From Chloroflexota bacterium (lineage in GTDB: Bacteria; Chloroflexota; Dehalococcoidia; Tepidiformales; Tepidiformaceae): a stretch of 64,000 nucleotides of DNA. The stretch covers positions 124,001 through 188,000 of the forward strand of contig JAPOQN010000013.1 of the NCBI GenBank assembly GCA_026710655.1. The letters are read 5' to 3'. Positions 1-64,000 of the stretch are shown in pieces (position 1 is the first letter of the stretch; each line of letters begins with the position of its first letter). The position numbers and the translations under genes are program-made. Below the pieces are notes generated by a model. The model saw only the letters and a program-made list of their open reading frames with translations. It ran no database searches and was not told the DNA's origin.

Positions 1-1
1 C

Positions 2-475
2 GACCAGGGAAGCTCTCCCAAGTTCTTCCTCTGGAGGCCCGACGGCCGCCTGCCCGCCCTCGAACGCGTCATCGCGCTCTCGTCCGGCGACGAAAATCTC
101 GCCATTCCCTTCACGCTCCTCGCCGAGGTCACCCTCGCGACCATCGAGTTGGCCGGGACCAGGGTGGTCGTGCTCTGGGCGCCCGGCACCCTTTCCCCCC
201 TCGACGACTTCCAGATCGCGGACTCCCGCGACATCGGCAGCGCCGCCGCCTACCTCCCCGAGGTCGATGGCCGCCGCCTCACCCTCGCCCCCGTCCCCGG
301 TACCCCCGGCCGCTTCCGCGACGAGGAGACCGGCTCCCTCTGGGACGTGACCGGGCTGGCCGTCTCCGGCCCCCTCGCCGGCTCCCGCCTGCCCCCCTTC
401 GCCCACGGCAGCCCGTTCTGGTTCGCGTGGGCCGCCTTCAATCCCCAGGCCCCCATCTGGGAGCCGCCATCCTGA
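2..475 (+). CDS. DUF3179 domain-containing protein, 5' truncated by window edge
   Basis: The reading frame is open from base 2, so the gene begins upstream of the window and only its last 157 residues are visible. The C-terminal motif FWFAWAAFNPQAPIW and the preceding pattern (LSPLDDFQIADSRDIGSAAAY, then a G-rFrDeETGSlWDvtG segment) match the C-terminal part of DUF3179 proteins. The function of that family is not established; members are usually exported and common in Chloroflexota and marine bacteria. A TTG at 149 is only an internal codon, since coding continues upstream of it. The gene is followed by a short gap with the promoter of the next gene, so it probably ends its own transcription unit. 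Confidence 0.8.
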   Translation, partial: DQGSSPKFFLWRPDGRLPALERVIALSSGDENLAIPFTLLAEVTLATIELAGTRVVVLWAPGTLSPLDDFQIADSRDIGSAAAYLPEVDGRRLTLAPVPGTPGRFRDEETGSLWDVTGLAVSGPLAGSRLPPFAHGSPFWFAWAAFNPQAPIWEPPS

Positions 476-520
476 TCCCCGGGCACAGCGTGGGCGGGCG
501 CGGGTGGGACGGCGAAACGG

Positions 521-526
521 TAGGCT
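521..526 (+). promoter_or_regulatory. Putative -10 box TAGGCT
   Basis: TAGGCT lies 44 bases before the ATG of the first LLM oxidoreductase. It fits the TA-NNN-T consensus that recurs before many genes here; no clear -35 is visible. A small GC hairpin (CCCCACC/GGTGGGG, about 535-552) lies in the presumed leader. Confidence 0.45.
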
Positions 527-570
527 AGGCGGGCCCCACCCCAGGTGGGGTCCACCAACAGGAGGCCCGC

Positions 571-1458
571 ATGGAATTCGGCGTGACCTACTCCCCCACG
601 CACTACAACGCGAGCGTTGTCAGCGTCGCCCGCGAGGCCGAGCGCTTCGGGTTCGAGTCCCTCTTCATTCCCGAGCATTCGCACATGCCTCTCGCGACCG
701 ACTTCCCCCTCGCCCCCGAGACCCCCATGGTCTACAAGAGCATGTACGACCCCTTCGTCGCGCTCGCCGCCGCCGCCGCCGTCACGGAGAACCTCAGGGT
801 CGGCACCTCCATCGCCCTCATCCCCCAGCGCGATCCCATCCACACGGCCAAGGAAGTCGCCACCCTCGACCAGATCTCCAACGGACGCGTCGTCCTCGGC
901 ATCGGCGCCGGCTGGAACGCCGAGGAGATGGAGGCACACGGCACCGATCCCTCCACCCGCTTCCGCGTCATGCGCGAGAAGGTCGAGGCCATCAAGACCC
1001 TCTGGACGCAGGAGGTCGCCGAGTACCACGGCCGCCACGTCGATATCCCTCCCACCTGGCAGTGGCCCAAGCCCGTGCAGGACCCCCACCCGCCCATCCT
1101 CATGGGTGGCGCCGGACCGAACGTCCTCAACCGGGTCGTCAACTACTGCGACGGCTGGCTGCCCGCCGTGCATATGAACTTCACCGAGGACCTGCGCGGC
1201 CGCTTCACCCCCGTCGAGGAGTTCCCCGACGAGGTCGCGAAGCTCCAGCGCCTCGCCGCCGAGCGTGGCAAGCCCCGGCCCCAGGTCCAGTGCGGCGTCG
1301 ACATGACCAGCCGCATCCCCCTTGAGCAGCTCGAGGAGATGGGCGTCACCCGCCTCATGCTGGGCCTCGGCGGCCCCGCGCTTGAGGGCGTCACCGACGA
1401 CGAGGTCCGCCCCGCCCTCGAGCGCGCACGGGAGCGCGTCGACCAGCTGACCGGCTGA
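571..1458 (+). CDS. LLM class flavin/F420-dependent oxidoreductase (TIGR03619-like)
   Basis: A 295-residue luciferase-like TIM-barrel oxidoreductase. The N-terminus (MEFGVTYSPTH, then AREAERFGFESLFIPEHSH) and the central GRVVLGIGAGWNAEEMEAHG motif are typical of the family that uses FMN or F420 to oxidise or hydroxylate small organic substrates. The cofactor cannot be decided from sequence alone. The ATG has a strong Shine-Dalgarno (CAGGAGG). The next gene on the same strand is a close paralogue (roughly three-quarters identical by eye), 41 bases downstream, so this is a tandem duplication and probably one operon. The substrate is unknown. Confidence 0.9.
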   Translation: MEFGVTYSPTHYNASVVSVAREAERFGFESLFIPEHSHMPLATDFPLAPETPMVYKSMYDPFVALAAAAAVTENLRVGTSIALIPQRDPIHTAKEVATLDQISNGRVVLGIGAGWNAEEMEAHGTDPSTRFRVMREKVEAIKTLWTQEVAEYHGRHVDIPPTWQWPKPVQDPHPPILMGGAGPNVLNRVVNYCDGWLPAVHMNFTEDLRGRFTPVEEFPDEVAKLQRLAAERGKPRPQVQCGVDMTSRIPLEQLEEMGVTRLMLGLGGPALEGVTDDEVRPALERARERVDQLTG

Positions 1459-1499
1459 CGCCGCCGGGAGACCCGCCACCAACCGCCGGGAGGTCCGTC

Positions 1500-2384
1500 A
1501 TGGAATTCGGCCTGAACTACGCGCCCACGCACTTCAATGCGAGCATCGTCAACGTTGCCCGCGAGGCCGAGCGCGTCGGCTTCGAGTGCCTCGGCGTGCC
1601 CGAGCACTCGCACATGCCCCTCGCGACCGACTTCCCCCTCGCCGCCGAAACGCCCATGGGCTACAAGAGCATGTTCGACCCCTTCGTCTCGCTGGCGGCG
1701 GCCGCCGCCGTCACGGAGAAGATCAAGGTCGTCACCTGCCTCGCCCTCGTCCCCCAGCGCGACACCATCCATACGGCGAAGGAGATCTCCACTCTTGACC
1801 AGATCTCCAACGGGCGTGTCGTGTTCGGCATCGGCGCCGGCTGGAACCACGAGGAGATGGAGGCGCACGGCGTCGACCCCTCGACCCGCTTCCGCCTGAT
1901 GCGAGAGAAGGTCGAGGCCATGAAGGTCCTCTGGACCGAGGAGGTCGCCGAGTACCACGGTCGCCACGTCGACATCCCTCCGACCTGGCAGTGGCCCAAA
2001 CCGGTGCAGGACCCCCACCCGCCCATCATCCTGGGCGGTGCCGGCCCCAACGTCCTCAACCGCGTCGTCAACTACTGCGACGGATGGCTCCCCGCCGTCC
2101 ACATGAGCTTCACCGAGGACCTGCGCGGCCGCTTTACCCCCGTCGAGGAGCTCGCCGACGAAGCCGCAAAGCTCATGCGCCTGGCCGAGGAGCAGGGCAA
2201 GCCCAGGCCCCAGATCCAGTGCAGCACCGCCGTCCTCGACCGCATGCCCCTCGGGCAGCTCGAGGAGATCGGCGTCACCCGCCTCATGATGGGCCGCGAG
2301 GGCTTCCTCGCGAAGCTCCAGGACGAGGATGTTCCCGCCGCGATGGAGAAGATGCGCGAGGACCTCGACAGGCTGATCAGCTAG
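1500..2384 (+). CDS. LLM class flavin/F420-dependent oxidoreductase, tandem paralogue
   Basis: A 294-residue paralogue of the preceding gene. Long stretches are identical, including HGRHVDIPPTWQWPKPVQDP and GAGPNVLNRVVNYCDGWLP, while the last 40 residues and the region around residue 30 differ, which suggests diverged substrate use. The start has a GGGAGG ribosome-binding site just upstream. The stop TAG shares the sequence CTAG with the stop of the convergent gene downstream. Confidence 0.9.
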   Translation: MEFGLNYAPTHFNASIVNVAREAERVGFECLGVPEHSHMPLATDFPLAAETPMGYKSMFDPFVSLAAAAAVTEKIKVVTCLALVPQRDTIHTAKEISTLDQISNGRVVFGIGAGWNHEEMEAHGVDPSTRFRLMREKVEAMKVLWTEEVAEYHGRHVDIPPTWQWPKPVQDPHPPIILGGAGPNVLNRVVNYCDGWLPAVHMSFTEDLRGRFTPVEELADEAAKLMRLAEEQGKPRPQIQCSTAVLDRMPLGQLEEIGVTRLMMGREGFLAKLQDEDVPAAMEKMREDLDRLIS

Positions 2385-2893
2385 ACCTGCGGGGCCGCGA
2401 TCTCGATCGCGCCCAGCGCCTTCGCCGTCTCCTGGCAGGTCGAGACGTAGGCCGCCGGTCCCACCCCGCCCTCCACCATCGCCTCCCCCAGCGCCCGCAT
2501 CATCGCGGCGAACAGGCAGAAGCGCAGCCCCTCGCGCGCCTGCCACGCCCGCGACACCTCGCCCCGCTCCTGCATCTCCCGCACCTCCGAGGGCAGGTAG
2601 AGCCCCGAGCCCTGCCCCAGCCGGTGCGTCGCCAGCACCGCGTGCGCCCGCGGGTCCACGTGCGAGCTGTGGGGGAAGGTTGTCGCGTTCACGATCGGGA
2701 ACTGCTCGAAGGCATCCATCATCCAGGTCGTCGAGCGCTCCTCCGCCACCTCCGCCGCCTCGATGGCCGCATCCGCGTCGGCCAGCTCCGCCGCCATCGC
2801 CTCCACATCCCCCAGGCGCTCGGACAGGAACCCCAGCACGCCCTCCCCGCCCGACTCCTCCAGCTGTGCCTCCAGGTCCGCCAGCAGCGTCAT
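2381..2893 (-). CDS. Hypothetical protein, 170 aa
   Basis: No family was recognised. The product is acidic and helical at its N-terminus (residues 1-50, many Glu/Asp/Ala) and has a conserved-looking middle (FPIVNATTFPHSSHVDPRAH) followed by a helix RFCLFAAMMRALGEAM. No signal peptide or membrane segment is evident. It lies 30 bases downstream of an LLM oxidoreductase on the same strand and probably belongs to that transcription unit. Its stop overlaps the convergent LLM gene by four bases (CTAG). Confidence 0.65.
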   Translation of the reverse strand: MTLLADLEAQLEESGGEGVLGFLSERLGDVEAMAAELADADAAIEAAEVAEERSTTWMMDAFEQFPIVNATTFPHSSHVDPRAHAVLATHRLGQGSGLYLPSEVREMQERGEVSRAWQAREGLRFCLFAAMMRALGEAMVEGGVGPAAYVSTCQETAKALGAIEIAAPQV

Positions 2894-2923
2894 GACCCCG
2901 CCCCCCGCGCCCGGTGCGCTCCG

Positions 2924-3856
2924 CTAGAGGTCACGGGCCTGCCCCGCCACCTCGGCGGCGAGGTACTCGGGCACCTCGTCCGAGTCGAAGTCGAAGTGCT
3001 GGAACTCGATCTCGTCCAGGCCCAGCTCCGCGAACTGCCCGAGCGTGTCGATGACCTGGTCGGTCGTGCCCCCGACCACCCCCGCCGGGCCGGCAGCGGC
3101 GCCGCCCAGCCCCTTGCTCGTGAGCACCGCCCCGATTCGGGCGATCGCGGTCTCGTTCGGCCCCACCAGCCCGAAGCTCATCATCGAGCGCTTGATGCTC
3201 GCCGGGTCCCGACCCACCGCCTCGCAGTGTTGCTCCAGCACCTTGCACTTGGTGCGGTAGGCGTCGAGCGGCATGGCGGGCGTGTTCCACTCGTCCGCGA
3301 CCTCCGCCACCAGCCGCAGCGTCCGCTTCTCCCCGCTCCCCCCGATCAGGATCGGCGGACGGCCCGCTGCCGGTTTGGGCAGGCAGTCCGCGTCTTTGAG
3401 CTGGTAGTACTCCCCCTCGTACGAGGCCGGCCCTTCGCCCCACATGCCCTGCATCACCCCGATCGCCTCCGTCAGCCGGTCGAAGCGCTCCTTCGTTCCC
3501 GGGAAGTCGAGGCCGTACGCGGCGTGCTCGCCCACGTTCCAGCCCGCGCCGAGCCCCATCACGAAACGGCCCCCGCTGAGCAGGTCGATCTGCGCCGCCA
3601 TGCGCCCCAGGTTCGACGGGTGCCGGAACGTGATCGGCGTGACCAGCGGCCCGAAGCGGATGCGCTCCGTCTCCGCCGCCGCCAGCGTGAACGACAGGTA
3701 CGGATCGAGGCTGTCCTGCTGGTGCGTGGGCAGCATGAAGAAGTGGTCCGAGCGGAACACCGTCGGGAACGCCAGCCGCTCCGCCGTCGCAAGGATGCGC
3801 CGCCAGTTCTCCCAGTTCAGGCCGTGCTGGCCCTCCACCATCAACCCGACATCCAT
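2924..3856 (-). CDS. LLM class flavin/F420-dependent oxidoreductase (TIGR03560-like)
   Basis: A 310-residue luciferase-like oxidoreductase of a different subfamily from the tandem pair upstream. It starts MDVGLMVEGQHGLNWENW and carries GRFVMGLGAGWNVGEHAAYG and PPILIGGSGEKRTLRLVAE, typical of the Rv1855c/TIGR03560 group. The ATG has a GGGAGGCGG ribosome-binding site. It is transcribed with a SnoaL-like gene upstream (72-base gap) and the hypothetical protein downstream. Substrate unknown. Confidence 0.9.
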   Translation of the reverse strand: MDVGLMVEGQHGLNWENWRRILATAERLAFPTVFRSDHFFMLPTHQQDSLDPYLSFTLAAAETERIRFGPLVTPITFRHPSNLGRMAAQIDLLSGGRFVMGLGAGWNVGEHAAYGLDFPGTKERFDRLTEAIGVMQGMWGEGPASYEGEYYQLKDADCLPKPAAGRPPILIGGSGEKRTLRLVAEVADEWNTPAMPLDAYRTKCKVLEQHCEAVGRDPASIKRSMMSFGLVGPNETAIARIGAVLTSKGLGGAAAGPAGVVGGTTDQVIDTLGQFAELGLDEIEFQHFDFDSDEVPEYLAAEVAGQARDL

Positions 3857-3928
3857 GCTCCGCCTCCCGCGCGCTCGTGCGGTTTCGTGGGTGCTGGCCC
3901 TCCGGTTCCGGCCCGGCCGGACCCGGTC

Positions 3929-4303
3929 CTAGACGACGATCTTGCGGTGCGCGAACTTCCACTCGCCGTCGACGCGCACGATCTGGTCCTCGTACGTCGC
4001 GGTAAAGACGGTCGCGTTGCCCTCGGTGTTGATCAGGTTCAGGTACGAGCTCATCGTCGCGCTGTCCCCCTCGCCGCAGATGACGAGGTTGCTGATGTGG
4101 TGGCGAACGTTCGGCATGCCCGTGTTGACGCCCTGCGAGAACTGGACCAGGGCATCCCGCCCCTGCGAGGTGCCCTGTGGCGCATCGATCGCGCCGTCCG
4201 CCGTGAACGTGTCCGCCCACCCCTCCGAGTCGTGCGAATCCGTCGCGTGGCAGTAGCGCGCGCTCAGATCCATGATCGCCAGTTGGTCTTCCGCTGAGAG
4301 CAT
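3929..4303 (-). CDS. SnoaL-like / NTF2-fold protein, 124 aa
   Basis: The pattern LSAEDQLAIMDLSARYCHATDSHDSEGWADTF followed by DG-AID, an FSQGVNTGMPNVRHHISN segment and YLNLINTEGN is typical of nuclear-transport-factor-2 superfamily proteins annotated SnoaL-like. These form a cone-shaped fold with an internal pocket and act as isomerases, cyclases, dehydratases or ligand-binding partners; the substrate cannot be inferred. A longer frame exists to 4390, but the ATG at 4303 has a GAGGAG ribosome-binding site nine bases upstream. It is the first gene of a minus-strand unit with an LLM oxidoreductase. Confidence 0.85.
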   Translation of the reverse strand: MLSAEDQLAIMDLSARYCHATDSHDSEGWADTFTADGAIDAPQGTSQGRDALVQFSQGVNTGMPNVRHHISNLVICGEGDSATMSSYLNLINTEGNATVFTATYEDQIVRVDGEWKFAHRKIVV

Positions 4304-4408
4304 TCTTGGCTGTCTCCTCGTGCTGTTCCGGCGCTGCAACGCTGGCCCGCCGGGGACGGCGATGCTGGCAGGTTGCCCCCCGCCCGTCAATCGAATCGCC
4401 CCGTGCTG

Positions 4409-4414
4409 TAAGGT
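4409..4414 (+). promoter_or_regulatory. Putative -10 box TAAGGT
   Basis: TAAGGT followed by a GC-rich stretch lies 76 bases before the GTG start of the next LLM gene. The same TAAGGT box precedes the alcohol dehydrogenase at 18.9 kb. Confidence 0.35.
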
Positions 4415-4490
4415 TCGCCGGAGCCGCCTCGCCCGCCGTTAGTCGCAGCGGGCGGCCCCGATACCCGCCCGGCGGCACAGGGGGATTCCA

Positions 4491-5414
4491 GTGGTCAACT
4501 TCGGTGTGTTCATGTTCTGCACGGCCAACACGATGCAGCCGGCCGAGCTCGCTATCGCCGCCGAGGACCTCGGCTTCGAGTCCCTCTACTTCCCCGAGCA
4601 CACCCACATCCCCATGCGCCGCTGGAACGGCGAACCCCCCGACCGCTACGGCACCGTCACCCTTAACCGCGAGGGCATCCGCCCCTACGGCCGCCCCTCC
4701 GACCTCGACACCTTCACCTTCGCCGAGGAGTACATCAGCCTCTACGACCCCTTCATCGCCATCGCCACCGCCGCCGCCGTCACCGACCGGCTCAATTTCG
4801 GCACCGCCATCTCCCTCATCAACCAGCACGACACGATCACGTTCGCCCGCGAACTGGCCTCGCTCGACCGCCTCTCGCAGGGGCGCCTCTCGATCGGCTT
4901 CGGCGGCGGCTGGTTCCCCGACGAGATGGCCGATCACGGCATCCCCTTCGAACACCGCTGGCAGATCGCACGCGAAAAGATCGAGGCCATGCGCGAGCTC
5001 TGGACCAAGAAGGAGCCCGAGTACCACGGCGAGTTCGTCGACTTCGACAAGTGCTGGATGGACATGAAGCCCATGCGTCGCGGCGGGCCGCGCTTCCTCC
5101 TGGGCACCAACTCGAAGCCCGCCCACCGCCGCGTCGTCGAGTACTGCGACGGCTGGCTCGCGCCCCCCGGCACCCCCGCCATGCTGAGCGAGGGCATCCA
5201 GCGCATCCGCCAGATCGCCGAAGACAGGGGCCGCTCGATGGACACCATCGACCTCAACGTCCTCGGCCCCGTCACCGACGAGAGGCACGCCGAGAGTCTC
5301 ATCGAGATGGGCTTCGACCGGCTCATCATGTGGCTCCACATCGGCACGCCGACCGACGTCATCCCCCAGCTCGAGCGCTACGCCCGGATCAAGGACGCCT
5401 TCGAAGGCGCCTGA
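4491..5414 (+). CDS. LLM class flavin/F420-dependent oxidoreductase (TIGR03619-like)
   Basis: A 307-residue luciferase-like oxidoreductase. It begins VNFGVFMFCTANTMQPAELA and shows FESLYFPEHTHIPMRRWNGE, GRLSIGFGGGWFPDEMADHG and VVEYCDGWLAPPG, placing it with the first two LLM genes of the window, but it has an insertion near residue 40-85. The start is a GTG with an AGGGGG ribosome-binding site. An enoyl-CoA hydratase follows 26 bases downstream, so the two are probably co-transcribed and may act on the same acyl or cyclic substrate (inference). Confidence 0.9.
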   Translation: MVNFGVFMFCTANTMQPAELAIAAEDLGFESLYFPEHTHIPMRRWNGEPPDRYGTVTLNREGIRPYGRPSDLDTFTFAEEYISLYDPFIAIATAAAVTDRLNFGTAISLINQHDTITFARELASLDRLSQGRLSIGFGGGWFPDEMADHGIPFEHRWQIAREKIEAMRELWTKKEPEYHGEFVDFDKCWMDMKPMRRGGPRFLLGTNSKPAHRRVVEYCDGWLAPPGTPAMLSEGIQRIRQIAEDRGRSMDTIDLNVLGPVTDERHAESLIEMGFDRLIMWLHIGTPTDVIPQLERYARIKDAFEGA

Positions 5415-5440
5415 CCCCCACCGGCCCAGGGAGCACGACC

Positions 5441-6214
5441 ATGCCCATCAACGTCGATATCAACGACCACATCGCCGTCGTCACGCTCGACAACCCGCCC
5501 GTGAACGCACTGGCGTCGGACTGGGACGTCATGGGCGTCTTCGATGCCCTCTCCGACAACCTCGACGTGCGCGTGGCCGTGCTCACGGCCGCCGGCGAGC
5601 GCGCCTTCTGCGCCGGCGCGGACATCAAGGCCCGCGCGGCCAACCGTGATCCCGACGCCCCTCCCCCTGCCAGCGGCACGGGCAACCGCCGCATGCGCGA
5701 GATGCTCTACTCGATCCAGGAGTGCGCCGTGCCCGTGATCGGCGCCATCAACGGCCCCGCCCTTGGCGGCGGCCTCGCCCTCGCCGCCTCCTGCGACTAC
5801 CTCATCGCCTCGGAGAAGGCCACCTTCGGCCTCCCCGAGATCGACGTCGGGCTGCTTGGCGGAGCGCGCCACTTCATGCGCCTCCTCAACAACTGGGGCC
5901 TGGTGCGCCGCCTCCACTACACCGCCGAGCGCCTCGACGCCCACGAGGCGCTCGCGCTCGGCATGGTGCTGAAGGTCGTCCCCCCCGACCAGCTCATGGA
6001 GGCCGCCATGGAGGACGCCCGCCTGATCGCGTCCAAGATGCCCCAGGGCATCCGGCTCGCCAAGGAGAGCCTGCACATGATCGAGAACATGGACGTGAAG
6101 AACGGCTACCGCTTCGAGCAGACCCGCACGGCCATCCTGACGAAGACCGAAGACGCCGCCGAAGCGCGCAAGGCCTTCGTCGAGCGCCGCCCCCCGAAGT
6201 TCACGGGGCGCTAG
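5441..6214 (+). CDS. Enoyl-CoA hydratase/isomerase family protein
   Basis: A 257-residue crotonase-fold enzyme expected to hydrate or isomerise an enoyl-CoA in a beta-oxidation-like pathway. The oxyanion-hole segments FCAGADIKARAAN and NGPALGGGLALAASCDYLIAS are both present, as is ATFGLPEIDVGLLGG with a Glu at a catalytic position. The ATG at 5441 is chosen over an upstream frame because it follows a GGGAGC site and gives the usual family length. Its stop shares CTAG with the convergent antitoxin-like gene. Confidence 0.93.
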   Translation: MPINVDINDHIAVVTLDNPPVNALASDWDVMGVFDALSDNLDVRVAVLTAAGERAFCAGADIKARAANRDPDAPPPASGTGNRRMREMLYSIQECAVPVIGAINGPALGGGLALAASCDYLIASEKATFGLPEIDVGLLGGARHFMRLLNNWGLVRRLHYTAERLDAHEALALGMVLKVVPPDQLMEAAMEDARLIASKMPQGIRLAKESLHMIENMDVKNGYRFEQTRTAILTKTEDAAEARKAFVERRPPKFTGR

Positions 6215-6417
6215 TCAGGGAAGCGGTTCGCCCGCATTTCGTCGAGGTCGCCGTCCCAGCCGGACCCTTCCATTGCACAAGCCTCTTCCAGGGTGGCCGG
6301 CCGTATGGCTATTCTCCGCAGCGCGAAATTGATCGCTTCGCTCTTCGTTGCGATGCCGTACTGCCGCATCACCTCGGCGCAGGCTTCGTCATCGATGTCC
6401 AAGGTTATGTGGGTCAT
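6211..6417 (-). CDS. VapB-type antitoxin homologue without adjacent toxin, 68 aa
   Basis: The sequence begins MTHITLDIDDEACAEVMRQYGIATKSEAINFALR, which is the ribbon-helix-helix DNA-binding region of VapB/DUF2191 antitoxins. The C-terminal tail (MEGSGWDGDLDEMRANR) resembles the toxin-binding tail of these proteins. VapB normally neutralises a downstream PIN-domain RNase, VapC. Here the next sequence on this strand is the opposite-strand enoyl-CoA hydratase, so no toxin is adjacent. It may be a remnant, act on a distant toxin, or regulate alone. Confidence 0.8.
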   Translation of the reverse strand: MTHITLDIDDEACAEVMRQYGIATKSEAINFALRRIAIRPATLEEACAMEGSGWDGDLDEMRANRFPD

Positions 6418-6440
6418 GCAACCACCCTACACCGCCCGGC

Positions 6441-7658
6441 CTACCAGATGACATCTTCCTCCACCAGTCGCTCGTACTCCTCCGCGCTCAGCCCCAGCAG
6501 CCCCCGGCAGACCTCCTCGCTGTGCTGGCCGAACAGCGGCGCCGGACTGTAGTCGTAGTCCTCGACGTCGCTGTAGCGCCCCGGTAGCCCCGCCACCTTG
6601 CGCGGACCCACCTCGGGGTGGTCCATCTCCACGTACAGGTTGCGGTCGGCCATGCCTTCGTCTTCCAGCAGCTCGTGCGGGTCGAGGCAGGGCGCCGCCG
6701 CCACCCCGACGGCCTGCAGCGTGTGCATGACCTCGTAGTGCGAGCGCTCCCGTGTCCAGGCCGTGATCGCCTCGTCGATCTCGTCGTGACAGGCCCGCCG
6801 CCCCTCCGTGCTGGCGAAGCGCTCGTCGCTGGCCCACTCGGGCTTGCCCAGCGCCCCCGCCAGCCCCCGCCACGCCTCGTCGCTCTCGACCTCGATCGCG
6901 ACCCACTTGTCATCGCCCGAGCAGCGATAGACCCCGCGCGGCGCGTGCTTCGGCGAGCGGTTGCCCGGTCGGGGCGGCTCCCGCCCGTTCATGGCGAACT
7001 CCATGATCCCCTCCGGGATCATGGTCGAGACGATGGCCGCCATCGAGAGGTCCACGTACTGGCCCTCGCCCGTGCGGTTGCGCGCGTGCAGCGCCGAGAG
7101 CGCCGTGAACGCCATCACCGTGCCGATCATGAAGTCCGGGTAGAGCCCGCCCAGACCCGAGGGCGGTCCCCCCTCGTAACCCGTCAGGTGCGGCAGGCCC
7201 GCGTAGGCCTGCACGTTCGGACCCCACCCCGTGGCTGCGTGGTCCGGGCCCACCTGCCCCAGCGGCGAGGTCGCGATCATGACGATGCCGGGGTTGATCG
7301 CCTTCAGCACCTCGTACCCGAGCCCCATCTTCTCCATCACGCCCGCCGCGTAGTTCTCCGTCACGATGTCGCTCTGGCGGATCAGCTCCTTGGCCAGCTC
7401 AAGGCCCTTCGGCGTCGAGAGGTTGAGCCGCAGGCTCTTGCGGCTGAAGTTGAGCGAGTTGAACACCGCCCCGCGATTGATGCCCGGCACCCCGTCCGCC
7501 CCCGCCCCCAGGTTCTGGCGGTGGAAATCGAGGCGGCTCTGCGACTCGATGCGGATCACCTCCGCCCCCAGGCTCCCCAGCCACGCCGTCGCGTACGGCC
7601 CCGCCAGGATCCAGCCGAAGTCGGCCACGCGCACGCCTTCCAGCGGACGGTTGTTCAT
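6441..7658 (-). CDS. CaiB/BaiF family CoA-transferase
   Basis: A 405-residue family III CoA-transferase. It begins MNNRPLEGVRVADFGWILAGPYATAWLGSLGAEVIRIE, the hallmark N-terminus, and has TENYAAGVMEKMGLGYE, GGLYPDFMIGTVMAFTALSAL and GEGQYVDLSM. Enzymes of this family move CoA between organic acids. The ATG has a GGGAGGGG ribosome-binding site and overlaps the upstream CoA-transferase by four bases (ATGA), so translation is coupled. The pair may work on the same acid or form a heteromer. Confidence 0.92.
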   Translation of the reverse strand: MNNRPLEGVRVADFGWILAGPYATAWLGSLGAEVIRIESQSRLDFHRQNLGAGADGVPGINRGAVFNSLNFSRKSLRLNLSTPKGLELAKELIRQSDIVTENYAAGVMEKMGLGYEVLKAINPGIVMIATSPLGQVGPDHAATGWGPNVQAYAGLPHLTGYEGGPPSGLGGLYPDFMIGTVMAFTALSALHARNRTGEGQYVDLSMAAIVSTMIPEGIMEFAMNGREPPRPGNRSPKHAPRGVYRCSGDDKWVAIEVESDEAWRGLAGALGKPEWASDERFASTEGRRACHDEIDEAITAWTRERSHYEVMHTLQAVGVAAAPCLDPHELLEDEGMADRNLYVEMDHPEVGPRKVAGLPGRYSDVEDYDYSPAPLFGQHSEEVCRGLLGLSAEEYERLVEEDVIW

Positions 7659-8902
7659 GCCGGCCCCTCCCCCACCGCACCCGACGCCGTCAGCGCCGCC
7701 AGGTCAGCCTCCGACCGCCCCAGCTCCCCGCAGACCACCTCGCGCGTGTGCTCGCCCAGCAGCGGCGCCGGCCGCCGCACGGCCCAGGGTGTGCTTGAGT
7801 AGATGCCCGCCGCCCCCGGCTGCCGCTGCGTCCCCGCCTGCGGGTGCTCCACGTCGACGAAGAAGTCGCGCGCCGCGTACTGCCGCGAGTTCAGTACCTC
7901 CTCCATCGTGTTCACCGGGAAGCAGGCCACGTTCCGCGCCAGCGCCATCTCGTAGATCTCCTGCTTCGTGTGCTCCATCAGCCACTCGACCGTCAACGGC
8001 TCGACCACGTCGGCGTTCTGCACGCGGCCCATCGTTGTCGCGAACGCCTCGCTTACGGCCCAGCCGGGGCTGCCCATCATGTCAACGACCGCGCGCCACC
8101 AGTGGTCCATCAGGAACGGCGCGAAGGAGACGTGCCCGTCCTTGCACGGCATAACCCAGGGGAAGTTCGCTTTCTCCCGCGAGATCTTCGGCTCCTGACC
8201 GTACCCGATGCTCGCGATGGGCATGCGTGTCATTCCCGCCACCGCCTCCATCGCCGAGACATCGAGCAACTGACCCGTGCCGTACGTGCTGCGATGGAAC
8301 ACCGCGATCAGCGCCATCGTCGCTGCCGTCCAGGCGGTCAGATAGTCGCCCTGGTCGGCGCCGTCCACGAGCGGTGGGAACGCCTCCGAGTCTGTGATTT
8401 CGTTGTAGGGCGTCTCCCGCCCCATACCCCCGACGTGGAACGCGGTGAAGGCAGAGCCCCGGTAGTCGCGGTACGGCCCCGTCAACCCGTAGGGGCTGAC
8501 GCACACCATGATCAGGCCTGCGTTCCGCGCGCTCAGCGTCTCGAAGCCGAGCCCGAGCTCGTCGTAGGCCGCCGGTGGCAGGTCGGCGATGAAGATGTCC
8601 GCGCCGTCCACGAGTTCCCGCAGCACTTCGCGCCCCGCCTCGTCCTCGATGTCCAGGGCGACGCCGCGCTTGTTCGTGTTCAGGTAGAGGAAGCGCCCGC
8701 TCTTCTCGGGATGCGGCTCGTCGCCGGGGAAGGGGCCGTCGGCGCGGCTGCGGTCGCCCCCGGGGGGCTCCACCTTCACCACGTCGGCGCCCAGGTCGGC
8801 GAACGCCTTGCCGCAGAACGGCCCGGTTATGCCCTGCGCGTACTCAACGATGCGCAGGTCGCCGAGGGCGCCTTCGGTCCCTCCGCCCGATTCGCTCGCC
8901 AC
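7655..8902 (-). CDS. CaiB/BaiF family CoA-transferase
   Basis: A 415-residue family III CoA-transferase with LGDLRIVEYAQGITGPFCGKAFADLGADVVKVEPPGGD at the N-terminus, a central YLTAWTAATMALIAVFHR segment and a typical C-terminal PAPLLGEHTREVVCGELG. The likely start is a GTG at 8902 with a weak ribosome-binding site, three bases after the stop of the upstream gene. It forms an operon with the DUF5343-like gene before it and the second CoA-transferase after it. Confidence 0.92.
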   Translation of the reverse strand: MASESGGGTEGALGDLRIVEYAQGITGPFCGKAFADLGADVVKVEPPGGDRSRADGPFPGDEPHPEKSGRFLYLNTNKRGVALDIEDEAGREVLRELVDGADIFIADLPPAAYDELGLGFETLSARNAGLIMVCVSPYGLTGPYRDYRGSAFTAFHVGGMGRETPYNEITDSEAFPPLVDGADQGDYLTAWTAATMALIAVFHRSTYGTGQLLDVSAMEAVAGMTRMPIASIGYGQEPKISREKANFPWVMPCKDGHVSFAPFLMDHWWRAVVDMMGSPGWAVSEAFATTMGRVQNADVVEPLTVEWLMEHTKQEIYEMALARNVACFPVNTMEEVLNSRQYAARDFFVDVEHPQAGTQRQPGAAGIYSSTPWAVRRPAPLLGEHTREVVCGELGRSEADLAALTASGAVGEGPA

Positions 8903-8905
8903 CGC

Positions 8906-9430
8906 CTACGACTGCGATTCTGACTTCTGGTACTGCTGCATCACCTGCCGGTTGCGCGATGACGTGCCCAGGATCGGCGGGATCAGGCCGGATGCCTGGT
9001 CGATCAGCCCCGCCTCCGCGCACAGCGCCCGGAACAGCGAGACCATCCGCTCCCGCTCCTCCGGTGGCTCGTACTCGCGGAAGACCGAGCGCAGCTTCAT
9101 GTCGCTCGCGCTCGCCGGGTCCGGAACCATCTCGAAGACCGGCTCGTAGACGTCCCGCAGCAACTCCTCGAGCGCCGCGTGGTACTCCTCTTCCGACTCG
9201 CAGTCCTGGATCTTCTGGAACCGCTCGGTCGGCGTGTCGGCCGGGCTGACCAGGTCCAGCAGCCGCAGCGCGTGCATCGTGCGGTCCACGTCGATGAAGG
9301 GAATACCCACGTGGTGCAGGTCGTCCGGGCTGAACCGCCGCGGAAAGTCCCGCAGCCGGTAGCGCCGGATCACGCTCAGGATGTTGACCATGCCGGCGGC
9401 CGGCGCCGTTGCGTCCGTTGGATGTGCCAT
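8906..9430 (-). CDS. DUF5343-like protein, 174 aa
   Basis: The order of segments (LRDFPRRFSPDDLHHVGIPF, TMHALRLLDLVSPADTPTERF, EEYHAALEELLRDVYEPVFEMV) resembles DUF5343 proteins, which look like winged-helix proteins reading a two-step duplication of a short helical module. No function is established. The gene heads the CoA-transferase operon, with only three bases to the next gene. The ATG at 9430 follows a GGAGGCGAGAAG site. The assignment is by pattern memory and only moderately certain. Confidence 0.6.
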   Translation of the reverse strand: MAHPTDATAPAAGMVNILSVIRRYRLRDFPRRFSPDDLHHVGIPFIDVDRTMHALRLLDLVSPADTPTERFQKIQDCESEEEYHAALEELLRDVYEPVFEMVPDPASASDMKLRSVFREYEPPEERERMVSLFRALCAEAGLIDQASGLIPPILGTSSRNRQVMQQYQKSESQS

Positions 9431-9473
9431 CTTCTTCTCGCCTCCGTTTCGGAATGGACCGTGTGCGACCGGC

Positions 9474-10799
9474 CTAGCGGTCGGGGCCGTAGAGGTAGTT
9501 GTCCAGGGCGTAGTGCATCGCCCGGATGCGGCGCTCCTCGCTGTTCAGCAGGATGCCCGTGAATCCCTTGGAGTGGTACGACTCCTGCACGATCTGCGCT
9601 TGCGCCATGTCCTGCTCCAGCGCCTCGAACAGCTCCGGATGGTTCCGCGCCGTCCCGTACACCGTTGCCGGCCGTCGTGGCGGCGGCGCCCCCTCCGGCA
9701 CCCGCGCGTACACCTGGTAATCCCAGTAGCACTTATTCGGGTCCGTCGGATGGGGCCGCGGCCGGAAGAACAGGAACGACCCGTAGGTGAAGTTAAACGT
9801 GAGGTTAGGGAAGACCATGTAGTGGAAGTTGTCCGTCAGCTGCTCGTCCACCAGCAGGTCCATGTCCATGCCGATGCGCTTGCCCCACTCGCGGCGCGCC
9901 TGCGCGATGAACGGCGGCAGCTCCCGCGCCTTCCCTTCGAACGTGTCCGGGTCGACCCCGCAGTCCTCCAGGTTCGCCCGCTGCTGGCGGGTCAGCTCGT
10001 CCTTGTTGTCGTAGCCGAAGCGCTGCGCCAGGTCGTCCGTCCAGCTCGGATCGGGCAGACCCATCCGGATCAGCTGGCGGCTGTGTTTGCCGTCGTCGTA
10101 CACGTCCAGCGGCGTCGCCAGGTGGTCGAAGTACTCCAGCAGCTGCGGGTGCAGCGCCGGCAGGTGGTAGATCTCGGCGAACTGATCCACCGCGAACTTC
10201 CAGTTGCACGCCCACTCCAGCACGTAGTCGTCCACCACGTGGTACTGGTCCAGCCGGTAGGGCTCGAGATGCGAGGGAATGACCCCGAGGTACTCCTGCA
10301 GCGACTCCGCCTCGTCGTCCATGTTGAACCAGACCCAGCCGGCCCACGTCTCCACGCGCACCTCGGAGAGCTGCTGCTTCTCCTCGGGGATGCCGTTCAC
10401 GAAGTGCTGGCGGTCGGGGACATTCTGCAGCTCACCCCCGATGTCGAACGTCCACAGGTGGAAGGGGCACTGCAGCTGCTCCGCATGGCCCATGCCCACG
10501 CTCGGGCGGATACGGCTGCCGCGGTGCGGGCAGATGTTGTAGTAGCCCTTCACCTCGTCCTCGGCCGTACGGATGAAGATGAACGACTCCCGCCCGATCT
10601 CGTGAACGAAGTGGTCGCCCACCTCGGGGATGTCGGAAAGCGGTCCGGCGTTCAGCCAGACTTTCGTCCACATCCGCTCCCACTCAAGCTGCGCGATCTC
10701 GGGGGAGATGTACCGTTCCGTATCGATAAGGCCCGTGCCCATGTCGGGCTCTTCGGTTCGCCCCGTGGGGGTTGGGGCAGGGCGGTTTTCGAGCACCAT
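9474..10799 (-). CDS. Rieske aromatic-ring-hydroxylating oxygenase, alpha subunit
   Basis: A 441-residue Rieske non-haem iron oxygenase. The [2Fe-2S] ligands are Cys90/His92 in CPHRG and Cys110/His113 in CPFHLW. The mononuclear iron site is His211/His216 in EIYHLPALHP with the bridging Asp204 in VDQFAE. No beta subunit, ferredoxin or reductase is adjacent, so electrons must come from elsewhere, possibly the ferredoxin at 35.0 kb. A close paralogue lies at 15974-17302. The ATG has a GGGAGG site about ten bases upstream. Its substrate is unknown. Confidence 0.93.
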   Translation of the reverse strand: MVLENRPAPTPTGRTEEPDMGTGLIDTERYISPEIAQLEWERMWTKVWLNAGPLSDIPEVGDHFVHEIGRESFIFIRTAEDEVKGYYNICPHRGSRIRPSVGMGHAEQLQCPFHLWTFDIGGELQNVPDRQHFVNGIPEEKQQLSEVRVETWAGWVWFNMDDEAESLQEYLGVIPSHLEPYRLDQYHVVDDYVLEWACNWKFAVDQFAEIYHLPALHPQLLEYFDHLATPLDVYDDGKHSRQLIRMGLPDPSWTDDLAQRFGYDNKDELTRQQRANLEDCGVDPDTFEGKARELPPFIAQARREWGKRIGMDMDLLVDEQLTDNFHYMVFPNLTFNFTYGSFLFFRPRPHPTDPNKCYWDYQVYARVPEGAPPPRRPATVYGTARNHPELFEALEQDMAQAQIVQESYHSKGFTGILLNSEERRIRAMHYALDNYLYGPDR

Positions 10800-11025
10800 C
10801 GAGCGACGCCTCCCGGCTAGGAAAATGCCCCCGCATCATGGCGCTTTTGGAGGGGGTCGGTCAACGAGTGTGCGGGGAGACACGCCTTCGCGAGTCCCCG
10901 GCGTTGACAGGCCGCGTGCGGCAGTCGAGCATGCCCCCGGACGCCCGCGCGTTTGCGCCTGTCCGCGTCCGGGCGCCACCCGCGGAAGGTCCCCCAGACG
11001 GCCCCGCCAGCACACGGAGAGTCAC

Positions 11026-11532
11026 ATGGCCACCATTGAAGAGCTCGAGAAGCGAATCGAATACCTGGAGGCGGTCGAGGGCGTTCGCCGCACCGTCTAC
11101 GAATACCTCCTCATGCACGACATCCCCAACGTCGTCGAGACCCTCATCTCGCTGTTCACCGAGGATGCCATCCTCGACATAAGCGGCTACGGCGAGTCGC
11201 TCGAAGGCAGGCTCACCGGGCGCGAGCAGATCGGTGGCCTCTACCGCCGCCTCGAAGAAGGCGGGATCTTCTCCGGCAAGCACAGCACCACCAACGTCCA
11301 CATCGAGATCGATGGCGACGAGGCCACCGTCATCAGCTACCTCGAGGTCGGCACGGGACCCAAACCCGGCGTCGCCCCCGGTGGCGGCATCTACCAGGAG
11401 CGCCTCCGCCGTGAGGACGACGGCCGCTGGCGCTTCGTCCACAAGCGCATCATCGGTACGGGCGAGCAGACCGTGCACGACGCCATCGACCACAGCTTCC
11501 CCGGCACCGGCGCCTGGCGGAACTCGGGCTAG
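11026..11532 (+). CDS. SnoaL-like / NTF2-fold protein, 168 aa
   Basis: The product starts with a short coiled-coil-like helix (EELEKRIEYLEAVEGVRRT) followed by the NTF2-fold pattern YLLMHDIPNVVETLISLFTEDAILD, REQIGGLYRRL and HSTTNVHIEIDGDEATVISYLEV. It belongs to the SnoaL-like family of small pocket proteins. The gap of 226 bases to the divergent Rieske gene contains TTGACA at 10904-10909 but no good -10. The gene is 14 bases upstream of an acyl-CoA dehydrogenase and probably co-transcribed with it. Confidence 0.85.
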   Translation: MATIEELEKRIEYLEAVEGVRRTVYEYLLMHDIPNVVETLISLFTEDAILDISGYGESLEGRLTGREQIGGLYRRLEEGGIFSGKHSTTNVHIEIDGDEATVISYLEVGTGPKPGVAPGGGIYQERLRREDDGRWRFVHKRIIGTGEQTVHDAIDHSFPGTGAWRNSG

Positions 11533-11546
11533 GGAGAAGGACCCGC

Positions 11547-12713
11547 ATGGAATTCGGCTGGAACGAGGAGCTCGACGCTTTCCGCGACGAGGTGCGCGAG
11601 TTCCTCCGTGAGCACGACACGCCCGAGCTTCGCGCGGAGCTCGCCAACCGCGGCGAGGCCGCCCAGCTCGGCCCCCGGCAGGCGGGCCTCCGCGAAGCCC
11701 TGGAGGACCGCGGCTGGGTGCGCATGTGCTGGTCCGAGGAGCTGGGCGGCGAGGGCAAGTCCCAGTGGTTCCAGTTCGTCATGACCGAGGAGTTCGCGAA
11801 GAAGGAGATCCCCTACGGCGCCGGCTTCGGCACTATGGTCGGCCCCGCCATCCACCGTTTCGGCACCGAGGCCCAGCGCGAGAAGTACCTGCCCGGCATC
11901 TGGGCGAACGACATCACCATCTGTCTCGGCTACTCCGAACCCAACGCCGGCACCGACCTCGCCGCCCTCGAAACCCTCGCCGTCAAGGACGGCGACGACT
12001 GGCTCATCAACGGCCAGAAGCTCTGGACCAGCGCCGCGGACACCGCCTCCCACGTCTGGCTCGCCTGCCGCACCGACCCCGACGCCCCCAAGCACCGCGG
12101 CATCTCCACCTTCATCGTGCCCATGGATACGCCCGGCATCTCCGTGCGCCCCATCATGACCATCTCCGGCGGGCGCACGAATGAGGTCTTCTTCGAGGAC
12201 GTGCGCGTCCCCAGCGACGCCCTCATCGGCGAGGTCAACCAGGGCTGGTACATCATCGCCAACGCCCTCGACCACGAGCGCGTCTGGATCGGCGCCGGCG
12301 GCGGCCTGCGCCACATCTTCGACCGCCTCCTCGCGCACATTCGTGAGAAGCGCCCCGAGCTCCTCGAAGACGACGTCGTCCGTCGCCGCCTCGTCGAGCT
12401 GGAACTCGACCTCGACGTCATGGAGGGGCTCGTCCTCACGAACGCCTCCATCGTCGCCTCGGGCGATACCCCCACCATGGAGGCCTCCATGTCGAAGATA
12501 TGGACCTCCGAGCTGCGTTACCACATCAGCAACGTGGCCATGGACCTGCTCGGGCACGAGGGCGCCCTCACCGAGGAGGCCGACGGCTTCGCCCCCCTCG
12601 GCGGCGAGCTCGAACGCACCTACCGCGCCTCCCCCATCCAGCGCTTCGGCGGCGGCGCCAACGAGGTCCAGCGCGACATCATCGCCCGACGCGGCCTCGG
12701 CCTCCCCCGGTAG
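11547..12713 (+). CDS. Acyl-CoA dehydrogenase family protein
   Basis: A 388-residue flavoprotein with all three acyl-CoA dehydrogenase domains: the helical N-terminus, the ICLGYSEPNAGTDLAALET flavin/substrate loop near residue 130, and the C-terminal QRFGGGANEVQRDIIARRGLGLP segment. It oxidises an acyl-CoA to an enoyl-CoA, passing electrons to an electron-transfer flavoprotein. It is directly followed by a second, smaller acyl-CoA dehydrogenase. Such pairs often form heteromers acting on steroid or other bulky side-chain CoA esters (established for actinobacterial FadE pairs; inference here). Confidence 0.93.
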   Translation: MEFGWNEELDAFRDEVREFLREHDTPELRAELANRGEAAQLGPRQAGLREALEDRGWVRMCWSEELGGEGKSQWFQFVMTEEFAKKEIPYGAGFGTMVGPAIHRFGTEAQREKYLPGIWANDITICLGYSEPNAGTDLAALETLAVKDGDDWLINGQKLWTSAADTASHVWLACRTDPDAPKHRGISTFIVPMDTPGISVRPIMTISGGRTNEVFFEDVRVPSDALIGEVNQGWYIIANALDHERVWIGAGGGLRHIFDRLLAHIREKRPELLEDDVVRRRLVELELDLDVMEGLVLTNASIVASGDTPTMEASMSKIWTSELRYHISNVAMDLLGHEGALTEEADGFAPLGGELERTYRASPIQRFGGGANEVQRDIIARRGLGLPR

Positions 12714-12723
12714 CGAGCACCAC

Positions 12724-13806
12724 ATGGACACAACCCTCAGCGAAACCCAACGACTCCTCCGCGACTCCGTCCGCGACTACCTCCGCAACGAGGTGCCCTT
12801 CGACCGCATCCGCGAGCTCGAACGCGAGGGCGGCGCCGACCAGCCCCTCTGGGAGTACCTCCAGGGGGCGGGTTATCTGACCCTGCCCTTCGCCGAGTCG
12901 CATGGCGGTGAGGGCGGCGAGCTCACCGATGCCGCCATCCTCCTCGAAGAGCTGACCCGCCGCGCCTGCGTCATCCCCTTCCTCGAGACCACCGCCTCCG
13001 CCCGCGCCATCGAGCGCCACGGCGATGAGGCGCTCGCGGACGAGGTCGTGCGCGGCGTCATCGGCGGCGGCGTCACGATCGCGCCCGCCCTCCAGGGCTC
13101 GACTCCCGACAACGGCGCTGCTCCCCGCGTCGCCTCCGGCGCCCTCACGGGCGAACGGCGCTTCGTCGACTACGGCGCCGAGGTCAGCCACCACCTCGTC
13201 GAGGCGACCGAGGACGGCGAGCCCGGCCTCTACCTCGTCGAGGCCCGCGGCGAGGGCGTCACCACCGATTCGCTCAGCACGATCGCGCGCACCCCCCTCG
13301 CCCACTGCACCTACGATGGTGCCCCCGCCCGCCGCGCCGGCGGGGCCGAGGCGCTCCAGTTCTTGCGCCGCGCGGGCCGCGCCCTCTGTGCCATCCAGTG
13401 CGTCGGCAACGCCCAGCAGGCCCTCGATATGACCGTCGAGTACGTCGGCATGCGTGTCCAGTTCGGGCGGCCGATCGGCTCCTTCCAGGCCGTACAGCAC
13501 CACTGCGCCAACATGGCCACCCAGACCCTCGGCGCCCGCTTCCTCACCTACCAGGCCGTCTGGCGCCTCGACCAGGGCACCGCCAGCGACCGCCAGATCG
13601 CCAAGGCCAAGGCGCTCGCCTCCCGCGCCGGCACCGAGGTCACCATGCAGGCCCATATCCTCTTCGGCGGTATCGGCTACACCGAGGAGTACGACCTCCA
13701 CTTCTTCAGCCGCCACGGCAAGGAGCGCGCCCTCGCCTGGGGCAGCGCCGACGAGTGCCTCCGCCTCGCCGCCGGCACTCTCGATGAGGTGCAGCCCTGG
13801 CGCTAG
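12724..13806 (+). CDS. Acyl-CoA dehydrogenase family protein, probable heteromeric partner
   Basis: A 360-residue member, shorter and more diverged than its upstream neighbour: the N-terminal domain (LSETQRLLRDSVRDYLRNEV) and the C-terminal ALDMTVEYVGMRVQFGRPIGSFQAVQH and LFGGIGYTEEYDLHFFSRHG segments are present, but the central flavin loop is poorly conserved. This fits the weaker partner of a two-gene heteromeric dehydrogenase. It lies 10 bases after the previous gene. Its last ten bases overlap the YHS-domain gene that follows. Confidence 0.9.
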   Translation: MDTTLSETQRLLRDSVRDYLRNEVPFDRIRELEREGGADQPLWEYLQGAGYLTLPFAESHGGEGGELTDAAILLEELTRRACVIPFLETTASARAIERHGDEALADEVVRGVIGGGVTIAPALQGSTPDNGAAPRVASGALTGERRFVDYGAEVSHHLVEATEDGEPGLYLVEARGEGVTTDSLSTIARTPLAHCTYDGAPARRAGGAEALQFLRRAGRALCAIQCVGNAQQALDMTVEYVGMRVQFGRPIGSFQAVQHHCANMATQTLGARFLTYQAVWRLDQGTASDRQIAKAKALASRAGTEVTMQAHILFGGIGYTEEYDLHFFSRHGKERALAWGSADECLRLAAGTLDEVQPWR

Positions 13807-14012
13807 ACCTCGTCTGCGGCCGCGAAGTCGCCGAGGGCGACGTCGACGCCGTCACCGGCCACGTCCCCGGCGGCGCGCCGGAGCGCGGCAGCGGCCGGGG
13901 CGCCAAGCGCTTCTACCGGGGCCGCTGGTACTACTTCTGCTCCCTCGAATGCCGCCTCAAGTTCATGGCCACCCCCGACGACTTCATCGGGGAAGCCCCC
14001 TCCCCCGACTGA
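13797..14012 (+). CDS. YHS-domain protein, 71 aa, apparent CTG start
   Basis: The frame encodes LDLVCGREV near the N-terminus and FYRGRWYYFCSLECRLKF near the C-terminus, which is the YHS domain: a small Cys-rich module often attached to metal handling or oxygenases. The only possible initiator in frame between an upstream TGA (13785) and the first conserved residues is CTG at 13797, preceded by GATGAGGTG at a good ribosome-binding distance. It overlaps the acyl-CoA dehydrogenase stop by ten bases, so translation is probably coupled. Context suggests an accessory role to the dehydrogenase pair. Confidence 0.7.
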   Translation: MALDLVCGREVAEGDVDAVTGHVPGGAPERGSGRGAKRFYRGRWYYFCSLECRLKFMATPDDFIGEAPSPD

Positions 14013-14038
14013 CCGGGCGGGGCGTCCTTCCGGTCGTG

Positions 14039-14044
14039 TACGCT
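14039..14044 (+). promoter_or_regulatory. Putative -10 box TACGCT
   Basis: TACGCT followed by GC-rich sequence lies 36 bases before the CocE-type hydrolase start, matching the TA-NNN-T pattern seen elsewhere in the window. Confidence 0.4.
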
Positions 14045-14080
14045 GCCCCCGCCTGCACACAGAGACGGGAGGGGACTGCC

Positions 14081-15835
14081 ATGGTCCAGTTGTTTGGTGT
14101 CGAAGTGAACGTCGAAGAGAACGTCATGATCCCCATGCGCGACGGGGTGCGCCTTGAGTGCGACATCTACCGCCCCGACGGCCCCGGACCCTTCCCCACC
14201 CTCCTCACCCGCTCCCCCTACGGGCGCGGTCCCGGCGGCCGCCCCGGCACCGGCGCCGACTTCTGGGTACCCCTCGGCTACGCCTACGTCACCCAGGATT
14301 GCCGCGGGCGTTTCGGCTCCGAGGGCGAGTACACCCCCCACCTCTACGAAGGCCCCGACGGCTACGACACCGTCGAATGGCTCGCCGAGCAGTCGTGGTG
14401 CGACGGCGCCATCGGTACGGTCGGCCAGTCCTACCTCGGCGCCGACCAGTACCAGCTCGCCCCCCACTCCCCTCCCCACCTGAAGGCGATGGCGCCCGTC
14501 TCTGGCACCGCCGACCACCGCCAGAGCTGGACCCGCCACGCCGGCGGCGCCCTGGAACACGGCTGGATGGTGCCCTACTCCCTCCTCAAGGGCCGCAACA
14601 CGCTCGAGCGCAAGGGCCTCACCGGCGAGGAGATGGAGACCCTCGAAGGCTACCTCGACCCGCCCGAGGAGCACGGCTTCTTCGCCCAGCCCCTCACCCC
14701 CGAGGGCTACGCCCACGTCCCCCTGACCGACTGGATTCCCCGCATGGAGGATAGCGCCCCCTACTTCGCCGACTACCTGAACAACCCCGACGACGGCCCC
14801 TTCTGGCACGAGATCAACGTCCGCCGCGGCTTCCACACGGTCGATATGCCGATGCTCCACTTCGGCTCCTGGTACGACATCTTCCTCGAAGGCACCATCT
14901 CTGGCTTCGAAGGCATCAACACCCTCGGCGGCCCCAACGCCCGCGGCAAGCAGCGCCTCCTCGTCGGCCCCTGGGGCCACATCGGCTACTCCCTCCCCAC
15001 CAGCGACGGCTGCGGCGACCTCGACTTCGGCCCCGAGGCCGAGATCGACTTCATGGAGATCCAGAAGCGCTGGTTCGGCCACTGGCTCAAGGGCGAGGAC
15101 ACCGGGATCATGGATGAGGCCCCCGTCCGCATCTTCGTGATGGGCGAGAACCGCTGGCGCGACGAGCAGGAATGGCCCCTCGCCCGCACCGAGTACACCC
15201 CCTGGTACCTGCACAGCGGCGGCTCCGCCAACAGCCTCAACGGCGACGGAACCCTCAGCCCCGAGGCGCCCGCCGTCGAACCCCCCGACCGCTACGTCTA
15301 CGACCCCAACGACCCCGTCCCCAGCCTCGGCGGGAACAACCTCATCATCGCCCGCGGCGCCTTCGACCAGCGCCCCGCCGAGGTGCGCGACGACGTGCTC
15401 GTCTACAGCAGCGAGGTCCTCAGCGAGGACCTCGAGGTGACCGGGCCCCTGCGCGTCACCCTCTGGGCTACCTCATCCGCCGTCGACACCGACTTCACGG
15501 CCAAGCTCGTCGATGTCTACCCCGACGGCTACGCCCAGAACCTGCAAGACGGCATGATCCGCGCCCGCTACCGCGACTCCGCCAGCAACCCCACGCTGCT
15601 CACGCCCGGCCAGCCTTACCGCTACGAGATCGACCTGTGGGCCACGAGCCACGTCTTCCTCGCCGGCCACCAGATCCGCATCGAGATCAGCTCGTCCTGC
15701 TTCCCCCGCTTCGATCGCAACCCCAACACCGGCACTCCCGTCGAGAGCGAGGCCAACCTCGTCCCCGCCGCCCAGGCGGTGCTGCACGACGCCGAGCACG
15801 CCTCCTACATCACCCTGCCGGTCATCCCGCGCTAA
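14081..15835 (+). CDS. CocE/NonD family hydrolase (X-Pro dipeptidyl-peptidase S15 type)
   Basis: A 584-residue serine hydrolase. The N-terminal alpha/beta-hydrolase domain has VMIPMRDGVRLECDIYRP, TQDCRGRFGSEGEY and the nucleophile elbow GTVGQSYLG with Ser117; the catalytic His probably lies in LLVGPWGHIGY. The C-terminal jelly-roll domain (from about residue 420) has VTGPLRVTLWATSS and the end RNPNTGTP. The family hydrolyses esters or amides, such as cocaine esters or acyl-proline peptides. The ATG has a strong GGGAGGGG site. No signal peptide is seen, so it is likely cytoplasmic. Confidence 0.92.
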   Translation: MVQLFGVEVNVEENVMIPMRDGVRLECDIYRPDGPGPFPTLLTRSPYGRGPGGRPGTGADFWVPLGYAYVTQDCRGRFGSEGEYTPHLYEGPDGYDTVEWLAEQSWCDGAIGTVGQSYLGADQYQLAPHSPPHLKAMAPVSGTADHRQSWTRHAGGALEHGWMVPYSLLKGRNTLERKGLTGEEMETLEGYLDPPEEHGFFAQPLTPEGYAHVPLTDWIPRMEDSAPYFADYLNNPDDGPFWHEINVRRGFHTVDMPMLHFGSWYDIFLEGTISGFEGINTLGGPNARGKQRLLVGPWGHIGYSLPTSDGCGDLDFGPEAEIDFMEIQKRWFGHWLKGEDTGIMDEAPVRIFVMGENRWRDEQEWPLARTEYTPWYLHSGGSANSLNGDGTLSPEAPAVEPPDRYVYDPNDPVPSLGGNNLIIARGAFDQRPAEVRDDVLVYSSEVLSEDLEVTGPLRVTLWATSSAVDTDFTAKLVDVYPDGYAQNLQDGMIRARYRDSASNPTLLTPGQPYRYEIDLWATSHVFLAGHQIRIEISSSCFPRFDRNPNTGTPVESEANLVPAAQAVLHDAEHASYITLPVIPR

Positions 15836-15847
15836 GGCATGCTCGAT

Positions 15848-15888
15848 CTTGATCCTCCTTATCGACTGATCCGATAAGAAGGATCAAG
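15848..15888. terminator. Inverted repeat between convergent genes
   Basis: Two 17-base arms (15848-15864 and 15872-15888) match with one mismatch around a seven-base loop. The arms are AT-richer than the surroundings. It follows the hydrolase stop by 12 bases and could be its terminator, or a protein-binding site. Confidence 0.5.
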
Positions 15889-15922
15889 GTTGCGCCAATC
15901 ACTTCTGCCCAGCCACGCCAAA

Positions 15923-15949
15923 GGGGGGCGGCCCACTGGGCCGCCCCCC
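15923..15949. terminator. Perfect 12-bp GC hairpin, likely bidirectional terminator
   Basis: GGGGGGCGGCCC and its exact complement flank a three-base loop ACT. It sits between the convergent hydrolase and Rieske genes, 24 bases from the Rieske stop. There is no strong T-run on either side. Confidence 0.65.
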
Positions 15950-15973
15950 TGATGTGCGGACGTTCCCGGAACC

Positions 15974-17302
15974 CTAGCGGTCCGGGCCGAAGAGGTACTG
16001 CTCCAGCGCGTAGTGCATCGCCCGGACGCGGCGCTCCTCGCTGTTCAGCAGGATGCCGTTGAACCCCTGCGAGTGATACGACTCCTGCACGATCTGCGCC
16101 TGCGCCATGTCCTGCGCCAGCGCCTCGAACACCTCGACCTCGTGCGCCGACCCGCGGACTGTCTGCGGGCGCGGCGGAATCGGCGTGCCCTCCGGCAGCC
16201 GCACGAACGTCTGGTAGTCCCACAGGCACTTGTTCACATCCGTCGGATGCGGCCGCGCCCGGAAGTACGTGAGCGACGTGCCGCCGATGTTCAGCGTGAT
16301 GTTCGGGAAGATCATGTAGTGGTAGTCGTCGATCAACTGCTCACCGTGCAGGCCCGAGACATCCACGCCCATCTGCTCGTAGAGCTCGCGCCGCGCCGCA
16401 ATGATCGCCGGGCGAACGTCGTTCACCCCGCCCTCGAACTCGTCCTGCTCGATCCCGACCGCGGCCAACTGCTGCCACTGCGAGTCGGTGATCATCTCCT
16501 TGTCCGTGTAGCCGTGGCGGCGCGCCATCTCGTCCGTCCACGCGCCACCGTCGGGATAGCCCTGGCGGATGAGCTGGCGGCTGTGCCTGCCCCCGTCGTA
16601 CACGTCCAGCGGCGTCCCCGCCGTGTCCCACCACTCGATCAGCTGCGGGTGCAGCGCCGGCAGGTGGTAGATCTCGGCGAACTGGTCGACCGCGAACTTC
16701 CAGTTGCAGTCCCACACCAACTGGTAATCCTGGACCAGGTGGTACTCCTCGAAGTGATACGGATCGAGGTGCGCCGGCATCACGCCCAGGAAATCCGTCA
16801 ACGACTCCGCCTCGTCGTCCATGTTGAACCAGACGAACCCCGCCCAGGTACCGACGCGGACCTCGGCAAGGCGCTGCTTGTTCTCGGGAATGCCGTTCAC
16901 GAAGTGCTGGCGGTCGGGGACATTCTGCAGCGTGCCCTCGATGTCGAACGTCCACAGGTGGAAGGGGCACTGCAGCTGCTCCGCGTGGCCCACGCCAACG
17001 CTCGGGCGGATGCGGCTGCCGCGGTGCGGGCAGATGTTGTAGTAGCCCTTCACCTCGTCCTCGCCGGTGCGGATGAAGATGAACGACTCCCGCCCCAGCG
17101 TGTGTGTGAAGTAGTCCCCAACCTCGGGGATGTCGCAAAGGGGCCCGGCGATGTTCCAGGTCTTCGTCCACATCCGCTCCCACTCGAGCTTGGCGAACTC
17201 GGGGTCGGTGTAGCGCGTCTGGTCGATGAGGCCGGTGCCCATGTCGGGCTCGTCCACTCGCTCCAGCGGAGTCATCGGCATTTCTTGATTCTTGGTGACC
17301 AT
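15974..17302 (-). CDS. Rieske aromatic-ring-hydroxylating oxygenase, alpha subunit
   Basis: A 442-residue paralogue of the Rieske protein at 9474-10799, sharing long identical stretches such as ESFIFIRTGEDEVKGYYNI. The [2Fe-2S] ligands are Cys91/His93 and Cys111/His114; the iron site is in EIYHLPALHP near residue 210. The frame is open further upstream, but the ATG at 17302 has an AAGGAGGGG ribosome-binding site. It is transcribed alone and convergently to the CocE-type hydrolase. No reductase or beta subunit is nearby. Confidence 0.93.
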   Translation of the reverse strand: MVTKNQEMPMTPLERVDEPDMGTGLIDQTRYTDPEFAKLEWERMWTKTWNIAGPLCDIPEVGDYFTHTLGRESFIFIRTGEDEVKGYYNICPHRGSRIRPSVGVGHAEQLQCPFHLWTFDIEGTLQNVPDRQHFVNGIPENKQRLAEVRVGTWAGFVWFNMDDEAESLTDFLGVMPAHLDPYHFEEYHLVQDYQLVWDCNWKFAVDQFAEIYHLPALHPQLIEWWDTAGTPLDVYDGGRHSRQLIRQGYPDGGAWTDEMARRHGYTDKEMITDSQWQQLAAVGIEQDEFEGGVNDVRPAIIAARRELYEQMGVDVSGLHGEQLIDDYHYMIFPNITLNIGGTSLTYFRARPHPTDVNKCLWDYQTFVRLPEGTPIPPRPQTVRGSAHEVEVFEALAQDMAQAQIVQESYHSQGFNGILLNSEERRVRAMHYALEQYLFGPDR

Positions 17303-17445
17303 GCAGGCCCCTCCTTGCCTCTGCCGGGGACAGGGGTATTCGGTAGCGCGATGGTGGCACTGCGTCGCCCGCGCGTCAATGCGCGCGGGGAGTTTCGCGG
17401 TCGGGATGTGCGCCGGTCGGGATGCGCGTTCCCGCCGCCGTCCTC

Positions 17446-17451
17446 TACCAT
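17446..17451 (+). promoter_or_regulatory. Putative -10 box TACCAT
   Basis: TACCAT lies 37 bases before the monooxygenase-like gene start and fits the TA-NNN-T pattern. Confidence 0.35.
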
Positions 17452-17488
17452 GCGCGCGCCGCCCGCAATCTGGCGCAGGAGAGCACCC

Positions 17489-17782
17489 ATGCCCACCGTT
17501 GGAGTCGTCGCCCGCTTTACCATCCAGGCCGATAAGACCGATGAGTTCGCCCGTGTCGCGAACGAATTCGTCGTCGCCCCCAGCCAGCAGGAAAAGGGGT
17601 GCATCCGCTACGAGCTCTGGCAGGACAACGAAGATCCCACCATCTTCGCCATGGTCGAGGAGTGGGAGAGCGACGAGGATCTGAACGCCCACCTCGCCAA
17701 CTCAGGCAGCCGCGGCGGCCCCAGCCTGGGCGACTACATGGCCGGTCCCCCCGACATGCGCCGCTTCAGCAAGACTGGCTAG
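17489..17782 (+). CDS. Antibiotic biosynthesis monooxygenase (ABM/quinol monooxygenase-like) protein, 97 aa
   Basis: A small ferredoxin-like-fold protein. VGVVARFTIQADKTDEFARVANEFV, EKGCIRYELWQDNEDPTIFAMVEEWES and DEDLNAHLANS match the ABM family, whose members oxidise quinols without a cofactor or bind haem or small ligands. The ATG has a GCAGGAGAG site. It is a single gene followed by a heptad-repeat hairpin. Whether it is a catalyst or a binding protein cannot be told. Confidence 0.88.
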   Translation: MPTVGVVARFTIQADKTDEFARVANEFVVAPSQQEKGCIRYELWQDNEDPTIFAMVEEWESDEDLNAHLANSGSRGGPSLGDYMAGPPDMRRFSKTG

Positions 17783-17790
17783 GAGTGGCA

Positions 17791-17855
17791 GTGACTAGTG
17801 GCTGGTGTTTAGTGGCCACCGATCACCAACCACTAGTCACTATTCACTAGCCACT
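17791..17855. repeat. Heptad repeats forming a large inverted repeat
   Basis: Four seven-base units of the GTGACTA/GTGGCTG type are followed by about five in inverted orientation (CTAGTCA type). Arms 17791-17806 and 17825-17840 pair over 16 bases with one mismatch. The repeats run into the 3' end of the LLM gene on the minus strand and supply its stop codon. Similar heptads occur at 56.96, 57.44 and 58.39 kb. Confidence 0.75.
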
Positions 17856-18737
17856 CTTCATAGGTTTCAGCACCTCTTCCACGAAACGGAGCACTGGCTC
17901 CGTCGAGGTTGGGTGCCCGAAGTCGCAGGTGAAGTGCCGCACGCCCAGCTCGCGGAAGCGCTCAAGCGTCTCGCGCCATGACTCCGACTCCTGGCTGTTG
18001 TTCGGCAGCCCCACCTCGCGCGTCACGCTGATGGTGATGTCGGAGGGGTCGCGCCCCGCCTCTTCCGCCGACTTGAGCACGATGTCCCGCTTCCGGGTCC
18101 AGTTCTGCTCCCAGTCGTCCGTCGGCCACCAGAAGGTGTTCCAGCCGTCGGCCTGGCGTCCCACCATCGGCAGCGAGAGCTGCTCGCCCTGCGCCCCCAC
18201 CATGATCGGGATCATGGGGTCGGGCCGCGGCGGCGCCTTCGCGTCCTTGATCGTGTAGTAGCGCCCCTCGAAGCTCGGCGACTCCTCCGTCCACATCAGC
18301 CGGCAGATCTGGATCGTCTCCTCCAGCTGCCGGATGCGCGTGGCCGTGGAAGGGAACTCGTAGCCGTAGCGCTCGAACTCCTCCCCCCGCCAGCCGGCCC
18401 CGATGCCGAGGATGAAGCGCCCGCCCGAGAGCGCCTGTAGCGTCGATGCCATCTTCGCCGTCAGCGCGGGATTCCGGTAACCCTGGCCCATCACGTGGTG
18501 GCACAGCTTCACCGTCGGGAACTTCGCCGCCAGCCACGTCATCGTCGTCCACGACTCCAGGAACGGGTCGTTCTCGTTGGCGAATCCGTAGAAGTGATCC
18601 GCCAGCCAGACGCAGTCGAAGTGCTCGAACGCCGTCGGCAGGATGTTCCGCTCCTGGTACATCACGATCGGCTCGTTGTCGCTGTCGGGCAGGCCGATCA
18701 CCGGGGATACCCATCCGAAGGTGAGTTCGTCAGTCAC
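17847..18737 (-). CDS. LLM class flavin/F420-dependent oxidoreductase
   Basis: A 296-residue luciferase-like oxidoreductase with FDCVWLADHFYGFANENDPF, GRFILGIGAGWRGEEFERYG and PMIPIMVGAQGEQLSLPMVG. The start is taken as the GTG at 18737, which follows GAAGGAGA at the right distance; the frame is open upstream but not family-like there. The 3' end is formed by heptad-repeat sequence, so the last residues (MKSG) may be repeat-derived. Confidence 0.88.
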   Translation of the reverse strand: MTDELTFGWVSPVIGLPDSDNEPIVMYQERNILPTAFEHFDCVWLADHFYGFANENDPFLESWTTMTWLAAKFPTVKLCHHVMGQGYRNPALTAKMASTLQALSGGRFILGIGAGWRGEEFERYGYEFPSTATRIRQLEETIQICRLMWTEESPSFEGRYYTIKDAKAPPRPDPMIPIMVGAQGEQLSLPMVGRQADGWNTFWWPTDDWEQNWTRKRDIVLKSAEEAGRDPSDITISVTREVGLPNNSQESESWRETLERFRELGVRHFTCDFGHPTSTEPVLRFVEEVLKPMKSG

Positions 18738-18859
18738 GCGTTGTCTCCTTCTTCGCCCCGCGTTCGCCGCGACAGGCGGCCCGTGAGGGGCGCCGGAAAC
18801 GATACACGAGCGACCCCCCGATCGCCGTTCCCCACCCCCCTCGGCCCCTCCCAAACCGG

Positions 18860-18865
18860 TAAGGT
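18860..18865 (+). promoter_or_regulatory. Putative -10 box TAAGGT
   Basis: TAAGGT followed by TGCGCC lies 46 bases before the alcohol dehydrogenase start. Confidence 0.4.
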
Positions 18866-18911
18866 TGCGCCATCCGATTCCGCGCCCCCGCCCGGCGCCA
18901 GGAGGACTGCC

Positions 18912-19943
18912 ATGCGAGCGCTCGTCTACCGTGGCCACAAGCGCGTCGAGCTCGAGAACGTGCCCGACGCCCACGTCCCCGCCCCCGATGGCGCCCTCGT
19001 CCGCACCACCAGTTTCGCCATCTGCGGCTCCGACCTGCACGGCTACCACGGCCCCGTCAACGAGGAGCGCATCGGCGCCACCATGGGCCACGAAGCCATC
19101 GGCGAGGTCGTCGAGGTCGGCCCCGAGGTGCGCAACAGCCGTCCCGGCGACCATGTCGCCGTCTCCGCCGTCGTCGGCTGTGGCCGCTGCGAGTCCTGCC
19201 AGGGGCTCCTCACCGCCCGCTGCCCGAGCACCGTAGGGCGCGTGCTCAACCTCGGCCAGGCCGAGGCCATCGCCGTCCCCGCCGCCGACTCCTCCCTCCT
19301 CCCCATCCCCGAGGGCGTCAGCGACGAGCAGGCCGTCCTCCTCACCGACATCCTTCCCACCGGCTACAAGGGCGTGCGCGGGGCCGACATCCAGCCGGGC
19401 GGCACAGTGGCAGTCGTCGGCGCCGGGCCCGTGGGTCAGATGGCCCTCGAGACGACCTTCCTCTTTGGCCCCTCAAAGGTGTTCGCCATCGACCAGGTGC
19501 CCTACCGCCTCGAGGAGGCCGAGCGCCTCGGCGCCATCCCCATCGACGCCAGCCAGGTCGACCCCGTCGAGGCCGTCCTCGAGCAAACCGGCGGAAAGGG
19601 CTGCCAGCACGTCATCGAGGCGGCCGGCCCGCAGGCCACGGTGCGTATCGCCTTCGGCGTGCTCGCCCACGGCGGCACGCTCTCGCAGGTCGGCGCCACC
19701 GCCGATCCGGAGATGACCATCAACCTGATGGCCCTCTTCGGGAAGGACCTCACCTACCGCGTCGGGCTCGTCTCGCCCCAGTACGCCTGGCCCGAGCTAG
19801 TCCCCCTCCTGCAGGAAGGCAAGATCCACCCCGAGCGCATCTTCACCCACCACCTGCCCATGTCCGACGGCCCCCGCGGCTACGAGATGTTCGACAACCG
19901 CGAGGACGGCGTGATCAAGGTCATGCTCGACCCCACCCGCTAG
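18912..19943 (+). CDS. Zinc-dependent medium-chain alcohol dehydrogenase
   Basis: A 343-residue MDR enzyme expected to oxidise an alcohol with NAD(P)+. Catalytic zinc ligands are Cys38 in CGSDLHG and His60-Glu61 in GHEAIGE. The structural zinc site is reduced to the cluster GCGRCESCQGLLTARC. The nucleotide-binding fold has VAVVGAGPVGQMALE. The ATG has a CAGGAGG site. Its stop shares CTAG with the convergent membrane protein gene. Confidence 0.93.
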   Translation: MRALVYRGHKRVELENVPDAHVPAPDGALVRTTSFAICGSDLHGYHGPVNEERIGATMGHEAIGEVVEVGPEVRNSRPGDHVAVSAVVGCGRCESCQGLLTARCPSTVGRVLNLGQAEAIAVPAADSSLLPIPEGVSDEQAVLLTDILPTGYKGVRGADIQPGGTVAVVGAGPVGQMALETTFLFGPSKVFAIDQVPYRLEEAERLGAIPIDASQVDPVEAVLEQTGGKGCQHVIEAAGPQATVRIAFGVLAHGGTLSQVGATADPEMTINLMALFGKDLTYRVGLVSPQYAWPELVPLLQEGKIHPERIFTHHLPMSDGPRGYEMFDNREDGVIKVMLDPTR

Positions 19944-20626
19944 CGCCGGATGAAGAAGTCCCCCCAGCGTCTCGGTTCCCCGAGCTGTCGTCGTCCCTGG
20001 GGCGGGTGGAGGTGCGGCAGAAGCCTGTCCATCACGAGGTTGTACAGCCCCCAGATCAGAACGCTCGGCCCCCACGCGAAGGCGCCGAACAGCCACATCG
20101 TCGCCAGCAGGCGGAACAGCGCATCCCGCGCCGAAGCCACCGGCTCGAGCGCCAGCAGGCCCGATCGCTCCACCTCCAGGCGCATCAGCCGTTCCCCTTC
20201 GTGCACGATCAGGTCGGACTGCGACACCGCGAAGTAGATCAGCACGATGCCGAAGGTCTTCGCCAGCGCAATCACGAGCGCCAGGCCGGCTGCCACGCGG
20301 ATGTACCCGTTTCGATGGAAGAACCACAGGATCACCAGCAGGTTGAGCAACCCGGGTGCGGTCAGCAGCCACCAGGTCCGCCAGAAATCGAAGTAGTGGA
20401 GGCTCGCCGGGATCGCTTCATCTCGCCAGATGGGCAGCCCCAGCTCCCTCGCGTTGAGTTGCTCGCCGAAGGTGAGCACCAGTACGGCGCTCAGGGGTAC
20501 CGTCACCACCGGTGTCACCACCAGCAGCGCGAGCGGTGATCGCCTCGCCATCCAGCGCCACAACCGTTCAATCACGCCCACGGCCCCGGCGGCGGGTGGA
20601 GCGAAGCGGGGAGGCGCAGTTGCCAT
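19940..20626 (-). CDS. Four-helix membrane protein, tandem paralogue A (228 aa)
   Basis: Not a family I recognise. Four hydrophobic segments are visible, at about residues 30-52, 84-102, 106-130 and 168-195. Features shared with the next two genes are a TPV-T-P-SA pattern in helix 1, YFDFWRTWWLL before helix 2, PGLLNLLVILWFF, a helix beginning GYIRVAAG, and a C-terminal RRWGDFFIRR. The long stretch between helices 3 and 4 contains a charged Glu/Arg-rich segment. It is the last of a four-gene minus-strand operon that begins with a membrane-anchored HTH/propeller protein. Confidence 0.8.
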   Translation of the reverse strand: MATAPPRFAPPAAGAVGVIERLWRWMARRSPLALLVVTPVVTVPLSAVLVLTFGEQLNARELGLPIWRDEAIPASLHYFDFWRTWWLLTAPGLLNLLVILWFFHRNGYIRVAAGLALVIALAKTFGIVLIYFAVSQSDLIVHEGERLMRLEVERSGLLALEPVASARDALFRLLATMWLFGAFAWGPSVLIWGLYNLVMDRLLPHLHPPQGRRQLGEPRRWGDFFIRR

Positions 20627-20676
20627 GCGGCGAGTCTAACCTCGCGAGCGGCTAGCCACCGTCCCGCTGAGGGCGG

Positions 20677-21348
20677 CTAGCGCCGGCTGGCGAACCCGTG
20701 CCAGCGCCGCGGCTCCCCTTCGACCCGTTCACGTGGGGGCTCCAGGGCCGGCCAGAAGCGCGCCATCAGGGGCTCGTAGGCCTGCCAGAGGCCAAACGTC
20801 ACCAGCCACATCCCCAGTCCTCCCATCCAGGCCGTTATCAGCAGATTGGATGTGGCGACTCCCCGCGACGGGTTGGACCCGCCAAGGCCGCTCTCCCCGA
20901 GCGGGAACTGCAGGAGCAACCCCCCGTCGCCGATCACGTCGGCCGTCAGCCAGGTGATAGCCGCCAGTGGCACCACGAACGTCCGCAGCAATGCCAGCAG
21001 CACGCCGAGAGCCGCCGCCAGCCGAACGTATGTGAGCCTGTGGAACAGCCACCATGCCACCAGCAGGTTGATGACGCCCGGCACGGTCAGCAGCAGCCAT
21101 ACCCGCCAGAAGTCGAAGTAGAAGTAGTGCGTCCGGTCGAGGCGGCCGTCCTCCCGCGTCCACTCGACCTGGACCAGCCCCAGCGCCTCCGCGTCGACGT
21201 CACCAACCAGGGTGAAGATGAGCAGGGCGCTCACAGGCAGGGTCACAACCGGGGTCAGCAGGAGCAGGACGAAGGGCGAACGAGCCCGGAGCTGGCGCCA
21301 GACCGCGCTGTTCACGGTCGCCCCCGCTGCCGCTCGCACCACTGACAT
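20677..21348 (-). CDS. Four-helix membrane protein, tandem paralogue B (223 aa)
   Basis: The same architecture as its neighbours: helix 1 near residues 25-48 (VLLLLTPVVTLPVSALLIFTL), YFDFWRVWLLLTVPGVINLLV, a third helix starting TYVRLAAALG, and a last helix before YEPLMARFWPALEPP and the C-terminal PRRWHGFASRR. An extended loop after helix 3 contains GGLLLQF and GESGLGG. It lies three bases after paralogue C and 50 before paralogue A. Confidence 0.8.
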   Translation of the reverse strand: MSVVRAAAGATVNSAVWRQLRARSPFVLLLLTPVVTLPVSALLIFTLVGDVDAEALGLVQVEWTREDGRLDRTHYFYFDFWRVWLLLTVPGVINLLVAWWLFHRLTYVRLAAALGVLLALLRTFVVPLAAITWLTADVIGDGGLLLQFPLGESGLGGSNPSRGVATSNLLITAWMGGLGMWLVTFGLWQAYEPLMARFWPALEPPRERVEGEPRRWHGFASRR

Positions 21349-21351
21349 CGA

Positions 21352-22020
21352 CTAGCGCCGGAGGAAGCCCGTCCAGCGTGGGGGAGCATCCTGGCGAGGG
21401 CCGCTCGGCGGGTCGAGGTGACGCCAGAACCGCGCCATCACGGGTTCGTACGCCCGCCAGATAACCACCGTAACCGCCCAGAACACCAGGCCGCCTGTCC
21501 AGGCCACCACCAGCAGGCGCCGGATCGCCACCCCCTCGGAAGGCGGGTTGACCTCGGTGACGACGCCCGACGCCATAACCTCCACCTGGAAGAACAGGCC
21601 CCCGTCGCTGACGACATCGAACTGTGACATGGCGATGGTCGCCAGCGGCACGATCAGCGTCCGGATGAGCGCCAGCATGAGCGCCACGATCGCCGCTACC
21701 TGTATGTATCGGTTCCGCTTGAGGAACCACAGCAAGACCCCCAGGTTGAGAATCCCGGGAATGGCCAGCAGCAGGCCGATGCGCCAGACGTCGAAGTAGT
21801 AGTTGCACGTCTGCGCGATGAAGCCATCGAACTTGCAGAGGTCGTTCTCCGGCAGGCCCAGCGCCTCGCCCCCGTGCTCCCCCCCGAGCGTGAAGATGAG
21901 CAGCGCCGCCAGCGGCAACGTCAATACCGGGCTGACCGTGATCCAGAGGAACGGCAGCCGTCCCTTCGCCCAGTTCCAGGCTCGCTGCGTCCCCGCAGCC
22001 TCGGCGCTAGGCACCCCCAC
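21352..22020 (-). CDS. Four-helix membrane protein, tandem paralogue C (222 aa)
   Basis: The third copy of the family, with VSPVLTLPLAALLIFTLG, YYFDVWRIGLLLAIPGILNL, NRYIQVAAIVALMLALIRT, SQFDVVSDGG and YEPVMARFWRHLDPP. Its start lies inside the last 14 bases of the HTH/propeller gene, so translation is probably coupled. The strict conservation of tryptophan, YFD-WR and YEP-M positions among the three copies suggests a shared structural role, perhaps a hetero-oligomeric membrane complex (inference). Confidence 0.8.
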   Translation of the reverse strand: MGVPSAEAAGTQRAWNWAKGRLPFLWITVSPVLTLPLAALLIFTLGGEHGGEALGLPENDLCKFDGFIAQTCNYYFDVWRIGLLLAIPGILNLGVLLWFLKRNRYIQVAAIVALMLALIRTLIVPLATIAMSQFDVVSDGGLFFQVEVMASGVVTEVNPPSEGVAIRRLLVVAWTGGLVFWAVTVVIWRAYEPVMARFWRHLDPPSGPRQDAPPRWTGFLRR

Positions 22021-23812
22021 CCTCCATGGGCACGTTCTGCTCGATGTGTGTCTCGTCGAGACTCGCCAGGAGGGGATAGACGCGATGCGGCAGGTGGGGA
22101 AGCGCCAGCACGGCTTCCTCGCTCCCGCTGCCGCCCCACGGACCGACGTGTGACGGGTCCGACTCCGTCAGCTGCACGCCCAGCCAGCGGTCCGACGCGC
22201 GGTCGTACACATCCGTGCGCCCGAAGGCGAACAGGGAGGGGTCATCCGGCGAGGGAGCCGCCCCGCGCACGTCCCGGTGCTGGAACCACGCGCTGGAGGC
22301 GCTCGGTGGGTCGGGAAGTTGCTCAATGCTCGATCCGTCCGCGCTCACCAGGCTGTACCCCACCTTCCCGTCGATGCGCGACTGCACGACCAGCCCTGAG
22401 GAGTCGGCGAGCCAGCGCAAGCCGCCCAGTTCGTCACCGTAGTTGAGCCGCGCCGAGCGGATGCGGAAGCGAATCCGCCCGCTCTCTCCGTCCATCACCA
22501 GCACCGTGCTCGTCTCCTCAAAGGTATCAGGCGGGGCTCCCTGGATGGCGAGGACGCGCTCGCCCGCAACCAACGACCCGTCCGGGGAGACGAATGCGCG
22601 GTCCACCCGCACACGCGTCACCCCCCGATGATCGCCTGTCCAGCCCACACGCGCCACAAACGTCGCGAAGATGCCGTACCCGAGGGTCAGGGGCGGCCGC
22701 GTGGGCCAGTACGAGAATGGAAACAGGAAGGAATCCCCGTCGCTCGCCGGTGTCGGGGCGTGGAACAGGATCCGTTGCAGGGCTCGCTGCCGCTGGGGCG
22801 CGAGGATGGTCGTCGCGTGTCCCGTCGATCCATCGAGCAGGAACAGGGCGGGGTACTGCTGGGGCTGTTCAAGCGCCAGGAACGCGCGCCGCCCGCCCGG
22901 CTCGAAGAAGGGCGGCGTTGAGGGCAACTGCGCTCCCTTCAGCTCGAATACCGCCCGCTCCTCCAGGTTCTCGTCGGCGAGAACGTACCGCGCAACCTTC
23001 ACCGGGAAGGGCTTCCGCTCCGGGTCAACCTGTTCGAAGAGCACGGCCTCGTCCGAGAACCCGACCAACCGCAGCTGGTCCTCCGACCACTCCCACGACC
23101 GCCCCGAAAAGCGATCGTGCAGGGCGCTCCCCGCCGCCAGGAAGCGCCCGCCCGTGCTTGCCCGGTAGACGGGCGCCTCGCCGTTGCCCGGCTCGGTGAG
23201 CTGCCAGCCGCGCACGCTCCCCGCCCCTTCTCCCCGCGTCTCCATGAAGAAGATGCCGTGCCCTCCCGATACTGGCTCCCCCGGCGCGAGCGCGAGCTCC
23301 CTGAACACGTTGGTCGCCGGACGCAGCGCCGCCAGGGGTGGTGGCACCGGCGTGAGGGTGGGAGGCACCGGGACGGGCCGCGGTGGCCGCACGACCGTCT
23401 CGCTCTCGCGTGTCTCCCGCGTGGCCAGGAACCAGCCCCCCGTCGCCGCCCCCGCTACCCCCGCGGCCGTCAGCGCCAGCAGCGCCCGCCGCGAGAGCCC
23501 CCGTCGTGGCGGCGCGGGTGGTCGCGGCTGCCGTGTCGCAGGCGCCAGGCCGCCGGGCCGCGCTGGCGGGGTCCCGGCCACGGTCGCCGGCGGACCTTCC
23601 CCCGGGAGGCTGGGCGGAAGCCCTGATTCGTCCGGCGCCGCTCTCCCCGGAGGCGCGCCGCTGATGCGCGCGTGCGCATCGGGAACGCTGATGCCCAGCC
23701 GCACCGCGATCTCCGCGACCGGCCTGCCCTGGGCCAGCAGCTCCTTGAGCAGCCGCGACGTCGCCCCCGTGCCTTCCGTGAGGCGTGCCTCCCTGGGCTC
23801 CCGGTCAGCCAT
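22007..23812 (-). CDS. Membrane-anchored protein: N-terminal HTH-like segment, one TM helix, extracytoplasmic beta-propeller-like domain
   Basis: A 601-residue protein with a clear layout. Residues 20-50 (LKELLAQGRPVAEIAVRLGI) look like a LuxR/sigma-4-type helix-turn-helix. Residues 52-105 are a Pro/Ala linker. Residues about 108-130 are one hydrophobic helix preceded by RRGLSRR, giving a cytoplasmic N-terminus. From about 145 to the end are repeated short beta units with SPDG- and ADSSG-type turns, resembling a PD40/WD-like propeller. It may sense an external signal and act on DNA or transcription directly. The function is inferred from layout; no family was identified. Confidence 0.75.
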   Translation of the reverse strand: MADREPREARLTEGTGATSRLLKELLAQGRPVAEIAVRLGISVPDAHARISGAPPGRAAPDESGLPPSLPGEGPPATVAGTPPARPGGLAPATRQPRPPAPPRRGLSRRALLALTAAGVAGAATGGWFLATRETRESETVVRPPRPVPVPPTLTPVPPPLAALRPATNVFRELALAPGEPVSGGHGIFFMETRGEGAGSVRGWQLTEPGNGEAPVYRASTGGRFLAAGSALHDRFSGRSWEWSEDQLRLVGFSDEAVLFEQVDPERKPFPVKVARYVLADENLEERAVFELKGAQLPSTPPFFEPGGRRAFLALEQPQQYPALFLLDGSTGHATTILAPQRQRALQRILFHAPTPASDGDSFLFPFSYWPTRPPLTLGYGIFATFVARVGWTGDHRGVTRVRVDRAFVSPDGSLVAGERVLAIQGAPPDTFEETSTVLVMDGESGRIRFRIRSARLNYGDELGGLRWLADSSGLVVQSRIDGKVGYSLVSADGSSIEQLPDPPSASSAWFQHRDVRGAAPSPDDPSLFAFGRTDVYDRASDRWLGVQLTESDPSHVGPWGGSGSEEAVLALPHLPHRVYPLLASLDETHIEQNVPMEGGGA

Positions 23813-23851
23813 GGATCGATTCTAGGCGAGCGGCGCCCCCGCCCGCCCGGT

Positions 23852-24286
23852 TCACATCGAGAGCTTGCCCCAGTCGCCGCTCAAGTCCGCCGGCCCGCGG
23901 TAGAGCGCTTCCAGCCGCCGCGTCTGGATGTACCACTGCCCGTCGATGCGCGTGTACGTATCGAAGTAGCAGAGCGAGTTCATCGTCCGCCCCGCCTCGC
24001 GGTTCAGGAACTCCCCCATGTACCAGCGCCCGGTGGCCGTGTCCCCGGTCACGTCGTCGATCACCCCCGAGTACACGTGCATGTACACGTTCGGGATGCT
24101 CGCCATGATCCGCGTCCAGTCGGCCACCACCTCCTCGCGGCCCGTGCGCGTGGTGCTCGTGATCCACTGCCCGTCCGGCGCCCAGGTCGACCCCCAGGCC
24201 TCCGGGTCGAAGCGGTTAACCGCGTCCACGTACCGCTCCGCCACCATTCGCAGGGCGGTGTAGTCCTCAACCGTAGGTGCTCCCAT
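23852..24286 (-). CDS. SnoaL-like / NTF2-fold protein, 144 aa
   Basis: LRMVAERYVDAVNRFDPEAWGSTWAPDGQW, GREEVVADWTRIMASIPNVYMHVYSG and GEFLNREAGRTMNSLCYFDTY fit the SnoaL-like NTF2 superfamily. The ATG at 24286 has GAGGAGG upstream, favouring it over a longer frame. It is divergent from the dienelactone hydrolase, with 109 bases between them. The substrate is unknown. Confidence 0.85.
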   Translation of the reverse strand: MGAPTVEDYTALRMVAERYVDAVNRFDPEAWGSTWAPDGQWITSTTRTGREEVVADWTRIMASIPNVYMHVYSGVIDDVTGDTATGRWYMGEFLNREAGRTMNSLCYFDTYTRIDGQWYIQTRRLEALYRGPADLSGDWGKLSM

Positions 24287-24361
24287 GTCGTCCTCCTCGC
24301 TGGTCCCGCAGCCTACCGCACCGCGCCTCCCCCTTGCCCCCACAGCCGCGTGCACGCCCCG

Positions 24362-24367
24362 TAGGAT
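24362..24367 (+). promoter_or_regulatory. Putative -10 box TAGGAT
   Basis: TAGGAT followed by TCGCCCC lies 28 bases before the dienelactone hydrolase start, matching the window-wide TA-NNN-T box. Confidence 0.45.
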
Positions 24368-24395
24368 TCGCCCCACCACCGCGGGAGGTCCCCCA

Positions 24396-25157
24396 ATGAC
24401 CGATACCAGCGCCTACGAAGGCATGATCGCCGAGACCATCACCGTCCAGGGCGATGGCGGCGACCGCATCTACGCCTACCTCGCCCGCCCCCTTGGCGAG
24501 GGCCCCTTCCCCGCCATGCTCCTCCTCCACCACATCCCCGGCTGGGACGAGTGGTACAAGGAAGCGGCCCGCCGCTACGCCCACCACGGCTACGTCACTA
24601 TCTCCCCCGACCTCTACTGCCGCGATGGCCACGGCGAGCCCGAGGATGTCGCCGCGAAGGTCCGCGCCGAGGGCGGCGCCCCCGACGACCGCGTCGTCGG
24701 CGATGCCGATGGCTGCATCGCCTTCCTCCGCTCCCTTCCCTACGTGACCGGCAAGGTCGGCGTGATGGGCACCTGCTCGGGCGGACGCCACTCATTCCTT
24801 GTCGGCTGCCGCTCCCGCGAGGGCGTCGACGCCGTCGTCGACTGCTGGGGCGGGAACGTCGTCATGCCTCCGGAGAACCTCTCCGAGCGCCAGCCCGTCG
24901 CCCCCATCGACTACACCGCCGACCTGAACGCCCCGCTTCTCGGCCTCTTCGGCGAGAACGACTTCAGTCCCACCCCCGAGCAGGTCGCCGAGCACGAGGC
25001 CGCCCTCCAGCGCGAGGGCAAGGACTACGAGTTCCACATGTACCCGAACGCCGGGCACGGCTTCTTCTACTACAACTACCCCCAGGCCTACGCCGCCGAG
25101 GCAGCCGTCGACGGTTGGCAGAAGATCTGGGACTTCCTCGACCGGCACCTGGGCTAG
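24396..25157 (+). CDS. Dienelactone hydrolase family protein
   Basis: A 253-residue alpha/beta hydrolase. The catalytic triad is visible as Cys127 in MGTCSGG, Asp189 in GENDFSP and His221 in NAGHGFFYY, the cysteine nucleophile being characteristic of dienelactone hydrolases. These open the lactone made in chlorocatechol or protoanemonin breakdown, though many members act on other esters. The ATG follows GGGAGGTC. It is first in a run of four + strand genes ending with an MFS exporter. Confidence 0.92.
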   Translation: MTDTSAYEGMIAETITVQGDGGDRIYAYLARPLGEGPFPAMLLLHHIPGWDEWYKEAARRYAHHGYVTISPDLYCRDGHGEPEDVAAKVRAEGGAPDDRVVGDADGCIAFLRSLPYVTGKVGVMGTCSGGRHSFLVGCRSREGVDAVVDCWGGNVVMPPENLSERQPVAPIDYTADLNAPLLGLFGENDFSPTPEQVAEHEAALQREGKDYEFHMYPNAGHGFFYYNYPQAYAAEAAVDGWQKIWDFLDRHLG

Positions 25158-25174
25158 GGAAAGGAGAACACGCC

Positions 25175-25438
25175 ATGTGCACCATGATTGCCGAGAAGGT
25201 CCAGATCGCCGGGAGCGGCAAGTCGCGCGACCGCTGGTTCCCCATCGCCCAGACCTACGTCTCCTTCGACCACCCCTTCCATCTCCAGCGCGAGCACGCC
25301 CTCAACCTCGACTTCGTGAACGAAGCGCTCGGCACCGGCGCCCGCGTCGCCGTCGAGCTCACCCCCGAGGACGCGCGCGAGCTCGCCACCACCATCCTCC
25401 GTCTCCTCGATGAGGGCGCCGAAGTCGAGGCCGGCTGA
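25175..25438 (+). CDS. DUF6295 family protein, 87 aa
   Basis: A small protein beginning MCTMIAEKVQIAGSGKSRDRWF, with FDHPFHLQREHALNLDFVN and ARVAVELTPEDARELATTIL. This matches DUF6295, a family of unknown function frequently found next to dienelactone hydrolases (pattern from memory). The Cys2 and paired His residues could bind a metal. It begins 17 bases after the hydrolase, with an AAAGGAGA site, so the two are co-transcribed. Confidence 0.75.
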   Translation: MCTMIAEKVQIAGSGKSRDRWFPIAQTYVSFDHPFHLQREHALNLDFVNEALGTGARVAVELTPEDARELATTILRLLDEGAEVEAG

Positions 25439-25444
25439 TCCGCC

Positions 25445-25855
25445 GTGCCCGAATCGGAGGGACAGCCACGGCTCGAAAACCTCGCCGCCTTCCTCCCGGA
25501 GTTTGAGGATGCGGACTTCTCGGTCGGCAAGATTGCGAATCCGGTTCACTTCGACTACTCCGAAGCCATGTCCCGATTCGTGGACACTGCCTACGAGGAC
25601 GGCTGGCTAAGCCCCGAGGTCGACTGGCCTTCGTGGATGGAGACCGAGGAGGCCCGCCGCCTGCGCGACGACCCGACCGCCATCCCGGACGCCACCGTGG
25701 AGCAGCTGCGGAAGCTCCTTACCACCGTCATCCGGCAGGACCGCTTCGTGACGGGAGCGCTGGCGGGAGCCTTCGAGTCCGGCATGCTGACAGCAGTCGT
25801 GCGGCGCGCGGAGCAACTCCGCCTCGGAGCGGCCGCGGAAGGCCCTGAAAGCTGA
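25445..25855 (+). CDS. DUF6508-like protein, 136 aa
   Basis: The product has HFDYSEAMSRFVDTAYEDGWL, VDWPSWMETEEA and the motif LLTTVIRQDRFVTGALAGAFESG, which matches the DUF6508 family of unknown function. No membrane segment or signal peptide is seen. The start is a GTG six bases after the DUF6295 stop. The MFS gene begins inside its stop codon region. Confidence 0.7.
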   Translation: MPESEGQPRLENLAAFLPEFEDADFSVGKIANPVHFDYSEAMSRFVDTAYEDGWLSPEVDWPSWMETEEARRLRDDPTAIPDATVEQLRKLLTTVIRQDRFVTGALAGAFESGMLTAVVRRAEQLRLGAAAEGPES

Positions 25856-27117
25856 CACAGGGCAGTCCACCGGACCAGGTCGAGATCGAGGACGAGGGGC
25901 CGACCAACCTGCGGCCCTGGGCCGCCTTCACCTACCGCGACTACCGCTACCTCTGGGCGGCCGGCCTCTCCACCGTCGTCTCCCGCTGGATGCGCATCCT
26001 CGTCACCGCCCAGTGGCTGTTCGAGGTCACGGGCTCACCCGCCCAGCTCGGCCTGATTGGCGCCGTCCAGCTCATCGTCCAGATACCCGCCCTCCTCTGG
26101 GGCGGCGCCCTCGCCGACTACATGAACCGCAAGCACCTCGTGTCGGCCGCTCATGCCGTCACGCTGGTTGTCCTCCTCGTGCTGGGGTTCCTCGCCGCCG
26201 CCGGAACCCTCAGCGTCTGGCAGGTCTACGTCGCCATCGGCATCACGGCTGCCACGCAGGTCATCTCCCAGCCCGCCGCCGCCGCCCTCACCCCCACCGT
26301 CGTCCCCCGACGCCACCTCATGCTCGCGATCACCGGCGAGACAGCCACCATGAACGCCGGCTCCATCCTCGCGCCCCTCCTCTTCGCCGGCGTCGCCGAG
26401 GTCTTCGGCCTGACCGCCGCCTTCTTCGTGGCGGCGGGCGCGACCGCCCCCGCCGCCGCCCTGCCCCTCTTCATCCGCGCCCGCGGCCAGGTCGCGCAGG
26501 CCCCCGAAGGTTCAACCGTGCGCCGCGTCTGGGAGGGCTTCCTCTTCGTCATCCGCCACCCCATCCTCCCCGGCCTCTTCCTCCTCGATATCGGCATCAC
26601 CGTCGTCTCCTTCTACCGCGAGATCCTGCCGGTGATTGCGAAGGGCCTCTTCAAGGGCGGCGCGGGCGCCGTCGGCGTCCTCGGCTCCGCAAACAGCGCC
26701 GGAGCGGTGGCCGGCTCCTTCGGCGCCCTCTTCTTCGCCGGCTACCGCTCCAAGGGGATGCTCGTCATCTACGCCTCCCTCGGCTACGCAGTCGTGCTCC
26801 TCCTCTTCTCCAACGTCACCGCGCTCTGGGCGGGCGCTATCACCATTGCCCTCATCGGGCTCGCCGATGCCGTCACCGTCGCCGTCCGCCAGACCACCGT
26901 GCAACTCACCACGCCCGACGACATGCGCGGCCGCGCCTCCGCCTTCCTCGTGCTCGCGGCGGTCACCGCGAACAACATCGGAACGCTCTGGGTCGGCCTC
27001 TGGTCGTTCTGGATCGGCGAGCGCGCCACCATGATGCTGGGCGCCTTCCTCGCCTTCGGCGCGACGCTCCTCATCTGGCGGCTCTGGCGACCCCTGCGCG
27101 AGTACCGCTACCCCTGA
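25852..27117 (+). CDS. MFS transporter (MFS_3/enterobactin-exporter-like), apparent CTG start
   Basis: A 421-residue 12-helix transporter. Coding character extends well upstream of the first ATG (25990): LRPWAAFTYRDYRYLWAAGL is a typical N-terminus for this subfamily and precedes helix 1. No ATG, GTG or TTG exists in that stretch; CTG at 25852 overlaps the previous stop as CTGA and has GGAAGG nine bases upstream. Family features include GGALADYMNRKHL after helix 2 and MRGRASAFLVL. It probably exports a small molecule processed by the upstream hydrolase group (inference). Confidence 0.85.
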   Translation: MTQGSPPDQVEIEDEGPTNLRPWAAFTYRDYRYLWAAGLSTVVSRWMRILVTAQWLFEVTGSPAQLGLIGAVQLIVQIPALLWGGALADYMNRKHLVSAAHAVTLVVLLVLGFLAAAGTLSVWQVYVAIGITAATQVISQPAAAALTPTVVPRRHLMLAITGETATMNAGSILAPLLFAGVAEVFGLTAAFFVAAGATAPAAALPLFIRARGQVAQAPEGSTVRRVWEGFLFVIRHPILPGLFLLDIGITVVSFYREILPVIAKGLFKGGAGAVGVLGSANSAGAVAGSFGALFFAGYRSKGMLVIYASLGYAVVLLLFSNVTALWAGAITIALIGLADAVTVAVRQTTVQLTTPDDMRGRASAFLVLAAVTANNIGTLWVGLWSFWIGERATMMLGAFLAFGATLLIWRLWRPLREYRYP

Positions 27118-27126
27118 GTCATCCCC

Positions 27127-27840
27127 CTAGCGATAGGGGATGATCTGGGCGTAGTCGACGGCGCTCTCGATCACGCGCGAGTACGCGTAGTCGACCACCA
27201 GCACGTCCTTCATGATCGGACCCAGCATCGGCCCCACAATCTCCGTGTGGTACGGGTGCGAGGCATACGCCTCCATCGCCTCGATCGAGTCGACCTCGGC
27301 GATGAACACCAGGTCGAACCGGTCCGTTGCCGAGCCGTAGTACGGCCCCGGGATCCCGAGGATCCAGCGCCGGATGAACGGCTTCTGCCGCGGGAAGCGG
27401 TCGAGCGCGAGCGTGAACTCCTCGATGGCCTCCTCGCTGGCGTCGTCCTTGAAGGCCAGGCAGGTCACGTGCGCGATGGCGACGTTGTCGTCGCCCTCCC
27501 GCGGCGCGCTGTAGGCGATCGCGCTCTGCTGCACGGCGGTGAACTCGAAGTCCACCACCAGCACGTCCTCGATGATCGGCCCCATCAGCGCCGCCGCGTC
27601 CATGTGGAACGGGTGCTTCGCGTAGTCGACCATCGCCGCCGGCGAGTCCACCTCCACCGAGAAGGCGAGGTCGTATGCGTCGCTGGAGATGGGGTAGTAG
27701 TTCCCGGGCTTCCCCGAGATCCAGCGGCGCAGGCCGGGCTTCTTCGACGGGAACTCGTCGAGCTTGTCCCAGAACTCCTGGATGAGGGCCTCGTCGGCGC
27801 CCTCCTTGAAGCTCATGAAGACGGTGTGGGAAACGCCCAT
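27127..27840 (-). CDS. Protein with two tandem Dabb (stress-responsive A/B barrel) domains
   Basis: A 237-residue protein containing two copies of a Dabb unit of about 115 residues. Each copy has a HTV/HVT beta strand with FMSFKEGADEALIQEFWDKL or CLAFKDDASEEAIEEFTLAL, then RRW(I)-GIPG-YY, DLAF/DLVF and HPFHMD/HPYHTE. Single Dabb domains dimerise into barrels and act as small-molecule enzymes or binding proteins; the fusion would form the dimer within one chain. It is divergent from the LLM gene at 27954. Confidence 0.85.
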   Translation of the reverse strand: MGVSHTVFMSFKEGADEALIQEFWDKLDEFPSKKPGLRRWISGKPGNYYPISSDAYDLAFSVEVDSPAAMVDYAKHPFHMDAAALMGPIIEDVLVVDFEFTAVQQSAIAYSAPREGDDNVAIAHVTCLAFKDDASEEAIEEFTLALDRFPRQKPFIRRWILGIPGPYYGSATDRFDLVFIAEVDSIEAMEAYASHPYHTEIVGPMLGPIMKDVLVVDYAYSRVIESAVDYAQIIPYR

Positions 27841-27922
27841 GGCGGTCCTCCTGTCGGCGAACCGCGGTTACATCCCGGCCCGCCCGATATTCGCCGCGAG
27901 TATAGGCGCATCGCCGCCCCTG

Positions 27923-27928
27923 TAGACT
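27923..27928 (+). promoter_or_regulatory. Putative -10 box TAGACT
   Basis: TAGACT followed by CGCGCC lies 25 bases before the LLM gene start. Confidence 0.45.
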
Positions 27929-27953
27929 CGCGCCGATCCCACAGGAGGCCCCC

Positions 27954-28880
27954 ATGCAGATTGGCTCCCAGCTCCACAACAATGCCACCAGCTGGCAGGA
28001 CATCTCCGCCGTCGCCCGTGCCGTCGATGCGGGCCGCTGGTCCAGCCTCTGGGTCTACGACCACTTCTTCCCCCCCGTCGCCAACCTCGGCAACGCGATC
28101 CCCACCTTCGAGGCCTACGCCCTCCTCGCCGGCCTCGCCGCCACCACCGACCGCGTCCGCCTGGGCACGCTCGTCACCGGCAACACCTACCGCAACCCTG
28201 CCCTCGTCGCCAAGATGATCGCGACCATGGATGACATGAGCGGCGGCCGCATGAACCTCGGCATCGGCGCCGCCTGGTTCGAGCGCGAGCACACCGCCTT
28301 CGGCTGGAAGTTCCCCTCCCTCAAGGAGCGCCTCGACCGCCTCGATGAGGCCGTGCAGGTCATCCGCCTCCTCTTCGATACCGAGGGCCCCGTCAGCTTC
28401 GATGGCGAGTACTACCAGCTAGACGACACGCCCTTCGAGCCCAAGTGCATCCAGGAGCCGCACGCCCCCATCATGGTTGGCGGCGGCGGCGAGAAGCGCA
28501 CCCTCCGCACCTGCGCCCGCTACGGCGACATCATGAACGTCGACGGCCCGCCCGACTTCGTCCGCCGCAAGATCGAGGTGCTCGAACAGCACTGCGCCGA
28601 CATCGGCCGCGACCCCGCCGAGATCAAGAAGACCATCCAGCTCACCTGCGTCATCCAGGACGACCCCGAGAAGGCGGCGATGTGGCGTGAGCGCTACGGC
28701 GGAAACATGTCGCCCGAGGAGCGCGAGCGCGACCTCGCCATCGGTCCCCCCGAGCGCATCGTCGAAGTCCTCAAGCGCTACGAGGAGGCCGGCGTCGAGG
28801 AGGCTATCTTCGCCCGTCTCCCCAACAACCCCGCCCTCTACCAGCGCCTCGACGAGGAGGTCATCAGCGCCTTCGATTGA
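27954..28880 (+). CDS. LLM class flavin/F420-dependent oxidoreductase (TIGR03560-like)
   Basis: A 308-residue luciferase-like oxidoreductase. LWVYDHFFPPVANLGN, GRMNLGIGAAWFEREHTAFG and PIMVGGGGEKRTLRTCARYG are family features shared with the gene at 2924-3856. The ATG has an ACAGGAGG site. It precedes a P450 by 72 bases on the same strand; that gap carries its own -10-like TATCCT, so the P450 may be transcribed separately. Confidence 0.9.
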   Translation: MQIGSQLHNNATSWQDISAVARAVDAGRWSSLWVYDHFFPPVANLGNAIPTFEAYALLAGLAATTDRVRLGTLVTGNTYRNPALVAKMIATMDDMSGGRMNLGIGAAWFEREHTAFGWKFPSLKERLDRLDEAVQVIRLLFDTEGPVSFDGEYYQLDDTPFEPKCIQEPHAPIMVGGGGEKRTLRTCARYGDIMNVDGPPDFVRRKIEVLEQHCADIGRDPAEIKKTIQLTCVIQDDPEKAAMWRERYGGNMSPEERERDLAIGPPERIVEVLKRYEEAGVEEAIFARLPNNPALYQRLDEEVISAFD

Positions 28881-28904
28881 TGTCCCAGCCCCTCCCCGAA
28901 GGCG

Positions 28905-28910
28905 TATCCT
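28905..28910 (+). promoter_or_regulatory. Putative -10 box TATCCT
   Basis: TATCCT lies 42 bases before the P450 start and fits the TA-NNN-T pattern. Confidence 0.35.
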
Positions 28911-28952
28911 GACCGGTCACAGCGAGCCGTCCGGCTCGCGGGGAGCCTGAGC

Positions 28953-30278
28953 ATGAAGGCAGGACAGAAGGCGGCTGAACGCCTCAAGACGAACATCGAC
29001 CCGCGCGAGTTCGATACCCCCGAGCACCGCAAGGACCCCTTCCCCCTCTACAAGCGCCTGCGCGACCACCGCCCCCTCTTCCGCGATGGCTTCCACGGAC
29101 GTTGGGTGCTGAGCCGCTACGAGGACATCGTCAACGTCTTCCAGGACAACGAACACTACGACCGCGCCACCTACAACCCCGAAGGTGCCTACAAGTTCGG
29201 CGAGCGCTCCGTCTTCGGCCCCAACATCCTCGAGTACGGCAACAGCCAGCGGCACCGCTGGATGCGCAACATCGTCGCCGACCAGTTCGTCGGCAACCGC
29301 CTCCAGGCCTTCCTCCCCTACATCGAGATGATCGCCCGCGAGCTCCTCCAGCAGATCTCGGAGAAGGCCGCCGACGACATCGCGAAGGGCTTCGCCGATA
29401 CGGGCGAGGTCGAGCTGGTCGAGCAGTTCTCCAACCAGTTCCCCGTGCGCGTCATCTCCAACATGCTCGGCCTCGACCGCTCCGACGAGGACACCTTCGT
29501 GCGCTGGTACCAGCGCCTCATCGCGGGCATGGGTTCGGGCCAGTACTACGTCGATGGCATCCATGCCCGCGACGAAATCTGGGACTACCTCGAGCCCATC
29601 ATCGAGGAGCGGCGCGAGAACCCCGGCGAGGACCTCGTCTCCCGCATCGTCACCGCCGAGCTGCAGGGACAGCGCATGAACACCGAGGAGGTCAAGGGCT
29701 TCGTCGCCCTCCTCCTCGCCGCCGGCGGCGATACCACCGACAAGGCCATCGCCAACATGTGGTACCACATGCTCTACACCCGCCCCGACCAGTTCGAGGA
29801 GGTCCAGCGTGACCACTCCCTCTGGACCAACGTCTTCACCGAGATGATGCGCTACGACCCCGTCGTGCATGGCCAGGGGCGGCGCACCACCTGCGAGATC
29901 GAGATGTACGGCGAGGTTATCCCCGAGCGCGCCTCCGTTTCCCTCCTCCTGGGCGCCGGCAACCGCGATGAGCGTGTGTTCAAGGACCCGGACACCTACG
30001 ATGTCTTCCGGGACGACCTCCACATGGGCCGCGAACTCCGCTCCGGACGCTACCCCGATGGCCGCGCCGGCCACCTCGGCTTCGGCATGGGCCAGCACTT
30101 CTGCATGGGCTACGCGATGGCCCGCCAGGAAGCGATCATCGCCAGCACGCGCCTCTGCGAGGCCATGAAGAACCCCCGTCCCAAGTTCCCCACCCACGAG
30201 GGCATCAGCGGACCCAACATCAACGAGGGCGGCTTCCGTGCCCCCCGTGAGCTCTGGGTCCAGTTCGACGTCGCCTAG
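28953..30278 (+). CDS. Cytochrome P450
   Basis: A 441-residue soluble bacterial P450. The oxygen-binding I-helix motif is LLAAGGDTT, the K-helix E-R pair is in FTEMMRYDP, and the haem loop is GFGMGQHFCMGYAMAR with the ligand Cys384. It hydroxylates an organic substrate using electrons from a ferredoxin and reductase, neither of which is adjacent; the ferredoxin at 35.0 kb is a candidate. It lies 43 bases upstream of a Rieske oxygenase, followed by a thiolase and an acyl-CoA ligase, suggesting breakdown of a hydrophobic terpenoid- or steroid-like compound (inference). Confidence 0.95.
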   Translation: MKAGQKAAERLKTNIDPREFDTPEHRKDPFPLYKRLRDHRPLFRDGFHGRWVLSRYEDIVNVFQDNEHYDRATYNPEGAYKFGERSVFGPNILEYGNSQRHRWMRNIVADQFVGNRLQAFLPYIEMIARELLQQISEKAADDIAKGFADTGEVELVEQFSNQFPVRVISNMLGLDRSDEDTFVRWYQRLIAGMGSGQYYVDGIHARDEIWDYLEPIIEERRENPGEDLVSRIVTAELQGQRMNTEEVKGFVALLLAAGGDTTDKAIANMWYHMLYTRPDQFEEVQRDHSLWTNVFTEMMRYDPVVHGQGRRTTCEIEMYGEVIPERASVSLLLGAGNRDERVFKDPDTYDVFRDDLHMGRELRSGRYPDGRAGHLGFGMGQHFCMGYAMARQEAIIASTRLCEAMKNPRPKFPTHEGISGPNINEGGFRAPRELWVQFDVA

Positions 30279-30321
30279 AGGCGGCCCGGCGCCACATCAC
30301 GAGAACGCCACAGGAGAATCC

Positions 30322-31968
30322 ATGAAGACCGAAGTTCACCCCCTCAGCGGCGCCACCTACACCGAGCTCGGCGACGGCAAGGTCCGTGTCGAGAAGGCGA
30401 AGAAGTACGGCATCTTCCAGTGGGACGGCATCCACATCGAGGGTGACCTGAAGTACGCCGACCCCCACCTCCTGCAGTGGGTCGGCGGCCCCGAGCTGCC
30501 CCCCGAGTTCGTCGAGAACGACCCCCGCCGCTCCGCCCGCATGCAGAGCCAGACCACCCGCGACGCGGCCGCCGCCGAGGCGCAATATACCGGCGGCACC
30601 GCCCTCGCCGGCGAGATCGACGACACCTTCACCCGCTACACCGGCGACCCCGGACGCGACACCGCCGCCGGCCGCCGCTCCTCCGGCATCTCCTTCATGG
30701 AGCTGCTCGAAGGCGACCAGTACCCCGAGCGCATCCCCGAGACCCTGCGCATGGAGAACTCCCTCGAGGGTGGCGTCCGCAAGGTGCCCACCGAGCGCTA
30801 CACCCAGAAGAAGTGGCACGACCTCGAAGTCGAGCGCCTCTGGATGAAGGTCTGGCAGATGGCCGCCCACGTCGACGACATCCCCGAGGTCGGCGACTAC
30901 ATCGTCTACGACGTCGCCCACCTCTCCTGGCTTGTCGTCCGCACCGGCGAGAACGAGTTCAAGGCCTACAACAACGCCTGCCTCCACCGTGGCCGGCAGA
31001 TACGCGAGTTCGACGGCAAGAAGGCCACCGAGTTCCGCTGCCCCTTCCACGGCTGGTGCTGGGAGATCGACGGCTCCCTGCGCGAGATCCCCTCGGAGTG
31101 GGACTTCCCCGAGGTGCGCGAGGACGCCAGCCACCTGCGCGAGGCGAAGGTCGGCACCTGGGGCGGCTTTGTCTTCATCAACCCCGACCCCGACGGCGAG
31201 TCCTTCGAGGAGTACCTCGGCGACCTGCCGAAGCACTACGAGAAGTACGAGTACGAGAAGAAGTACAAGCAGATGCACGTCGCGAAAGTCGTGCGCGCCA
31301 ACTGGAAGGCGAACCAGGAAGCCTTCATGGAGGGCTACCACATCATCGCCACCCACCCCCAGCTCATGATTTACGGCGGCGACGGCGCCAACCACCAGTA
31401 CGACTCGTTCGGCAACTGGTCCCGGGCCGTTACCGTGGCCGCCCGCACGAGCGCCCACCGCAACATCCACCCGCCTCGCGACGAGATCTTCGCCACCCGC
31501 CACAAGATGGCCGACATGATGCGAGAGACCCTGCGCGAGACGATCGGCGACCGCGTCGATGTCTACTGCGACGCCGAGCTCATCGACGGGCAGTACAACA
31601 ACCTCTTCCCCAACTTCCACCCCTGGGGCTCGTTCAGCCGCATCGTCTACCGCTTCCGCCCCTACGGCGACGACCCCGACATGAGCATCATGGAGGTCAT
31701 CTACCTCGCCCCCTGGCCCGAGGACAAGCCCAAGCCGCCCGCCGCCCAGATCCACTGGCTCGGCCCGGATGACCCCTGGACCGACGCCCCCGAGATGGGC
31801 GGCCTCGCCCGCGTCCTCAACCAGGACAGCTACAACCTGCCCAAGGTGCAGAAGGGCCTCAAGACCAAGCAGGACCCCTACATCTATCTGGCCGCCTACG
31901 AGGAGGGGAAGGTTCGCCACTTCCACCACCTCTACGACCAGTGGGTCGCCTACGACGACGGCGACTAG
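30322..31968 (+). CDS. Rieske oxygenase alpha subunit with a long N-terminal extension
   Basis: A 548-residue Rieske oxygenase. Cluster ligands are Cys220/His222 in CLHRG and Cys240/His243 in CPFHGW; the mononuclear iron ligands are His340/His345 in EGYHIIATHP. The Rieske domain starts near residue 160, about 110 residues later than in its paralogues, because the first 155 residues form an extra region (AKKYGIFQWDGIHIEGD and a charged linker) not recognised as a known domain. The ATG at 30322 follows CAGGAGA. It sits between a P450 and a small Cys-rich protein. Confidence 0.92.
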   Translation: MKTEVHPLSGATYTELGDGKVRVEKAKKYGIFQWDGIHIEGDLKYADPHLLQWVGGPELPPEFVENDPRRSARMQSQTTRDAAAAEAQYTGGTALAGEIDDTFTRYTGDPGRDTAAGRRSSGISFMELLEGDQYPERIPETLRMENSLEGGVRKVPTERYTQKKWHDLEVERLWMKVWQMAAHVDDIPEVGDYIVYDVAHLSWLVVRTGENEFKAYNNACLHRGRQIREFDGKKATEFRCPFHGWCWEIDGSLREIPSEWDFPEVREDASHLREAKVGTWGGFVFINPDPDGESFEEYLGDLPKHYEKYEYEKKYKQMHVAKVVRANWKANQEAFMEGYHIIATHPQLMIYGGDGANHQYDSFGNWSRAVTVAARTSAHRNIHPPRDEIFATRHKMADMMRETLRETIGDRVDVYCDAELIDGQYNNLFPNFHPWGSFSRIVYRFRPYGDDPDMSIMEVIYLAPWPEDKPKPPAAQIHWLGPDDPWTDAPEMGGLARVLNQDSYNLPKVQKGLKTKQDPYIYLAAYEEGKVRHFHHLYDQWVAYDDGD

Positions 31969-31989
31969 GCCGTAGCCAGGCGAGGTTCC

Positions 31990-32184
31990 GTGCCCCTGCG
32001 GCGCTGCAAGTTCTGCCCCGCCCCTCCCCTGGAGGAGGTCGCCGTCTCCATGTGGACGGACGACCCCTCCGACGTGCGCCGCGACACCATCAAGCTCTGC
32101 CGCAAGCACCTGCTGCGCCTGCGCAAGGCCGGAGACGCCGGCCACGAGCATCGTGGCGTCCGCTACCGCCCCGGGTTCTGGTAG
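31990..32184 (+). CDS. Small Cys-rich protein, 64 aa, possible zinc binder
   Basis: The product begins MPLRRCKFC and continues to LCRKHLLRL, giving a C-x2-C plus C-x2-H arrangement that could bind one zinc. No family was recognised. The start is a GTG 21 bases after the Rieske stop, with a GCGAGG site. Its position between the oxygenase and the thiolase suggests an accessory protein of that pathway. Confidence 0.6.
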   Translation: MPLRRCKFCPAPPLEEVAVSMWTDDPSDVRRDTIKLCRKHLLRLRKAGDAGHEHRGVRYRPGFW

Positions 32185-32187
32185 GCT
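32182..32187 (+). promoter_or_regulatory. Putative -10 box TAGGCT
   Basis: TAGGCT overlaps the stop of the small Cys-rich gene and lies 51 bases before the thiolase start; it is identical to the box at 521-526. Confidence 0.4.
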
Positions 32188-32238
32188 CGCCTCGCTGCGG
32201 ACGAGGCCGCCAGGCCCGTCCCCTGGAGGTCCATCACC

Positions 32239-33423
32239 ATGCGTGAAGCCGTCATCGTCTCCACCGCCCGCACGGCCATCGGCAAGGCCTATCGCGGCGC
32301 CTTCAACGACACCCCCTCGCCCTCCATGGCCGCCCCGGTCGTGAAGGAAGTCGTCGCCCGCGCCAACCTCGACCCCGCCGAGATCGACGATGTCATCGTC
32401 GGCTCCGCCCTCCAGCAGGGAACGCAGGGGTTCAACGTCGGCCGCCAGGTGGCCGCTGCCGCCGGGCTCCCCGTGAGCGTCTCCGGCCAGTCCATCGACC
32501 GCCAGTGCTCCTCCGGCCTCATGGCCGTCTCCACCGCCGCCAAGCAGATCATCGTCGACGGTATGGAGACCGTCATCGCCGGCGGCATCGAATCCATCAG
32601 CCTCGTCCAGAACAAGAACCAGAACACCTTCCGCGCCCAGGACCCCAACGTCCTCGATGCGACCCCCGACATGTACATGCCCATGATCACGACCGCCGAG
32701 GTCGTCTCGAAGCGCTACAACGTCTCCCGTGAGGCCCAGGACGAGTACTCGCTGCAGAGCCAGCGCCGTACCGCCGCTGCCCAGGACGCCGGCCTCTTCG
32801 CCGACGAGATCATCACCAGCCACGTCACCAAGGTCGTCGTTGATCGCGAAACCGGGGAGACCAGCCGCCAGGATGTCGCCATCGACCTGGACGAGTGCAA
32901 CCGCCCCTCGACCAACGCCGAGGGCCTGGCCAAGCTTCCGCCCGTCATGGGCGAGGACGGCTTCATTACCGCTGGCAACGCCAGCCAGCTCTCCGACGGC
33001 TTCGCCGCCTGCGCCCTCATGGAGGCGTCCGCCGCCGAGAAGCGCGGCCTCGAACCGCTTGGCTACTACCGCGGCATGGCCGTCGCCGGCTGCGAGCCCG
33101 ACGAGATGGGCATCGGCCCCATCTACGCCGTCCCGAAGCTGCTCGAGCGCACCGGCCTCACCATGGACGACATCGACCTCTGGGAGCTGAACGAGGCTTT
33201 CGCCTGCCAGGTCGTCTACTGCCGCGACCAGCTCGGCATCCCCGACGAGAACCTCAACGTGAACGGCGGCGCCATCTCCATCGGCCACCCCTACGGCATG
33301 AGCGGCACGCGCATGGTCGGCCACGCCCTCCTCGAGGGGAAGCGCCGCGGCGCCCGCTACGCCGTCATCACCATGTGCGTGGGAGGTGGGATGGGCGCCG
33401 CCGGTCTCTTCGAGGTCGCCTGA
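32239..33423 (+). CDS. Thiolase family acetyl-CoA acyltransferase
   Basis: A 394-residue thiolase that cleaves a 3-ketoacyl-CoA, or condenses acyl-CoAs. The acyl-accepting Cys90 lies in [11 protein letters not shown], the catalytic His in [17 protein letters not shown], and the second Cys in [12 protein letters not shown]. The ATG has a CTGGAGG site. Two bases separate its stop from the following acyl-CoA synthetase, so the two are one operon. Confidence 0.95.
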
Positions 33424-33425
33424 CC

Positions 33426-34997
33426 ATGGGTGAATGGCTCGTTGGCGACATCCTTGAGCGGAGCGTCCTCCTGTACGGCGACCGCCCCGCCGTCATCGAC
33501 GGGGACGTGCGACGCACCTACGCCGAGACCTCTGAGCGCATCCGCTCGCTGGCCGCGGGCATCCTCTCCCTCGGCGTCGAGCCCGGCCAGCACATCGGCA
33601 TCCTCGCCAGCAACTCGCACCGCTACTTCGAGACCTACTTCGCCGCCCACTACGCGGGGACGCCCCTCGCCCCCCTGAACATCCGCCTCTCCGGTCCCGA
33701 GCTGGAGTTCATCATCAACGACGGCGACCTTCGCGCCTTGCTCGTCGGCCCCGAATTCGTGGAGCTGTTCGAGTCGTTCCGCGACCGCCTCCCGAAGCTC
33801 GAGCACGTCATCCTCCTCGCCGATAGCGCGCCCGAGGGGATGCACGCCTACGAGGACCTCGTCGCCGGCAACGAGCCCCTCGCCGCCGCCGCCCGCGACT
33901 GGCGCGAGGACGACATGCTCAACCTCTGCTACACCGGCGGCACCACCGGCCTTCCCAAGGGGGTCATGCTCTCTCAGCGCAACGTCGTCACCAACGCCCA
34001 GCACATCCAGATGACGTTCGCCTTTGAGGAGCCCGACGTGTGGCTCCACGCCGCCCCCATGTTCCACCTCGCCGACGCCTGGGCCTGCTACTCCGTGACC
34101 GCCGCCGGCGGGGCGCACGCCTTCGTCCCCGCCTTCGCCCCCGACCGCTTCCTCCAGGTCGTCCAGGAGGCCCGCGTCACCGCCACCATCCTCGTGCCCA
34201 CGATGATCAACTTCGTCGTCAACCACCCCGGCGTTGGCGACTACGACCTCTCCTCCCTGCGCGCCCTCCTCTTCGGCGCCTCCCCCATGCCCACCGACCG
34301 CATCCTCGCCGCCCGCGAGATATTCGGACCCATCCTCGCCCAGGCCTACGGCATGACCGAGACCGCCCCCCTACTCTGCGCCCAGCGCCTGGAATGGCTC
34401 GACTACGACACCCCCGAGGGCATCGAGCGACTCGCCTCCTGCGGGCGCCAGGTCCAGGGCGTCGCCGTGCGCGTCGTCGATGACGACGGCGCGCCCGTGC
34501 CACCCGGCGGCACCGGCGAGATCGTCGCCCGCGGCCCCAACGTCATGCTCGGCTACTGGAACCGCCCCGAGGAAACCGCCGCCGTCCTCATCGATGGCTG
34601 GATGCACACCGGCGACGTGGCCCGCATCGACGAGCAGGGCTTCATCTACATCGTCGACCGCTCCAAGGACATGATCGTGAGCGGTGGCGAGAACGTGTAC
34701 ACCACCGAGACCGAGGGCGCTCTCTACGAGCACCCCGCCGTCCTCGAAGCCGCCGTCTTCGGCATCCCCGACGACCGCTGGGGCGAGGCCGTCCACGCCG
34801 CCGTCGTCCTGCGCGAAGGCGTCACCGCGACGGAGTCCGACCTGATCGAGCATTGCCACTCGCTCATCGCCGGCTACAAGTCCCCCAAGAGCGTCGAGTT
34901 CCACGAGACGCCGCTGCCCAAGTCGGGCGCCGGCAAGATCCTAAAGACGAACCTCCGCGCACCCTGGTGGGAAGGCTACGAGCGGGGCGTGAACTAA
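33426..34997 (+). CDS. Acyl-CoA synthetase (AMP-binding, long-chain fatty acid/carboxylate type)
   Basis: A 523-residue adenylate-forming enzyme that activates a carboxylic acid with ATP and CoA. The P-loop-like YTGGTTGLPKGVMLS, the AYGMTETAP motif, GWMHTGDVARID, DRSKDMIVSGGENVY and the C-terminal catalytic lysine in LPKSGAGKILK are all present, so the enzyme should be active. It is coupled to the thiolase and probably feeds a beta-oxidation-like pathway. Confidence 0.95.
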   Translation: MGEWLVGDILERSVLLYGDRPAVIDGDVRRTYAETSERIRSLAAGILSLGVEPGQHIGILASNSHRYFETYFAAHYAGTPLAPLNIRLSGPELEFIINDGDLRALLVGPEFVELFESFRDRLPKLEHVILLADSAPEGMHAYEDLVAGNEPLAAAARDWREDDMLNLCYTGGTTGLPKGVMLSQRNVVTNAQHIQMTFAFEEPDVWLHAAPMFHLADAWACYSVTAAGGAHAFVPAFAPDRFLQVVQEARVTATILVPTMINFVVNHPGVGDYDLSSLRALLFGASPMPTDRILAAREIFGPILAQAYGMTETAPLLCAQRLEWLDYDTPEGIERLASCGRQVQGVAVRVVDDDGAPVPPGGTGEIVARGPNVMLGYWNRPEETAAVLIDGWMHTGDVARIDEQGFIYIVDRSKDMIVSGGENVYTTETEGALYEHPAVLEAAVFGIPDDRWGEAVHAAVVLREGVTATESDLIEHCHSLIAGYKSPKSVEFHETPLPKSGAGKILKTNLRAPWWEGYERGVN

Positions 34998-35007
34998 CGC
35001 GGTCGGG

Positions 35008-35391
35008 CTACGTGGAGAGCGGGTTCTCCCCGATCAGGTGATCCTCGACCGGCCGCCCCTCGCCCAGGTCCTCCGCGATCACGCGGTCGAGCGCCTCCCG
35101 CGCCAGCCCCGCGTACCACCGCCCCTCCGGGTACACCACCGCCGTCGGTCCGCTCTCGCAGATGCGCAGGCACCCGACCTTCGTCCGGTAGATGGGCGTG
35201 GCGCCCTCGCGCTTGTTCAACTCGCCCACGCCGCTCTTGAGCCGCGTCCAGGCGGCCATGCCTTCCTCCGGCGTGCAGCAGTCCGGCCCCGTGCAGATGA
35301 ACACGTGCCGGCCGTAGCCGCCCACGCCCCGCCGCTCCGCCTCCGCGCGCGCCCCGTCCAGATCGGGTTCGGTGGTTTGCTCGTCCGTCAT
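35008..35391 (-). CDS. Thioredoxin-like (2Fe-2S) ferredoxin, 127 aa
   Basis: HVFICTGPDCCTPEEG and KVGCLRICESGPTAVVYPEG give the four-cysteine pattern of thioredoxin-like [2Fe-2S] ferredoxins related to NuoE. A GRWYAGLAREALDRVIAEDL tail completes the fold. It is an electron carrier and the only obvious one near the P450 and Rieske oxygenases of the window, so it may supply them (inference). It is convergent to the acyl-CoA synthetase. Confidence 0.88.
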   Translation of the reverse strand: MTDEQTTEPDLDGARAEAERRGVGGYGRHVFICTGPDCCTPEEGMAAWTRLKSGVGELNKREGATPIYRTKVGCLRICESGPTAVVYPEGRWYAGLAREALDRVIAEDLGEGRPVEDHLIGENPLST

Positions 35392-35456
35392 GCTTCCTCG
35401 CGGAGAGGATAGGGGAATCGGCGCAGCCGGTCGCGTGCCGGCCCCGCGGACACGAA

Positions 35457-35499
35457 CATGCCCGCTCCCGGTGGCGGGTGTCCACCGGCAACGGGCATG
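35457..35499. terminator. Two-tier GC hairpin downstream of the zinc-ribbon gene
   Basis: An eight-base outer stem (CATGCCCG/CGGGCATG), a three-base internal loop on each side, a seven-base inner stem (CCGGTGG/CCACCGG) and a seven-base loop. Together with the neighbouring hairpin it probably ends transcription of the zinc-ribbon gene. It could also be a structured leader element of the ferredoxin gene, which starts 66 bases away. Confidence 0.5.
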
Positions 35500-35501
35500 C
35501 G

Positions 35502-35525
35502 AAGCCCCCGCTTGAGCGGGGGCTT
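35502..35525. terminator. Perfect 10-bp hairpin terminator
   Basis: AAGCCCCCGC and GCGGGGGCTT flank the loop TTGA, 25 bases after the zinc-ribbon stop on the minus strand. The stem has A/T-ended flanks typical of an intrinsic terminator. Confidence 0.7.
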
Positions 35526-35550
35526 CAGGTCCCGAACGTGAGGCGAGCGA

Positions 35551-35769
35551 TTACAGGCGCAGCTTGCCGTGCGACGGCTGGCGCCGGCGCTGGCGCTGCG
35601 GCAGAGCCGCTTCCTCGGCCGCCAGGTCGATAGGCGGACGGGTCAGCACTTCGTGTACGTAGCCGCACATGATGCAGCTGCCGTAGGTGCCGTGCCAGTC
35701 ACGCTCCACGATGATGGAGCCGCTGCACTTCGGGCACGTCTGGGGCGGGGCCTCTTGCAAGGCAGGCAT
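35551..35769 (-). CDS. Small zinc-ribbon protein, 72 aa, behind a c-di-AMP riboswitch
   Basis: The protein has two zinc knuckles, CPKCSG and CIMCGYVHE, separated by SIIVERDWHGTYGS, forming one zinc ribbon, and a basic C-terminal tail (QRQRRRQPSHGKLRL) that could bind nucleic acid. The ATG follows CAGGAGTAG. The leader upstream carries a ydaO-type c-di-AMP aptamer, so its expression is likely lowered by c-di-AMP. Terminator hairpins follow, so it is the only gene directly under the switch. Function unknown. Confidence 0.8.
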   Translation of the reverse strand: MPALQEAPPQTCPKCSGSIIVERDWHGTYGSCIMCGYVHEVLTRPPIDLAAEEAALPQRQRRRQPSHGKLRL

Positions 35770-35808
35770 GGGGAACTACTCCTGGGTTCCGTGAGGCAAG
35801 ATCATCTC

Positions 35809-35840
35809 GGCCTCGAAGCGAGCATCCTGCTCGCCAGGCC
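35809..35840 (-). promoter_or_regulatory. Hairpin between riboswitch aptamer and gene (possible expression platform)
   Basis: On the minus strand GGCCT pairs with AGGCC and an inner GCGAGC with GCTCGC around a five-base loop. Its 5' arm overlaps the last bases (GGAAGG) that close the c-di-AMP aptamer, so the two structures could exclude each other. There is no U-run, so attenuation would not be a classic terminator. Confidence 0.5.
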
Positions 35841-35953
35841 TTCCTAGTGCATACGGGGTTAGCTGACGGGTTCGGGCGGAAGGTTGCCCTAGGGACTGGA
35901 GATGTCCCATTCACCCCGGTAGATGGTTCCCCCGCTGCGCCATTGAGACGCAC
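35838..35953 (-). promoter_or_regulatory. ydaO/yuaA-type c-di-AMP riboswitch aptamer
   Basis: Reading the minus strand, the conserved blocks occur in the right order: GCGGGGGAACC, then GGGGUGAAU, then UAGGGCAACCUUCC, then GCCCGAACCCGUCAGCUAAC, then CCCCGUAUGCAC, then GGAAGG. These match the ydaO consensus as I know it. The stem closing the aptamer pairs GUGCGU (35948-35953) with AUGCAC (35847-35852), and CCUUCC pairs with GGAAGG. This class senses cyclic di-AMP, usually as an off-switch. The regulated gene is the 72-residue zinc-ribbon protein. Confidence 0.9.
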
Positions 35954-36003
35954 TCTGCAGGTTTCGGTTTTCACCGAGCGCATGCCCCTTGCGGGGCACC
36001 ATG

Positions 36004-36033
36004 AAGCTAGCAGCCCCGAGATCGGCCTGTCAA
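36004..36033 (-). promoter_or_regulatory. Promoter of the riboswitch leader
   Basis: On the minus strand TTGACA (36028-36033) and TAGCTT (36004-36009) are 18 bases apart. This puts transcription start about 45 bases before the aptamer. The region just upstream (36045-36090) is an AT-rich patch with a small inverted repeat (GGAAAT/ATTTCC), unusual for this GC-rich window. Confidence 0.6.
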
Positions 36034-36105
36034 GGACTTTGGGAAGGAAATCACAAATAATTTCCAAATTCCCTCGATATTCGTCTGATATAGCCCGTCC
36101 GGGCC

Positions 36106-38148
36106 CTAGACGGCCACCAGCGCGGGCGCGATCACCGCCCCCGACGCCCCCAGCCAGACCGCCAGCGCAAGCCCCGTCTCCCGCGTCACACCCTGCTTCT
36201 CGCCGCCCCGCCCGGCGAGGGCCAACCCCATAACCAGCGCCGCCACCGCCGCTCCCGCCGCGACCTCCCAGCCGGCGTTCCCCCCCGCCAGCGGCCTCGC
36301 GATGAGCCCTGCTACCACCGGCACTGCCAGGACCACCACCGCCCCCAGCGTCCGCGCCGCCGCCTGGCCTCCTCCCATCGCCGCGAGTCCAATCGCTCCC
36401 AGCAGCGCGACGAGCGCTACCAGCGCCCCCACCCCCGCCAGGCCGTCGAGCCGCAGCGGCGGCAGCGCCGGGAAGGGCCCGGGCGCGCCCGCGAGAACCC
36501 GTGCGGCCTCGTCCAGGCGGCCCTCCTCGATGCGAAGGGCGATGAGGCGCCTTGTCTCTCCCTCGCCCGCCAGCAGAAGTTGAGGCACGTCCGCTGCTCG
36601 CACGTCGTTCCGGTCGAGCTGGTCGCGGTACGACGCAAGCTCGTACGCTGCCTGCGCTTCGAAGTCCTCGAAGTCGGGCGTCACGCCGAGGTCCGCCGTG
36701 AGCCCCACGTACCGTGGGACATCCGCTGCCGCCACGTTCCCCAGCTCCGCCCGCACCGCCAGCAGCAACCCCGCTACCAGGACCGCCCCCACGAGCGCCG
36801 TCCACCCGACCCCATGCGTCCATCCCGGCGCGAGCGCTCGACGCGCGGTCGCCGCGAACGGAGCCAGCGGCATCGGCGCGGGTCCCTCCTCGGGCGTCTC
36901 CGCCCCCTCGCGCGCGCGCTCGGCCAGCGCCGCCGCGTTCGCCGTGCTCGACCCGAACCAGCGCACGGCGCTGGCCGAAGGCGCCAGCGCCAGCGCTCCC
37001 GCCGCCGCCATCGCCACTCCGTACAGCGCCGTTGTGGTCGCGCTAACCCCTGGGATCTCCACCTGCCACCCCAGCACGAAGGCGGCCACGAGGGCAGCCC
37101 CCGCCAGCAATACGAAAGCGGCCCCGGTTCCCCGGTAGCTTGACCCGTCCCCCACGATTGTCCGCCCGGCCAGGAAGATCAGCGCGCTCATCCCCGCCCC
37201 TGTCAGCGCTGCCCCTGCGAACCACCAGCGCCCCTCCTCCAGCAGCGCGACCGGCGCCAGGAACGCCAGCGCCCCGCCCAAAACCGCCGCGATCCAGTAC
37301 CCCGCCACCACCGACCGCCCCGCGTTCCGCAGCGCCCGCGCCCAGTACGGCAGCGTGATCGCTGCGACCGTCGCAGCGGCGAGTCCCAGCGCTATCACCA
37401 CCAGGGGAGCCACCAGCCACACGCTCTCATCGGTGAGGAGCGCGATCGGCGCCCCCAGCACCAGCCCCGCCCCGCCGCCCGCTGCCATCAGCGCGAGCGT
37501 ATCCGCCCCGCCCGCGGCGCTCGCCGCGGACTCGATCGCCTCCGCCTCTGGCCCCTCCTCGTCCTCGGTGTCTTCGCTCGCCGCCAGCAGCCGCGCCGTC
37601 AGCGCCGTGAGCGCTGCCCCCGCCCCCGCGCCCAGCACGAGGAAACCCGCCTCCCCGCTGGGCACATCCGCGAAACGCGTCGCAATCCCGTAGAGACCAG
37701 CCACGCCCCCCACCGCCAGCGCCCCGCCCAGCAACGCGGGCGCCGTCCCCGACCAGAGCGTGATCGCCAGCGCCTGCCGCAGGGTTCGGTCGGCCGCCGT
37801 CGCCGCCCGTTCGCTCGCTCGCTGTCCCAGGGCCGCTCCCGCCCCCGCCGTTGCCGCTGCCGCCAGCGCTCCCGCCAGCACCGCCAGACCCGCGACCGCC
37901 CCGGACTCGACGCCGTCGCGGTACGCCCCCACCGCCGCTCCGTACCCCGCCCCCGCGACCAGCCCCGCCGTCACGCTGATCGTGACCAGCCGCCACAGGA
38001 ATGAGCCGCCCAGTTCGCGGGTCCGCTGGGCCGCTGCGGCCACGGCCTCGCTCGGGCGCGTGCGCAGCAGGATGTCGAGCGCGAACCAGAGGGCGAAGAC
38101 GGCGGCGACGACCGCCGCGAGCGGTATCGCGAGCTGCGCCACGATCAC
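36106..38148 (-). CDS. Membrane pyrophosphatase-like paralogue lacking catalytic residues, 680 aa
   Basis: A hydrophobic protein directly downstream of hppA (50-base gap, same strand). Hand alignment to that neighbour shows collinear ungapped matches: residues 110-155 with HppA 120-165 (17 of 46 identical) and 375-412 with HppA 435-472 (16 of 38), plus similar helices at both ends. The family's catalytic motifs are gone: there is no KxADVGADLVGKVE, no DNVGDNVGD, and the Asp pair HppA 456/463 is Arg396/Ala403. A soluble insert of about 100 residues (466-565) contains helical DEAARVL-type segments. GTG start with a GGAGG site. It may be a regulatory or structural partner of HppA. Confidence 0.75.
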   Translation of the reverse strand: MIVAQLAIPLAAVVAAVFALWFALDILLRTRPSEAVAAAAQRTRELGGSFLWRLVTISVTAGLVAGAGYGAAVGAYRDGVESGAVAGLAVLAGALAAAATAGAGAALGQRASERAATAADRTLRQALAITLWSGTAPALLGGALAVGGVAGLYGIATRFADVPSGEAGFLVLGAGAGAALTALTARLLAASEDTEDEEGPEAEAIESAASAAGGADTLALMAAGGGAGLVLGAPIALLTDESVWLVAPLVVIALGLAAATVAAITLPYWARALRNAGRSVVAGYWIAAVLGGALAFLAPVALLEEGRWWFAGAALTGAGMSALIFLAGRTIVGDGSSYRGTGAAFVLLAGAALVAAFVLGWQVEIPGVSATTTALYGVAMAAAGALALAPSASAVRWFGSSTANAAALAERAREGAETPEEGPAPMPLAPFAATARRALAPGWTHGVGWTALVGAVLVAGLLLAVRAELGNVAAADVPRYVGLTADLGVTPDFEDFEAQAAYELASYRDQLDRNDVRAADVPQLLLAGEGETRRLIALRIEEGRLDEAARVLAGAPGPFPALPPLRLDGLAGVGALVALVALLGAIGLAAMGGGQAAARTLGAVVVLAVPVVAGLIARPLAGGNAGWEVAAGAAVAALVMGLALAGRGGEKQGVTRETGLALAVWLGASGAVIAPALVAV

Positions 38149-38198
38149 CGCTCGCCTCCTCTCCGCCCCCCGCCAGAGGGGCGCGGCTGGCGGCTACG

Positions 38199-40319
38199 CT
38201 AGATGAACAGCGGCCCGAAGACCACCGCCACGATCGACATCAGCTTCAGGAGGATGTTGAGCGAGGGGCCCGAGGTGTCCTTGAACGGATCACCCACGGT
38301 GTCGCCCACAACGGCGGCCTTGTGCGCTTCCGAGCCCTTGCCGCCGAAGTGTCCTTCCTCGATGTACTTCTTCGCGTTGTCCCAGGCGCCGCCCGCGTTC
38401 GCCATCATGATGGCGAGCATCGCGCCCGCCGCGATCGAGCCGATAAGCAGGCCGCCCAGCGACTCCGCGCTGATAACCGCGCCCACGAAGATGGGAACGG
38501 CCACGGCCAGCAGCCCCGGAATGACCATCTCGCGGAGCGCCCCGTTCGTGGAGATGCTCACGGCGCGCTCGTAGTCCGGCTCCTCAGTACCGTCCATGAT
38601 GCCCGGCTTCTCGCGGAACTGGCGCCGCACCTCTTCCACCATCGCCTGCGCCGCACGCCCCACCGCGCCCATCGAGAGCGCCGAGAACACGAACGGCATC
38701 AGCGCGCCGATGAGGATGCCCACCATGACGTCCCAGTCGAGGAGGTTGAACACCTCCACGCCGGTGGTGATCGAATAGGTCGCCAGCAGCGCCAGCGCCG
38801 TCAGCGCCGCCGAGCCGATGGCGAAGCCCTTGCCGGTCGCCGCCGTCGTGTTGCCAAGCTGGTCGAGCGCGTCCGTGCGCTCGCGGACTTCGGGGTCCAG
38901 GCCCGCCTGCTCGGCGATGCCGCCGGCGTTGTCGGCCACCGGGCCGTATGCGTCCGTCGCGAGGGTGACCCCAAGCGGGGCGAGCATGCCCACCGCCGCC
39001 AGCGCCACTCCGTAGAACCCGGCGAACTCGTTCGCCAGGATGATGGCGACCACGATCGTGATCAGCGGGATCGCCGTGGAGAGCATGCCCAGGCTCATCC
39101 CGCCGATGATCACCGGCCCGGAGCCCGTCTCCGCCTGCTGGGAGAGGTTCACCGTCGGGCTGTAGCGGAACGGCCCAATGGCGAAGCCCTCGGATGAGGT
39201 AAAGCCTTCTGTCACGGTCCCGATGATCTGGCCCGCGACAAGGCCCACGAGGATCGCCCAGAAGAGATCCCAGGGCAGGTCGATGACGGCGATCGCGATT
39301 GCTGCGCCCACCAGCACTAGTCCGGAGGCGCCGTACACGCCCGCCCGCAGCGCCCAGAGCAGCTGGCCCTGGCTCGCCTGCTCACCCGTCCGCACCAGGA
39401 AGGTCGAGAGGATGGCGGCGAAGATGCCGATTCCCGCCACCAGTAGCGGCAGCATCACGGCGTCGCCCTTAAACGAGTAGTCGGTCTCCTTGAAGAGGCC
39501 GGCCGCGCCGGGGAAATCGACGGTCCCGCTGGTGGCCGTGATGATCGCGATCGCAGCCAGCGCCATCGTGGCCACCATCGAACCCACGTACGACTCGAAC
39601 AGGTCCGCGCCCATGCCGGCCACGTCGCCCACGTTGTCGCCCACGTTGTCTGCGATGGTCGCGGGGTTGCGCGGGTCGTCTTCGGGAATGCCCGCTTCCA
39701 CCTTGCCCACGAGGTCCGCGCCCACGTCGGCTGCCTTCGTGTAGATGCCGCCGCCCACGCGCGCGAAGAGCGCGATCGAGGAGGCGCCGAACGCGAAGCC
39801 CGCGAGCGGGACCGCGCTTTCCCAGATCAGGTAGAGAACCGCGAGGCCGAGGATGCCCAGCCCCACCACCGTCATGCCCATGACGGTGCCCGAGTTGAAG
39901 GCCACGCGAAGGGCCGGATTCAGCCCTTCCTGCGCCTTCGCCGCCGTGCGCACGTTCGCCCGCACGGCGATCGTCATGCCCAGGTAGCCCGCGCTCGCCG
40001 ACAGGATCGCGCCCACGAGGTACGAGATCGACATGGCCGGCGCATTGCTGTCGAAGCTCCAGAACCGGCTGTCCATCGGGCTCTTGTCGAGCACGTCCAG
40101 GTCGATGAACAGCAGCAGGACGACGAACACGGCGGCGACGAAAATCGCCAGCACCGCGTACTCGCGCTTCAGGAACGCGGCCGCGCCGAGCTGAATCGCG
40201 CGGGCGATGTTCTGCATCGTCTCGTTCCCCTCGTCTTCGCGTACCACCGCGAATACGCGGAAGGCGGAAAAGATGAGGGCGAGCACGCCCGCGATAATGG
40301 CGAAGATCAGGATCTCCAT
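38199..40319 (-). CDS. hppA: Membrane-bound proton/sodium-pumping pyrophosphatase
   Basis: A 706-residue, roughly 16-helix pump that hydrolyses pyrophosphate and moves H+ or Na+ across the membrane. Catalytic motifs are intact: GGGIYTKAADVGADLVGKVE (189-208), DNVGDNVGD (224-232), DAYGPVADNAGGIAE (456-470) and DTVGDPFKDTSGPSLN (673-688). NTTAATGKGFAIGS has Ala at the position that is Lys in K+-independent enzymes, so it should belong to the K+-stimulated class. Whether it pumps H+ or Na+ cannot be told here. It is followed by a catalytically dead-looking paralogue in the same operon. Confidence 0.97.
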   Translation of the reverse strand: MEILIFAIIAGVLALIFSAFRVFAVVREDEGNETMQNIARAIQLGAAAFLKREYAVLAIFVAAVFVVLLLFIDLDVLDKSPMDSRFWSFDSNAPAMSISYLVGAILSASAGYLGMTIAVRANVRTAAKAQEGLNPALRVAFNSGTVMGMTVVGLGILGLAVLYLIWESAVPLAGFAFGASSIALFARVGGGIYTKAADVGADLVGKVEAGIPEDDPRNPATIADNVGDNVGDVAGMGADLFESYVGSMVATMALAAIAIITATSGTVDFPGAAGLFKETDYSFKGDAVMLPLLVAGIGIFAAILSTFLVRTGEQASQGQLLWALRAGVYGASGLVLVGAAIAIAVIDLPWDLFWAILVGLVAGQIIGTVTEGFTSSEGFAIGPFRYSPTVNLSQQAETGSGPVIIGGMSLGMLSTAIPLITIVVAIILANEFAGFYGVALAAVGMLAPLGVTLATDAYGPVADNAGGIAEQAGLDPEVRERTDALDQLGNTTAATGKGFAIGSAALTALALLATYSITTGVEVFNLLDWDVMVGILIGALMPFVFSALSMGAVGRAAQAMVEEVRRQFREKPGIMDGTEEPDYERAVSISTNGALREMVIPGLLAVAVPIFVGAVISAESLGGLLIGSIAAGAMLAIMMANAGGAWDNAKKYIEEGHFGGKGSEAHKAAVVGDTVGDPFKDTSGPSLNILLKLMSIVAVVFGPLFI

Positions 40320-40409
40320 GGTTCCCCCAGAAGCAGGTGCTGCACGGCGTCGCGCACCGCGAGGGAGCCCCCACGGACGGCAATCGCAGCAGGATATGGG
40401 CCGCTAGGC

Positions 40410-40438
40410 ACTCTAGCGCTCCGCCCCCCTGCGTTCAA
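40410..40438 (-). promoter_or_regulatory. hppA promoter
   Basis: On the minus strand TTGAAC (40433-40438) and TAGAGT (40410-40415) are separated by exactly 17 bases, giving a leader of about 85 bases before the hppA start. It is one of the few places in the window with both boxes recognisable. Confidence 0.6.
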
Positions 40439-40471
40439 TGTGACGCCTGTGTTTCCGGGGCGCTGGAGCGG

Positions 40472-41110
40472 TCAGCCCTCGGGTGTCGCTCGCCGCTGCA
40501 CGATCGCCATCGTCAGGTCGCCCCGCGTGCGCTCCAGGATGCCCCGCGTCTGGTCCGTCGTGCGCCGCAGACCGCCCGTCATCGCGTCGGGGAAGTCGAT
40601 AGTGACCAGCAGCGAATAGATGTCGTCCATCGCGTCGAGCAGCGCTTCGCACCCCTCGAAGTCGCCCTGGCGCAGCCGGTCGAGGATGACTCGCCGCAGC
40701 TCCCCCGCCGCCTCCGCCACCCCGTTCAGCCAGGCCGCCGCGTTCACGCCCAGTTCCTCTGGCGAGGGCAACGGCCCTCCCGAGACCAGCGCGAACGTCG
40801 CCCGCGCCTCCGCGTACTCCTTCTCCGCGTCGTGTACGAAACCCGCGTGCTCGATGTCCGGGTGCCCCGAGAGCCCCCCGAACCCCTCGTCCGCCGCCGC
40901 CCGCGCCGCGTCCAGCCGGGCCTCCGCCTCCGCCAGTTCCCCCCGATGCACCTCGCGGATGCTGCGCGCGCTCGCCTGGATCAGCGCCCGCGAGGCGCGC
41001 AGCGCCTTCTCCCGGGCTGCGTGCTTCTCCTCCAGGTGCGCGACGATGCGCGGAGCGATCTCCGCCAGGGGCGAGGTGTCGGGCCGGGGGTCGCCCCCGC
41101 CCGCGCTCAC
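40472..41110 (-). CDS. Translin family protein, 212 aa
   Basis: An all-helical protein with SARSIREVHRGELAEAEARL, the HAGFVHDAEKEYAEA motif, GVAEAAGELRRVILDRLRQGD, LLDAMDDIYSLLVTIDFPDA and GLRRTTDQTRGILERTRGDL. These match translin/TRAX, octameric nucleic-acid-binding proteins and RNases known mainly from eukaryotes and archaea. The start is a GTG whose bases overlap the FmdB stop (GTGA), so translation is coupled. The DRTRGD-type C-terminus is intact. Its bacterial role is unknown. Confidence 0.88.
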   Translation of the reverse strand: MSAGGGDPRPDTSPLAEIAPRIVAHLEEKHAAREKALRASRALIQASARSIREVHRGELAEAEARLDAARAAADEGFGGLSGHPDIEHAGFVHDAEKEYAEARATFALVSGGPLPSPEELGVNAAAWLNGVAEAAGELRRVILDRLRQGDFEGCEALLDAMDDIYSLLVTIDFPDAMTGGLRRTTDQTRGILERTRGDLTMAIVQRRATPEG

Positions 41111-41451
41111 AGGTTCTTGACCGGGTCCGGCAGGTCGCCCTCGCGCGCCGCGTCGATCATCTCGCGCGCGCTCTCCGGCATATCGACGCCGTAGTCGTCG
41201 AACTTCTTCTCCACCCACGACCCGATCTGGCGCGGATCCTTCAGGTCGGCCTTGTCGCCATCGACCCCCGGGTCGCCGTAGCGCTCGAGGATGTCCTCGC
41301 GCGAGTACGTCCGCGCGAAGCTGGAGACCAGCCGCTGGGTCGACTCGCTGCCGCAATGCTCGCAAGCGGCCGTCGCCTTTGGGTCCGGCTTGCGCGAGAA
41401 GTGGTTCGTGATGCGCCGGCAGTCGTCGCAGCGAAACTCGTAGATCGGCAT
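41107..41451 (-). CDS. FmdB family zinc-ribbon protein, 114 aa
   Basis: The N-terminal MPIYEFRCDDCRRITNHF with a second knuckle CEHCGS is the FmdB regulatory-protein zinc ribbon. A C-terminal tail of about 70 residues follows (YSREDILERYGDPG, VEKKFDDYGVDMPESAREMIDAAREG), as in many Chloroflexota members. It lies upstream of and overlaps the translin gene. A TACCAT box lies nine bases before the ATG, so the transcript may have almost no leader. Confidence 0.9.
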   Translation of the reverse strand: MPIYEFRCDDCRRITNHFSRKPDPKATAACEHCGSESTQRLVSSFARTYSREDILERYGDPGVDGDKADLKDPRQIGSWVEKKFDDYGVDMPESAREMIDAAREGDLPDPVKNL

Positions 41452-41481
41452 AACGTAGGGATGGTAGCACGCCGCACGGCG

Positions 41482-41850
41482 CTATTCGTCGGGAATCTCG
41501 AGCCCGCGAAAGTGCTCGATGTGGGCCACCGAGTCGCCCGCCCCGATGTCGAGGCTGACGAGGTCGATGCGGACGCATTCGGGGTCGAGGCCCTGCTCCT
41601 CGCAGTACTCCATCGCGCAGCGCCACATGCGCTGCAGCTTGCGCGTGTCCAGCGACTCCGCCGCCGTACCCCGCTCCGCCCGCCGCGTCCGCACCTCCAC
41701 GAAGGCGATGTCCTCGCCGTCCCGCGCCACCAGGTCGATCTCGCCGCTGGGCGTGCGCGCGTTCCGATCCACGATCTCCAGGCCTGCTGCCTCCAGCCGG
41801 TGCCCCGCCACGCGCTCGCCGAAGGCGCCCAGCTGCTGGCGACGGTTCAC
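41482..41850 (-). CDS. yraN: YraN family (UPF0102) endonuclease-like protein, 122 aa
   Basis: RQQLGAFGERVAGHRLEAAGLEIVDRN, then GEIDLVARDGEDIAFVEVRTR with the restriction-endonuclease-like D-ExK variant (E-V-R), identifies the YraN family. It is thought to process branched or recombining DNA but has no settled role. The start is a GTG overlapping the rnhB stop as GTGA. The rnhB-yraN order is conserved in many bacteria. Confidence 0.92.
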   Translation of the reverse strand: MNRRQQLGAFGERVAGHRLEAAGLEIVDRNARTPSGEIDLVARDGEDIAFVEVRTRRAERGTAAESLDTRKLQRMWRCAMEYCEEQGLDPECVRIDLVSLDIGAGDSVAHIEHFRGLEIPDE

Positions 41851-42509
41851 AGTTCGAGCCTGCCCTGCGCGAACGGCGCCCAGCTCACGCGGTGCGCCTC
41901 GCAAGGACCCCGCCGCTCGATCGCGGCGCGATGCTCGGGGGTGTAGTACCCCTTGTTCTGGCAGAACCCGTATCCGGGGATGCGCTCGCAGAGCTCCGTC
42001 ATCCAATGGTCGCGCGCCACCTTCGCCACGATCGAGGCGGCCGCCACGGAGACGCTGCGCGCGTCCGCCTTCGGCTCCACCCGCACCCGCGGCAGGGGCA
42101 GCGGCAAAGCGTCCGAGATGACCAGGCCGGGCTCGCAGGGAAGCGCCTCGATGGCGCGCAGCACCGACAGCCTCCGCGCCGCGACGATGCCCCTGCTGTC
42201 GACCTCCGCGCTCGTCGCCCACCCCACCCCGAACGGGATCGACGCCTCGATCTCGGCGGCCAGCTCCTCGCGAGCAGCCGCCGTCAGCTTCTTCGAGTCG
42301 CGCACCCGCCGGAACCACTTCCGCTTGTCGTCCGGCGCGAGCAGCACCGCCGCCGCCGTCACCGGACCCGCGAGCGGCCCCACCCCCACCTCGTCCACCC
42401 CCGCGACCGTCGCCGCGCCCTCGCGCCATGCCTCCCGTTCCCAGCGCAGGGAGGGGACGCGGGACCGGGGCTGCTTCTTCCGGGTGGCGGCGCTGCGTGC
42501 GCCCGCCAC
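41847..42509 (-). CDS. rnhB: Ribonuclease HII
   Basis: A 220-residue RNase HII that removes ribonucleotides from DNA. Catalytic Asp39-Glu40 are in GVDEVGVGPLAGPV, with further acidic residues in LVISDALPL and KVARDHWM. YGFCQNKGYYTPEHRAAI is the conserved C-terminal block. The usual GRG motif after the acidic pair is GVG here (residues 42-44). The frame is open far upstream, but the GTG at 42509, next to the stop of the preceding gene, gives a normal length. Confidence 0.93.
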   Translation of the reverse strand: MAGARSAATRKKQPRSRVPSLRWEREAWREGAATVAGVDEVGVGPLAGPVTAAAVLLAPDDKRKWFRRVRDSKKLTAAAREELAAEIEASIPFGVGWATSAEVDSRGIVAARRLSVLRAIEALPCEPGLVISDALPLPLPRVRVEPKADARSVSVAAASIVAKVARDHWMTELCERIPGYGFCQNKGYYTPEHRAAIERRGPCEAHRVSWAPFAQGRLEL

Positions 42510-42510
42510 G

Positions 42511-43383
42511 CTAGCGCGCGACCCCCGCGCGCTCGGCCAGGAGGGCCGCCAGCGCCTCCTCGAGCGCGGGCGGCTCTGGTACGTCCTTGAACTCCGTGAG
42601 GCGGCGGTAGATCTCCGCCGCCGCGCGGTGGAACCCGTCCGGGAGGCCTGCCCCGGCGAACGTGTCCGCGATCTCCTCCATCTCCCCCGCGAAGCGCCAC
42701 GCCTTCGCTGCGCTTCCCAGCGCCCGCGCCTCCCCACCTGCCGCCAACTCCGCCTGCGAGATCGCCCACTCCTCCTGAAGCGCCTCCGCCACCCCCTCGT
42801 GCTCGGCCAGCGCGAGGATGCCCGCCAGCAGAGCCGACGTGCCCTTCGTGTAGGCGGCGTAGGCCATCTTCAGGGCGGAGGCCGCTCCCGGCTCCGGCCC
42901 GATTGCGATCGCCTCAAGCGGGCTCCCCTCGAACAGCCCTGCCACGCTCCCCGCCTCCGACCCCGACAGGTAGAGCCGCGCCACGCCGGGCTTCCACGCC
43001 GGCGGCCCGATGATGCCTCCGTCCACGAACGCCCGCGCCCCGCCCGCCAGCACCGCCTCCCCAATCGCCCGCCCCCGAGCCGGCGACACCGCGTTCGCAT
43101 CGACGTACACGCCCGCGAACCCTGTCCCCCCGACCCGCTCCGCCTGCGCCAGCGCCGCGTCTGGTGGGCACACGCTGATCAGCGTCCCGCACAAATCCGC
43201 CAGCTGATCGAGACTGCCTGCGTCCTCCAGCCCCGCCGCCTCGGCCCGTTCGCGTGTCGCCTGGCTACGCCCGGCGCTCGCCCAGAGCACGCGGTGTCCC
43301 CGCCCCGCCAAGGCCGCCCCCACCGAGGCGCCCATCGCCCCCGGGTGGAGGAGTCCGATGGCGCCGCTCGATGAGCCGGCCAC
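42511..43383 (-). CDS. NAD(P)-dependent oxidoreductase, 6-phosphogluconate dehydrogenase-like with DUF1932
   Basis: A 290-residue beta-hydroxyacid dehydrogenase relative. The dinucleotide-binding loop is GAIGLLHPGAMGASVGAALA, followed by VYVDANAVSPARG and the DGGIIGPPAW motif. The helical C-terminal half (GAASALKMAYAAYTKGTSALL) matches DUF1932. The reaction is probably reduction or oxidation of a small hydroxy acid. GTG start, three bases after the stop of the upstream small gene; the rnhB gene starts inside its final bases. Confidence 0.88.
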   Translation of the reverse strand: MAGSSSGAIGLLHPGAMGASVGAALAGRGHRVLWASAGRSQATRERAEAAGLEDAGSLDQLADLCGTLISVCPPDAALAQAERVGGTGFAGVYVDANAVSPARGRAIGEAVLAGGARAFVDGGIIGPPAWKPGVARLYLSGSEAGSVAGLFEGSPLEAIAIGPEPGAASALKMAYAAYTKGTSALLAGILALAEHEGVAEALQEEWAISQAELAAGGEARALGSAAKAWRFAGEMEEIADTFAGAGLPDGFHRAAAEIYRRLTEFKDVPEPPALEEALAALLAERAGVAR

Positions 43384-43386
43384 CCG

Positions 43387-43707
43387 TCAGCTCCCGCTCT
43401 GCGGCGGCTGCCCCGGAGGCGCCGCAAGCAATGCGTCGAGCTCGGCCGCGTTCTCCGCGAGCTGCTGGTTCAGCACCTCGATCCGCGAGAGCGCCGTCTG
43501 CACCTGGGCCAGGTCGCTCTCCAGCTCGCCCGAGGCCAGCAGTGGGTAGAGCGCCTCGCCGATGGCCGTCTTCTCGCGCCGCACCCGTGCTTCCAGGCGG
43601 CTCTCGCGCATCTCGAGCTGCGCCCGCCGGGCCTGTTTCCTGGTGGCCTCAGATGCCGCCGTCGCGGTCTCCCGCACGGTGTCCCGGACACGGTCAAAGA
43701 AGCTCAT
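43387..43707 (-). CDS. Predicted coiled-coil protein, 106 aa
   Basis: A highly charged helical protein (MSFFDRVRDTVRETATAASE, then an Arg/Glu-rich helix and a heptad-like IEVLNQQLAENAAELDALL) ending in a Pro/Gln tail. It resembles the small proteins that precede zinc-ribbon domains in other bacteria, but no cysteine is present. A TATACT box lies ten bases before the ATG (43718-43723), so the mRNA may be nearly leaderless. Confidence 0.7.
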   Translation of the reverse strand: MSFFDRVRDTVRETATAASEATRKQARRAQLEMRESRLEARVRREKTAIGEALYPLLASGELESDLAQVQTALSRIEVLNQQLAENAAELDALLAAPPGQPPQSGS

Positions 43708-43717
43708 CTGCGGGCCA

Positions 43718-43723
43718 AGTATA
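43718..43723 (-). promoter_or_regulatory. Putative -10 box TATACT
   Basis: TATACT on the minus strand, ten bases before the ATG of the coiled-coil gene. Confidence 0.5.
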
Positions 43724-43749
43724 GGCTCACGCCCGACGGCATGGAGCCC

Positions 43750-44394
43750 TCAGGCGCGGGCCAGCGACTCCTCGTACACCTGCGCCATGCCTTCCAGCAC
43801 GGTGTCCGCCAGGCTGAGGATGCTCTCCATCGCCTCCACCGCCTCGTCCGTGCCCTGCTGCGCCTCCGCAGCGAGCTGCGCCGCCGTCTCCTCCAGTGAG
43901 TGCCGCAGTGCGTTGAACGTCATCACCGCGTCCGTCAGCGTCACCCCTGCCGCCACCAGCGTGCGACCGTACTCCCCGCCGATGCCGCGGGCGTCGTCGA
44001 TGAACCGCTCCGGGCGCGTTCGCGACGACACGAATCGTGCGAACAGGTCGACCAGCTGCCGCCCGATGAAGCGTAGCCGCTCGCGTGTCGACTTCTCCAG
44101 GCCCGCGAAGACATCCATCTCGTGGGTCTGGCGCCTCCGATTCAGGCGGCGCTTCACCCGCCCCACGGCCAGCTCGCTGATGCGGTCCGTGTCGACCGCG
44201 CTGCTGGCCTGGCTCGTCTGCGCCATGAATTGGCGCACGTCCTCTTCCAGGATGCGGCGGTGGCCGCCGCTCGTCCGGTACGACCGGATCTCCCCCGCGT
44301 CCGCCCAGCGGCGCACGGTCGAGTGGCTCACCCCCAGCAGCTTGCTCGCGCGCCCGAGGGAGAGCCACGACTGTGGCTGCGATTCGTCCGTCAC
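43750..44394 (-). CDS. MerR/excisionase-type HTH protein with a helical C-terminal domain
   Basis: A 214-residue protein. SWLSLGRASKLLGVSHSTVRRWADAGEIRSYRTSGGHRRI (residues 10-50) is a MerR/excisionase-type DNA-binding helix-turn-helix with wing. The rest is helical; RLRFIGRQLVDLFARF and EYGRTLVAAGVTLTDAVMTF resemble the RsbR/PucR-type sensory four-helix domain. It is probably a transcription regulator. The GTG at 44394 follows GGGAGG and a TATGCT box (44418-44423). A stress-type role is suggested by its neighbour dinB but not shown. Confidence 0.8.
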   Translation of the reverse strand: MTDESQPQSWLSLGRASKLLGVSHSTVRRWADAGEIRSYRTSGGHRRILEEDVRQFMAQTSQASSAVDTDRISELAVGRVKRRLNRRRQTHEMDVFAGLEKSTRERLRFIGRQLVDLFARFVSSRTRPERFIDDARGIGGEYGRTLVAAGVTLTDAVMTFNALRHSLEETAAQLAAEAQQGTDEAVEAMESILSLADTVLEGMAQVYEESLARA

Positions 44395-44417
44395 AAAACC
44401 TCCCAAACCTTGCCCAA

Positions 44418-44423
44418 AGCATA
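44418..44423 (-). promoter_or_regulatory. Putative -10 box TATGCT
   Basis: TATGCT on the minus strand 23 bases before the HTH regulator start; it lies in the gap after dinB. Confidence 0.45.
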
Positions 44424-44443
44424 GGCGAGCCGTCCCCACCCCG

Positions 44444-45625
44444 CTACTCCCGTTCCTCGCCCCCCTCCTCCGCGATCTCCGTCGCCCGCCTCACGGTGTC
44501 TTCCCCGAAGCGATCGCGCAGGGCGTTCACGGCGTCCGCCAGGCGGTCCGCCTCGAATGTTTCCCCCAGTTTCAGTTGGCGCGCCGGCTGACCCAGGTTC
44601 ATCACCCCCAGCCCGATCAGCCGCACCGGGCGCTCTCCCTCCTCCTGCCAGGCCCGCTCGAACAGCGCCGTTCCCGCCTCGAAGATCTCGTCCGCGAGCG
44701 CCACCTGCCCCACCCCCGTCCACGAGCGCGTGAGCGTCTCAAAGGGCGGGAAGCGCAGCTTCAGGACCACCGTGCGAGCCGCCAGCTCGCTGCGAGCCAG
44801 GTCGCGCGCCACGCGCTCGGCCTGCGTCCGCAGGATCGCCCGCAGACGCGCCCGGTCACCGACGTCCTTTCCGAACGTCGTTTCGCGGCTGACCGACTTC
44901 GCCGTGCCCCGCTCCATCAGCACGGGCGCGTCGAAGCGCCCCTGCGACCGCGCGTGCAGTTCCTCCCCCATCCCCCCGAAACGCTCCCGCAGCGCCTCGG
45001 CCGGGTAGCGCGCGACCTCCCCGATCGTGCGCAGCCCCAGTCGCGACAGCCGCTCCTCCAGTTTCGCCCCCACCATCGGAAGCTCGCGCACGGGCCGGGG
45101 CGCCAGGAACGCCGCCTCCTCCCCCGCCGGCACGACGCAGACGCCGTCCGGCTTGGCCGCGTCGCTCGCGACCTTGGCGATGAGCTTGTTCGTCGCCACC
45201 CCCACCGACGCCGTGATCCCGATCTCCGCTCGCACGCGCTCCCGGATCAACCCAGCGATCGTCTCGCCGTCGCCGAACAGCCGCGCCGACCCCGCCACGT
45301 CGAGATACGCCTCGTCCGTACCGGCGGACTCACAGGCAGGGGTGAAGTCGCGCAGGATGGCGTGGAAGCGCTCCGAGGCGGGGGCGTAGTGGGCGAAGTC
45401 GACGGGCAGGTAGGTCGCCTGCGGGCAGCGACGCTTCGCCTGCACCATCGGCAGCGCCGAGTGCACCCCGAAGGCGCGCGCCTCGTAGCTGGCCGTGCTC
45501 ACCACCCCTCGCGGCCCGTCGAACCCCACCACCACTGGCGTCCCCGTCAGCTCGGGCCGGCGCAACAACTCCATCGCCACGAAGAAGGCGTCGAGATCGA
45601 CATGCAGCACGCCCGGCGAACTCAT
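44444..45625 (-). CDS. dinB: DNA polymerase IV (Y-family)
   Basis: A 393-residue translesion polymerase. Palm residues Asp10/Asp12 are in LHVDLDAFF, and the second acidic motif is GTDEAYLDV (Thr replaces the usual Ser/Ile of SIDEAYLD). VVVGFDGPRGVVSTASYEAR is the fingers motif, and VGVATNKLIAKVAS and a helix-hairpin-helix region (LPMVGAKLEERLSRLGLRTIGE) follow. No beta-clamp binding tail is obvious. It is preceded by a TAGACT box and transcribed from its own promoter. Confidence 0.95.
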   Translation of the reverse strand: MSSPGVLHVDLDAFFVAMELLRRPELTGTPVVVGFDGPRGVVSTASYEARAFGVHSALPMVQAKRRCPQATYLPVDFAHYAPASERFHAILRDFTPACESAGTDEAYLDVAGSARLFGDGETIAGLIRERVRAEIGITASVGVATNKLIAKVASDAAKPDGVCVVPAGEEAAFLAPRPVRELPMVGAKLEERLSRLGLRTIGEVARYPAEALRERFGGMGEELHARSQGRFDAPVLMERGTAKSVSRETTFGKDVGDRARLRAILRTQAERVARDLARSELAARTVVLKLRFPPFETLTRSWTGVGQVALADEIFEAGTALFERAWQEEGERPVRLIGLGVMNLGQPARQLKLGETFEADRLADAVNALRDRFGEDTVRRATEIAEEGGEERE

Positions 45626-45645
45626 CCGAACACCCGTTCGAGGTT

Positions 45646-45651
45646 AGTCTA
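45646..45651 (-). promoter_or_regulatory. Putative dinB -10 box TAGACT
   Basis: TAGACT on the minus strand, 20 bases before the dinB ATG. No recognisable LexA-type palindrome was seen around it. Confidence 0.45.
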
Positions 45652-45744
45652 CCCCAGCCTCTTCCCCACCGTCCCCAACACCGCCGCCTTCCCCCCTCGC
45701 GGCGTTACCGCCCCAGATGGCTAGAACCCTGCTCGTCCTCAGAA

Positions 45745-46623
45745 TTAGGCGTCCTCGGAGTTCCCGCGCAGGAACTCCTCGATGTCGCCCACCAGGTCGG
45801 TGGCCTCGGGCAGCGGGTCGGCCGCGGCTTCCTCCGCCTCGGCCTCCGCCAGCGCGCCTTCGAGCCGTTCCAGGTAGGAGCGCATCTGCGGATCGCCTGC
45901 GATGGTCGTGTCGAGCTGGTCGCGGAAGCGGTCCGAGGCGCCCTCCAACTCGTCCAGCTCGAAGCTCGTGCCGAGCAGGCGCTGCAGCCGCTCGAGCACT
46001 GCCAACGTTGCCGGCGGACACTGCTCGCCGGTGATGTAGTGGGGCACCGTCGCCCACAGGCTCGCGGAGGGCAGCTTCGCCTCCTGGAGCGCGTAGTGGA
46101 GGATGCCCACGATGCCCGTGGGGCCCTCGTAGCGCGACCGCTGCAGGTCCAGCTGCTTTGCCAGTTCCGGGTCGGCGGCGCTGCCCGTCACGCCGATCGG
46201 CCGCCGGTGGCTCGCTTCCCCAATGAGCGCTCCCAGTGACACCACCATCGACACGTCGAGCGTGTTGAAGAGGTCCATGCACTCCTCGGTGAAGGTGCGC
46301 CAGCGCAGGTTCGGCTCGGCCCCGATGCCGATCACGTAGTCGGGACCCTCCCCCGGCGTGCGCGCGTAGTAGAACTCGTTTCCCGGCCAGGTGAGCTGCC
46401 GCTCGCCGCTCGAATCCAGCCGCACGGAGGGACGCGTCTCCGTGAACGCGTAAAACGGCTCCGAAGCGATCGACGCGAACCGTCGCGCTCCCAGCCGTCG
46501 CACCACGAAGCGTGCCGCGTTGCTGGCCGCGTTGGCCGCGTCGTTCCAGCCCGTGAAGGCCATCACCACCACCGGCGACCGCAACGCGGGCTCGGGCGTC
46601 CGCTCCATGGTCAGGTACCGCAT
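45745..46623 (-). CDS. PAC2 family protein (proteasome-assembly-chaperone fold)
   Basis: A 292-residue protein with PVVVMAFTGWNDAANAASNAARFV, the typical PAC2 N-terminus, YVIGIGAEPNLRWRTFTEE, MVVSLGALIGEASHRRP and HYALQEAKLPSASLWATVPHYI. In bacteria this family (often next to proteasome genes in actinobacteria) has no firm function. The C-terminal 40 residues are a Glu-rich tail. A TAGAAT box (46657-46662) lies 33 bases upstream. Confidence 0.9.
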   Translation of the reverse strand: MRYLTMERTPEPALRSPVVVMAFTGWNDAANAASNAARFVVRRLGARRFASIASEPFYAFTETRPSVRLDSSGERQLTWPGNEFYYARTPGEGPDYVIGIGAEPNLRWRTFTEECMDLFNTLDVSMVVSLGALIGEASHRRPIGVTGSAADPELAKQLDLQRSRYEGPTGIVGILHYALQEAKLPSASLWATVPHYITGEQCPPATLAVLERLQRLLGTSFELDELEGASDRFRDQLDTTIAGDPQMRSYLERLEGALAEAEAEEAAADPLPEATDLVGDIEEFLRGNSEDA

Positions 46624-46656
46624 CCGGCTCCCTTGGGGGTGTGTCCCCGCGCGGCG

Positions 46657-46662
46657 ATTCTA
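46657..46662 (-). promoter_or_regulatory. Putative -10 box TAGAAT
   Basis: TAGAAT on the minus strand before the PAC2 gene, the closest match to the canonical TATAAT among the boxes in the window. Confidence 0.5.
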
Positions 46663-46711
46663 GGCCCATCGCACTCCAGCCGCGCGGGAGCCCAGGTTAG
46701 AAGGGAAGCGC

Positions 46712-47230
46712 TCAGGCCAGCCCTCTGGCCGCCAGCGCCTCGCGAAGCCACCGGCGAGTGATGTGTCTCTCGCCGAGTCGCACCTGTTCAGCCGCGTCGT
46801 CGGGGGCGACGGTGCGCCTTGCCGTCGTCTCGTGCCGGGGCGCCCACGGATTGAGCACGACCTCCGCACGCCACAGCGACCGGATGAGCACGAGGCCCTC
46901 CTCTGGACCGCTGAGGCAGACGCCCCTGGAGTAGCCGAGCAGCGTCGCATCCTGCACAACCGCACAGGCCTCTTCGAGCACCTCCCGCACGAGCGTCGCG
47001 CGCCAGTCCTCGTCCCCTTCAGGCCGCCCCGCGGGGAACTCCCACTCAGGCCCCGACTGCCGCACCAGGACGACCGATCCGTCGGGTGTGAAGCAGATGC
47101 CCCCCGATCCATGCCGCGTGCCTTCGGGAGGGGGCTCCGGCGGGTGCCACGACAGCATCCAGTCCTGGCCGCGGTCGTCCCGAAACGCGTACTCATTCCC
47201 CTCCCGTGCCACGTCCTCCGGGCCCGTCAC
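46712..47230 (-). CDS. NUDIX hydrolase
   Basis: A 172-residue protein. The Nudix box is GRPEGDEDWRATLVREVLEE followed by ACAVV, matching G-x5-E-x7-R-E-x2-E-E with Ala-Cys where Gly is usual. It cleaves a nucleoside diphosphate linked to another group; the specific substrate is unknown. The upstream WEFPAG and downstream RSLWRAEV strands complete the fold. Confidence 0.9.
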   Translation of the reverse strand: MTGPEDVAREGNEYAFRDDRGQDWMLSWHPPEPPPEGTRHGSGGICFTPDGSVVLVRQSGPEWEFPAGRPEGDEDWRATLVREVLEEACAVVQDATLLGYSRGVCLSGPEEGLVLIRSLWRAEVVLNPWAPRHETTARRTVAPDDAAEQVRLGERHITRRWLREALAARGLA

Positions 47231-47328
47231 CTCATCCCCCTCCCTGCCCCACGGTCGCCGTCAGCACCGGTCTGCCCCCCTCGCGGCGCCGACCGCGGGA
47301 GCGGCATTCACCGGCGCCGTTGAAAGAG

Positions 47329-47904
47329 TCAACCGGCGTATTCCCAGCCGAGTTCCTTCTCCGTGAGGATGTCGCCGCTTCGGGTTACGTCGCCGTCGGT
47401 CACGCGGCCGACAACGATCGTGTGGTCCCCAGTCTCCAGGTAGTGCTCCACCGTGCACGAGTACCAGCCCAGCGCTTCGACCAGTACCGGCGCGCCCTCC
47501 GGCGTGAGCCAGTGCTCCAGCCCCGCCAGCTTGTCCGTCACCGCCGCCGAGGCCTCCGCCGACCGCCCCTTGATCTTCTTCCCCTCCGCCGGCATCACCA
47601 CCTTGCGCGCGATCTCGTCACCGTCGCGCTCATGCAGCAGGTTCACGGTGAACGCGCCCGTCTCGCGCACGAAGCGCAGGGTGCGCGCGTCGTTCTCGAT
47701 CGAAGCTGCCACCAGCCGTGGCTTGAATGACACCTGCATCACCCAGTCCGCGATCATCAGGTTGCGCTCGCCCGCGCTGTTCACCGACCCGACCACGTGC
47801 ACGCCGTAGCACATCTTCAGGAGCGCCTTCTCGATCGGCTCGAGGTTGAGCGGCTCGCCGGGGATGCTGGGGAACTCCGATCCGGGGTAGGGCTGCTGTG
47901 TCAC
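47329..47904 (-). CDS. Flavin reductase family protein (split-barrel FMN-binding)
   Basis: A 191-residue protein. LLKMCYGVHVVGSVNSAGERNLMIADWVMQVSFKPRLVAASI and GAFTVNLLHERDGDEIARK are the FMN-binding split-barrel signatures. HYLETGDHTIVVGRVTDGDV is the C-terminal block. Such enzymes supply reduced FMN to monooxygenases; the numerous LLM proteins of this window are candidate partners (inference). It is divergent from the ABC importer. Confidence 0.92.
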   Translation of the reverse strand: MTQQPYPGSEFPSIPGEPLNLEPIEKALLKMCYGVHVVGSVNSAGERNLMIADWVMQVSFKPRLVAASIENDARTLRFVRETGAFTVNLLHERDGDEIARKVVMPAEGKKIKGRSAEASAAVTDKLAGLEHWLTPEGAPVLVEALGWYSCTVEHYLETGDHTIVVGRVTDGDVTRSGDILTEKELGWEYAG

Positions 47905-48057
47905 TGCTACTGTCCGTTCGTGGCGTCCCCGTCGGCCGGACCCCGTCTCGGGCCGGGCTTCCGCCGTGGGCGCCGGCTAGGAACACTGTAGCCGAACCCG
48001 CGGAAACGAGAGCGATTGTCGAGGCTTGCCCACGGGCAGGACCTGTCCCTTACACGG

Positions 48058-48086
48058 TTGCCGCTTGTATCGCCGAACCCTAGTAT
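48058..48086 (+). promoter_or_regulatory. Promoter of the ABC importer operon
   Basis: TTGCCG (48058-48063) and TAGTAT (48081-48086) are 17 bases apart, ending 42 bases before the first start. No cobalamin or Fur-box element was recognised. Confidence 0.55.
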
Positions 48087-48128
48087 TGCCCCGCAAACCT
48101 CCCAACAACAGGACCAGAACCAACCGTA

Positions 48129-49217
48129 ATGACAGTTTTGCAGCTTTTCCCGAGAAGGCCTCGCCTGCTCCTCGCCCTCTCCCTTGTCGGCCTCCTCAGC
48201 GCGGCCCTGCTCGTTGCCTGTAGCGGCGACGAAGACGCCCCGCCGGCGCCCACCCCCGCCGCTACCGAGGCCGCCACGGAGGCACCGACCGAAGCCGCCA
48301 CCCCCGAGCCCACCGAGGCCGCCACGCCCGCACCCACGGAAGCCCCGACGGAGGCCCCGCCCGCACCCGGCTACCCCCGCGATGTCGTCGACCTCTTCGG
48401 GCGCACCGTCACCATCCCCGATATCCCGGGGGCCATCGTCGCCATCAGCCCCACCGCCACCGAGCTCGTCTACGCCGTCGGCGGGACCATCGTCGGGCGC
48501 ACCCAGACCGTGAACTACCCGCCCGAGGCCCTTGAGGCGACCGATGTCGGCAGCGCCTATCAGCCCAACCTCGAGGCCATCCTCGCCCTCGAGCCCGACC
48601 TCGTGGTGGCCGACTCCACCATCCACATCCAGCCCGCCATCCGCGATACGCTCGAAGGGCTCGGCGTGCCCGTTATCTATGCCGGCGCCGCCAGCGTCGA
48701 CGAGGTGCTGACCGGCCTTACGCTCCTCGGCGAGGTGCTCGACAACCCCGATGGCGCCGCCGAGGCCGTCGCCGCCATCGAGGCCGCTCGCGCCGCCGCC
48801 CGCGAGGCGCTCGCCGGGCAGGAGCTGTCCGCCGTCATCCTCATCGGCGACCGCGACCGCAACCTCTACGCCGCCAAGGCCAGCGCCTTCGGCGGCTCCA
48901 TCCTCGACTCCCTCGGCATCGCCAACCCCGCCGATGTGCAGCCCGACTCGGGCCCCTTCCCGGGCTTCACCCGGGTCGCGCCCGAGGCCATGCTGGAGTT
49001 CGACCCGACCTACATCTTCACCGTCACACCCGCTCCGCCCCCCGCGCCCCGGCTGAGCGGCATGCTCGGCCTCTTTCCCGGATTCAGCGGGCTCCAGGCA
49101 TTCGTCAACGGGCGCGTGATCGAGCTCGACGTCCAGCTCCTCGTGCAGGCGCCGGGCCCGCGCGTCATCGAGGCGTTCGCCGCCATCGTCGAGGCGGTCG
49201 CCGCCGGCGGGCAGTAG
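48129..49217 (+). CDS. ABC transporter substrate-binding lipoprotein (FecB/BtuF-like)
   Basis: A 362-residue exported lipoprotein. A signal peptide ends at a lipobox LLVAC (Cys31), followed by a Pro/Thr/Glu/Ala repeat stalk to about residue 78. The class III periplasmic-binding fold then has VVDLFGRTVTIPDIPGAIVAI, SPTATELVYAVGG, NLEAILALEPDLVV and GLGVPVIYAG. It captures a metal-chelate such as a siderophore or cobalamin outside the membrane and hands it to the permease that follows. First gene of a three-gene operon. Confidence 0.92.
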   Translation: MTVLQLFPRRPRLLLALSLVGLLSAALLVACSGDEDAPPAPTPAATEAATEAPTEAATPEPTEAATPAPTEAPTEAPPAPGYPRDVVDLFGRTVTIPDIPGAIVAISPTATELVYAVGGTIVGRTQTVNYPPEALEATDVGSAYQPNLEAILALEPDLVVADSTIHIQPAIRDTLEGLGVPVIYAGAASVDEVLTGLTLLGEVLDNPDGAAEAVAAIEAARAAAREALAGQELSAVILIGDRDRNLYAAKASAFGGSILDSLGIANPADVQPDSGPFPGFTRVAPEAMLEFDPTYIFTVTPAPPPAPRLSGMLGLFPGFSGLQAFVNGRVIELDVQLLVQAPGPRVIEAFAAIVEAVAAGGQ

Positions 49218-49233
49218 CCGGAGAGGGACACCC

Positions 49234-50268
49234 ATGGCGGGACTCACGGCCGAGGTGCGTACGGGAATGTCGTTCCTGGTGCCCCGCGGACGCTCCCGCC
49301 GCCATGTCGCCCTCGCCTGCGCGGGCGTCCTCGCGCTCGCCGTCATCGGCCTGCTCACCATGATGTTCGGCGCCGTCAACCTCTCCGCCGGCGAGGCCCT
49401 GAGCGGGCTCACGGCCGGCTCGGACTCCCTCTCCGGGCTCGTCGTCGGGCAGATCCGCCTCCCCCGCTTCCTCGACGCCGTCCTCGTCGGCGGTTCGCTG
49501 GGAGTGGCCGGCGCGCTGCTCCAGGGCGTCACCCGCAACCCCCTCGGCGACCCGACGATCTTTGGCCTCACGGGCGCCGCCGGCCTCGCCACCGCCGTCT
49601 CCATCTCTATCAACCCCCAGATTCCCCAGTGGGGCATCGCCCTCGCCGCAATGATCGGAGGGCTGGGCGGCGCCGGCATCCTCTTCGTCATCGCCTACCG
49701 TGGCGCCGTCTCCCCCGTGCGACTGGCCCTCGCGGGCGTCGCCCTCTCCGCCCTCTTCGGGGCCATCATCGTCGGCCTCATCGCCAGCGTTCGCACCTTC
49801 ATCCAGACCACGCTCGGATTCCTCGCGGGTGGCCTCTACGGCTCCGACTGGTCCGACCTCCGCTCCATCCTCCCCTACGCCATCCCCGCCCTCGCGGCCG
49901 CCGTTGCCCTTGCCGGACGCCTCAACGTGCTCTCTCTCGGCGACGAAGTCGCGACGGGCCTCGGCGTGCTCGCCGATCGCACCCGCCTCGCCATCCTCGT
50001 CGTCGCCGGCATCCTTACCGCCTCCGCTGTTGCCGTCGCCGGTCTCGTGGGCTTCGTCGGACTCCTCAGCCCCCACATCGCCCGCTACGTCGCCGGCTCG
50101 GACAACCGCTACCTGATCCCCGCGTCCGCCCTGGTGGGCGCGATCATCGTGGCCGGCGCCGACCTCGTCGCGAAGCTGATCATCATGCCCTCGGAGATCC
50201 CCATGGGCATCATCACCGCCGCCATTGGCGCTCCCTTCCTCCTCTACCTCGTACGATTCAAGGTGTAG
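49234..50268 (+). CDS. FecCD-family ABC transporter permease
   Basis: A 344-residue membrane protein of the FecCD/BtuC type with about 10 hydrophobic segments. Family features are IRLPRFLDAVLVGGSLGVAGALLQGVTRNPLGDP, GDEVATGLGVLADRTRL and VGFVGLLSPHIARYVAGSDNRYLIPASALVGA. It forms the channel for the metal-chelate. It lies 16 bases after the binding protein and two bases before the ATPase. Confidence 0.94.
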   Translation: MAGLTAEVRTGMSFLVPRGRSRRHVALACAGVLALAVIGLLTMMFGAVNLSAGEALSGLTAGSDSLSGLVVGQIRLPRFLDAVLVGGSLGVAGALLQGVTRNPLGDPTIFGLTGAAGLATAVSISINPQIPQWGIALAAMIGGLGGAGILFVIAYRGAVSPVRLALAGVALSALFGAIIVGLIASVRTFIQTTLGFLAGGLYGSDWSDLRSILPYAIPALAAAVALAGRLNVLSLGDEVATGLGVLADRTRLAILVVAGILTASAVAVAGLVGFVGLLSPHIARYVAGSDNRYLIPASALVGAIIVAGADLVAKLIIMPSEIPMGIITAAIGAPFLLYLVRFKV

Positions 50269-50270
50269 CC

Positions 50271-51071
50271 GTGCGACTCACTTCCGAAAGCCTGACCCTG
50301 CGCTACAACGGCCGCGATGCTGTCCACGAGGTCTCCCTCGACCTCGAAAGCGGCGAGCTCATTGCTATCGTCGGCCCCAACGGCAGCGGCAAGACGACGC
50401 TCCTGCGAGGCCTCTCTCGCCTGCTCAGCCCCGTTGCCGGACACGTGCTGCTTGATGGCGACGACATCCGCGCGATCAGCTCCCGCGATGTCGCCCGCCG
50501 CCTGGCCGTTCTCCCCCAGGAGCACCCCGAGGGCGTCGACATCACCGTGCATGAGCTGGTCTGGCGGGGACGCGCCCCCCACCAGGGCATCCTCCAGCGC
50601 GCCACCGCCACCGACCACGAGGCCGTCGCCTGGGCGCTCGACGCCGCCGACGTGAGCCACGTCGCCGCCCGCCCCCTCGGCAGCCTCTCCGGCGGCGAGC
50701 GCCAGCGCGCCTGGATCGCCCTCGCCCTCGCCCAGCAGCCCCGCGTCCTCCTCCTCGACGAGCCGACCAGCTTCCTCGACGTGCAGCACCAGGTCGAGGT
50801 GATGGCCCTCCTCAGCCGCCTCAACGCCGAGGGCATGACCATCATCGCCGTCGTTCACGACCTCGCCCTGGCCGGGCGCTTCATGCAGCGGGTGATCGGC
50901 ATGCGCGATGGGCTCATCGCCTTCGATGGCCCCGCCGGCGAGGTGCTCCGCCCGGAGCCCCTCGAGGAGGTCTTCGGCGTGCCCATGGTCGTCCTCGAGG
51001 ACCCCGAGAGCGGCCTGCCCGTTCCCCTGCCCCGCTACCCCGAGGGCGCGGTTCCTGCCTCGAACGGGTAG
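50271..51071 (+). CDS. FecE/BtuD-type ABC transporter ATP-binding protein
   Basis: A 266-residue ATPase. Walker A is VGPNGSGKTT, the Q-loop is AVLPQEHPEG, the signature is LSGGERQRAWIALALAQ and Walker B is VLLLDEPTSFLD, with the H-loop His in AVVHDLALAGRF. It powers the importer encoded just upstream. The start is a GTG two bases after the permease stop. Confidence 0.95.
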   Translation: MRLTSESLTLRYNGRDAVHEVSLDLESGELIAIVGPNGSGKTTLLRGLSRLLSPVAGHVLLDGDDIRAISSRDVARRLAVLPQEHPEGVDITVHELVWRGRAPHQGILQRATATDHEAVAWALDAADVSHVAARPLGSLSGGERQRAWIALALAQQPRVLLLDEPTSFLDVQHQVEVMALLSRLNAEGMTIIAVVHDLALAGRFMQRVIGMRDGLIAFDGPAGEVLRPEPLEEVFGVPMVVLEDPESGLPVPLPRYPEGAVPASNG

Positions 51072-51095
51072 CGACCCTACCCGGCCGCCGCGCCC

Positions 51096-52721
51096 CTACC
51101 GGAAGGCGTTGTAGAGGCCGTCGTTGTCCCCGCTCTGCAGGTCCGAGGTGACGCCCCCGATGGCGACGATCGGCTTGTCGCTCGTGATCGCCATCCCGCC
51201 CGTCAGGCAGCCGGGCTTCGCGTCGAGGCCCGTCAGCCGCTTGTCATCCGAGCCCTGGTCGAAGAGGGCCGATCCCGTGATCGTGAAAGAGGCCTGGTAG
51301 AGCCGCAGGATCTCGCACCCCTCCGCCCCCGAGGTGGGGTTGTTCACGGCGACGATCCGGATGTTCGCCGTCCCGCCATCCTCCACCGCGATGCTCAGCC
51401 AGCTGTTGTACCCCCGGGCGTCCCCCTCCCCGTGCGCGTTCCGGAAGACCAGGGGGAACTTCGCGCTCGTCGAGGCGCGCCCCCAGGGAACCCCGTTCGC
51501 CGCCGCGTAGGAGTGCTCGGTCCCCAAGCTTCCCTTGCTGGCGCGCAGCAGGAGCACCGCCACCGGCTCGTCCGCCCGCACCGTCGCCCATCCCGTGAAG
51601 CCCTGGGGCAGATCCTCGCTGTCGAGCACGCTGTGCGTGATGCCGCCCCCGGCGGGCACCTCGATGTCGATCGTGACCTCCACCTCGCTGCCTGCCTCCC
51701 CGGCGACCTCGCCCTCGTAGACGATGGTGCCGCTGACGGACTGGTTCCACGGGTTCGTGATCGCGAATTCGGTCCAGTAGCCATCGGCCATCTTCTGCGC
51801 GAGGGGCAGGATCACGCGCCTCGAAACGTCATCCTTGCTGGACCTGCTCCCGGCCACGATGAAGCCGTCGTAGGAACCCAGTTGCGCGCTGCCGGAGTCA
51901 CCGCGGTAGATATCCGCCGCCACCGTCACAGGCTTCGTCGAGTCGATGATCACGCTCATTAGCGAGTTCACCGTACTCGCCGGCATGCCCAGGACCATGT
52001 CCCCCGAGCCCGGGGCCAGCGTCAGCTGCCCCGCCGGGGCGATCTCATGGCCGCCCTCCGGGCACACGTCGCTTGATGGGGAGCTGACGACGGACGTGCC
52101 TCCCACCGCTGAAGCGGAGCCCCGGCCCGGCATGAGCTGGTAGGTAATCGTGACGCAGGCAACCTCCAGGCTCGCGTTCGCAATCGAGAAGCGCGTGTTG
52201 AGGATGCTCCCGTCCGCCCCCTCCCGCAGCTGGTTGGCCACGTAAGGAAGCGCAACGCGTTCCCCGCTCCCTGAGTCGGCGTTGTGAATCGAGTACGACC
52301 TGCCCGCCTCCGCCCCGGTGACCTCCCGCAGGAGCAGCGCGTTCAGGGGCTGTTCGCTCGAGAGCACGCCCACACCCCGGAAGCCCGGCAGCAACCCCCG
52401 GTTCAGGGCCTGTTCGAAGGTGCGCGTGCTCCAGCCCGGGACGTCCGTGTGGATCTGACTCGCCAGCGGGATCATCACGCCTGGCGGCGTGTAGAAGTCC
52501 ATCACGATCGTGGTCGGCCTGGAGCTGTTGTTCTGAACGATCACGCTCGTGTTCTCGCGGCTGTCGGGCGAAAGCGCAGCGTTGATCCGGTACGGGAGAT
52601 TCGAGCTGTGCGGAGGGCGAACCAGCGCGTCCGCGCTTCCCACCGCAAGCGCCAGGAGCGCCAGCACGGCGATCAGCAGGGCCAGGGGGTGAGGGCGGAT
52701 GCGTCGACCCAGATCACTCAT
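51096..52721 (-). CDS. Secreted or membrane-anchored beta-rich protein, 541 aa
   Basis: An N-terminal hydrophobic segment (PLALLIAVLALLALAVGSADA, residues 12-32) is followed by a beta-rich region with NSSRPTTIVMDFYTPPG, NPWNQSVSGTIVYEGE and a C-terminal GGMAITSDKPIVAIGGVTSD. The pattern of N-x-S strands followed by Pro-rich loops and SD/SE-KP/QP-AL segments repeats about three times. The family was not recognised. It is likely a cell-surface protein. It is convergent to the ABC ATPase. Confidence 0.75.
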   Translation of the reverse strand: MSDLGRRIRPHPLALLIAVLALLALAVGSADALVRPPHSSNLPYRINAALSPDSRENTSVIVQNNSSRPTTIVMDFYTPPGVMIPLASQIHTDVPGWSTRTFEQALNRGLLPGFRGVGVLSSEQPLNALLLREVTGAEAGRSYSIHNADSGSGERVALPYVANQLREGADGSILNTRFSIANASLEVACVTITYQLMPGRGSASAVGGTSVVSSPSSDVCPEGGHEIAPAGQLTLAPGSGDMVLGMPASTVNSLMSVIIDSTKPVTVAADIYRGDSGSAQLGSYDGFIVAGSRSSKDDVSRRVILPLAQKMADGYWTEFAITNPWNQSVSGTIVYEGEVAGEAGSEVEVTIDIEVPAGGGITHSVLDSEDLPQGFTGWATVRADEPVAVLLLRASKGSLGTEHSYAAANGVPWGRASTSAKFPLVFRNAHGEGDARGYNSWLSIAVEDGGTANIRIVAVNNPTSGAEGCEILRLYQASFTITGSALFDQGSDDKRLTGLDAKPGCLTGGMAITSDKPIVAIGGVTSDLQSGDNDGLYNAFR

Positions 52722-52782
52722 GGGGCCTCCGCCGTTCGAGTGTCAAGAAAGTCACCCCTGCGGTCAATGGGAGGGCGCCGCC

Positions 52783-52962
52783 CTACTCCACGATGCTCAG
52801 GACCTGGAACACGAGGACGAACGCCGCCGCCCCCACGACCATGATCAGAACCAGCCGTCCCCCGCGCACCCCGCCATTGTCCTGCGAACCGCGCCTTGCC
52901 GCTCGCCGGAGCCTTGTCGTCCCCTTTCCCGGCCCCTCGCGTAACGGACGGTATTCGGTCAC
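52783..52962 (-). CDS. Possible small membrane protein, 59 aa
   Basis: A frame beginning with GTG at 52962 encodes a basic N-terminus (MTEYRPLREGPGKGTTRLRR) and one C-terminal hydrophobic helix (RLVLIMVVGAAAFVLVFQVL) ending at the stop. This looks like a genuine C-tail-anchored protein, but no ribosome-binding site is seen, and only nine bases separate it from the divergent selenoprotein gene. It may be longer or be leaderless. Confidence 0.4.
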   Translation of the reverse strand: MTEYRPLREGPGKGTTRLRRAARRGSQDNGGVRGGRLVLIMVVGAAAFVLVFQVLSIVE

Positions 52963-52971
52963 GATAGGCGC

Positions 52972-53814
52972 ATGCGTTGGGTAACCCTCTGCCTGGCCGC
53001 CGTGCTCGCGATCGCGCTGGTCGCCTGTGGTGGCGACGACTCCCCCGCGTCCCCCCCTGCCCCCGCCCAGCAGTCCGCCGCCACCGAGGCGCCCGACCCC
53101 CCCCCGCAACCCACCGCCACGGCCGAGGCCGCGCAGCAGTCCGCCGCCACCCAGTCGCCCGACTCCACCCCGCAGCCCACCGCTACCGCAGGGGCCGCGC
53201 AGTCCGCCGCCACGGAAGCGCCCGACCCCACCTCGCAGCCCACCGCCACGGCAGAGGCCACGGGGACGCCTGCCTCCACACCCGAGGCCACCCGCCAGGC
53301 GGCTACGCAGGCCGCCGCGACCCAGGCTTCCACACCCACCCGAACCCCCGCCACGACGCCTGAGGCCACGCAGGCCACCGCCACCAACCCCCCCGCGGAG
53401 CCCGACCCCACGCCCGAGTCGACCCCCGACGACGAGCCCTCCCCCACCCCCGAGGCCACCCAACCCTCTCCCACGGCTACCGTTGCCCCCACCCAGACCG
53501 CCGCCGACGTGCCCGAGGAAGCGGCCGTCGCCCAGTTGCCAAAGGTCTACTTCGTCCACACCGAGTGGTGACCAACCTGCAATAGACTCCGCCCCGTGTG
53601 GGCGGACCTGGAGCAGGAGTACGCCGGCCGGATCGAGTTCGTCCAGGTCGACCGTGAGAGCGAAGATGGTCGCGAGTTCGCTCGCAGGCATAACATCTTC
53701 TATCAACCCGTCTTCATCATCTACGAAGGCGACACGCTCGTGCGCCAGGACGCCGGCGTCTCCAGGGAGGCCGACCTGCGCGCTTTCGTCGCCTCAGCCC
53801 TTGAGGAGGGGTAA
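52972..53814 (+). CDS. Exported thioredoxin-like selenoprotein 1 (in-frame UGA, W-U-P-T-C)
   Basis: Read through one in-frame TGA (codon 200, 53569-53571), this gives a 280-residue lipoprotein: lipobox ALVAC (Cys19), a Pro/Thr/Ala-rich stalk (about 25-180), then PKVYFVHTEW-U-PTCNRLRPVWADLEQEY, a thioredoxin fold with cis-Pro in IFYQPVFIIYEG. The TGA stands exactly at the first Cys of W-C-x-x-C, and a stable hairpin (53588-53606) follows 16 bases later. If the UGA is read as stop, the gene would split into a truncated lipoprotein and an orphan half-thioredoxin. The stop TAA is two bases from the next gene. The upstream ribosome-binding site is weak. Confidence 0.85.
53588..53606 (+). promoter_or_regulatory. 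SECIS-like hairpin of selenoprotein 1
   Basis: Stem TCCGCCC/GGGCGGA, loop CGTGT, starting 16 bases after the UGA. A G lies near the start of the loop, as in bacterial SECIS elements. The same hairpin recurs in the next two genes. Confidence 0.7.
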
Positions 53815-53816
53815 CC

Positions 53817-54257
53817 ATGCGTCTGATCGCCCTTGCCGCCACCACCGCCCTTGCCGCACTCGTGCTCCTCGCCTGCGGCGGGAGCGATCCCGCCCCTCCA
53901 GCCCCGACCGAGGCGCCCACCGCCGCCGCCACCGAGCAGGCCGCGGATGTCCCCGATGACGCCGTCGTCTCCTCCACGCCGAAGGTCTATTTCATCCACA
54001 CCGAGTGGTGACCAACCTGCCGTGCGCTCCGCCCCGTGTGGGCGGATCTGGAAGAGGAATACGGCGACCGGGTCGAGTTCACCCTGGTCGACCGCGAGAC
54101 CGAGGAAGGCCGCGAGTTCATCCGCGACCACGGAGTGCCCATCGGTCAGCCTGGCTTCGTCGTCTACGACGCTTCCGGAGAGGTCACCTATGCGGGCCTC
54201 GGTCCAACCCGTGAAAGCGGCGTCCGCGAGCTCGTCCTCTCGGTCGTCCCCGAGTAG
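53817..54257 (+). CDS. Exported thioredoxin-like selenoprotein 2 (in-frame UGA, W-U-P-T-C)
   Basis: Read through the TGA at 54009-54011 (codon 65), this encodes a 146-residue lipoprotein: lipobox VLLAC (Cys20), a short Pro/Ala/Thr linker, then PKVYFIHTEW-U-PTCRALRPVWADLEEEY and a thioredoxin C-terminus with a cis-Pro in IGQPGFVVYD. It is the short-stalk copy of the preceding gene; the 24 bases around the UGA are identical in the two. It begins two bases after the first gene ends, so the genes are probably translationally coupled. Confidence 0.85.
54028..54046 (+). promoter_or_regulatory. SECIS-like hairpin of selenoprotein 2
   Basis: Stem TCCGCCC/GGGCGGA with the CGTGT loop at the same 16-base distance from the UGA as in the first gene. 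Confidence 0.7.
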
Positions 54258-54263
54258 CGAGCC

Positions 54264-54644
54264 ATGCGCCCGCTCGCCCTTGCCGCTGCCGCTTCGCTCG
54301 CCGTGGCGGCGCTCGCCTGTGGCGGTGGCGAAACCGCCCCCGCCCCCGCCCCCGCCCCGGTCACCGGCCCGCAGGTTTTCTTCGTCCAGATCGATACCTG
54401 AGGCCCGTGAAACCGCCTCCGCCCCGTGTGGGCGGCGCTGCAGGCCGAATACGCGGACCAGATCGAATTCGTCACCGTCGACGCCAACTCCCGCGCCGGC
54501 GCGGACTTCTCCGACCTCTACGGCATTCGCGGGCACCCCGGCTTCGTCGCGATCAACGCCAACGGTGAGGTGGTCCACGCCGCCCTCGGCCCCTTCGAAG
54601 AGGAGGGTTTGCGCGACCTCGTCGCCTCGCTTGTGCCCGAGTAA
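54264..54644 (+). CDS. Exported thioredoxin-like selenoprotein 3 with two in-frame UGAs (U-G-P-U)
   Basis: Two in-frame TGAs (codons 46 and 49; 54399-54401 and 54408-54410) fall exactly at both positions of the thioredoxin C-x-x-C motif: VFFVQIDT-U-GP-U-NRLRPVW. Read through, the product is a 126-residue lipoprotein (lipobox ALAC, Cys19; Ala/Pro linker) with a thioredoxin fold and cis-Pro in IRGHPGFVAI. U-x-x-U recalls the diselenide motif of the SelL family, but the sequence around it matches the neighbouring genes. The ordinary Trp before the first redox residue is replaced by Thr. It starts six bases after gene 2. Confidence 0.8.
54419..54435 (+). promoter_or_regulatory. SECIS-like hairpin of selenoprotein 3
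   Basis: A six-base stem (CCGCCC/GGGCGG) with the same CGTGT loop; its distance from the first UGA equals that in copies 1 and 2, and it lies eight bases after the second UGA. A single hairpin may serve both UGAs. Confidence 0.65.
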
Positions 54645-54647
54645 CCG

Positions 54648-55688
54648 CTAGCTCGCCGCCGCCATCAGCCGCTGCGCCCGATCCACCAGCACCGGCACGA
54701 ACCACTCGAAGCGCGCGCTGTCGGGGTTGGCGGCGGTCTCCTGCAGGTGCTGCATGTAGAGCCCCTCCAGGATGATGGCCAGCTTGAACACCGCGAACAC
54801 GTGGTAGAAGGCCACGTGCCGCATCGAGCGGCCGCTCCCCTCCTCGTACATCGCGATCAGCTCCTCGTGGTCGGGGAAGCCCTCGCGCGCGCTCAGCAGC
54901 GCCGGAGGATCCCAGCCCGGCGGAGGCGGCGGATCGCCCGGGTCGCCCCAGTACGAGAGCAGCCAGCCGACATCCGCCAGCGGGTCGCCCACCGTCGCCA
55001 TCTCCCAGTCGAAGATCGCCACCACGCGCGGTTCTTCCGCCGCGAACATCACGTTGTCGAGCCGGTAGTCGCCGTGTACCACGGTCGCGCCCGCGTCCTC
55101 CGGCATGCGCGCTTTCAGCCACTCCACGATGCCGTCGAGCCCGGGCAGGTCGCGCGTCTGCGGGGCCGTCAGCTCCCACTGCCCGATCCAGCGCCGCATC
55201 TGCCGCTCCAGGTACCCCGAGGCGCGTCCCCGCAACCCCACCGCCTCCCAGTCGACCGCGTGCAGCTCCACCAGCGAGGCCACCAGGTCCTCGGCGATGC
55301 GCCGCCGCTCCGCGGGCGTGTCGTACGTCTCGGGGATACCGTCCCGCAGCATCGCTCCGAAGCAGCGCTCCATCAGGTAGAACGGCGCCCCGATCACCGA
55401 CTCGTCGTCGCAGGCGATCACCGGCGCGGGCACGCGCGCCTGCCCCTGCAGGGCCGCGATGAAGCGGTGCTCGCGCAGTACGTCGTGTGCGGTCGGCAGG
55501 AGCGGTCCCGGAGGCGGCCGCCGCAGCACCCATTGCTGCGACCCCCGTGTCACGTAGTACGTCACGTTCGAAGAGCCCACCACGTGCCGCTCGCACTCGA
55601 GCGGCGCGTCCTCGCCCGGCACACGCTCGGCCAGAAACCGCTCGAGCGCGGGAACGTCGATTAGCCCGTCCGCATCTCCGTCCGCCAT
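54648..55688 (-). CDS. Phosphotransferase (APH/ACAD10-11-type) family protein
   Basis: A 346-residue kinase-fold protein. VVHGDYRLDNVMF is the catalytic loop with its Asp, and VAIFDWEMATVGDPLADVG is the metal-binding Asp-Trp/Glu motif; GSSNVTYYV is the N-terminal phosphate-binding region. This subtype is the one fused to or paired with acyl-CoA dehydrogenases in ACAD10/11 and in levulinate degradation (LvaA), where it phosphorylates a 4-hydroxyacyl-CoA. The paired dehydrogenase lies 15 bases upstream on the same strand. The ATG is preceded directly by a GTG, so the start is ambiguous by one codon. Confidence 0.9.
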   Translation of the reverse strand: MADGDADGLIDVPALERFLAERVPGEDAPLECERHVVGSSNVTYYVTRGSQQWVLRRPPPGPLLPTAHDVLREHRFIAALQGQARVPAPVIACDDESVIGAPFYLMERCFGAMLRDGIPETYDTPAERRRIAEDLVASLVELHAVDWEAVGLRGRASGYLERQMRRWIGQWELTAPQTRDLPGLDGIVEWLKARMPEDAGATVVHGDYRLDNVMFAAEEPRVVAIFDWEMATVGDPLADVGWLLSYWGDPGDPPPPPGWDPPALLSAREGFPDHEELIAMYEEGSGRSMRHVAFYHVFAVFKLAIILEGLYMQHLQETAANPDSARFEWFVPVLVDRAQRLMAAAS

Positions 55689-55703
55689 CACCTCACCCGC
55701 ACC

Positions 55704-56918
55704 CTAGAGCGCGGCGAAGTCCCAGCCCGCGCCCTCGCGGAAGCTGCGCAGGATCCGCCGCGAGACCACCATCCGGTGCGTCTCATCCGGCCCGTCGTAG
55801 ATGCGCGCGCTGCGAGCCGCCCGGTACATCGACTCCAGCGGCGTGTCGCCGCTCACGCCCCGCGCCCCGTGCGTCTGGATGGCGCGGTCGATGACGTCGT
55901 GCAGCACCTTCGCCCCGAAGAACTTGATCGCCGAGATCTCGACGCGCGCCTCGTCGCCCGTATCGATCTTCTCCGCCGCCCGCAGGGTCAGCAGCCGCGC
56001 CGCCTGGATCTCGACGTACGAGTCCGCGATCCAGTTCTGGATCGTCTGCTTGTCCGCCAGCGGCCCCCCGAACACCTGCCGGCTCAGCGAGTAGTCGCAC
56101 ATGATCTCGAAGGCTCGCTGGCTCTGGCCCAGCCAGCGCATGCAGTGGTGGATGCGCCCCGGCCCCAGCCGCTTCTGCGCGATGCGGAAGCCGCCGCCCG
56201 CCTCGCCGAGCACGTTCGTGAGCGGCACGCGCACGTCGTCGTAGCGAATCTCGCAGTGGTGCCCCTCGATGTCCCCCATCACGCTGACGGGCCGGATGAT
56301 GTCGAACCCCGGCGTGTCGGTTGGCACGATGATCTGGCTCATGCGGCTGTGCGGCGGCTGATCCGGCTCGGTCACGCACATCACGATCGCGAACGAGGCG
56401 TTCAGCGCCCCGCTCGTGAACCACTTGTGCCCGTTGATCACCCACTCGTCGCCGTCGCGCACGGCCGTCGTCTGCAGGTTCGTCGGGTCCGCTCCCGAGA
56501 CCTCCGGCTCCGTCATCGAGAAGCACGACGTGATATCGCCCTCCACCAGCGGCTTCATCCAGCGCTCCTGCTGCTCGGGCGTGCCGAACTGCCAGAGGAT
56601 CTCGGCGTTCCCCGAGTCCGGCGCCTGTGCCCCGAACGACTTCGGCGCGAACGGGCTCCGACCCAGGATCTCGTTCATGTAGACGTACGGCATGAAGCCG
56701 ATGCCCATACCCCCTGCCTCGGCGGGCAGGTGCGGCGCCCACATCCCCATCCCCTTCGTCTGTCCCTGGAGGTCGCGCATGAGCGCATCGGCCGCATCGT
56801 CGTGCGCCGAGAACGCCTCCTCGTTCGGGTAGATGTGCTCATCCATGAACGCCTTGGTCCGGTCGCGAAGCTCATCGATCTCCGCGTCGCCCAGCGCTTC
56901 TCGTGTCTCAGTCACCAC
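55704..56918 (-). CDS. Acyl-CoA dehydrogenase family protein (ACAD10/11-like partner)
   Basis: A 404-residue acyl-CoA dehydrogenase with PHLPAEAGGMGIGFMPYVYMNE, the flavin loop CFSMTEPEVSGADPTNLQT, HKWFTSGALNASFAIVMCVT and the C-terminal YDGPDETHRMVVSRRIL. These features are typical of the ACAD10/11 group. It lies just upstream of a phosphotransferase on the same strand; together they could convert 4-hydroxyacyl-CoAs to enoyl-CoAs through a phospho intermediate, as in the Lva pathway (inference). GTG start with GGAGG. Confidence 0.93.
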   Translation of the reverse strand: MVTETREALGDAEIDELRDRTKAFMDEHIYPNEEAFSAHDDAADALMRDLQGQTKGMGMWAPHLPAEAGGMGIGFMPYVYMNEILGRSPFAPKSFGAQAPDSGNAEILWQFGTPEQQERWMKPLVEGDITSCFSMTEPEVSGADPTNLQTTAVRDGDEWVINGHKWFTSGALNASFAIVMCVTEPDQPPHSRMSQIIVPTDTPGFDIIRPVSVMGDIEGHHCEIRYDDVRVPLTNVLGEAGGGFRIAQKRLGPGRIHHCMRWLGQSQRAFEIMCDYSLSRQVFGGPLADKQTIQNWIADSYVEIQAARLLTLRAAEKIDTGDEARVEISAIKFFGAKVLHDVIDRAIQTHGARGVSGDTPLESMYRAARSARIYDGPDETHRMVVSRRILRSFREGAGWDFAAL

Positions 56919-56954
56919 GGCTGCACCTCCGTCGTTGGCGTTGGGGAATGTACC

Positions 56955-57012
56955 AGTGATTGGTGGCTAGTGGCTTGTGGCTTGTGGCTAGTGAGTTGTG
57001 GTCGGTGGCGGT
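56955..57012. repeat. Heptad tandem repeats, TAGTGGC/TTGTGGC type
   Basis: About eight degenerate seven-base units (TGGTGGC, TAGTGGC, TTGTGGC, TTGTGGC, TAGTGAG, TTGTGGT, CGGTGGC) lie between the acyl-CoA dehydrogenase start and the four-helix-bundle gene stop. They are the inverse orientation of the set at 57438-57473. Confidence 0.8.
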
Positions 57013-57013
57013 G

Positions 57014-57391
57014 CTAGCCACGAGCGCCCCTTCGGGTCTGAAGAGAACGCTTAAGTCCGGAAAGCATGCGGCCGACGTTGTCCGCCTGTTCCAGCGCGAC
57101 CTTGGTCTGCTCGTGAGGCAGCAGCCCGAGACGCTCCGCCAGAAGGAGGAACGTCTCCGTTTCAGCCAGGGAACCGCTAGCAATTCCGAGGAACTGTAGG
57201 AACTCTCCCGTCCCATTTCGCTGCGCGCCCTCAGCGATGTTGGCTGGCACTGAGGTTGCTGCCCGCCGCACCTGGCTCGTCATCCCAAACCGCTGGTCCG
57301 CAGGAAACCGCGCTGACAACCTCCAAACGGCCTCCGCCAGATCCATCGACTGCCGCCACACCTCAAGGTCACGGTAGCTCCGAACGCTCAT
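57014..57391 (-). CDS. Four-helix-bundle protein (23S rRNA-intervening-sequence type), 125 aa
   Basis: A small helical protein with VRSYRDLEVWRQSMDLAEAVWRLSARFP, QVRRAATSVPANIAEGAQRN and FLQFLGIASGSLAETETFLLLAERLG. This is the four-helix-bundle family first noticed in rRNA intervening sequences and often scattered singly in genomes. The gene stands alone, bounded on both sides by heptad repeats in inverted orientation, as if inserted as a cassette. The ATG at 57391 is preferred to a GTG five codons earlier. Confidence 0.9.
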   Translation of the reverse strand: MSVRSYRDLEVWRQSMDLAEAVWRLSARFPADQRFGMTSQVRRAATSVPANIAEGAQRNGTGEFLQFLGIASGSLAETETFLLLAERLGLLPHEQTKVALEQADNVGRMLSGLKRSLQTRRGARG

Positions 57392-57437
57392 GGCCCCACG
57401 ATACACTGGTGCTAGGCAAAGATTGACCGACCTCGCT

Positions 57438-57473
57438 CACTAGCCACTAACCACTAGCCACCAGCCACTAGTG
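57438..57473. repeat. Heptad tandem repeats, CACTAGC type
   Basis: Five seven-base units (CACTAGC, CACTAAC, CACTAGC, CACCAGC, CACTAGT). They are the reverse complement of the set at 56955-57012, so the two sets bracket the four-helix-bundle gene. The last unit supplies the stop codon of the SDR gene. Confidence 0.8.
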
Positions 57474-58343
57474 AAGCCCATGCCGCTCGCGTTGCTCGGC
57501 GGCCCGCTCCGCGCCCGCCGCCGCCTCCGCGTCCAGCGACGTCAGAACCGACTCGCCCCCCTCCGATTGCACACGTTCGCGCATCTCCAACATCCGCTCC
57601 GGCAGGTCGCGGAACGTCAAGCCGCGGCCGTCGAGCAGGCCGCCGTCCATTACGTTGTAGCTGCCGGTCATGTACTCGGCTTCGTCGCTGGCCAGCCAGC
57701 AGACAAGGTTCCCGATGTCCGCGGGCTGGCCCACGCGCCCGAAGGGGAGCTCCCGCTCCAGCGTCTCCCGCGCCTCCCGCCGCGCCGCCACCGCCCCCCA
57801 GAGCCGCGTCTCCGTCATCCCCGGGGCGATGCTGTTCACCGTGATCCCGAACGGCGCCAGGTCGAGCGCCCAGCAGCGCGTCATCATCCGCACTGCCGCC
57901 TTGCTCCCGCAGTACGCCGAAGACCCCATCTCCGCCCGCTCCCCACTCACCGAGGAGATCACGACCACCCGTCCTGCTCGCCCTTCCCGCACCATCTCCC
58001 GGGCGCAGGCCTGCACCGTCAGGAACACGCCCTTCGAATTCACGTCGAACACCGTGTCGAGGTCGTCCTCCGTGAGCGTGAGCACGTTCGATCCCCGCGA
58101 GATACCGGCGTTTGCCACGGCGATGTCGAGCCGCCCGAGCTCCGAGACCGTGGCCGCGACCGCCGCCGCCAGCGCCTTCCGTCCCAGCGCCCGTACCTGC
58201 GCCGCTGTCGCCTCCGCCCGTTCGGCGTCGAGGTCCGTGCAGGCGACGTCCGCCCCCGCCCGCGCGAGCGCCAGCGCTGACCCCTCCCCGATTCCGCTCC
58301 CCGATCCCGTTACAAAGGCGACCTTTCCCGTTAGGTCCAGCAT
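57468..58343 (-). CDS. Short-chain dehydrogenase/reductase (SDR)
   Basis: A 291-residue SDR. The nucleotide-binding loop is VTGSGSGIGEGSALALARAG, NAGISRGSNVL is the NAG motif, ISSVSGERAEMGSSAYCGSK gives the catalytic Ser-Tyr-Lys, and INSIAPGMTETRL-type sequence follows. The stretch normally holding the adenine-binding Asp-Val (strand 4) is missing: KALAAAVAATVSELGRLDI runs straight on, about 14 residues shorter than usual. An extra C-terminal tail of about 45 residues is present. The stop lies in heptad-repeat sequence. Confidence 0.88.
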   Translation of the reverse strand: MLDLTGKVAFVTGSGSGIGEGSALALARAGADVACTDLDAERAEATAAQVRALGRKALAAAVAATVSELGRLDIAVANAGISRGSNVLTLTEDDLDTVFDVNSKGVFLTVQACAREMVREGRAGRVVVISSVSGERAEMGSSAYCGSKAAVRMMTRCWALDLAPFGITVNSIAPGMTETRLWGAVAARREARETLERELPFGRVGQPADIGNLVCWLASDEAEYMTGSYNVMDGGLLDGRGLTFRDLPERMLEMRERVQSEGGESVLTSLDAEAAAGAERAAEQRERHGLH

Positions 58344-58386
58344 CTCGTCCTCCCGCCGCGCAACTGCCGGCGCCCCGCATTATCGC

Positions 58387-58414
58387 CCCACCGACCACCG
58401 ACCACCGACCACTC
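58387..58414. repeat. Heptad tandem repeat, ACCACCG type
   Basis: Four consecutive seven-base units of ACCACCG/ACCACTC type in the gap between the divergent SDR and DUF3352 genes. Same period as the other heptad repeats but a different unit. Confidence 0.65.
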
Positions 58415-58497
58415 GCCCCCGTCCCACCCCTTGCCGCGCGGACCTGCGATAGTTGAATGCACAGCACGCGGCTGCCGCCGCCAGCGAGGCTCTCCCG

Positions 58498-60000
58498 GTG
58501 TCGATCCTCTCCCAACGCATCTCAACGAGGCTGGCCCTCGTCGTAGGCGCTGCCCTGGCCATCGCTGCGATAGTCGTCCTCTCATTCGTGCTGCGCGAAG
58601 GTGGCGTCCCCACCCCCACCGACGGCATCGGCGACATCCCCACCGCCCACCTCGTCCCCGAGGACGTCGCCCTCTACGTCGGCGTGAGCACCGACATCGA
58701 CTCCGACGCCTGGCGCGAAGCATTCGACCGCCTCGGCGCGGACGATCCCGTGGGCCAGGCCCGCGAAGGAGTCGAGGACGAAAGCGACTTCAGCTGGGAG
58801 CAGGACATCAAGCCCTTCCTCGGTGGCGCCGCCGTCTTCTTCGTCTCCAGCCTCGACCGCGAAGGCGATGACGGCCCCTCGGGCGCCGTCATCTTCCGCG
58901 TCCCCGATGCGTCCGCCGCCGAGGCCGTCATCCTGCGGCGACGCAGCGACGGCTTCGAGGAGCGCGACTACCGGGATACCGCCTACAAGGTCATGGAGCA
59001 AGGCGGCGTCCTCGCCGTCATCGGCGACCACTTCGTCTACGCCGCCGGCGAGCCAACCCTGCGCGCCATCGTCGACTCCCGTCTGGGCAACATCCGCGCT
59101 CTCGCCGACTCCGACGACTTCCGCCGCCTCCGCAACACCCTCGAGGGCGATGCTCTCGCCTTCGTCTACCTCCACCCCGCGAGCCTGGCCCCGGAAGTGG
59201 GGGAGGAGTCCCCGGAGGAAGGCGAGCCCGCCCTCCTCTCCCTCCTCGGCTTCGATGACCTGCTCTCTAGGCCCATCGGCGTGGTCGTGCAGGCGAGCGA
59301 CGATGCCCTGCGCGTGCGCGCCGCCGCACTCGGCGACCCCGGCCCGATCCTGTCCCTCCTCCGGCCCCGCGAGTCCCGCTTCGCCGGCGCGGTTCCCGAG
59401 GAGGCGGTCATCTTTGCCTCCACCTACGACGTTGCCGGTCTCGTCGACGACCTGTTCGGCTCCGGCGCCGCCCAGCAGCGCCTGCGCGACGCCGTCCTCG
59501 AGTCCGCCGACGAAAACGGCGGACTCGCCCGCGTCGAGGACACCCTCTCGCTGCTGGACGGCGAGGTGGCCTTCGCCATGTGGCACTCGGATGAAGCCGA
59601 GGACTTCGAGTTCATGTTCCTCGCCGAGGTCGCCAACGAGGACCGCGCCCGCGAGCTCCTGGGGGAGCTCTTCGCCGAACCGATCGCCACGGGCGACCTA
59701 CTCCTGACGGTCGATGACGGCGTCGCCGCCGTCGGGACAAGCGCCGCCGCGGTCTCGACCGCCGGCTCCACCGGCCTTGCCGGCTCCGAGCGCTTCACCG
59801 CCACCGTCGCCGCGTTGGAAACGCCCCTGGCCACCTTCGCCTACGTCGACATCTGGGGGCTCCTGACGACCGCCATGGGCGGCATCGACGACATCGGCAT
59901 CGACCTCGAAGGCGATACCCTCGGCCTCATCGTGAACCTCGTGCTGGACGACGACCGCGTACAGGTCGAGGCCGCCCTCGCGGGCGACTCCTCCGACTGA
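58498..60000 (+). CDS. DUF3352 domain-containing membrane-anchored protein, about 500 aa
   Basis: One N-terminal membrane helix (LALVVGAALAIAAIVVLSFVL) is followed by an extracellular domain. ALYVGVSTDIDSDAWREAF, QDIKPFLGGAAVFFVSSLD, AGEPTLRAIVDSRLGNIRAL and DDFRRLRNTLEGDALAFVY match DUF3352, a family of predicted surface proteins with unknown function. The GTG at 58498 is preferred to a TTG at 58453 because it has GCGAGG upstream and keeps the membrane helix near the N-terminus. Confidence 0.85.
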   Translation: MSILSQRISTRLALVVGAALAIAAIVVLSFVLREGGVPTPTDGIGDIPTAHLVPEDVALYVGVSTDIDSDAWREAFDRLGADDPVGQAREGVEDESDFSWEQDIKPFLGGAAVFFVSSLDREGDDGPSGAVIFRVPDASAAEAVILRRRSDGFEERDYRDTAYKVMEQGGVLAVIGDHFVYAAGEPTLRAIVDSRLGNIRALADSDDFRRLRNTLEGDALAFVYLHPASLAPEVGEESPEEGEPALLSLLGFDDLLSRPIGVVVQASDDALRVRAAALGDPGPILSLLRPRESRFAGAVPEEAVIFASTYDVAGLVDDLFGSGAAQQRLRDAVLESADENGGLARVEDTLSLLDGEVAFAMWHSDEAEDFEFMFLAEVANEDRARELLGELFAEPIATGDLLLTVDDGVAAVGTSAAAVSTAGSTGLAGSERFTATVAALETPLATFAYVDIWGLLTTAMGGIDDIGIDLEGDTLGLIVNLVLDDDRVQVEAALAGDSSD

Positions 60001-60033
60001 CCACCGCGCCCCCAACCGCCCATCCCCGTGCGC

Positions 60034-60039
60034 TATCAT
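60034..60039 (+). promoter_or_regulatory. Putative -10 box TATCAT
   Basis: TATCAT followed by a GC-rich leader lies 35 bases before the first copy of the duplicated SnoaL-like gene. The second copy has TAGAAT at the equivalent place (60581-60586). Confidence 0.45.
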
Positions 60040-60074
60040 TCCCGCCCCGCCAGAGCGCGGCTGAGGAGTGCGCC

Positions 60075-60554
60075 ATGCCCGTCGGACCAAACGATCTCGA
60101 GACTGCCCGCAAGCTCTTTGAAGAAGGCGGCTGGGGCAGCGGCGACCCCTACGGCCCCGATCAGTGGTTCGCCGAAGACGCCGTCATGCGCGACGTCGTC
60201 GGCCACGCCGAACCCCTCCACGGCCACGAGGAGATCCGCCAGTTCTGGGCCAGCCAGAAGGTCGGCATCACCCTCCGCGTCCCCGTCGAGGAGCTCTACG
60301 TCGCCGAGGGCCACCGTGGCGTCGCCGTCCTCTGGATGGCCTACGTCCAGATCATGGACGAAGAGAACGAGAACTACGCGAAGTGGATCACCTTCGAGGG
60401 CATGTCCCGCCTCGAGTTCAACGACGAAGGCAAGGTCACCCTTGAGGTCGACTACCACCACGGCCCCCAGGGCGTGACCGACAGCTGGGTCGCCCACTGG
60501 AACGCCCGCCGCGCCCGCCCCTGGAAGGAGCTCGGCGAGATAACCGGCGAGTAG
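60075..60554 (+). CDS. SnoaL-like / NTF2-fold protein, copy 1 (159 aa)
   Basis: The product has PYGPDQWFAEDAVMRDVVGH, HEEIRQFWASQKVGITLRVPVEEL and YHHGPQGVTDSWVAHWNARRARPWK, typical of the SnoaL-like NTF2 superfamily. It is one of a nearly identical tandem pair. The ATG follows TGAGGAG. The substrate is unknown. Confidence 0.87.
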   Translation: MPVGPNDLETARKLFEEGGWGSGDPYGPDQWFAEDAVMRDVVGHAEPLHGHEEIRQFWASQKVGITLRVPVEELYVAEGHRGVAVLWMAYVQIMDEENENYAKWITFEGMSRLEFNDEGKVTLEVDYHHGPQGVTDSWVAHWNARRARPWKELGEITGE

Positions 60555-60580
60555 ACCCCCAGCAGCGTCCGCCCCCGCGC

Positions 60581-60586
60581 TAGAAT
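60581..60586 (+). promoter_or_regulatory. Putative -10 box TAGAAT
   Basis: TAGAAT 35 bases before the second SnoaL-like copy; it differs from the copy 1 box by three bases while the flanks are almost identical. Confidence 0.45.
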
Positions 60587-60621
60587 GCCCGCCCCGCCAG
60601 ACAGCGGTTGAGGAGTGCGCC

Positions 60622-61101
60622 ATGCCCGTCGGACCGAACGATCTCGAGACCGCCCGCAAGCTCTTTGAGGAGGGCGGCTGGGGCAGCGGCGACCCCTACG
60701 GCCCCGATCAGTGGTTTGCCGAAGACGCCGTCATGCGCGATGTCGTCGGCCATGCCGAGCCCCTCCATGGCCACGAGGAGATCCGCCAGTTCTGGGCCAG
60801 CCGCAAGGTCGGCATCACCCTCCGCGTCCCCGTCGAGGAGCTCTACGTGGCCGAGGGCCACCGCGGTGTCGCCATCCTCTGGATGGCCTACGGCCAGATC
60901 ATGGACGAAGAGAACGAGAACTACGCGAAGTGGGTCACCTTCGAGGGTATGTCACGCCTTGAGTTCAACGACGAAGGCAAGGTCACTCTCGAAGTCGACT
61001 ACCACCACGGCCCCCAGGGCGTGACCGACAGTTGGGTCGCCCACTGGAACGCCCGCCGCGCCCGCCCCTGGAAGGAGCTCGGCGAGATCACCGGCGCCTA
61101 G
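60622..61101 (+). CDS. SnoaL-like / NTF2-fold protein, copy 2 (159 aa)
   Basis: Nearly identical to the preceding gene. The five differences are Gln to Arg in WASQK, Val to Ile in VAVLW, Val to Gly in MAYVQ, Ile to Val in AKWIT and a C-terminal Glu to Ala. All core residues of the fold are kept, so both copies may be functional. Confidence 0.87.
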   Translation: MPVGPNDLETARKLFEEGGWGSGDPYGPDQWFAEDAVMRDVVGHAEPLHGHEEIRQFWASRKVGITLRVPVEELYVAEGHRGVAILWMAYGQIMDEENENYAKWVTFEGMSRLEFNDEGKVTLEVDYHHGPQGVTDSWVAHWNARRARPWKELGEITGA

Positions 61102-61106
61102 GGCCG

Positions 61107-61499
61107 CTACTCGCTCAGGAACATCGGGCCCGGGGGCGCGCTTGCGGCCGCCGCCCGCGTAGCATCGAGCATCTCCCGGATGCGCTCACCCTCGCGCTCG
61201 ACCTCCTCGGGCGTGAGCGAGTACGCGTACCGCGCGATGCCCCCCATGCCCCGGCTGCCCCACTCCACCACCAGGTCCTCGATCGTGTCGAGCACCGGCC
61301 CCGGCACGGCCTTCCGCGGCAGTCGCAACTCCGCGATGCGCGTCCACGCCGCCGCCAGCCCTTGTGGCGTCGGCTCCCCGCCCCCCAGGTCGTTCACCGC
61401 GTCCTCCAGCCGAGCGATCGTCGGCTCCAGCTGATGCGCCGTGTAGGTCGCGTCGTGGTCGTCCCGCAGGATGTCCGGCAGGTCCAGGTTGATCGGCAT
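61107..61499 (-). CDS. Hypothetical protein, 130 aa
   Basis: No family was recognised. The product is helical with an N-terminal INLDLPDILRDDHDATYTAHQLEP, a middle AAAWTRIAELRLPRKAVPG and an amphipathic PEEVEREGERIREMLD helix. No membrane segment is seen. A TACACT box ends six bases before the ATG, so the mRNA may be leaderless. It is convergent to the duplicated SnoaL-like genes. Confidence 0.7.
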   Translation of the reverse strand: MPINLDLPDILRDDHDATYTAHQLEPTIARLEDAVNDLGGGEPTPQGLAAAWTRIAELRLPRKAVPGPVLDTIEDLVVEWGSRGMGGIARYAYSLTPEEVEREGERIREMLDATRAAAASAPPGPMFLSE

Positions 61500-61505
61500 A
61501 GCCGC

Positions 61506-61511
61506 AGTGTA
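61506..61511 (-). promoter_or_regulatory. Putative -10 box TACACT, leaderless arrangement
   Basis: TACACT on the minus strand with exactly six bases to the ATG and no ribosome-binding site between, as in leaderless transcripts. Confidence 0.5.
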
Positions 61512-61553
61512 GCGCCCCGCACAACCCTCAGGGGATCCCGCCCGCGCCTCAAG

Positions 61554-61612
61554 GTGGTCACGTACTGGTACGGTAGTGGTCACATCGACACGGGAACGAA
61601 CAAAGATGGTCA
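61554..61612 (+). promoter_or_regulatory. Three repeats of TGGTCAC before the antitoxin gene
   Basis: GTGGTCAC occurs at 61554-61561 and 61576-61583, and ATGGTCAC at 61606-61613 overlaps the start codon. The repeats would suit an operator for autoregulation by the Phd/YefM-type protein. Their spacing is about 22 and 30 bases. Confidence 0.5.
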
Positions 61613-61881
61613 CGGAAAAGGGCGACGGAGTGCGCACTATGACGGCGTCTGAGTTCAAGGCGAAGTGCCTCGCCCTCATGGATGAGATCGCCGAGAGCGG
61701 CGAGGAAATCATCATCACGAAGCGCGGAAAGCCCGTGGCGAAGCTGGCTCCCTACGAAGACAAGCCTGCCAGCTGGTTCGGGCGCGATCGCGATGGCATC
61801 GTCATTCGCGGCGACATCATCGAGCCTATTGATGTGGAGTGGGAGGCAGAGACCGACCCGGACCGTGTCCTCAATCCCTGA
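61606..61881 (+). CDS. Phd/YefM-type antitoxin homologue without adjacent toxin, 91 aa
   Basis: VRTMTASEFKAKCLALMDEIAESGEEIIITKRGKPVAKLAPYE is the classic Phd/YefM DNA-binding and dimerisation fold. The tail SWFGRDRDGIVIRGDIIEPIDVEWE is the toxin-binding part seen in VapB-like members paired with PIN toxins. No toxin gene follows; the next gene, 73 bases on, is a nitroreductase. The ATG at 61606 is chosen for the family length; a GTG at 61576 is also in frame. Confidence 0.85.
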   Translation: MVTEKGDGVRTMTASEFKAKCLALMDEIAESGEEIIITKRGKPVAKLAPYEDKPASWFGRDRDGIVIRGDIIEPIDVEWEAETDPDRVLNP

Positions 61882-61942
61882 AACGCCCGCGAATGACCGC
61901 CGGCCCCCCGGCCACTCCTGCCCCACCATCAGCCGTCCGCGC

Positions 61943-61948
61943 TACACT
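61943..61948 (+). promoter_or_regulatory. Putative -10 box TACACT, leaderless arrangement
   Basis: TACACT with six bases to the ATG of the nitroreductase and no ribosome-binding site, identical in layout to 61506-61511 on the other strand. Confidence 0.5.
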
Positions 61949-61954
61949 CCCGCC

Positions 61955-62565
61955 ATGAGTGCTACAACCGACATCTTCGAAGTCATGGACACCTGCCGCG
62001 CCATGCGCCGGCTCAAGCCCGACCCCGTCGACCGCGACCTCCTGCGCAAGCTCGTCCACGCCGCCACCCGCGCCCCCAGCGCCGGCAACACCCAGCTCTG
62101 GGGCTTCCTCATCGTCGACGAACCCGAGGGCAAGCAGTTCCTCGGCGACCTCATGCGCGAGCAGTTTGGCGCCCGCTTTCAGGTCCCCGAGGGCAACGAC
62201 CCGTCCACCCGCATGATGCGCGCCGTCGCCGACCTCGTGAACGGCTTCGACCAGGTGCCCGCGATCATCTTCCCCTGCGTCGAGAACGGCTATCCGCCCG
62301 GAGGCGAGCCCAACCCCCTGTTCATGTGGTCGACCATCTACCCGGCCACCCAGAACCTCCTCCTCGCCGCCCGCGCCCTCGGCCTCGGCGCCGCCATGAC
62401 CACCTTCCAGATGGCCAACGAAGGGGCCATCAAGGAGCGCTTCGGCGTCCCCGCGAACGTGTCCATCGGGGCCACCATCCCGTCGGCTACCCGAAGGGCC
62501 GCTTCGGGCCGGTCACGCGCAAGCCCGTCGAGGAAGTCATCCACTGGAACGGCTGGCAGAGCTAG
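61955..62565 (+). pseudogene. Nitroreductase family protein with a single-base frameshift
   Basis: The first frame encodes EVMDTCRAMRRLKPDPVDRDLLRKLVHAATRAPSAGN and a flavin-site LWGFLIVD, typical of the nitroreductase family, up to about VSIGATIP. At position 62482 one G appears to be missing (CCGTCGGC where CCGGTCGGC is expected), and the family C-terminus (VGYPKGRFGPVTRKPVEEVIHWNGW) continues in the next frame to a normal stop. The rest is intact. It is either a sequencing or assembly error or a very recent loss. The intact enzyme would reduce nitro groups or related substrates with FMN and NAD(P)H. Confidence 0.75.
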
Positions 62566-62571
62566 CGAGCC

Positions 62572-63393
62572 TCAGCCCCCGTCGCGCGGCGGCAGCTCGA
62601 CGGGGACGCCGACCCAGGCGCCGATGTTCTCGCCCGTGCGTCCACCCGGACCTTCGCGCAGCAGGTCCAGCGCCAGCCCCGCGATCTGCTCCGGCCGCAG
62701 CCACGTCTCCACCCGGTACGGGAACGGGCGGCCGTGCCAGTAGGCGCGCAGCATGGGCGTGTCCGTCTCGCCCATGCAGATCGCGTTCACGCGCACGCCG
62801 TGCTCCCGCAGCGCTCCCGCCCATGCCTGCGTCAGCCCCGTGAGCGCGAACTTGGAGGCGCTGTAGAGGTCGGTGAAGGGCGGTCGCTCGCCCACGATCG
62901 CGAGCTCCTCCGCCGTGCGCGGCAGCAGTGGCTTGGGGGGAACGACGTAGTAGGTGCTCATGTTCACGATGTCGCCCCCGCCCCGCTCGATCATGATCGG
63001 CATCACCGCCCGCCCGAAGAGGAAGCACCCCCGCAGGTTCGTCCCCATGATCGCCTCGCACTCCCGCAGCGCCTTCGAGCGCGGGTCGCGCACGGTGTGG
63101 TCGGCCCAGAGGGCGGCGTTGTTCACGAGGATGTCGACCCCGCCGAACCGCTCCGTCGCCAGGTCAACCGTCGCGTACACGTCCTCCGGCTCCGAGACAT
63201 CCGCGACCGTCCCCACCACCTCCCCCCCGCCCCGCGCCGTCACCTCCGCCGCCACCTCCTCCACGAGCGGACGCAGGTCGCAGGTCACGACCGCCGCGCC
63301 CTCGGCCGCCAGCGCCTCCACGCAGGCGCGCCCGATCCCCACCGCCCCGCCCGTGACGATCGCGACCTTCCCCGCCAGCAACTCCCCGCTCAC
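62572..63393 (-). CDS. Short-chain dehydrogenase/reductase (SDR)
   Basis: A 273-residue SDR. VTGGAVGIGRACVEALAAEGAAVVTCD is the nucleotide-binding region, TVADVSEP the adenine-binding Asp, ILVNNAALWADH the NAG-type motif, and MSTYYV with YSASKFALTG gives Ser-Tyr-Lys. A 20-residue insertion after the Ser (PPKPLLPRTAEELAIVG) lines the substrate pocket. It is three bases downstream of another SDR on the same strand. Confidence 0.92.
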   Translation of the reverse strand: MSGELLAGKVAIVTGGAVGIGRACVEALAAEGAAVVTCDLRPLVEEVAAEVTARGGGEVVGTVADVSEPEDVYATVDLATERFGGVDILVNNAALWADHTVRDPRSKALRECEAIMGTNLRGCFLFGRAVMPIMIERGGGDIVNMSTYYVVPPKPLLPRTAEELAIVGERPPFTDLYSASKFALTGLTQAWAGALREHGVRVNAICMGETDTPMLRAYWHGRPFPYRVETWLRPEQIAGLALDLLREGPGGRTGENIGAWVGVPVELPPRDGG

Positions 63394-63396
63394 GGA

Positions 63397-64000
63397 TCAG
63401 CCGTTCGCGTAGATGCCGGCGTCGACGATCAGCGTCTGGCCCGTCATCATGCGGCTCTCGTCCGAGGCCAGGTAGACGGCCGTGCCCGTCAGGTCGCCCG
63501 GCTCGAGTGCCGTCCCCAGGGCCGCCTGCTGCCGCATCGTCTCCGCGAACGCCTCCGGGACCACCCGCTTCGTCGCCTCCGTCATGATCACCCCCGGCGC
63601 GATCGCGTTCACGCGCACGTTCGAGGGGCCTCCCGTCTTCGCCATCGACTTCGTCAGGTACACCACCCCCGATTTCGACAGCCCGTAGGCGTAGTTGGGG
63701 AAGTTCTCCACCTCCCCCGGCGGCTTGTTGAACATGTAGGAGGCGATCGAGGAGATGTTGATGATCGAGCCTCCGCCCTGCGCCTTCATCTGGGGGAACA
63801 CCGCCCGCCCGCACACGAGGATGCCCACCAGGTTCACGTCGAGCACCCGCCTCAGGTAGTCGATGCTCGCGTCCCCCAGCTCCAGGTCGTAGTAGATGGC
63901 CGCGTTGTTCACGAGTATGTCGACCCGCCCGAAGCGCTCGACCGTCTCCGCCACCATCCGCTCCGCCCCCGCCTCGTCCGCCACGTCCGCGTTGATAGCC
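63397..64000 (-). CDS. Short-chain dehydrogenase/reductase (SDR), 5' end outside window
   Basis: The visible 200 residues include INADVADEAGAERM at the window edge, ILVNNAAIYYD, INISSIASYMF and YAYGLSKSGVVYLTKSMA, with the catalytic Ser-Tyr-Lys, and the C-terminal YLASDESRMMTGQTLIVDAG. A GTG in the window at 63984 is only an internal codon, since the adenine-binding motif lies before it. The gene forms an operon with the following SDR. Confidence 0.92.
   Translation of the reverse strand, partial: AINADVADEAGAERMVAETVERFGRVDILVNNAAIYYDLELGDASIDYLRRVLDVNLVGILVCGRAVFPQMKAQGGGSIINISSIASYMFNKPPGEVENFPNYAYGLSKSGVVYLTKSMAKTGGPSNVRVNAIAPGVIMTEATKRVVPEAFAETMRQQAALGTALEPGDLTGTAVYLASDESRMMTGQTLIVDAGIYANG

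Follow-up and report, generated by a model that had tools for sequence, protein, structure and literature searches.

In-frame UGA codons at the active sites of thioredoxin-like genes raise a simple question, namely whether they are stops or are read as selenocysteine (Sec), and a harder one, namely what such proteins would do. Three consecutive genes of this kind lie at positions 52972-54644 of a 64 kb stretch of DNA from a member of the Tepidiformaceae, a family that the NCBI taxonomy places in the class Tepidiformia of the Chloroflexota. The whole stretch is termed the window here. The analysis described below indicates that the UGA codons of the triad are very likely decoded as Sec (probability approximately 0.88), and this is an inference from sequence that has not been shown biochemically.

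Organization of the gene triad

Gene 1 (52972..53814, plus strand) encodes a lipoprotein thioredoxin of 280 amino acids when UGA is read as Sec, with a long stalk rich in Pro, Thr, and Ala. Its lipobox (LVAC) ends at Cys19 (53026..53028), and the UGA at 53569..53571 corresponds to Sec200 within a UPTC motif. A Shine-Dalgarno-like GAGGAGG sequence for gene 2 was seen directly within the end of gene 1 (53803..53809, plus strand). Gene 2 (53817..54257, plus strand) encodes a product of 146 amino acids with a stalk of medium length, a lipobox (LLAC) ending at Cys20 (53874..53876), and a UPTC motif in which the UGA at 54009..54011 is Sec65. Gene 3 (54264..54644, plus strand) encodes the shortest product, of 126 amino acids, with a short stalk, a lipobox (ALAC) ending at Cys19 (54318..54320), and a GHPGF cis-proline loop. 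In this case both redox positions are UGA codons (54399..54401, Sec46, and 54408..54410, Sec49), giving a double-Sec UGPU motif. All Sec assignments come from translation with TGA as Sec.

An initial annotation had described three tandem lipoprotein thioredoxin genes separated by 2 and 6 bases, with stalks of different lengths and one UGA in each gene, at the first redox cysteine. The coordinates proved exact, the gaps (2 bases between genes 1 and 2, and 6 bases between genes 2 and 3) were confirmed, and so was the placing of a UGA at the first redox position in all three genes. The distance from the lipobox Cys to the thioredoxin domain is ~ 171, 36, and 17 residues in genes 1, 2, and 3, so the stalks do differ. 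The count of one UGA per gene failed for gene 3, with its two UGAs starting at 54399 and 54408.

When TGA was translated as Sec, the three products scored 41.3, 28.8, and 38.0 bits against the Pfam Thioredoxin model PF00085 (cut-off 23.5). The lipobox-type signal at the start of each product rests on a pattern match only, since no signal peptide predictor was used. A structure prediction for gene 3, made from its own sequence without an alignment, gave the strand and helix order of a thioredoxin with a mean pLDDT of 70.5 (65 in the active-site block and 77-87 beyond it), and the solved structures closest to the predicted fold were thioredoxins. The triad is best described as a set of tandem paralogous genes for thioredoxin-fold selenoproteins, probably forming one operon.

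Selenocysteine machinery and the use of UGA as a stop

The source genome is a 3.14 Mb draft in 71 contigs, estimated to be 93% complete. The initial annotation had taken the absence of Sec machinery as something that would refute a Sec reading, and proposed a search for selA, selB, selC, and selD. All four were found above their cut-offs: selA (517 bits), selB (300 bits), selD (345 bits), and the selC gene for tRNA-Sec (71.1 bits), whose anticodon was identified as UCA by ARAGORN. The selD gene (L021) is itself a selenoprotein gene, with an in-frame UGA in a GCGG-U motif. A gene of the CcdA/DsbD type is also present in this genome.

An alternative is a genome-wide reading of UGA as Cys or Trp, and the occurrence of Cys at the UGA position in some homologues could be taken in its favor. 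However, TGA also terminates genes here (2 of the 12 window genes checked, both of them with relatives in the genus); tRNA-Sec(UCA), selA, selB, and selD are all present; and the hairpin described below occurs mostly in Sec genes and is mostly absent from Cys homologues. Genome-wide recoding is all but excluded on these grounds. In two relatives (G004 and G006; loci L056 and L058), gene 1 was seen to carry a second UGA just beyond the domain. This codon is most simply a true stop, in which case UGA would serve as Sec and as stop within a single gene.

Conservation of the UGA codons

A search of 119 genomes, including the source genome, returned 28 matches above 60 bits. Every one contained one or two TGA codons, the first UGA fell in the same alignment column in 28 of 28, and none carried Cys at the UGA site. 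Among the matches listed, the best one without a TGA scored 42.5 bits. Six of the nine genomes in the genus contained all three genes with the UGA pattern one, one, two. Another (G003) had two of the triad genes at a contig end, one (G008) had none, and one (G005) had a single gene, encoding UPQC, at the same locus and between the same flanking neighbors as the triad. The G005 locus suggests either tandem triplication or loss in G005. Six genus copies of gene 1 and seven each of genes 2 and 3 have the UGA at one and the same codon, which it also occupies in other genera, and the gene 3 motif is UGPU or UPPU in 7/7 copies, all seven of which also contain GHP. The initial annotation would have been contradicted by close relatives lacking both UGA and Cys at these positions; the relatives that have the gene keep the UGA, and the reading was not refuted.

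Next, selection downstream of the UGA was considered. Over the rest of the domain from 13 codons past the UGA onward, dN/dS was 0.13 in gene 1, 0.20 in gene 2, and 0.11 in gene 3, with the gene 1 value taken from five of six sequences after exclusion of the divergent G002 copy. A selA match was present in 15 of the 18 genomes with a listed UGA-bearing match; the three without one (G026, G030, and G031) are all only 72-81% complete.

These data bear on the most direct rival to Sec, in which the UGAs are real stops and the genes have either decayed or are translated as separate halves, the second halves starting from GTG codons inside the hairpin. In support of this, GTG-started open reading frames for the C-terminal halves do exist, at 53596, 54036, and 54426. 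Against it stand the retention of UGA at the same codon across genus copies and in other genera, the dN/dS values of 0.11-0.20 beyond the UGA, the complete Sec machinery, and the fact that separate halves would break the fold at its active site. Real stops are therefore considered very unlikely, and the original preference for Sec over three nonsense mutations is supported by the machinery, the hairpin, the conservation, and the dN/dS values.

In phylogenetic trees, genes 2 and 3 each clustered by kind, while gene 1 clustered less firmly, its branch also taking in genes from G014 and G026. A single clade uniting the three kinds from the genus was not recovered, and this hypothesis was neither shown nor rejected (p 0.17). 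A named sequence collection yielded 14 loci, of which 12 were strong and carried the titles Dehalococcoidia, Chloroflexi, Thermoflexaceae, Tepidiformaceae, or just bacterium; the remaining two were weak (E 2e-4) and came from Verrucomicrobia-type genomes.

A SECIS-type hairpin follows each first UGA

A SECIS-type hairpin with a CGUGU loop lies 3' of the first UGA of each gene on the plus strand: at 53588..53606 in gene 1 (7 bp), 54028..54046 in gene 2 (7 bp), and 54419..54435 in gene 3 (6 bp). The distance from UGA to loop is 23 nt in genes 1 and 2, and in gene 3 it is 23 nt from the first UGA and 14 nt from the second. Published bacterial SECIS elements have a loop of 3-9 nt with a G in the first two places, located 16-37 nt past the UGA (PMC13188914). 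The first UGA of each gene fits this model in both loop and spacing; at 14 nt, the other UGA of gene 3 falls short of the published range.

The hairpin is shared by the 28 aligned genes (25 distinct rows), in which the CGUGU loop is enclosed by a stem with at most 7 bp that starts 16 nt past the UGA. Among the 25 distinct rows, 95.4% of 175 stem cells were paired, as against 28.6-57.1% when the partners were slid, and two stem pairs were altered on both sides, in 3 cells, in a compensatory manner. One two-sided change, in the G031 gene, swaps Ala to Pro yet preserves the pair. Across 21 genus genes, the stem codons +6 to +9 (Leu, Arg, Pro, Val) and +11 were synonymously invariant, while the codon for Leu +13 agreed in 53% of pairs; synonymously invariant codons were also found outside the hairpin, for example at -6, -4, -3, +3, and +23. 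A possible outer stem, pairing columns 9-13 with 41-45, was rejected, as only 69.6% of its cells were paired and a slid version performed better on covariation.

A hairpin model applied to the source genome returned the three triad sites with E values of 3.7e-13 or better and a next hit at 0.21; note that this model was derived from the triad sites and their relatives themselves. Folding energy was not unusual for composition (z -1.86, -0.73, and +0.50 for genes 1, 2, and 3) in a test of our own that lies outside the published model, and the minimum-energy fold of the gene 3 stretch alone differs from the SECIS-type hairpin. An Rfam scan of the window detected no SECIS, and this silence is not evidence against the hairpin, because the RF00031 model was blank even in 14 control genomes.

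The hairpin was then compared between Sec and Cys sequences. Of 49 Sec sequences, 40 had a perfect, correctly placed hairpin with 6 bp or more, as did 1 of 28 Cys sequences; the 40 included 16 distinct stem-loop sequences. This criterion was chosen post hoc, once the sequences were known, and 22 of the 28 Cys rows have no lipobox; among the six lipoprotein-like Cys rows, 1/6 met it. The nine Sec rows (9/49) that failed were three gene 1 copies together with L046, L065, L066, L101, L135, and L136. Two Cys homologues of family f87 (L102 and L110) were observed to carry a hairpin of 5 and 6 bp, respectively, at the SECIS position. It is possible that these are remnants left after a change from Sec to Cys.

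Double-Sec lipoprotein thioredoxins in the wider phylum

Membership of a phylum-wide family was missed by the initial annotation. At E 1e-9, 94 of 400 Chloroflexota genomes contained a match, many of these being ordinary thioredoxins, and the loci read across the phylum included many UxxC lipoproteins. Cys and Sec interchange within families, with CGSC beside UGSC in f87 and CPKC beside UPNC in f88; Cys at the UGA position, which the initial annotation had proposed looking for in homologues, is thus present in some of the more distant ones.

Two UxxU genes belonging to another Chloroflexota class (that of genome G429) prompted a search there, and 132 of 396 genomes gave a match at E 1e-12. By our own reading of the matches, at least 52 with two TGA codons occurred in at least 48 genomes. 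UxxU was found in 28 of 30 returned loci, and in every one (40/40) of the larger loci fetched for two-TGA matches. Double-Sec lipoprotein thioredoxins are widespread in this class (L143-L171, L173-L192, and L219-L238).

On a tree of 85 rows, the UxxU character required two changes. Gene 3 was placed beside UxxC neighbors of its own family, away from the large UxxU group, and the alternative that all UxxU sequences form one clade was rejected (p-AU 0.007). Caution is needed here, as the group was named after the trees had been viewed and long branches are present. Two gains of UxxU are the simple reading, and an ancestral UxxU with repeated loss is not excluded.

Two residues were associated with the motif. 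Counting distinct sequences, His preceded the cis-proline in 33/33 UxxU, 4/42 UxxC, and 2/7 CxxC proteins. The underlying set contained 34 UxxU rows, 34/34 with His, and three pairs of rows with the same 60 residues were counted once; it included only four gene 3 copies out of seven, as the remaining three had been removed as repeats. Trp preceded the first redox residue in 28/42 UxxC and 0/33 UxxU sequences. That the His is common to two separate UxxU groups suggests a shared chemical need.

G013 (L070) has, in addition to a UxxC gene, a gene for a UPDU lipoprotein thioredoxin, and the latter protein groups with the UxxU genes of the other class rather than with gene 3. Clustered copies were observed elsewhere, at L067, L217, and L172: G099 has a close pair of UxxC genes, the G499 locus contains two U motifs, and a Sec copy adjoins a Cys copy in G742.

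Relationship to known selenoproteins

A 2026 catalogue lists 119 prokaryotic selenoprotein families and subfamilies (PMC13188914). In its Table 1, thioredoxin appears as UxxC with one Sec, and UxxU is entered for Prx-like, metal-binding NF041115, and FmdB proteins (PMC13188914). The likeness of the window genes to Sec-containing thioredoxin (PF00085, UxxC) lies in the thioredoxin domain and in the Sec at the first redox position; they differ in being stalked lipoproteins encoded in tandem and, for gene 3, in having UGA at both positions. The three proteins scored 35.9, 23.8, and 32.9 bits against the thioredoxin equivalog TIGR01068, all below the curated cut-off of 96.8, and none of the 12 proteins tested (the three window proteins and nine relatives) attained the cut-off of any NCBIfam model.

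Other families resemble the triad in part. SelL has a UxxU motif with a diselenide bond (PMC2397514), and UxxU is also present in the Prx-like 2 family (PMC2398784). Gene 3 shares only the motif with these proteins, which are Prx-like while gene 3 belongs to PF00085, and the SelL-related model NF040769 gave no match to gene 3 up to E 1. For NF041115, another protein with UxxU, a metal role has been proposed (Table 1, PMC13188914), but the NF041115 model matches the heavy-metal-associated region of an ATPase, not a thioredoxin, and gave no match to the window proteins. The Rcas_1661 family (NF041057) is already named as a thioredoxin-like (seleno)lipoprotein family, and exported selenoproteins of a thioredoxin kind are thus not wholly new. 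A member above its cut-off, with Thioredoxin_4/DSBA domains, adjoins a UxxU gene at locus L191. The NF041057 model (cut-off 190) did not match the three window proteins up to E 1, and all its matches in the source genome fell below the cut-off. Against the HUIPC model NF047660, gene 3 scored 12.6 bits (cut-off 105) and genes 1 and 2 gave no match.

Operons with several selenoprotein genes are also known, such as the three-selenoprotein operon (Tso) and the SAO operon (PMC13188914). The members of these operons carry different family names (Table 1, PMC13188914), whereas the window triad consists of paralogues of one family. In the literature searched, which did not include most subscription papers, no title or abstract opening described proteins of the triad type. 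What appears to be new is the tandem set of three paralogues, one of them double-Sec, together with the phylum-wide double-Sec lipoprotein family; Sec-containing thioredoxins were already known.

Gene neighborhoods and possible function

The genes at 48129-51071 of the window encode, judged by names given from reading the sequence, a binding protein, a permease, and an ATPase resembling an ABC importer of the B12/heme type. These importer-like genes hold their position beside the triad within the genus, and other neighbors of the triad resemble genes of acyl-CoA metabolism. The neighbors are common to the triad loci within the genus and are hardly found outside it. A c-di-AMP riboswitch was detected elsewhere in the window (35834-35969, minus strand, 87.6 bits).

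Outside the genus, the neighbors of 40 UxxU loci were compared with those of 24 UxxC loci. A heavy-metal P-type ATPase gene lay within 8 kb at 17/40 UxxU and 2/24 UxxC loci (Fisher p 0.0044), and a cytochrome c gene within 8 kb at 18/40 and 0/24, respectively (Fisher p 3.5e-5). These p values are too strong, because the queries came from UxxU loci, flank lengths vary, and the loci are related. Three scanned ATPases near UxxU genes exceeded the cut-off of a copper-translocating model. A CsoR-like gene lay within 3 kb at 4/40 UxxU and 0/24 UxxC loci, which is no significant excess, and one such gene exceeded the cut-off of the Pfam metal-sensitive repressor model. Genes of the PCYCGC, DUF2085-like, and DsbA-like kinds, and one ResA/TlpA-like gene, were also found near UxxU genes elsewhere. 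In the 64 kb window, queries for heavy-metal ATPase, cytochrome c, CsoR-like, and DsbA-like genes gave no match, and the first three of these neighbors were absent from three same-genus loci. The search for a connection between the window triad and copper was thus negative.

Each UGA is very likely decoded by SelB and tRNA-Sec at the hairpin just downstream, a step strongly supported by the sequence data, and in our reading each protein is exported and lipid-anchored, with a presumably disordered stalk of differing length carrying the domain above the membrane. The function proposed here has no basis beyond fold and location, and we judge that it falls a little short of probable. In this proposal, the triad proteins would act as extracytoplasmic thiol/selenol oxidoreductases, receiving electrons through a CcdA-like membrane protein; their substrates at the cell surface would be disulfides, peroxides, or metal-bound thiols, which they would reduce. 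Stalk length would set their reach. The gene 3 product, with two Sec residues, would be the most reducing member, would form a diselenide when oxidized, and may have a different substrate.

Two other functions can be considered. One possibility, of lower probability, is that gene 3 encodes mainly a metal site or copper-handling protein in place of a general redoxin; its two selenolates and its His would then work in the manner of a Sco-type chaperone. The copper site of Sco-type proteins consists of CxxxC plus a His. This idea is favored by the His-Pro at the cis-proline loop in 33/33 UxxU sequences, by the occurrence of UxxU in two separate groups, and by the proximity of UxxU loci outside the genus to heavy-metal ATPase (17/40) and cytochrome c (18/40) genes. 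However, no such neighbor occurs in the window or at three same-genus loci, the related loci and unequal flanks inflate the Fisher values, and the likeness to the Sco site is drawn by analogy only. The other is that the triad forms an exported reductase set for the maturation of c-type cytochromes, disulfides, or copper centers. The cytochrome c, DsbA-like, and ResA/TlpA-like genes near UxxU genes elsewhere, and the CcdA-like gene in the genome, speak for it. Against it, the window gave no match to the cytochrome c or DsbA-like queries and the triad neighbors there are the importer-like and acyl-CoA metabolism genes, which leaves a maturation role unlikely.

Implications

Selenoproteins are easily overlooked because UGA is annotated as a stop. 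A bolder reading, put forward only as a possibility, is that lipoprotein thioredoxins combining UxxU with the His form a large uncatalogued class of Chloroflexota surface selenoproteins, with two lines of descent, whose two selenolates and His would serve to bind copper or another soft metal, or to hand it on; gene 3 would then be the version found in this genus, beside two single-Sec partners on longer stalks. The occurrence of UxxU together with the cis-proline His in two groups makes a testable question of what advantage a thioredoxin capable of forming a diselenide may have over one with UxxC.
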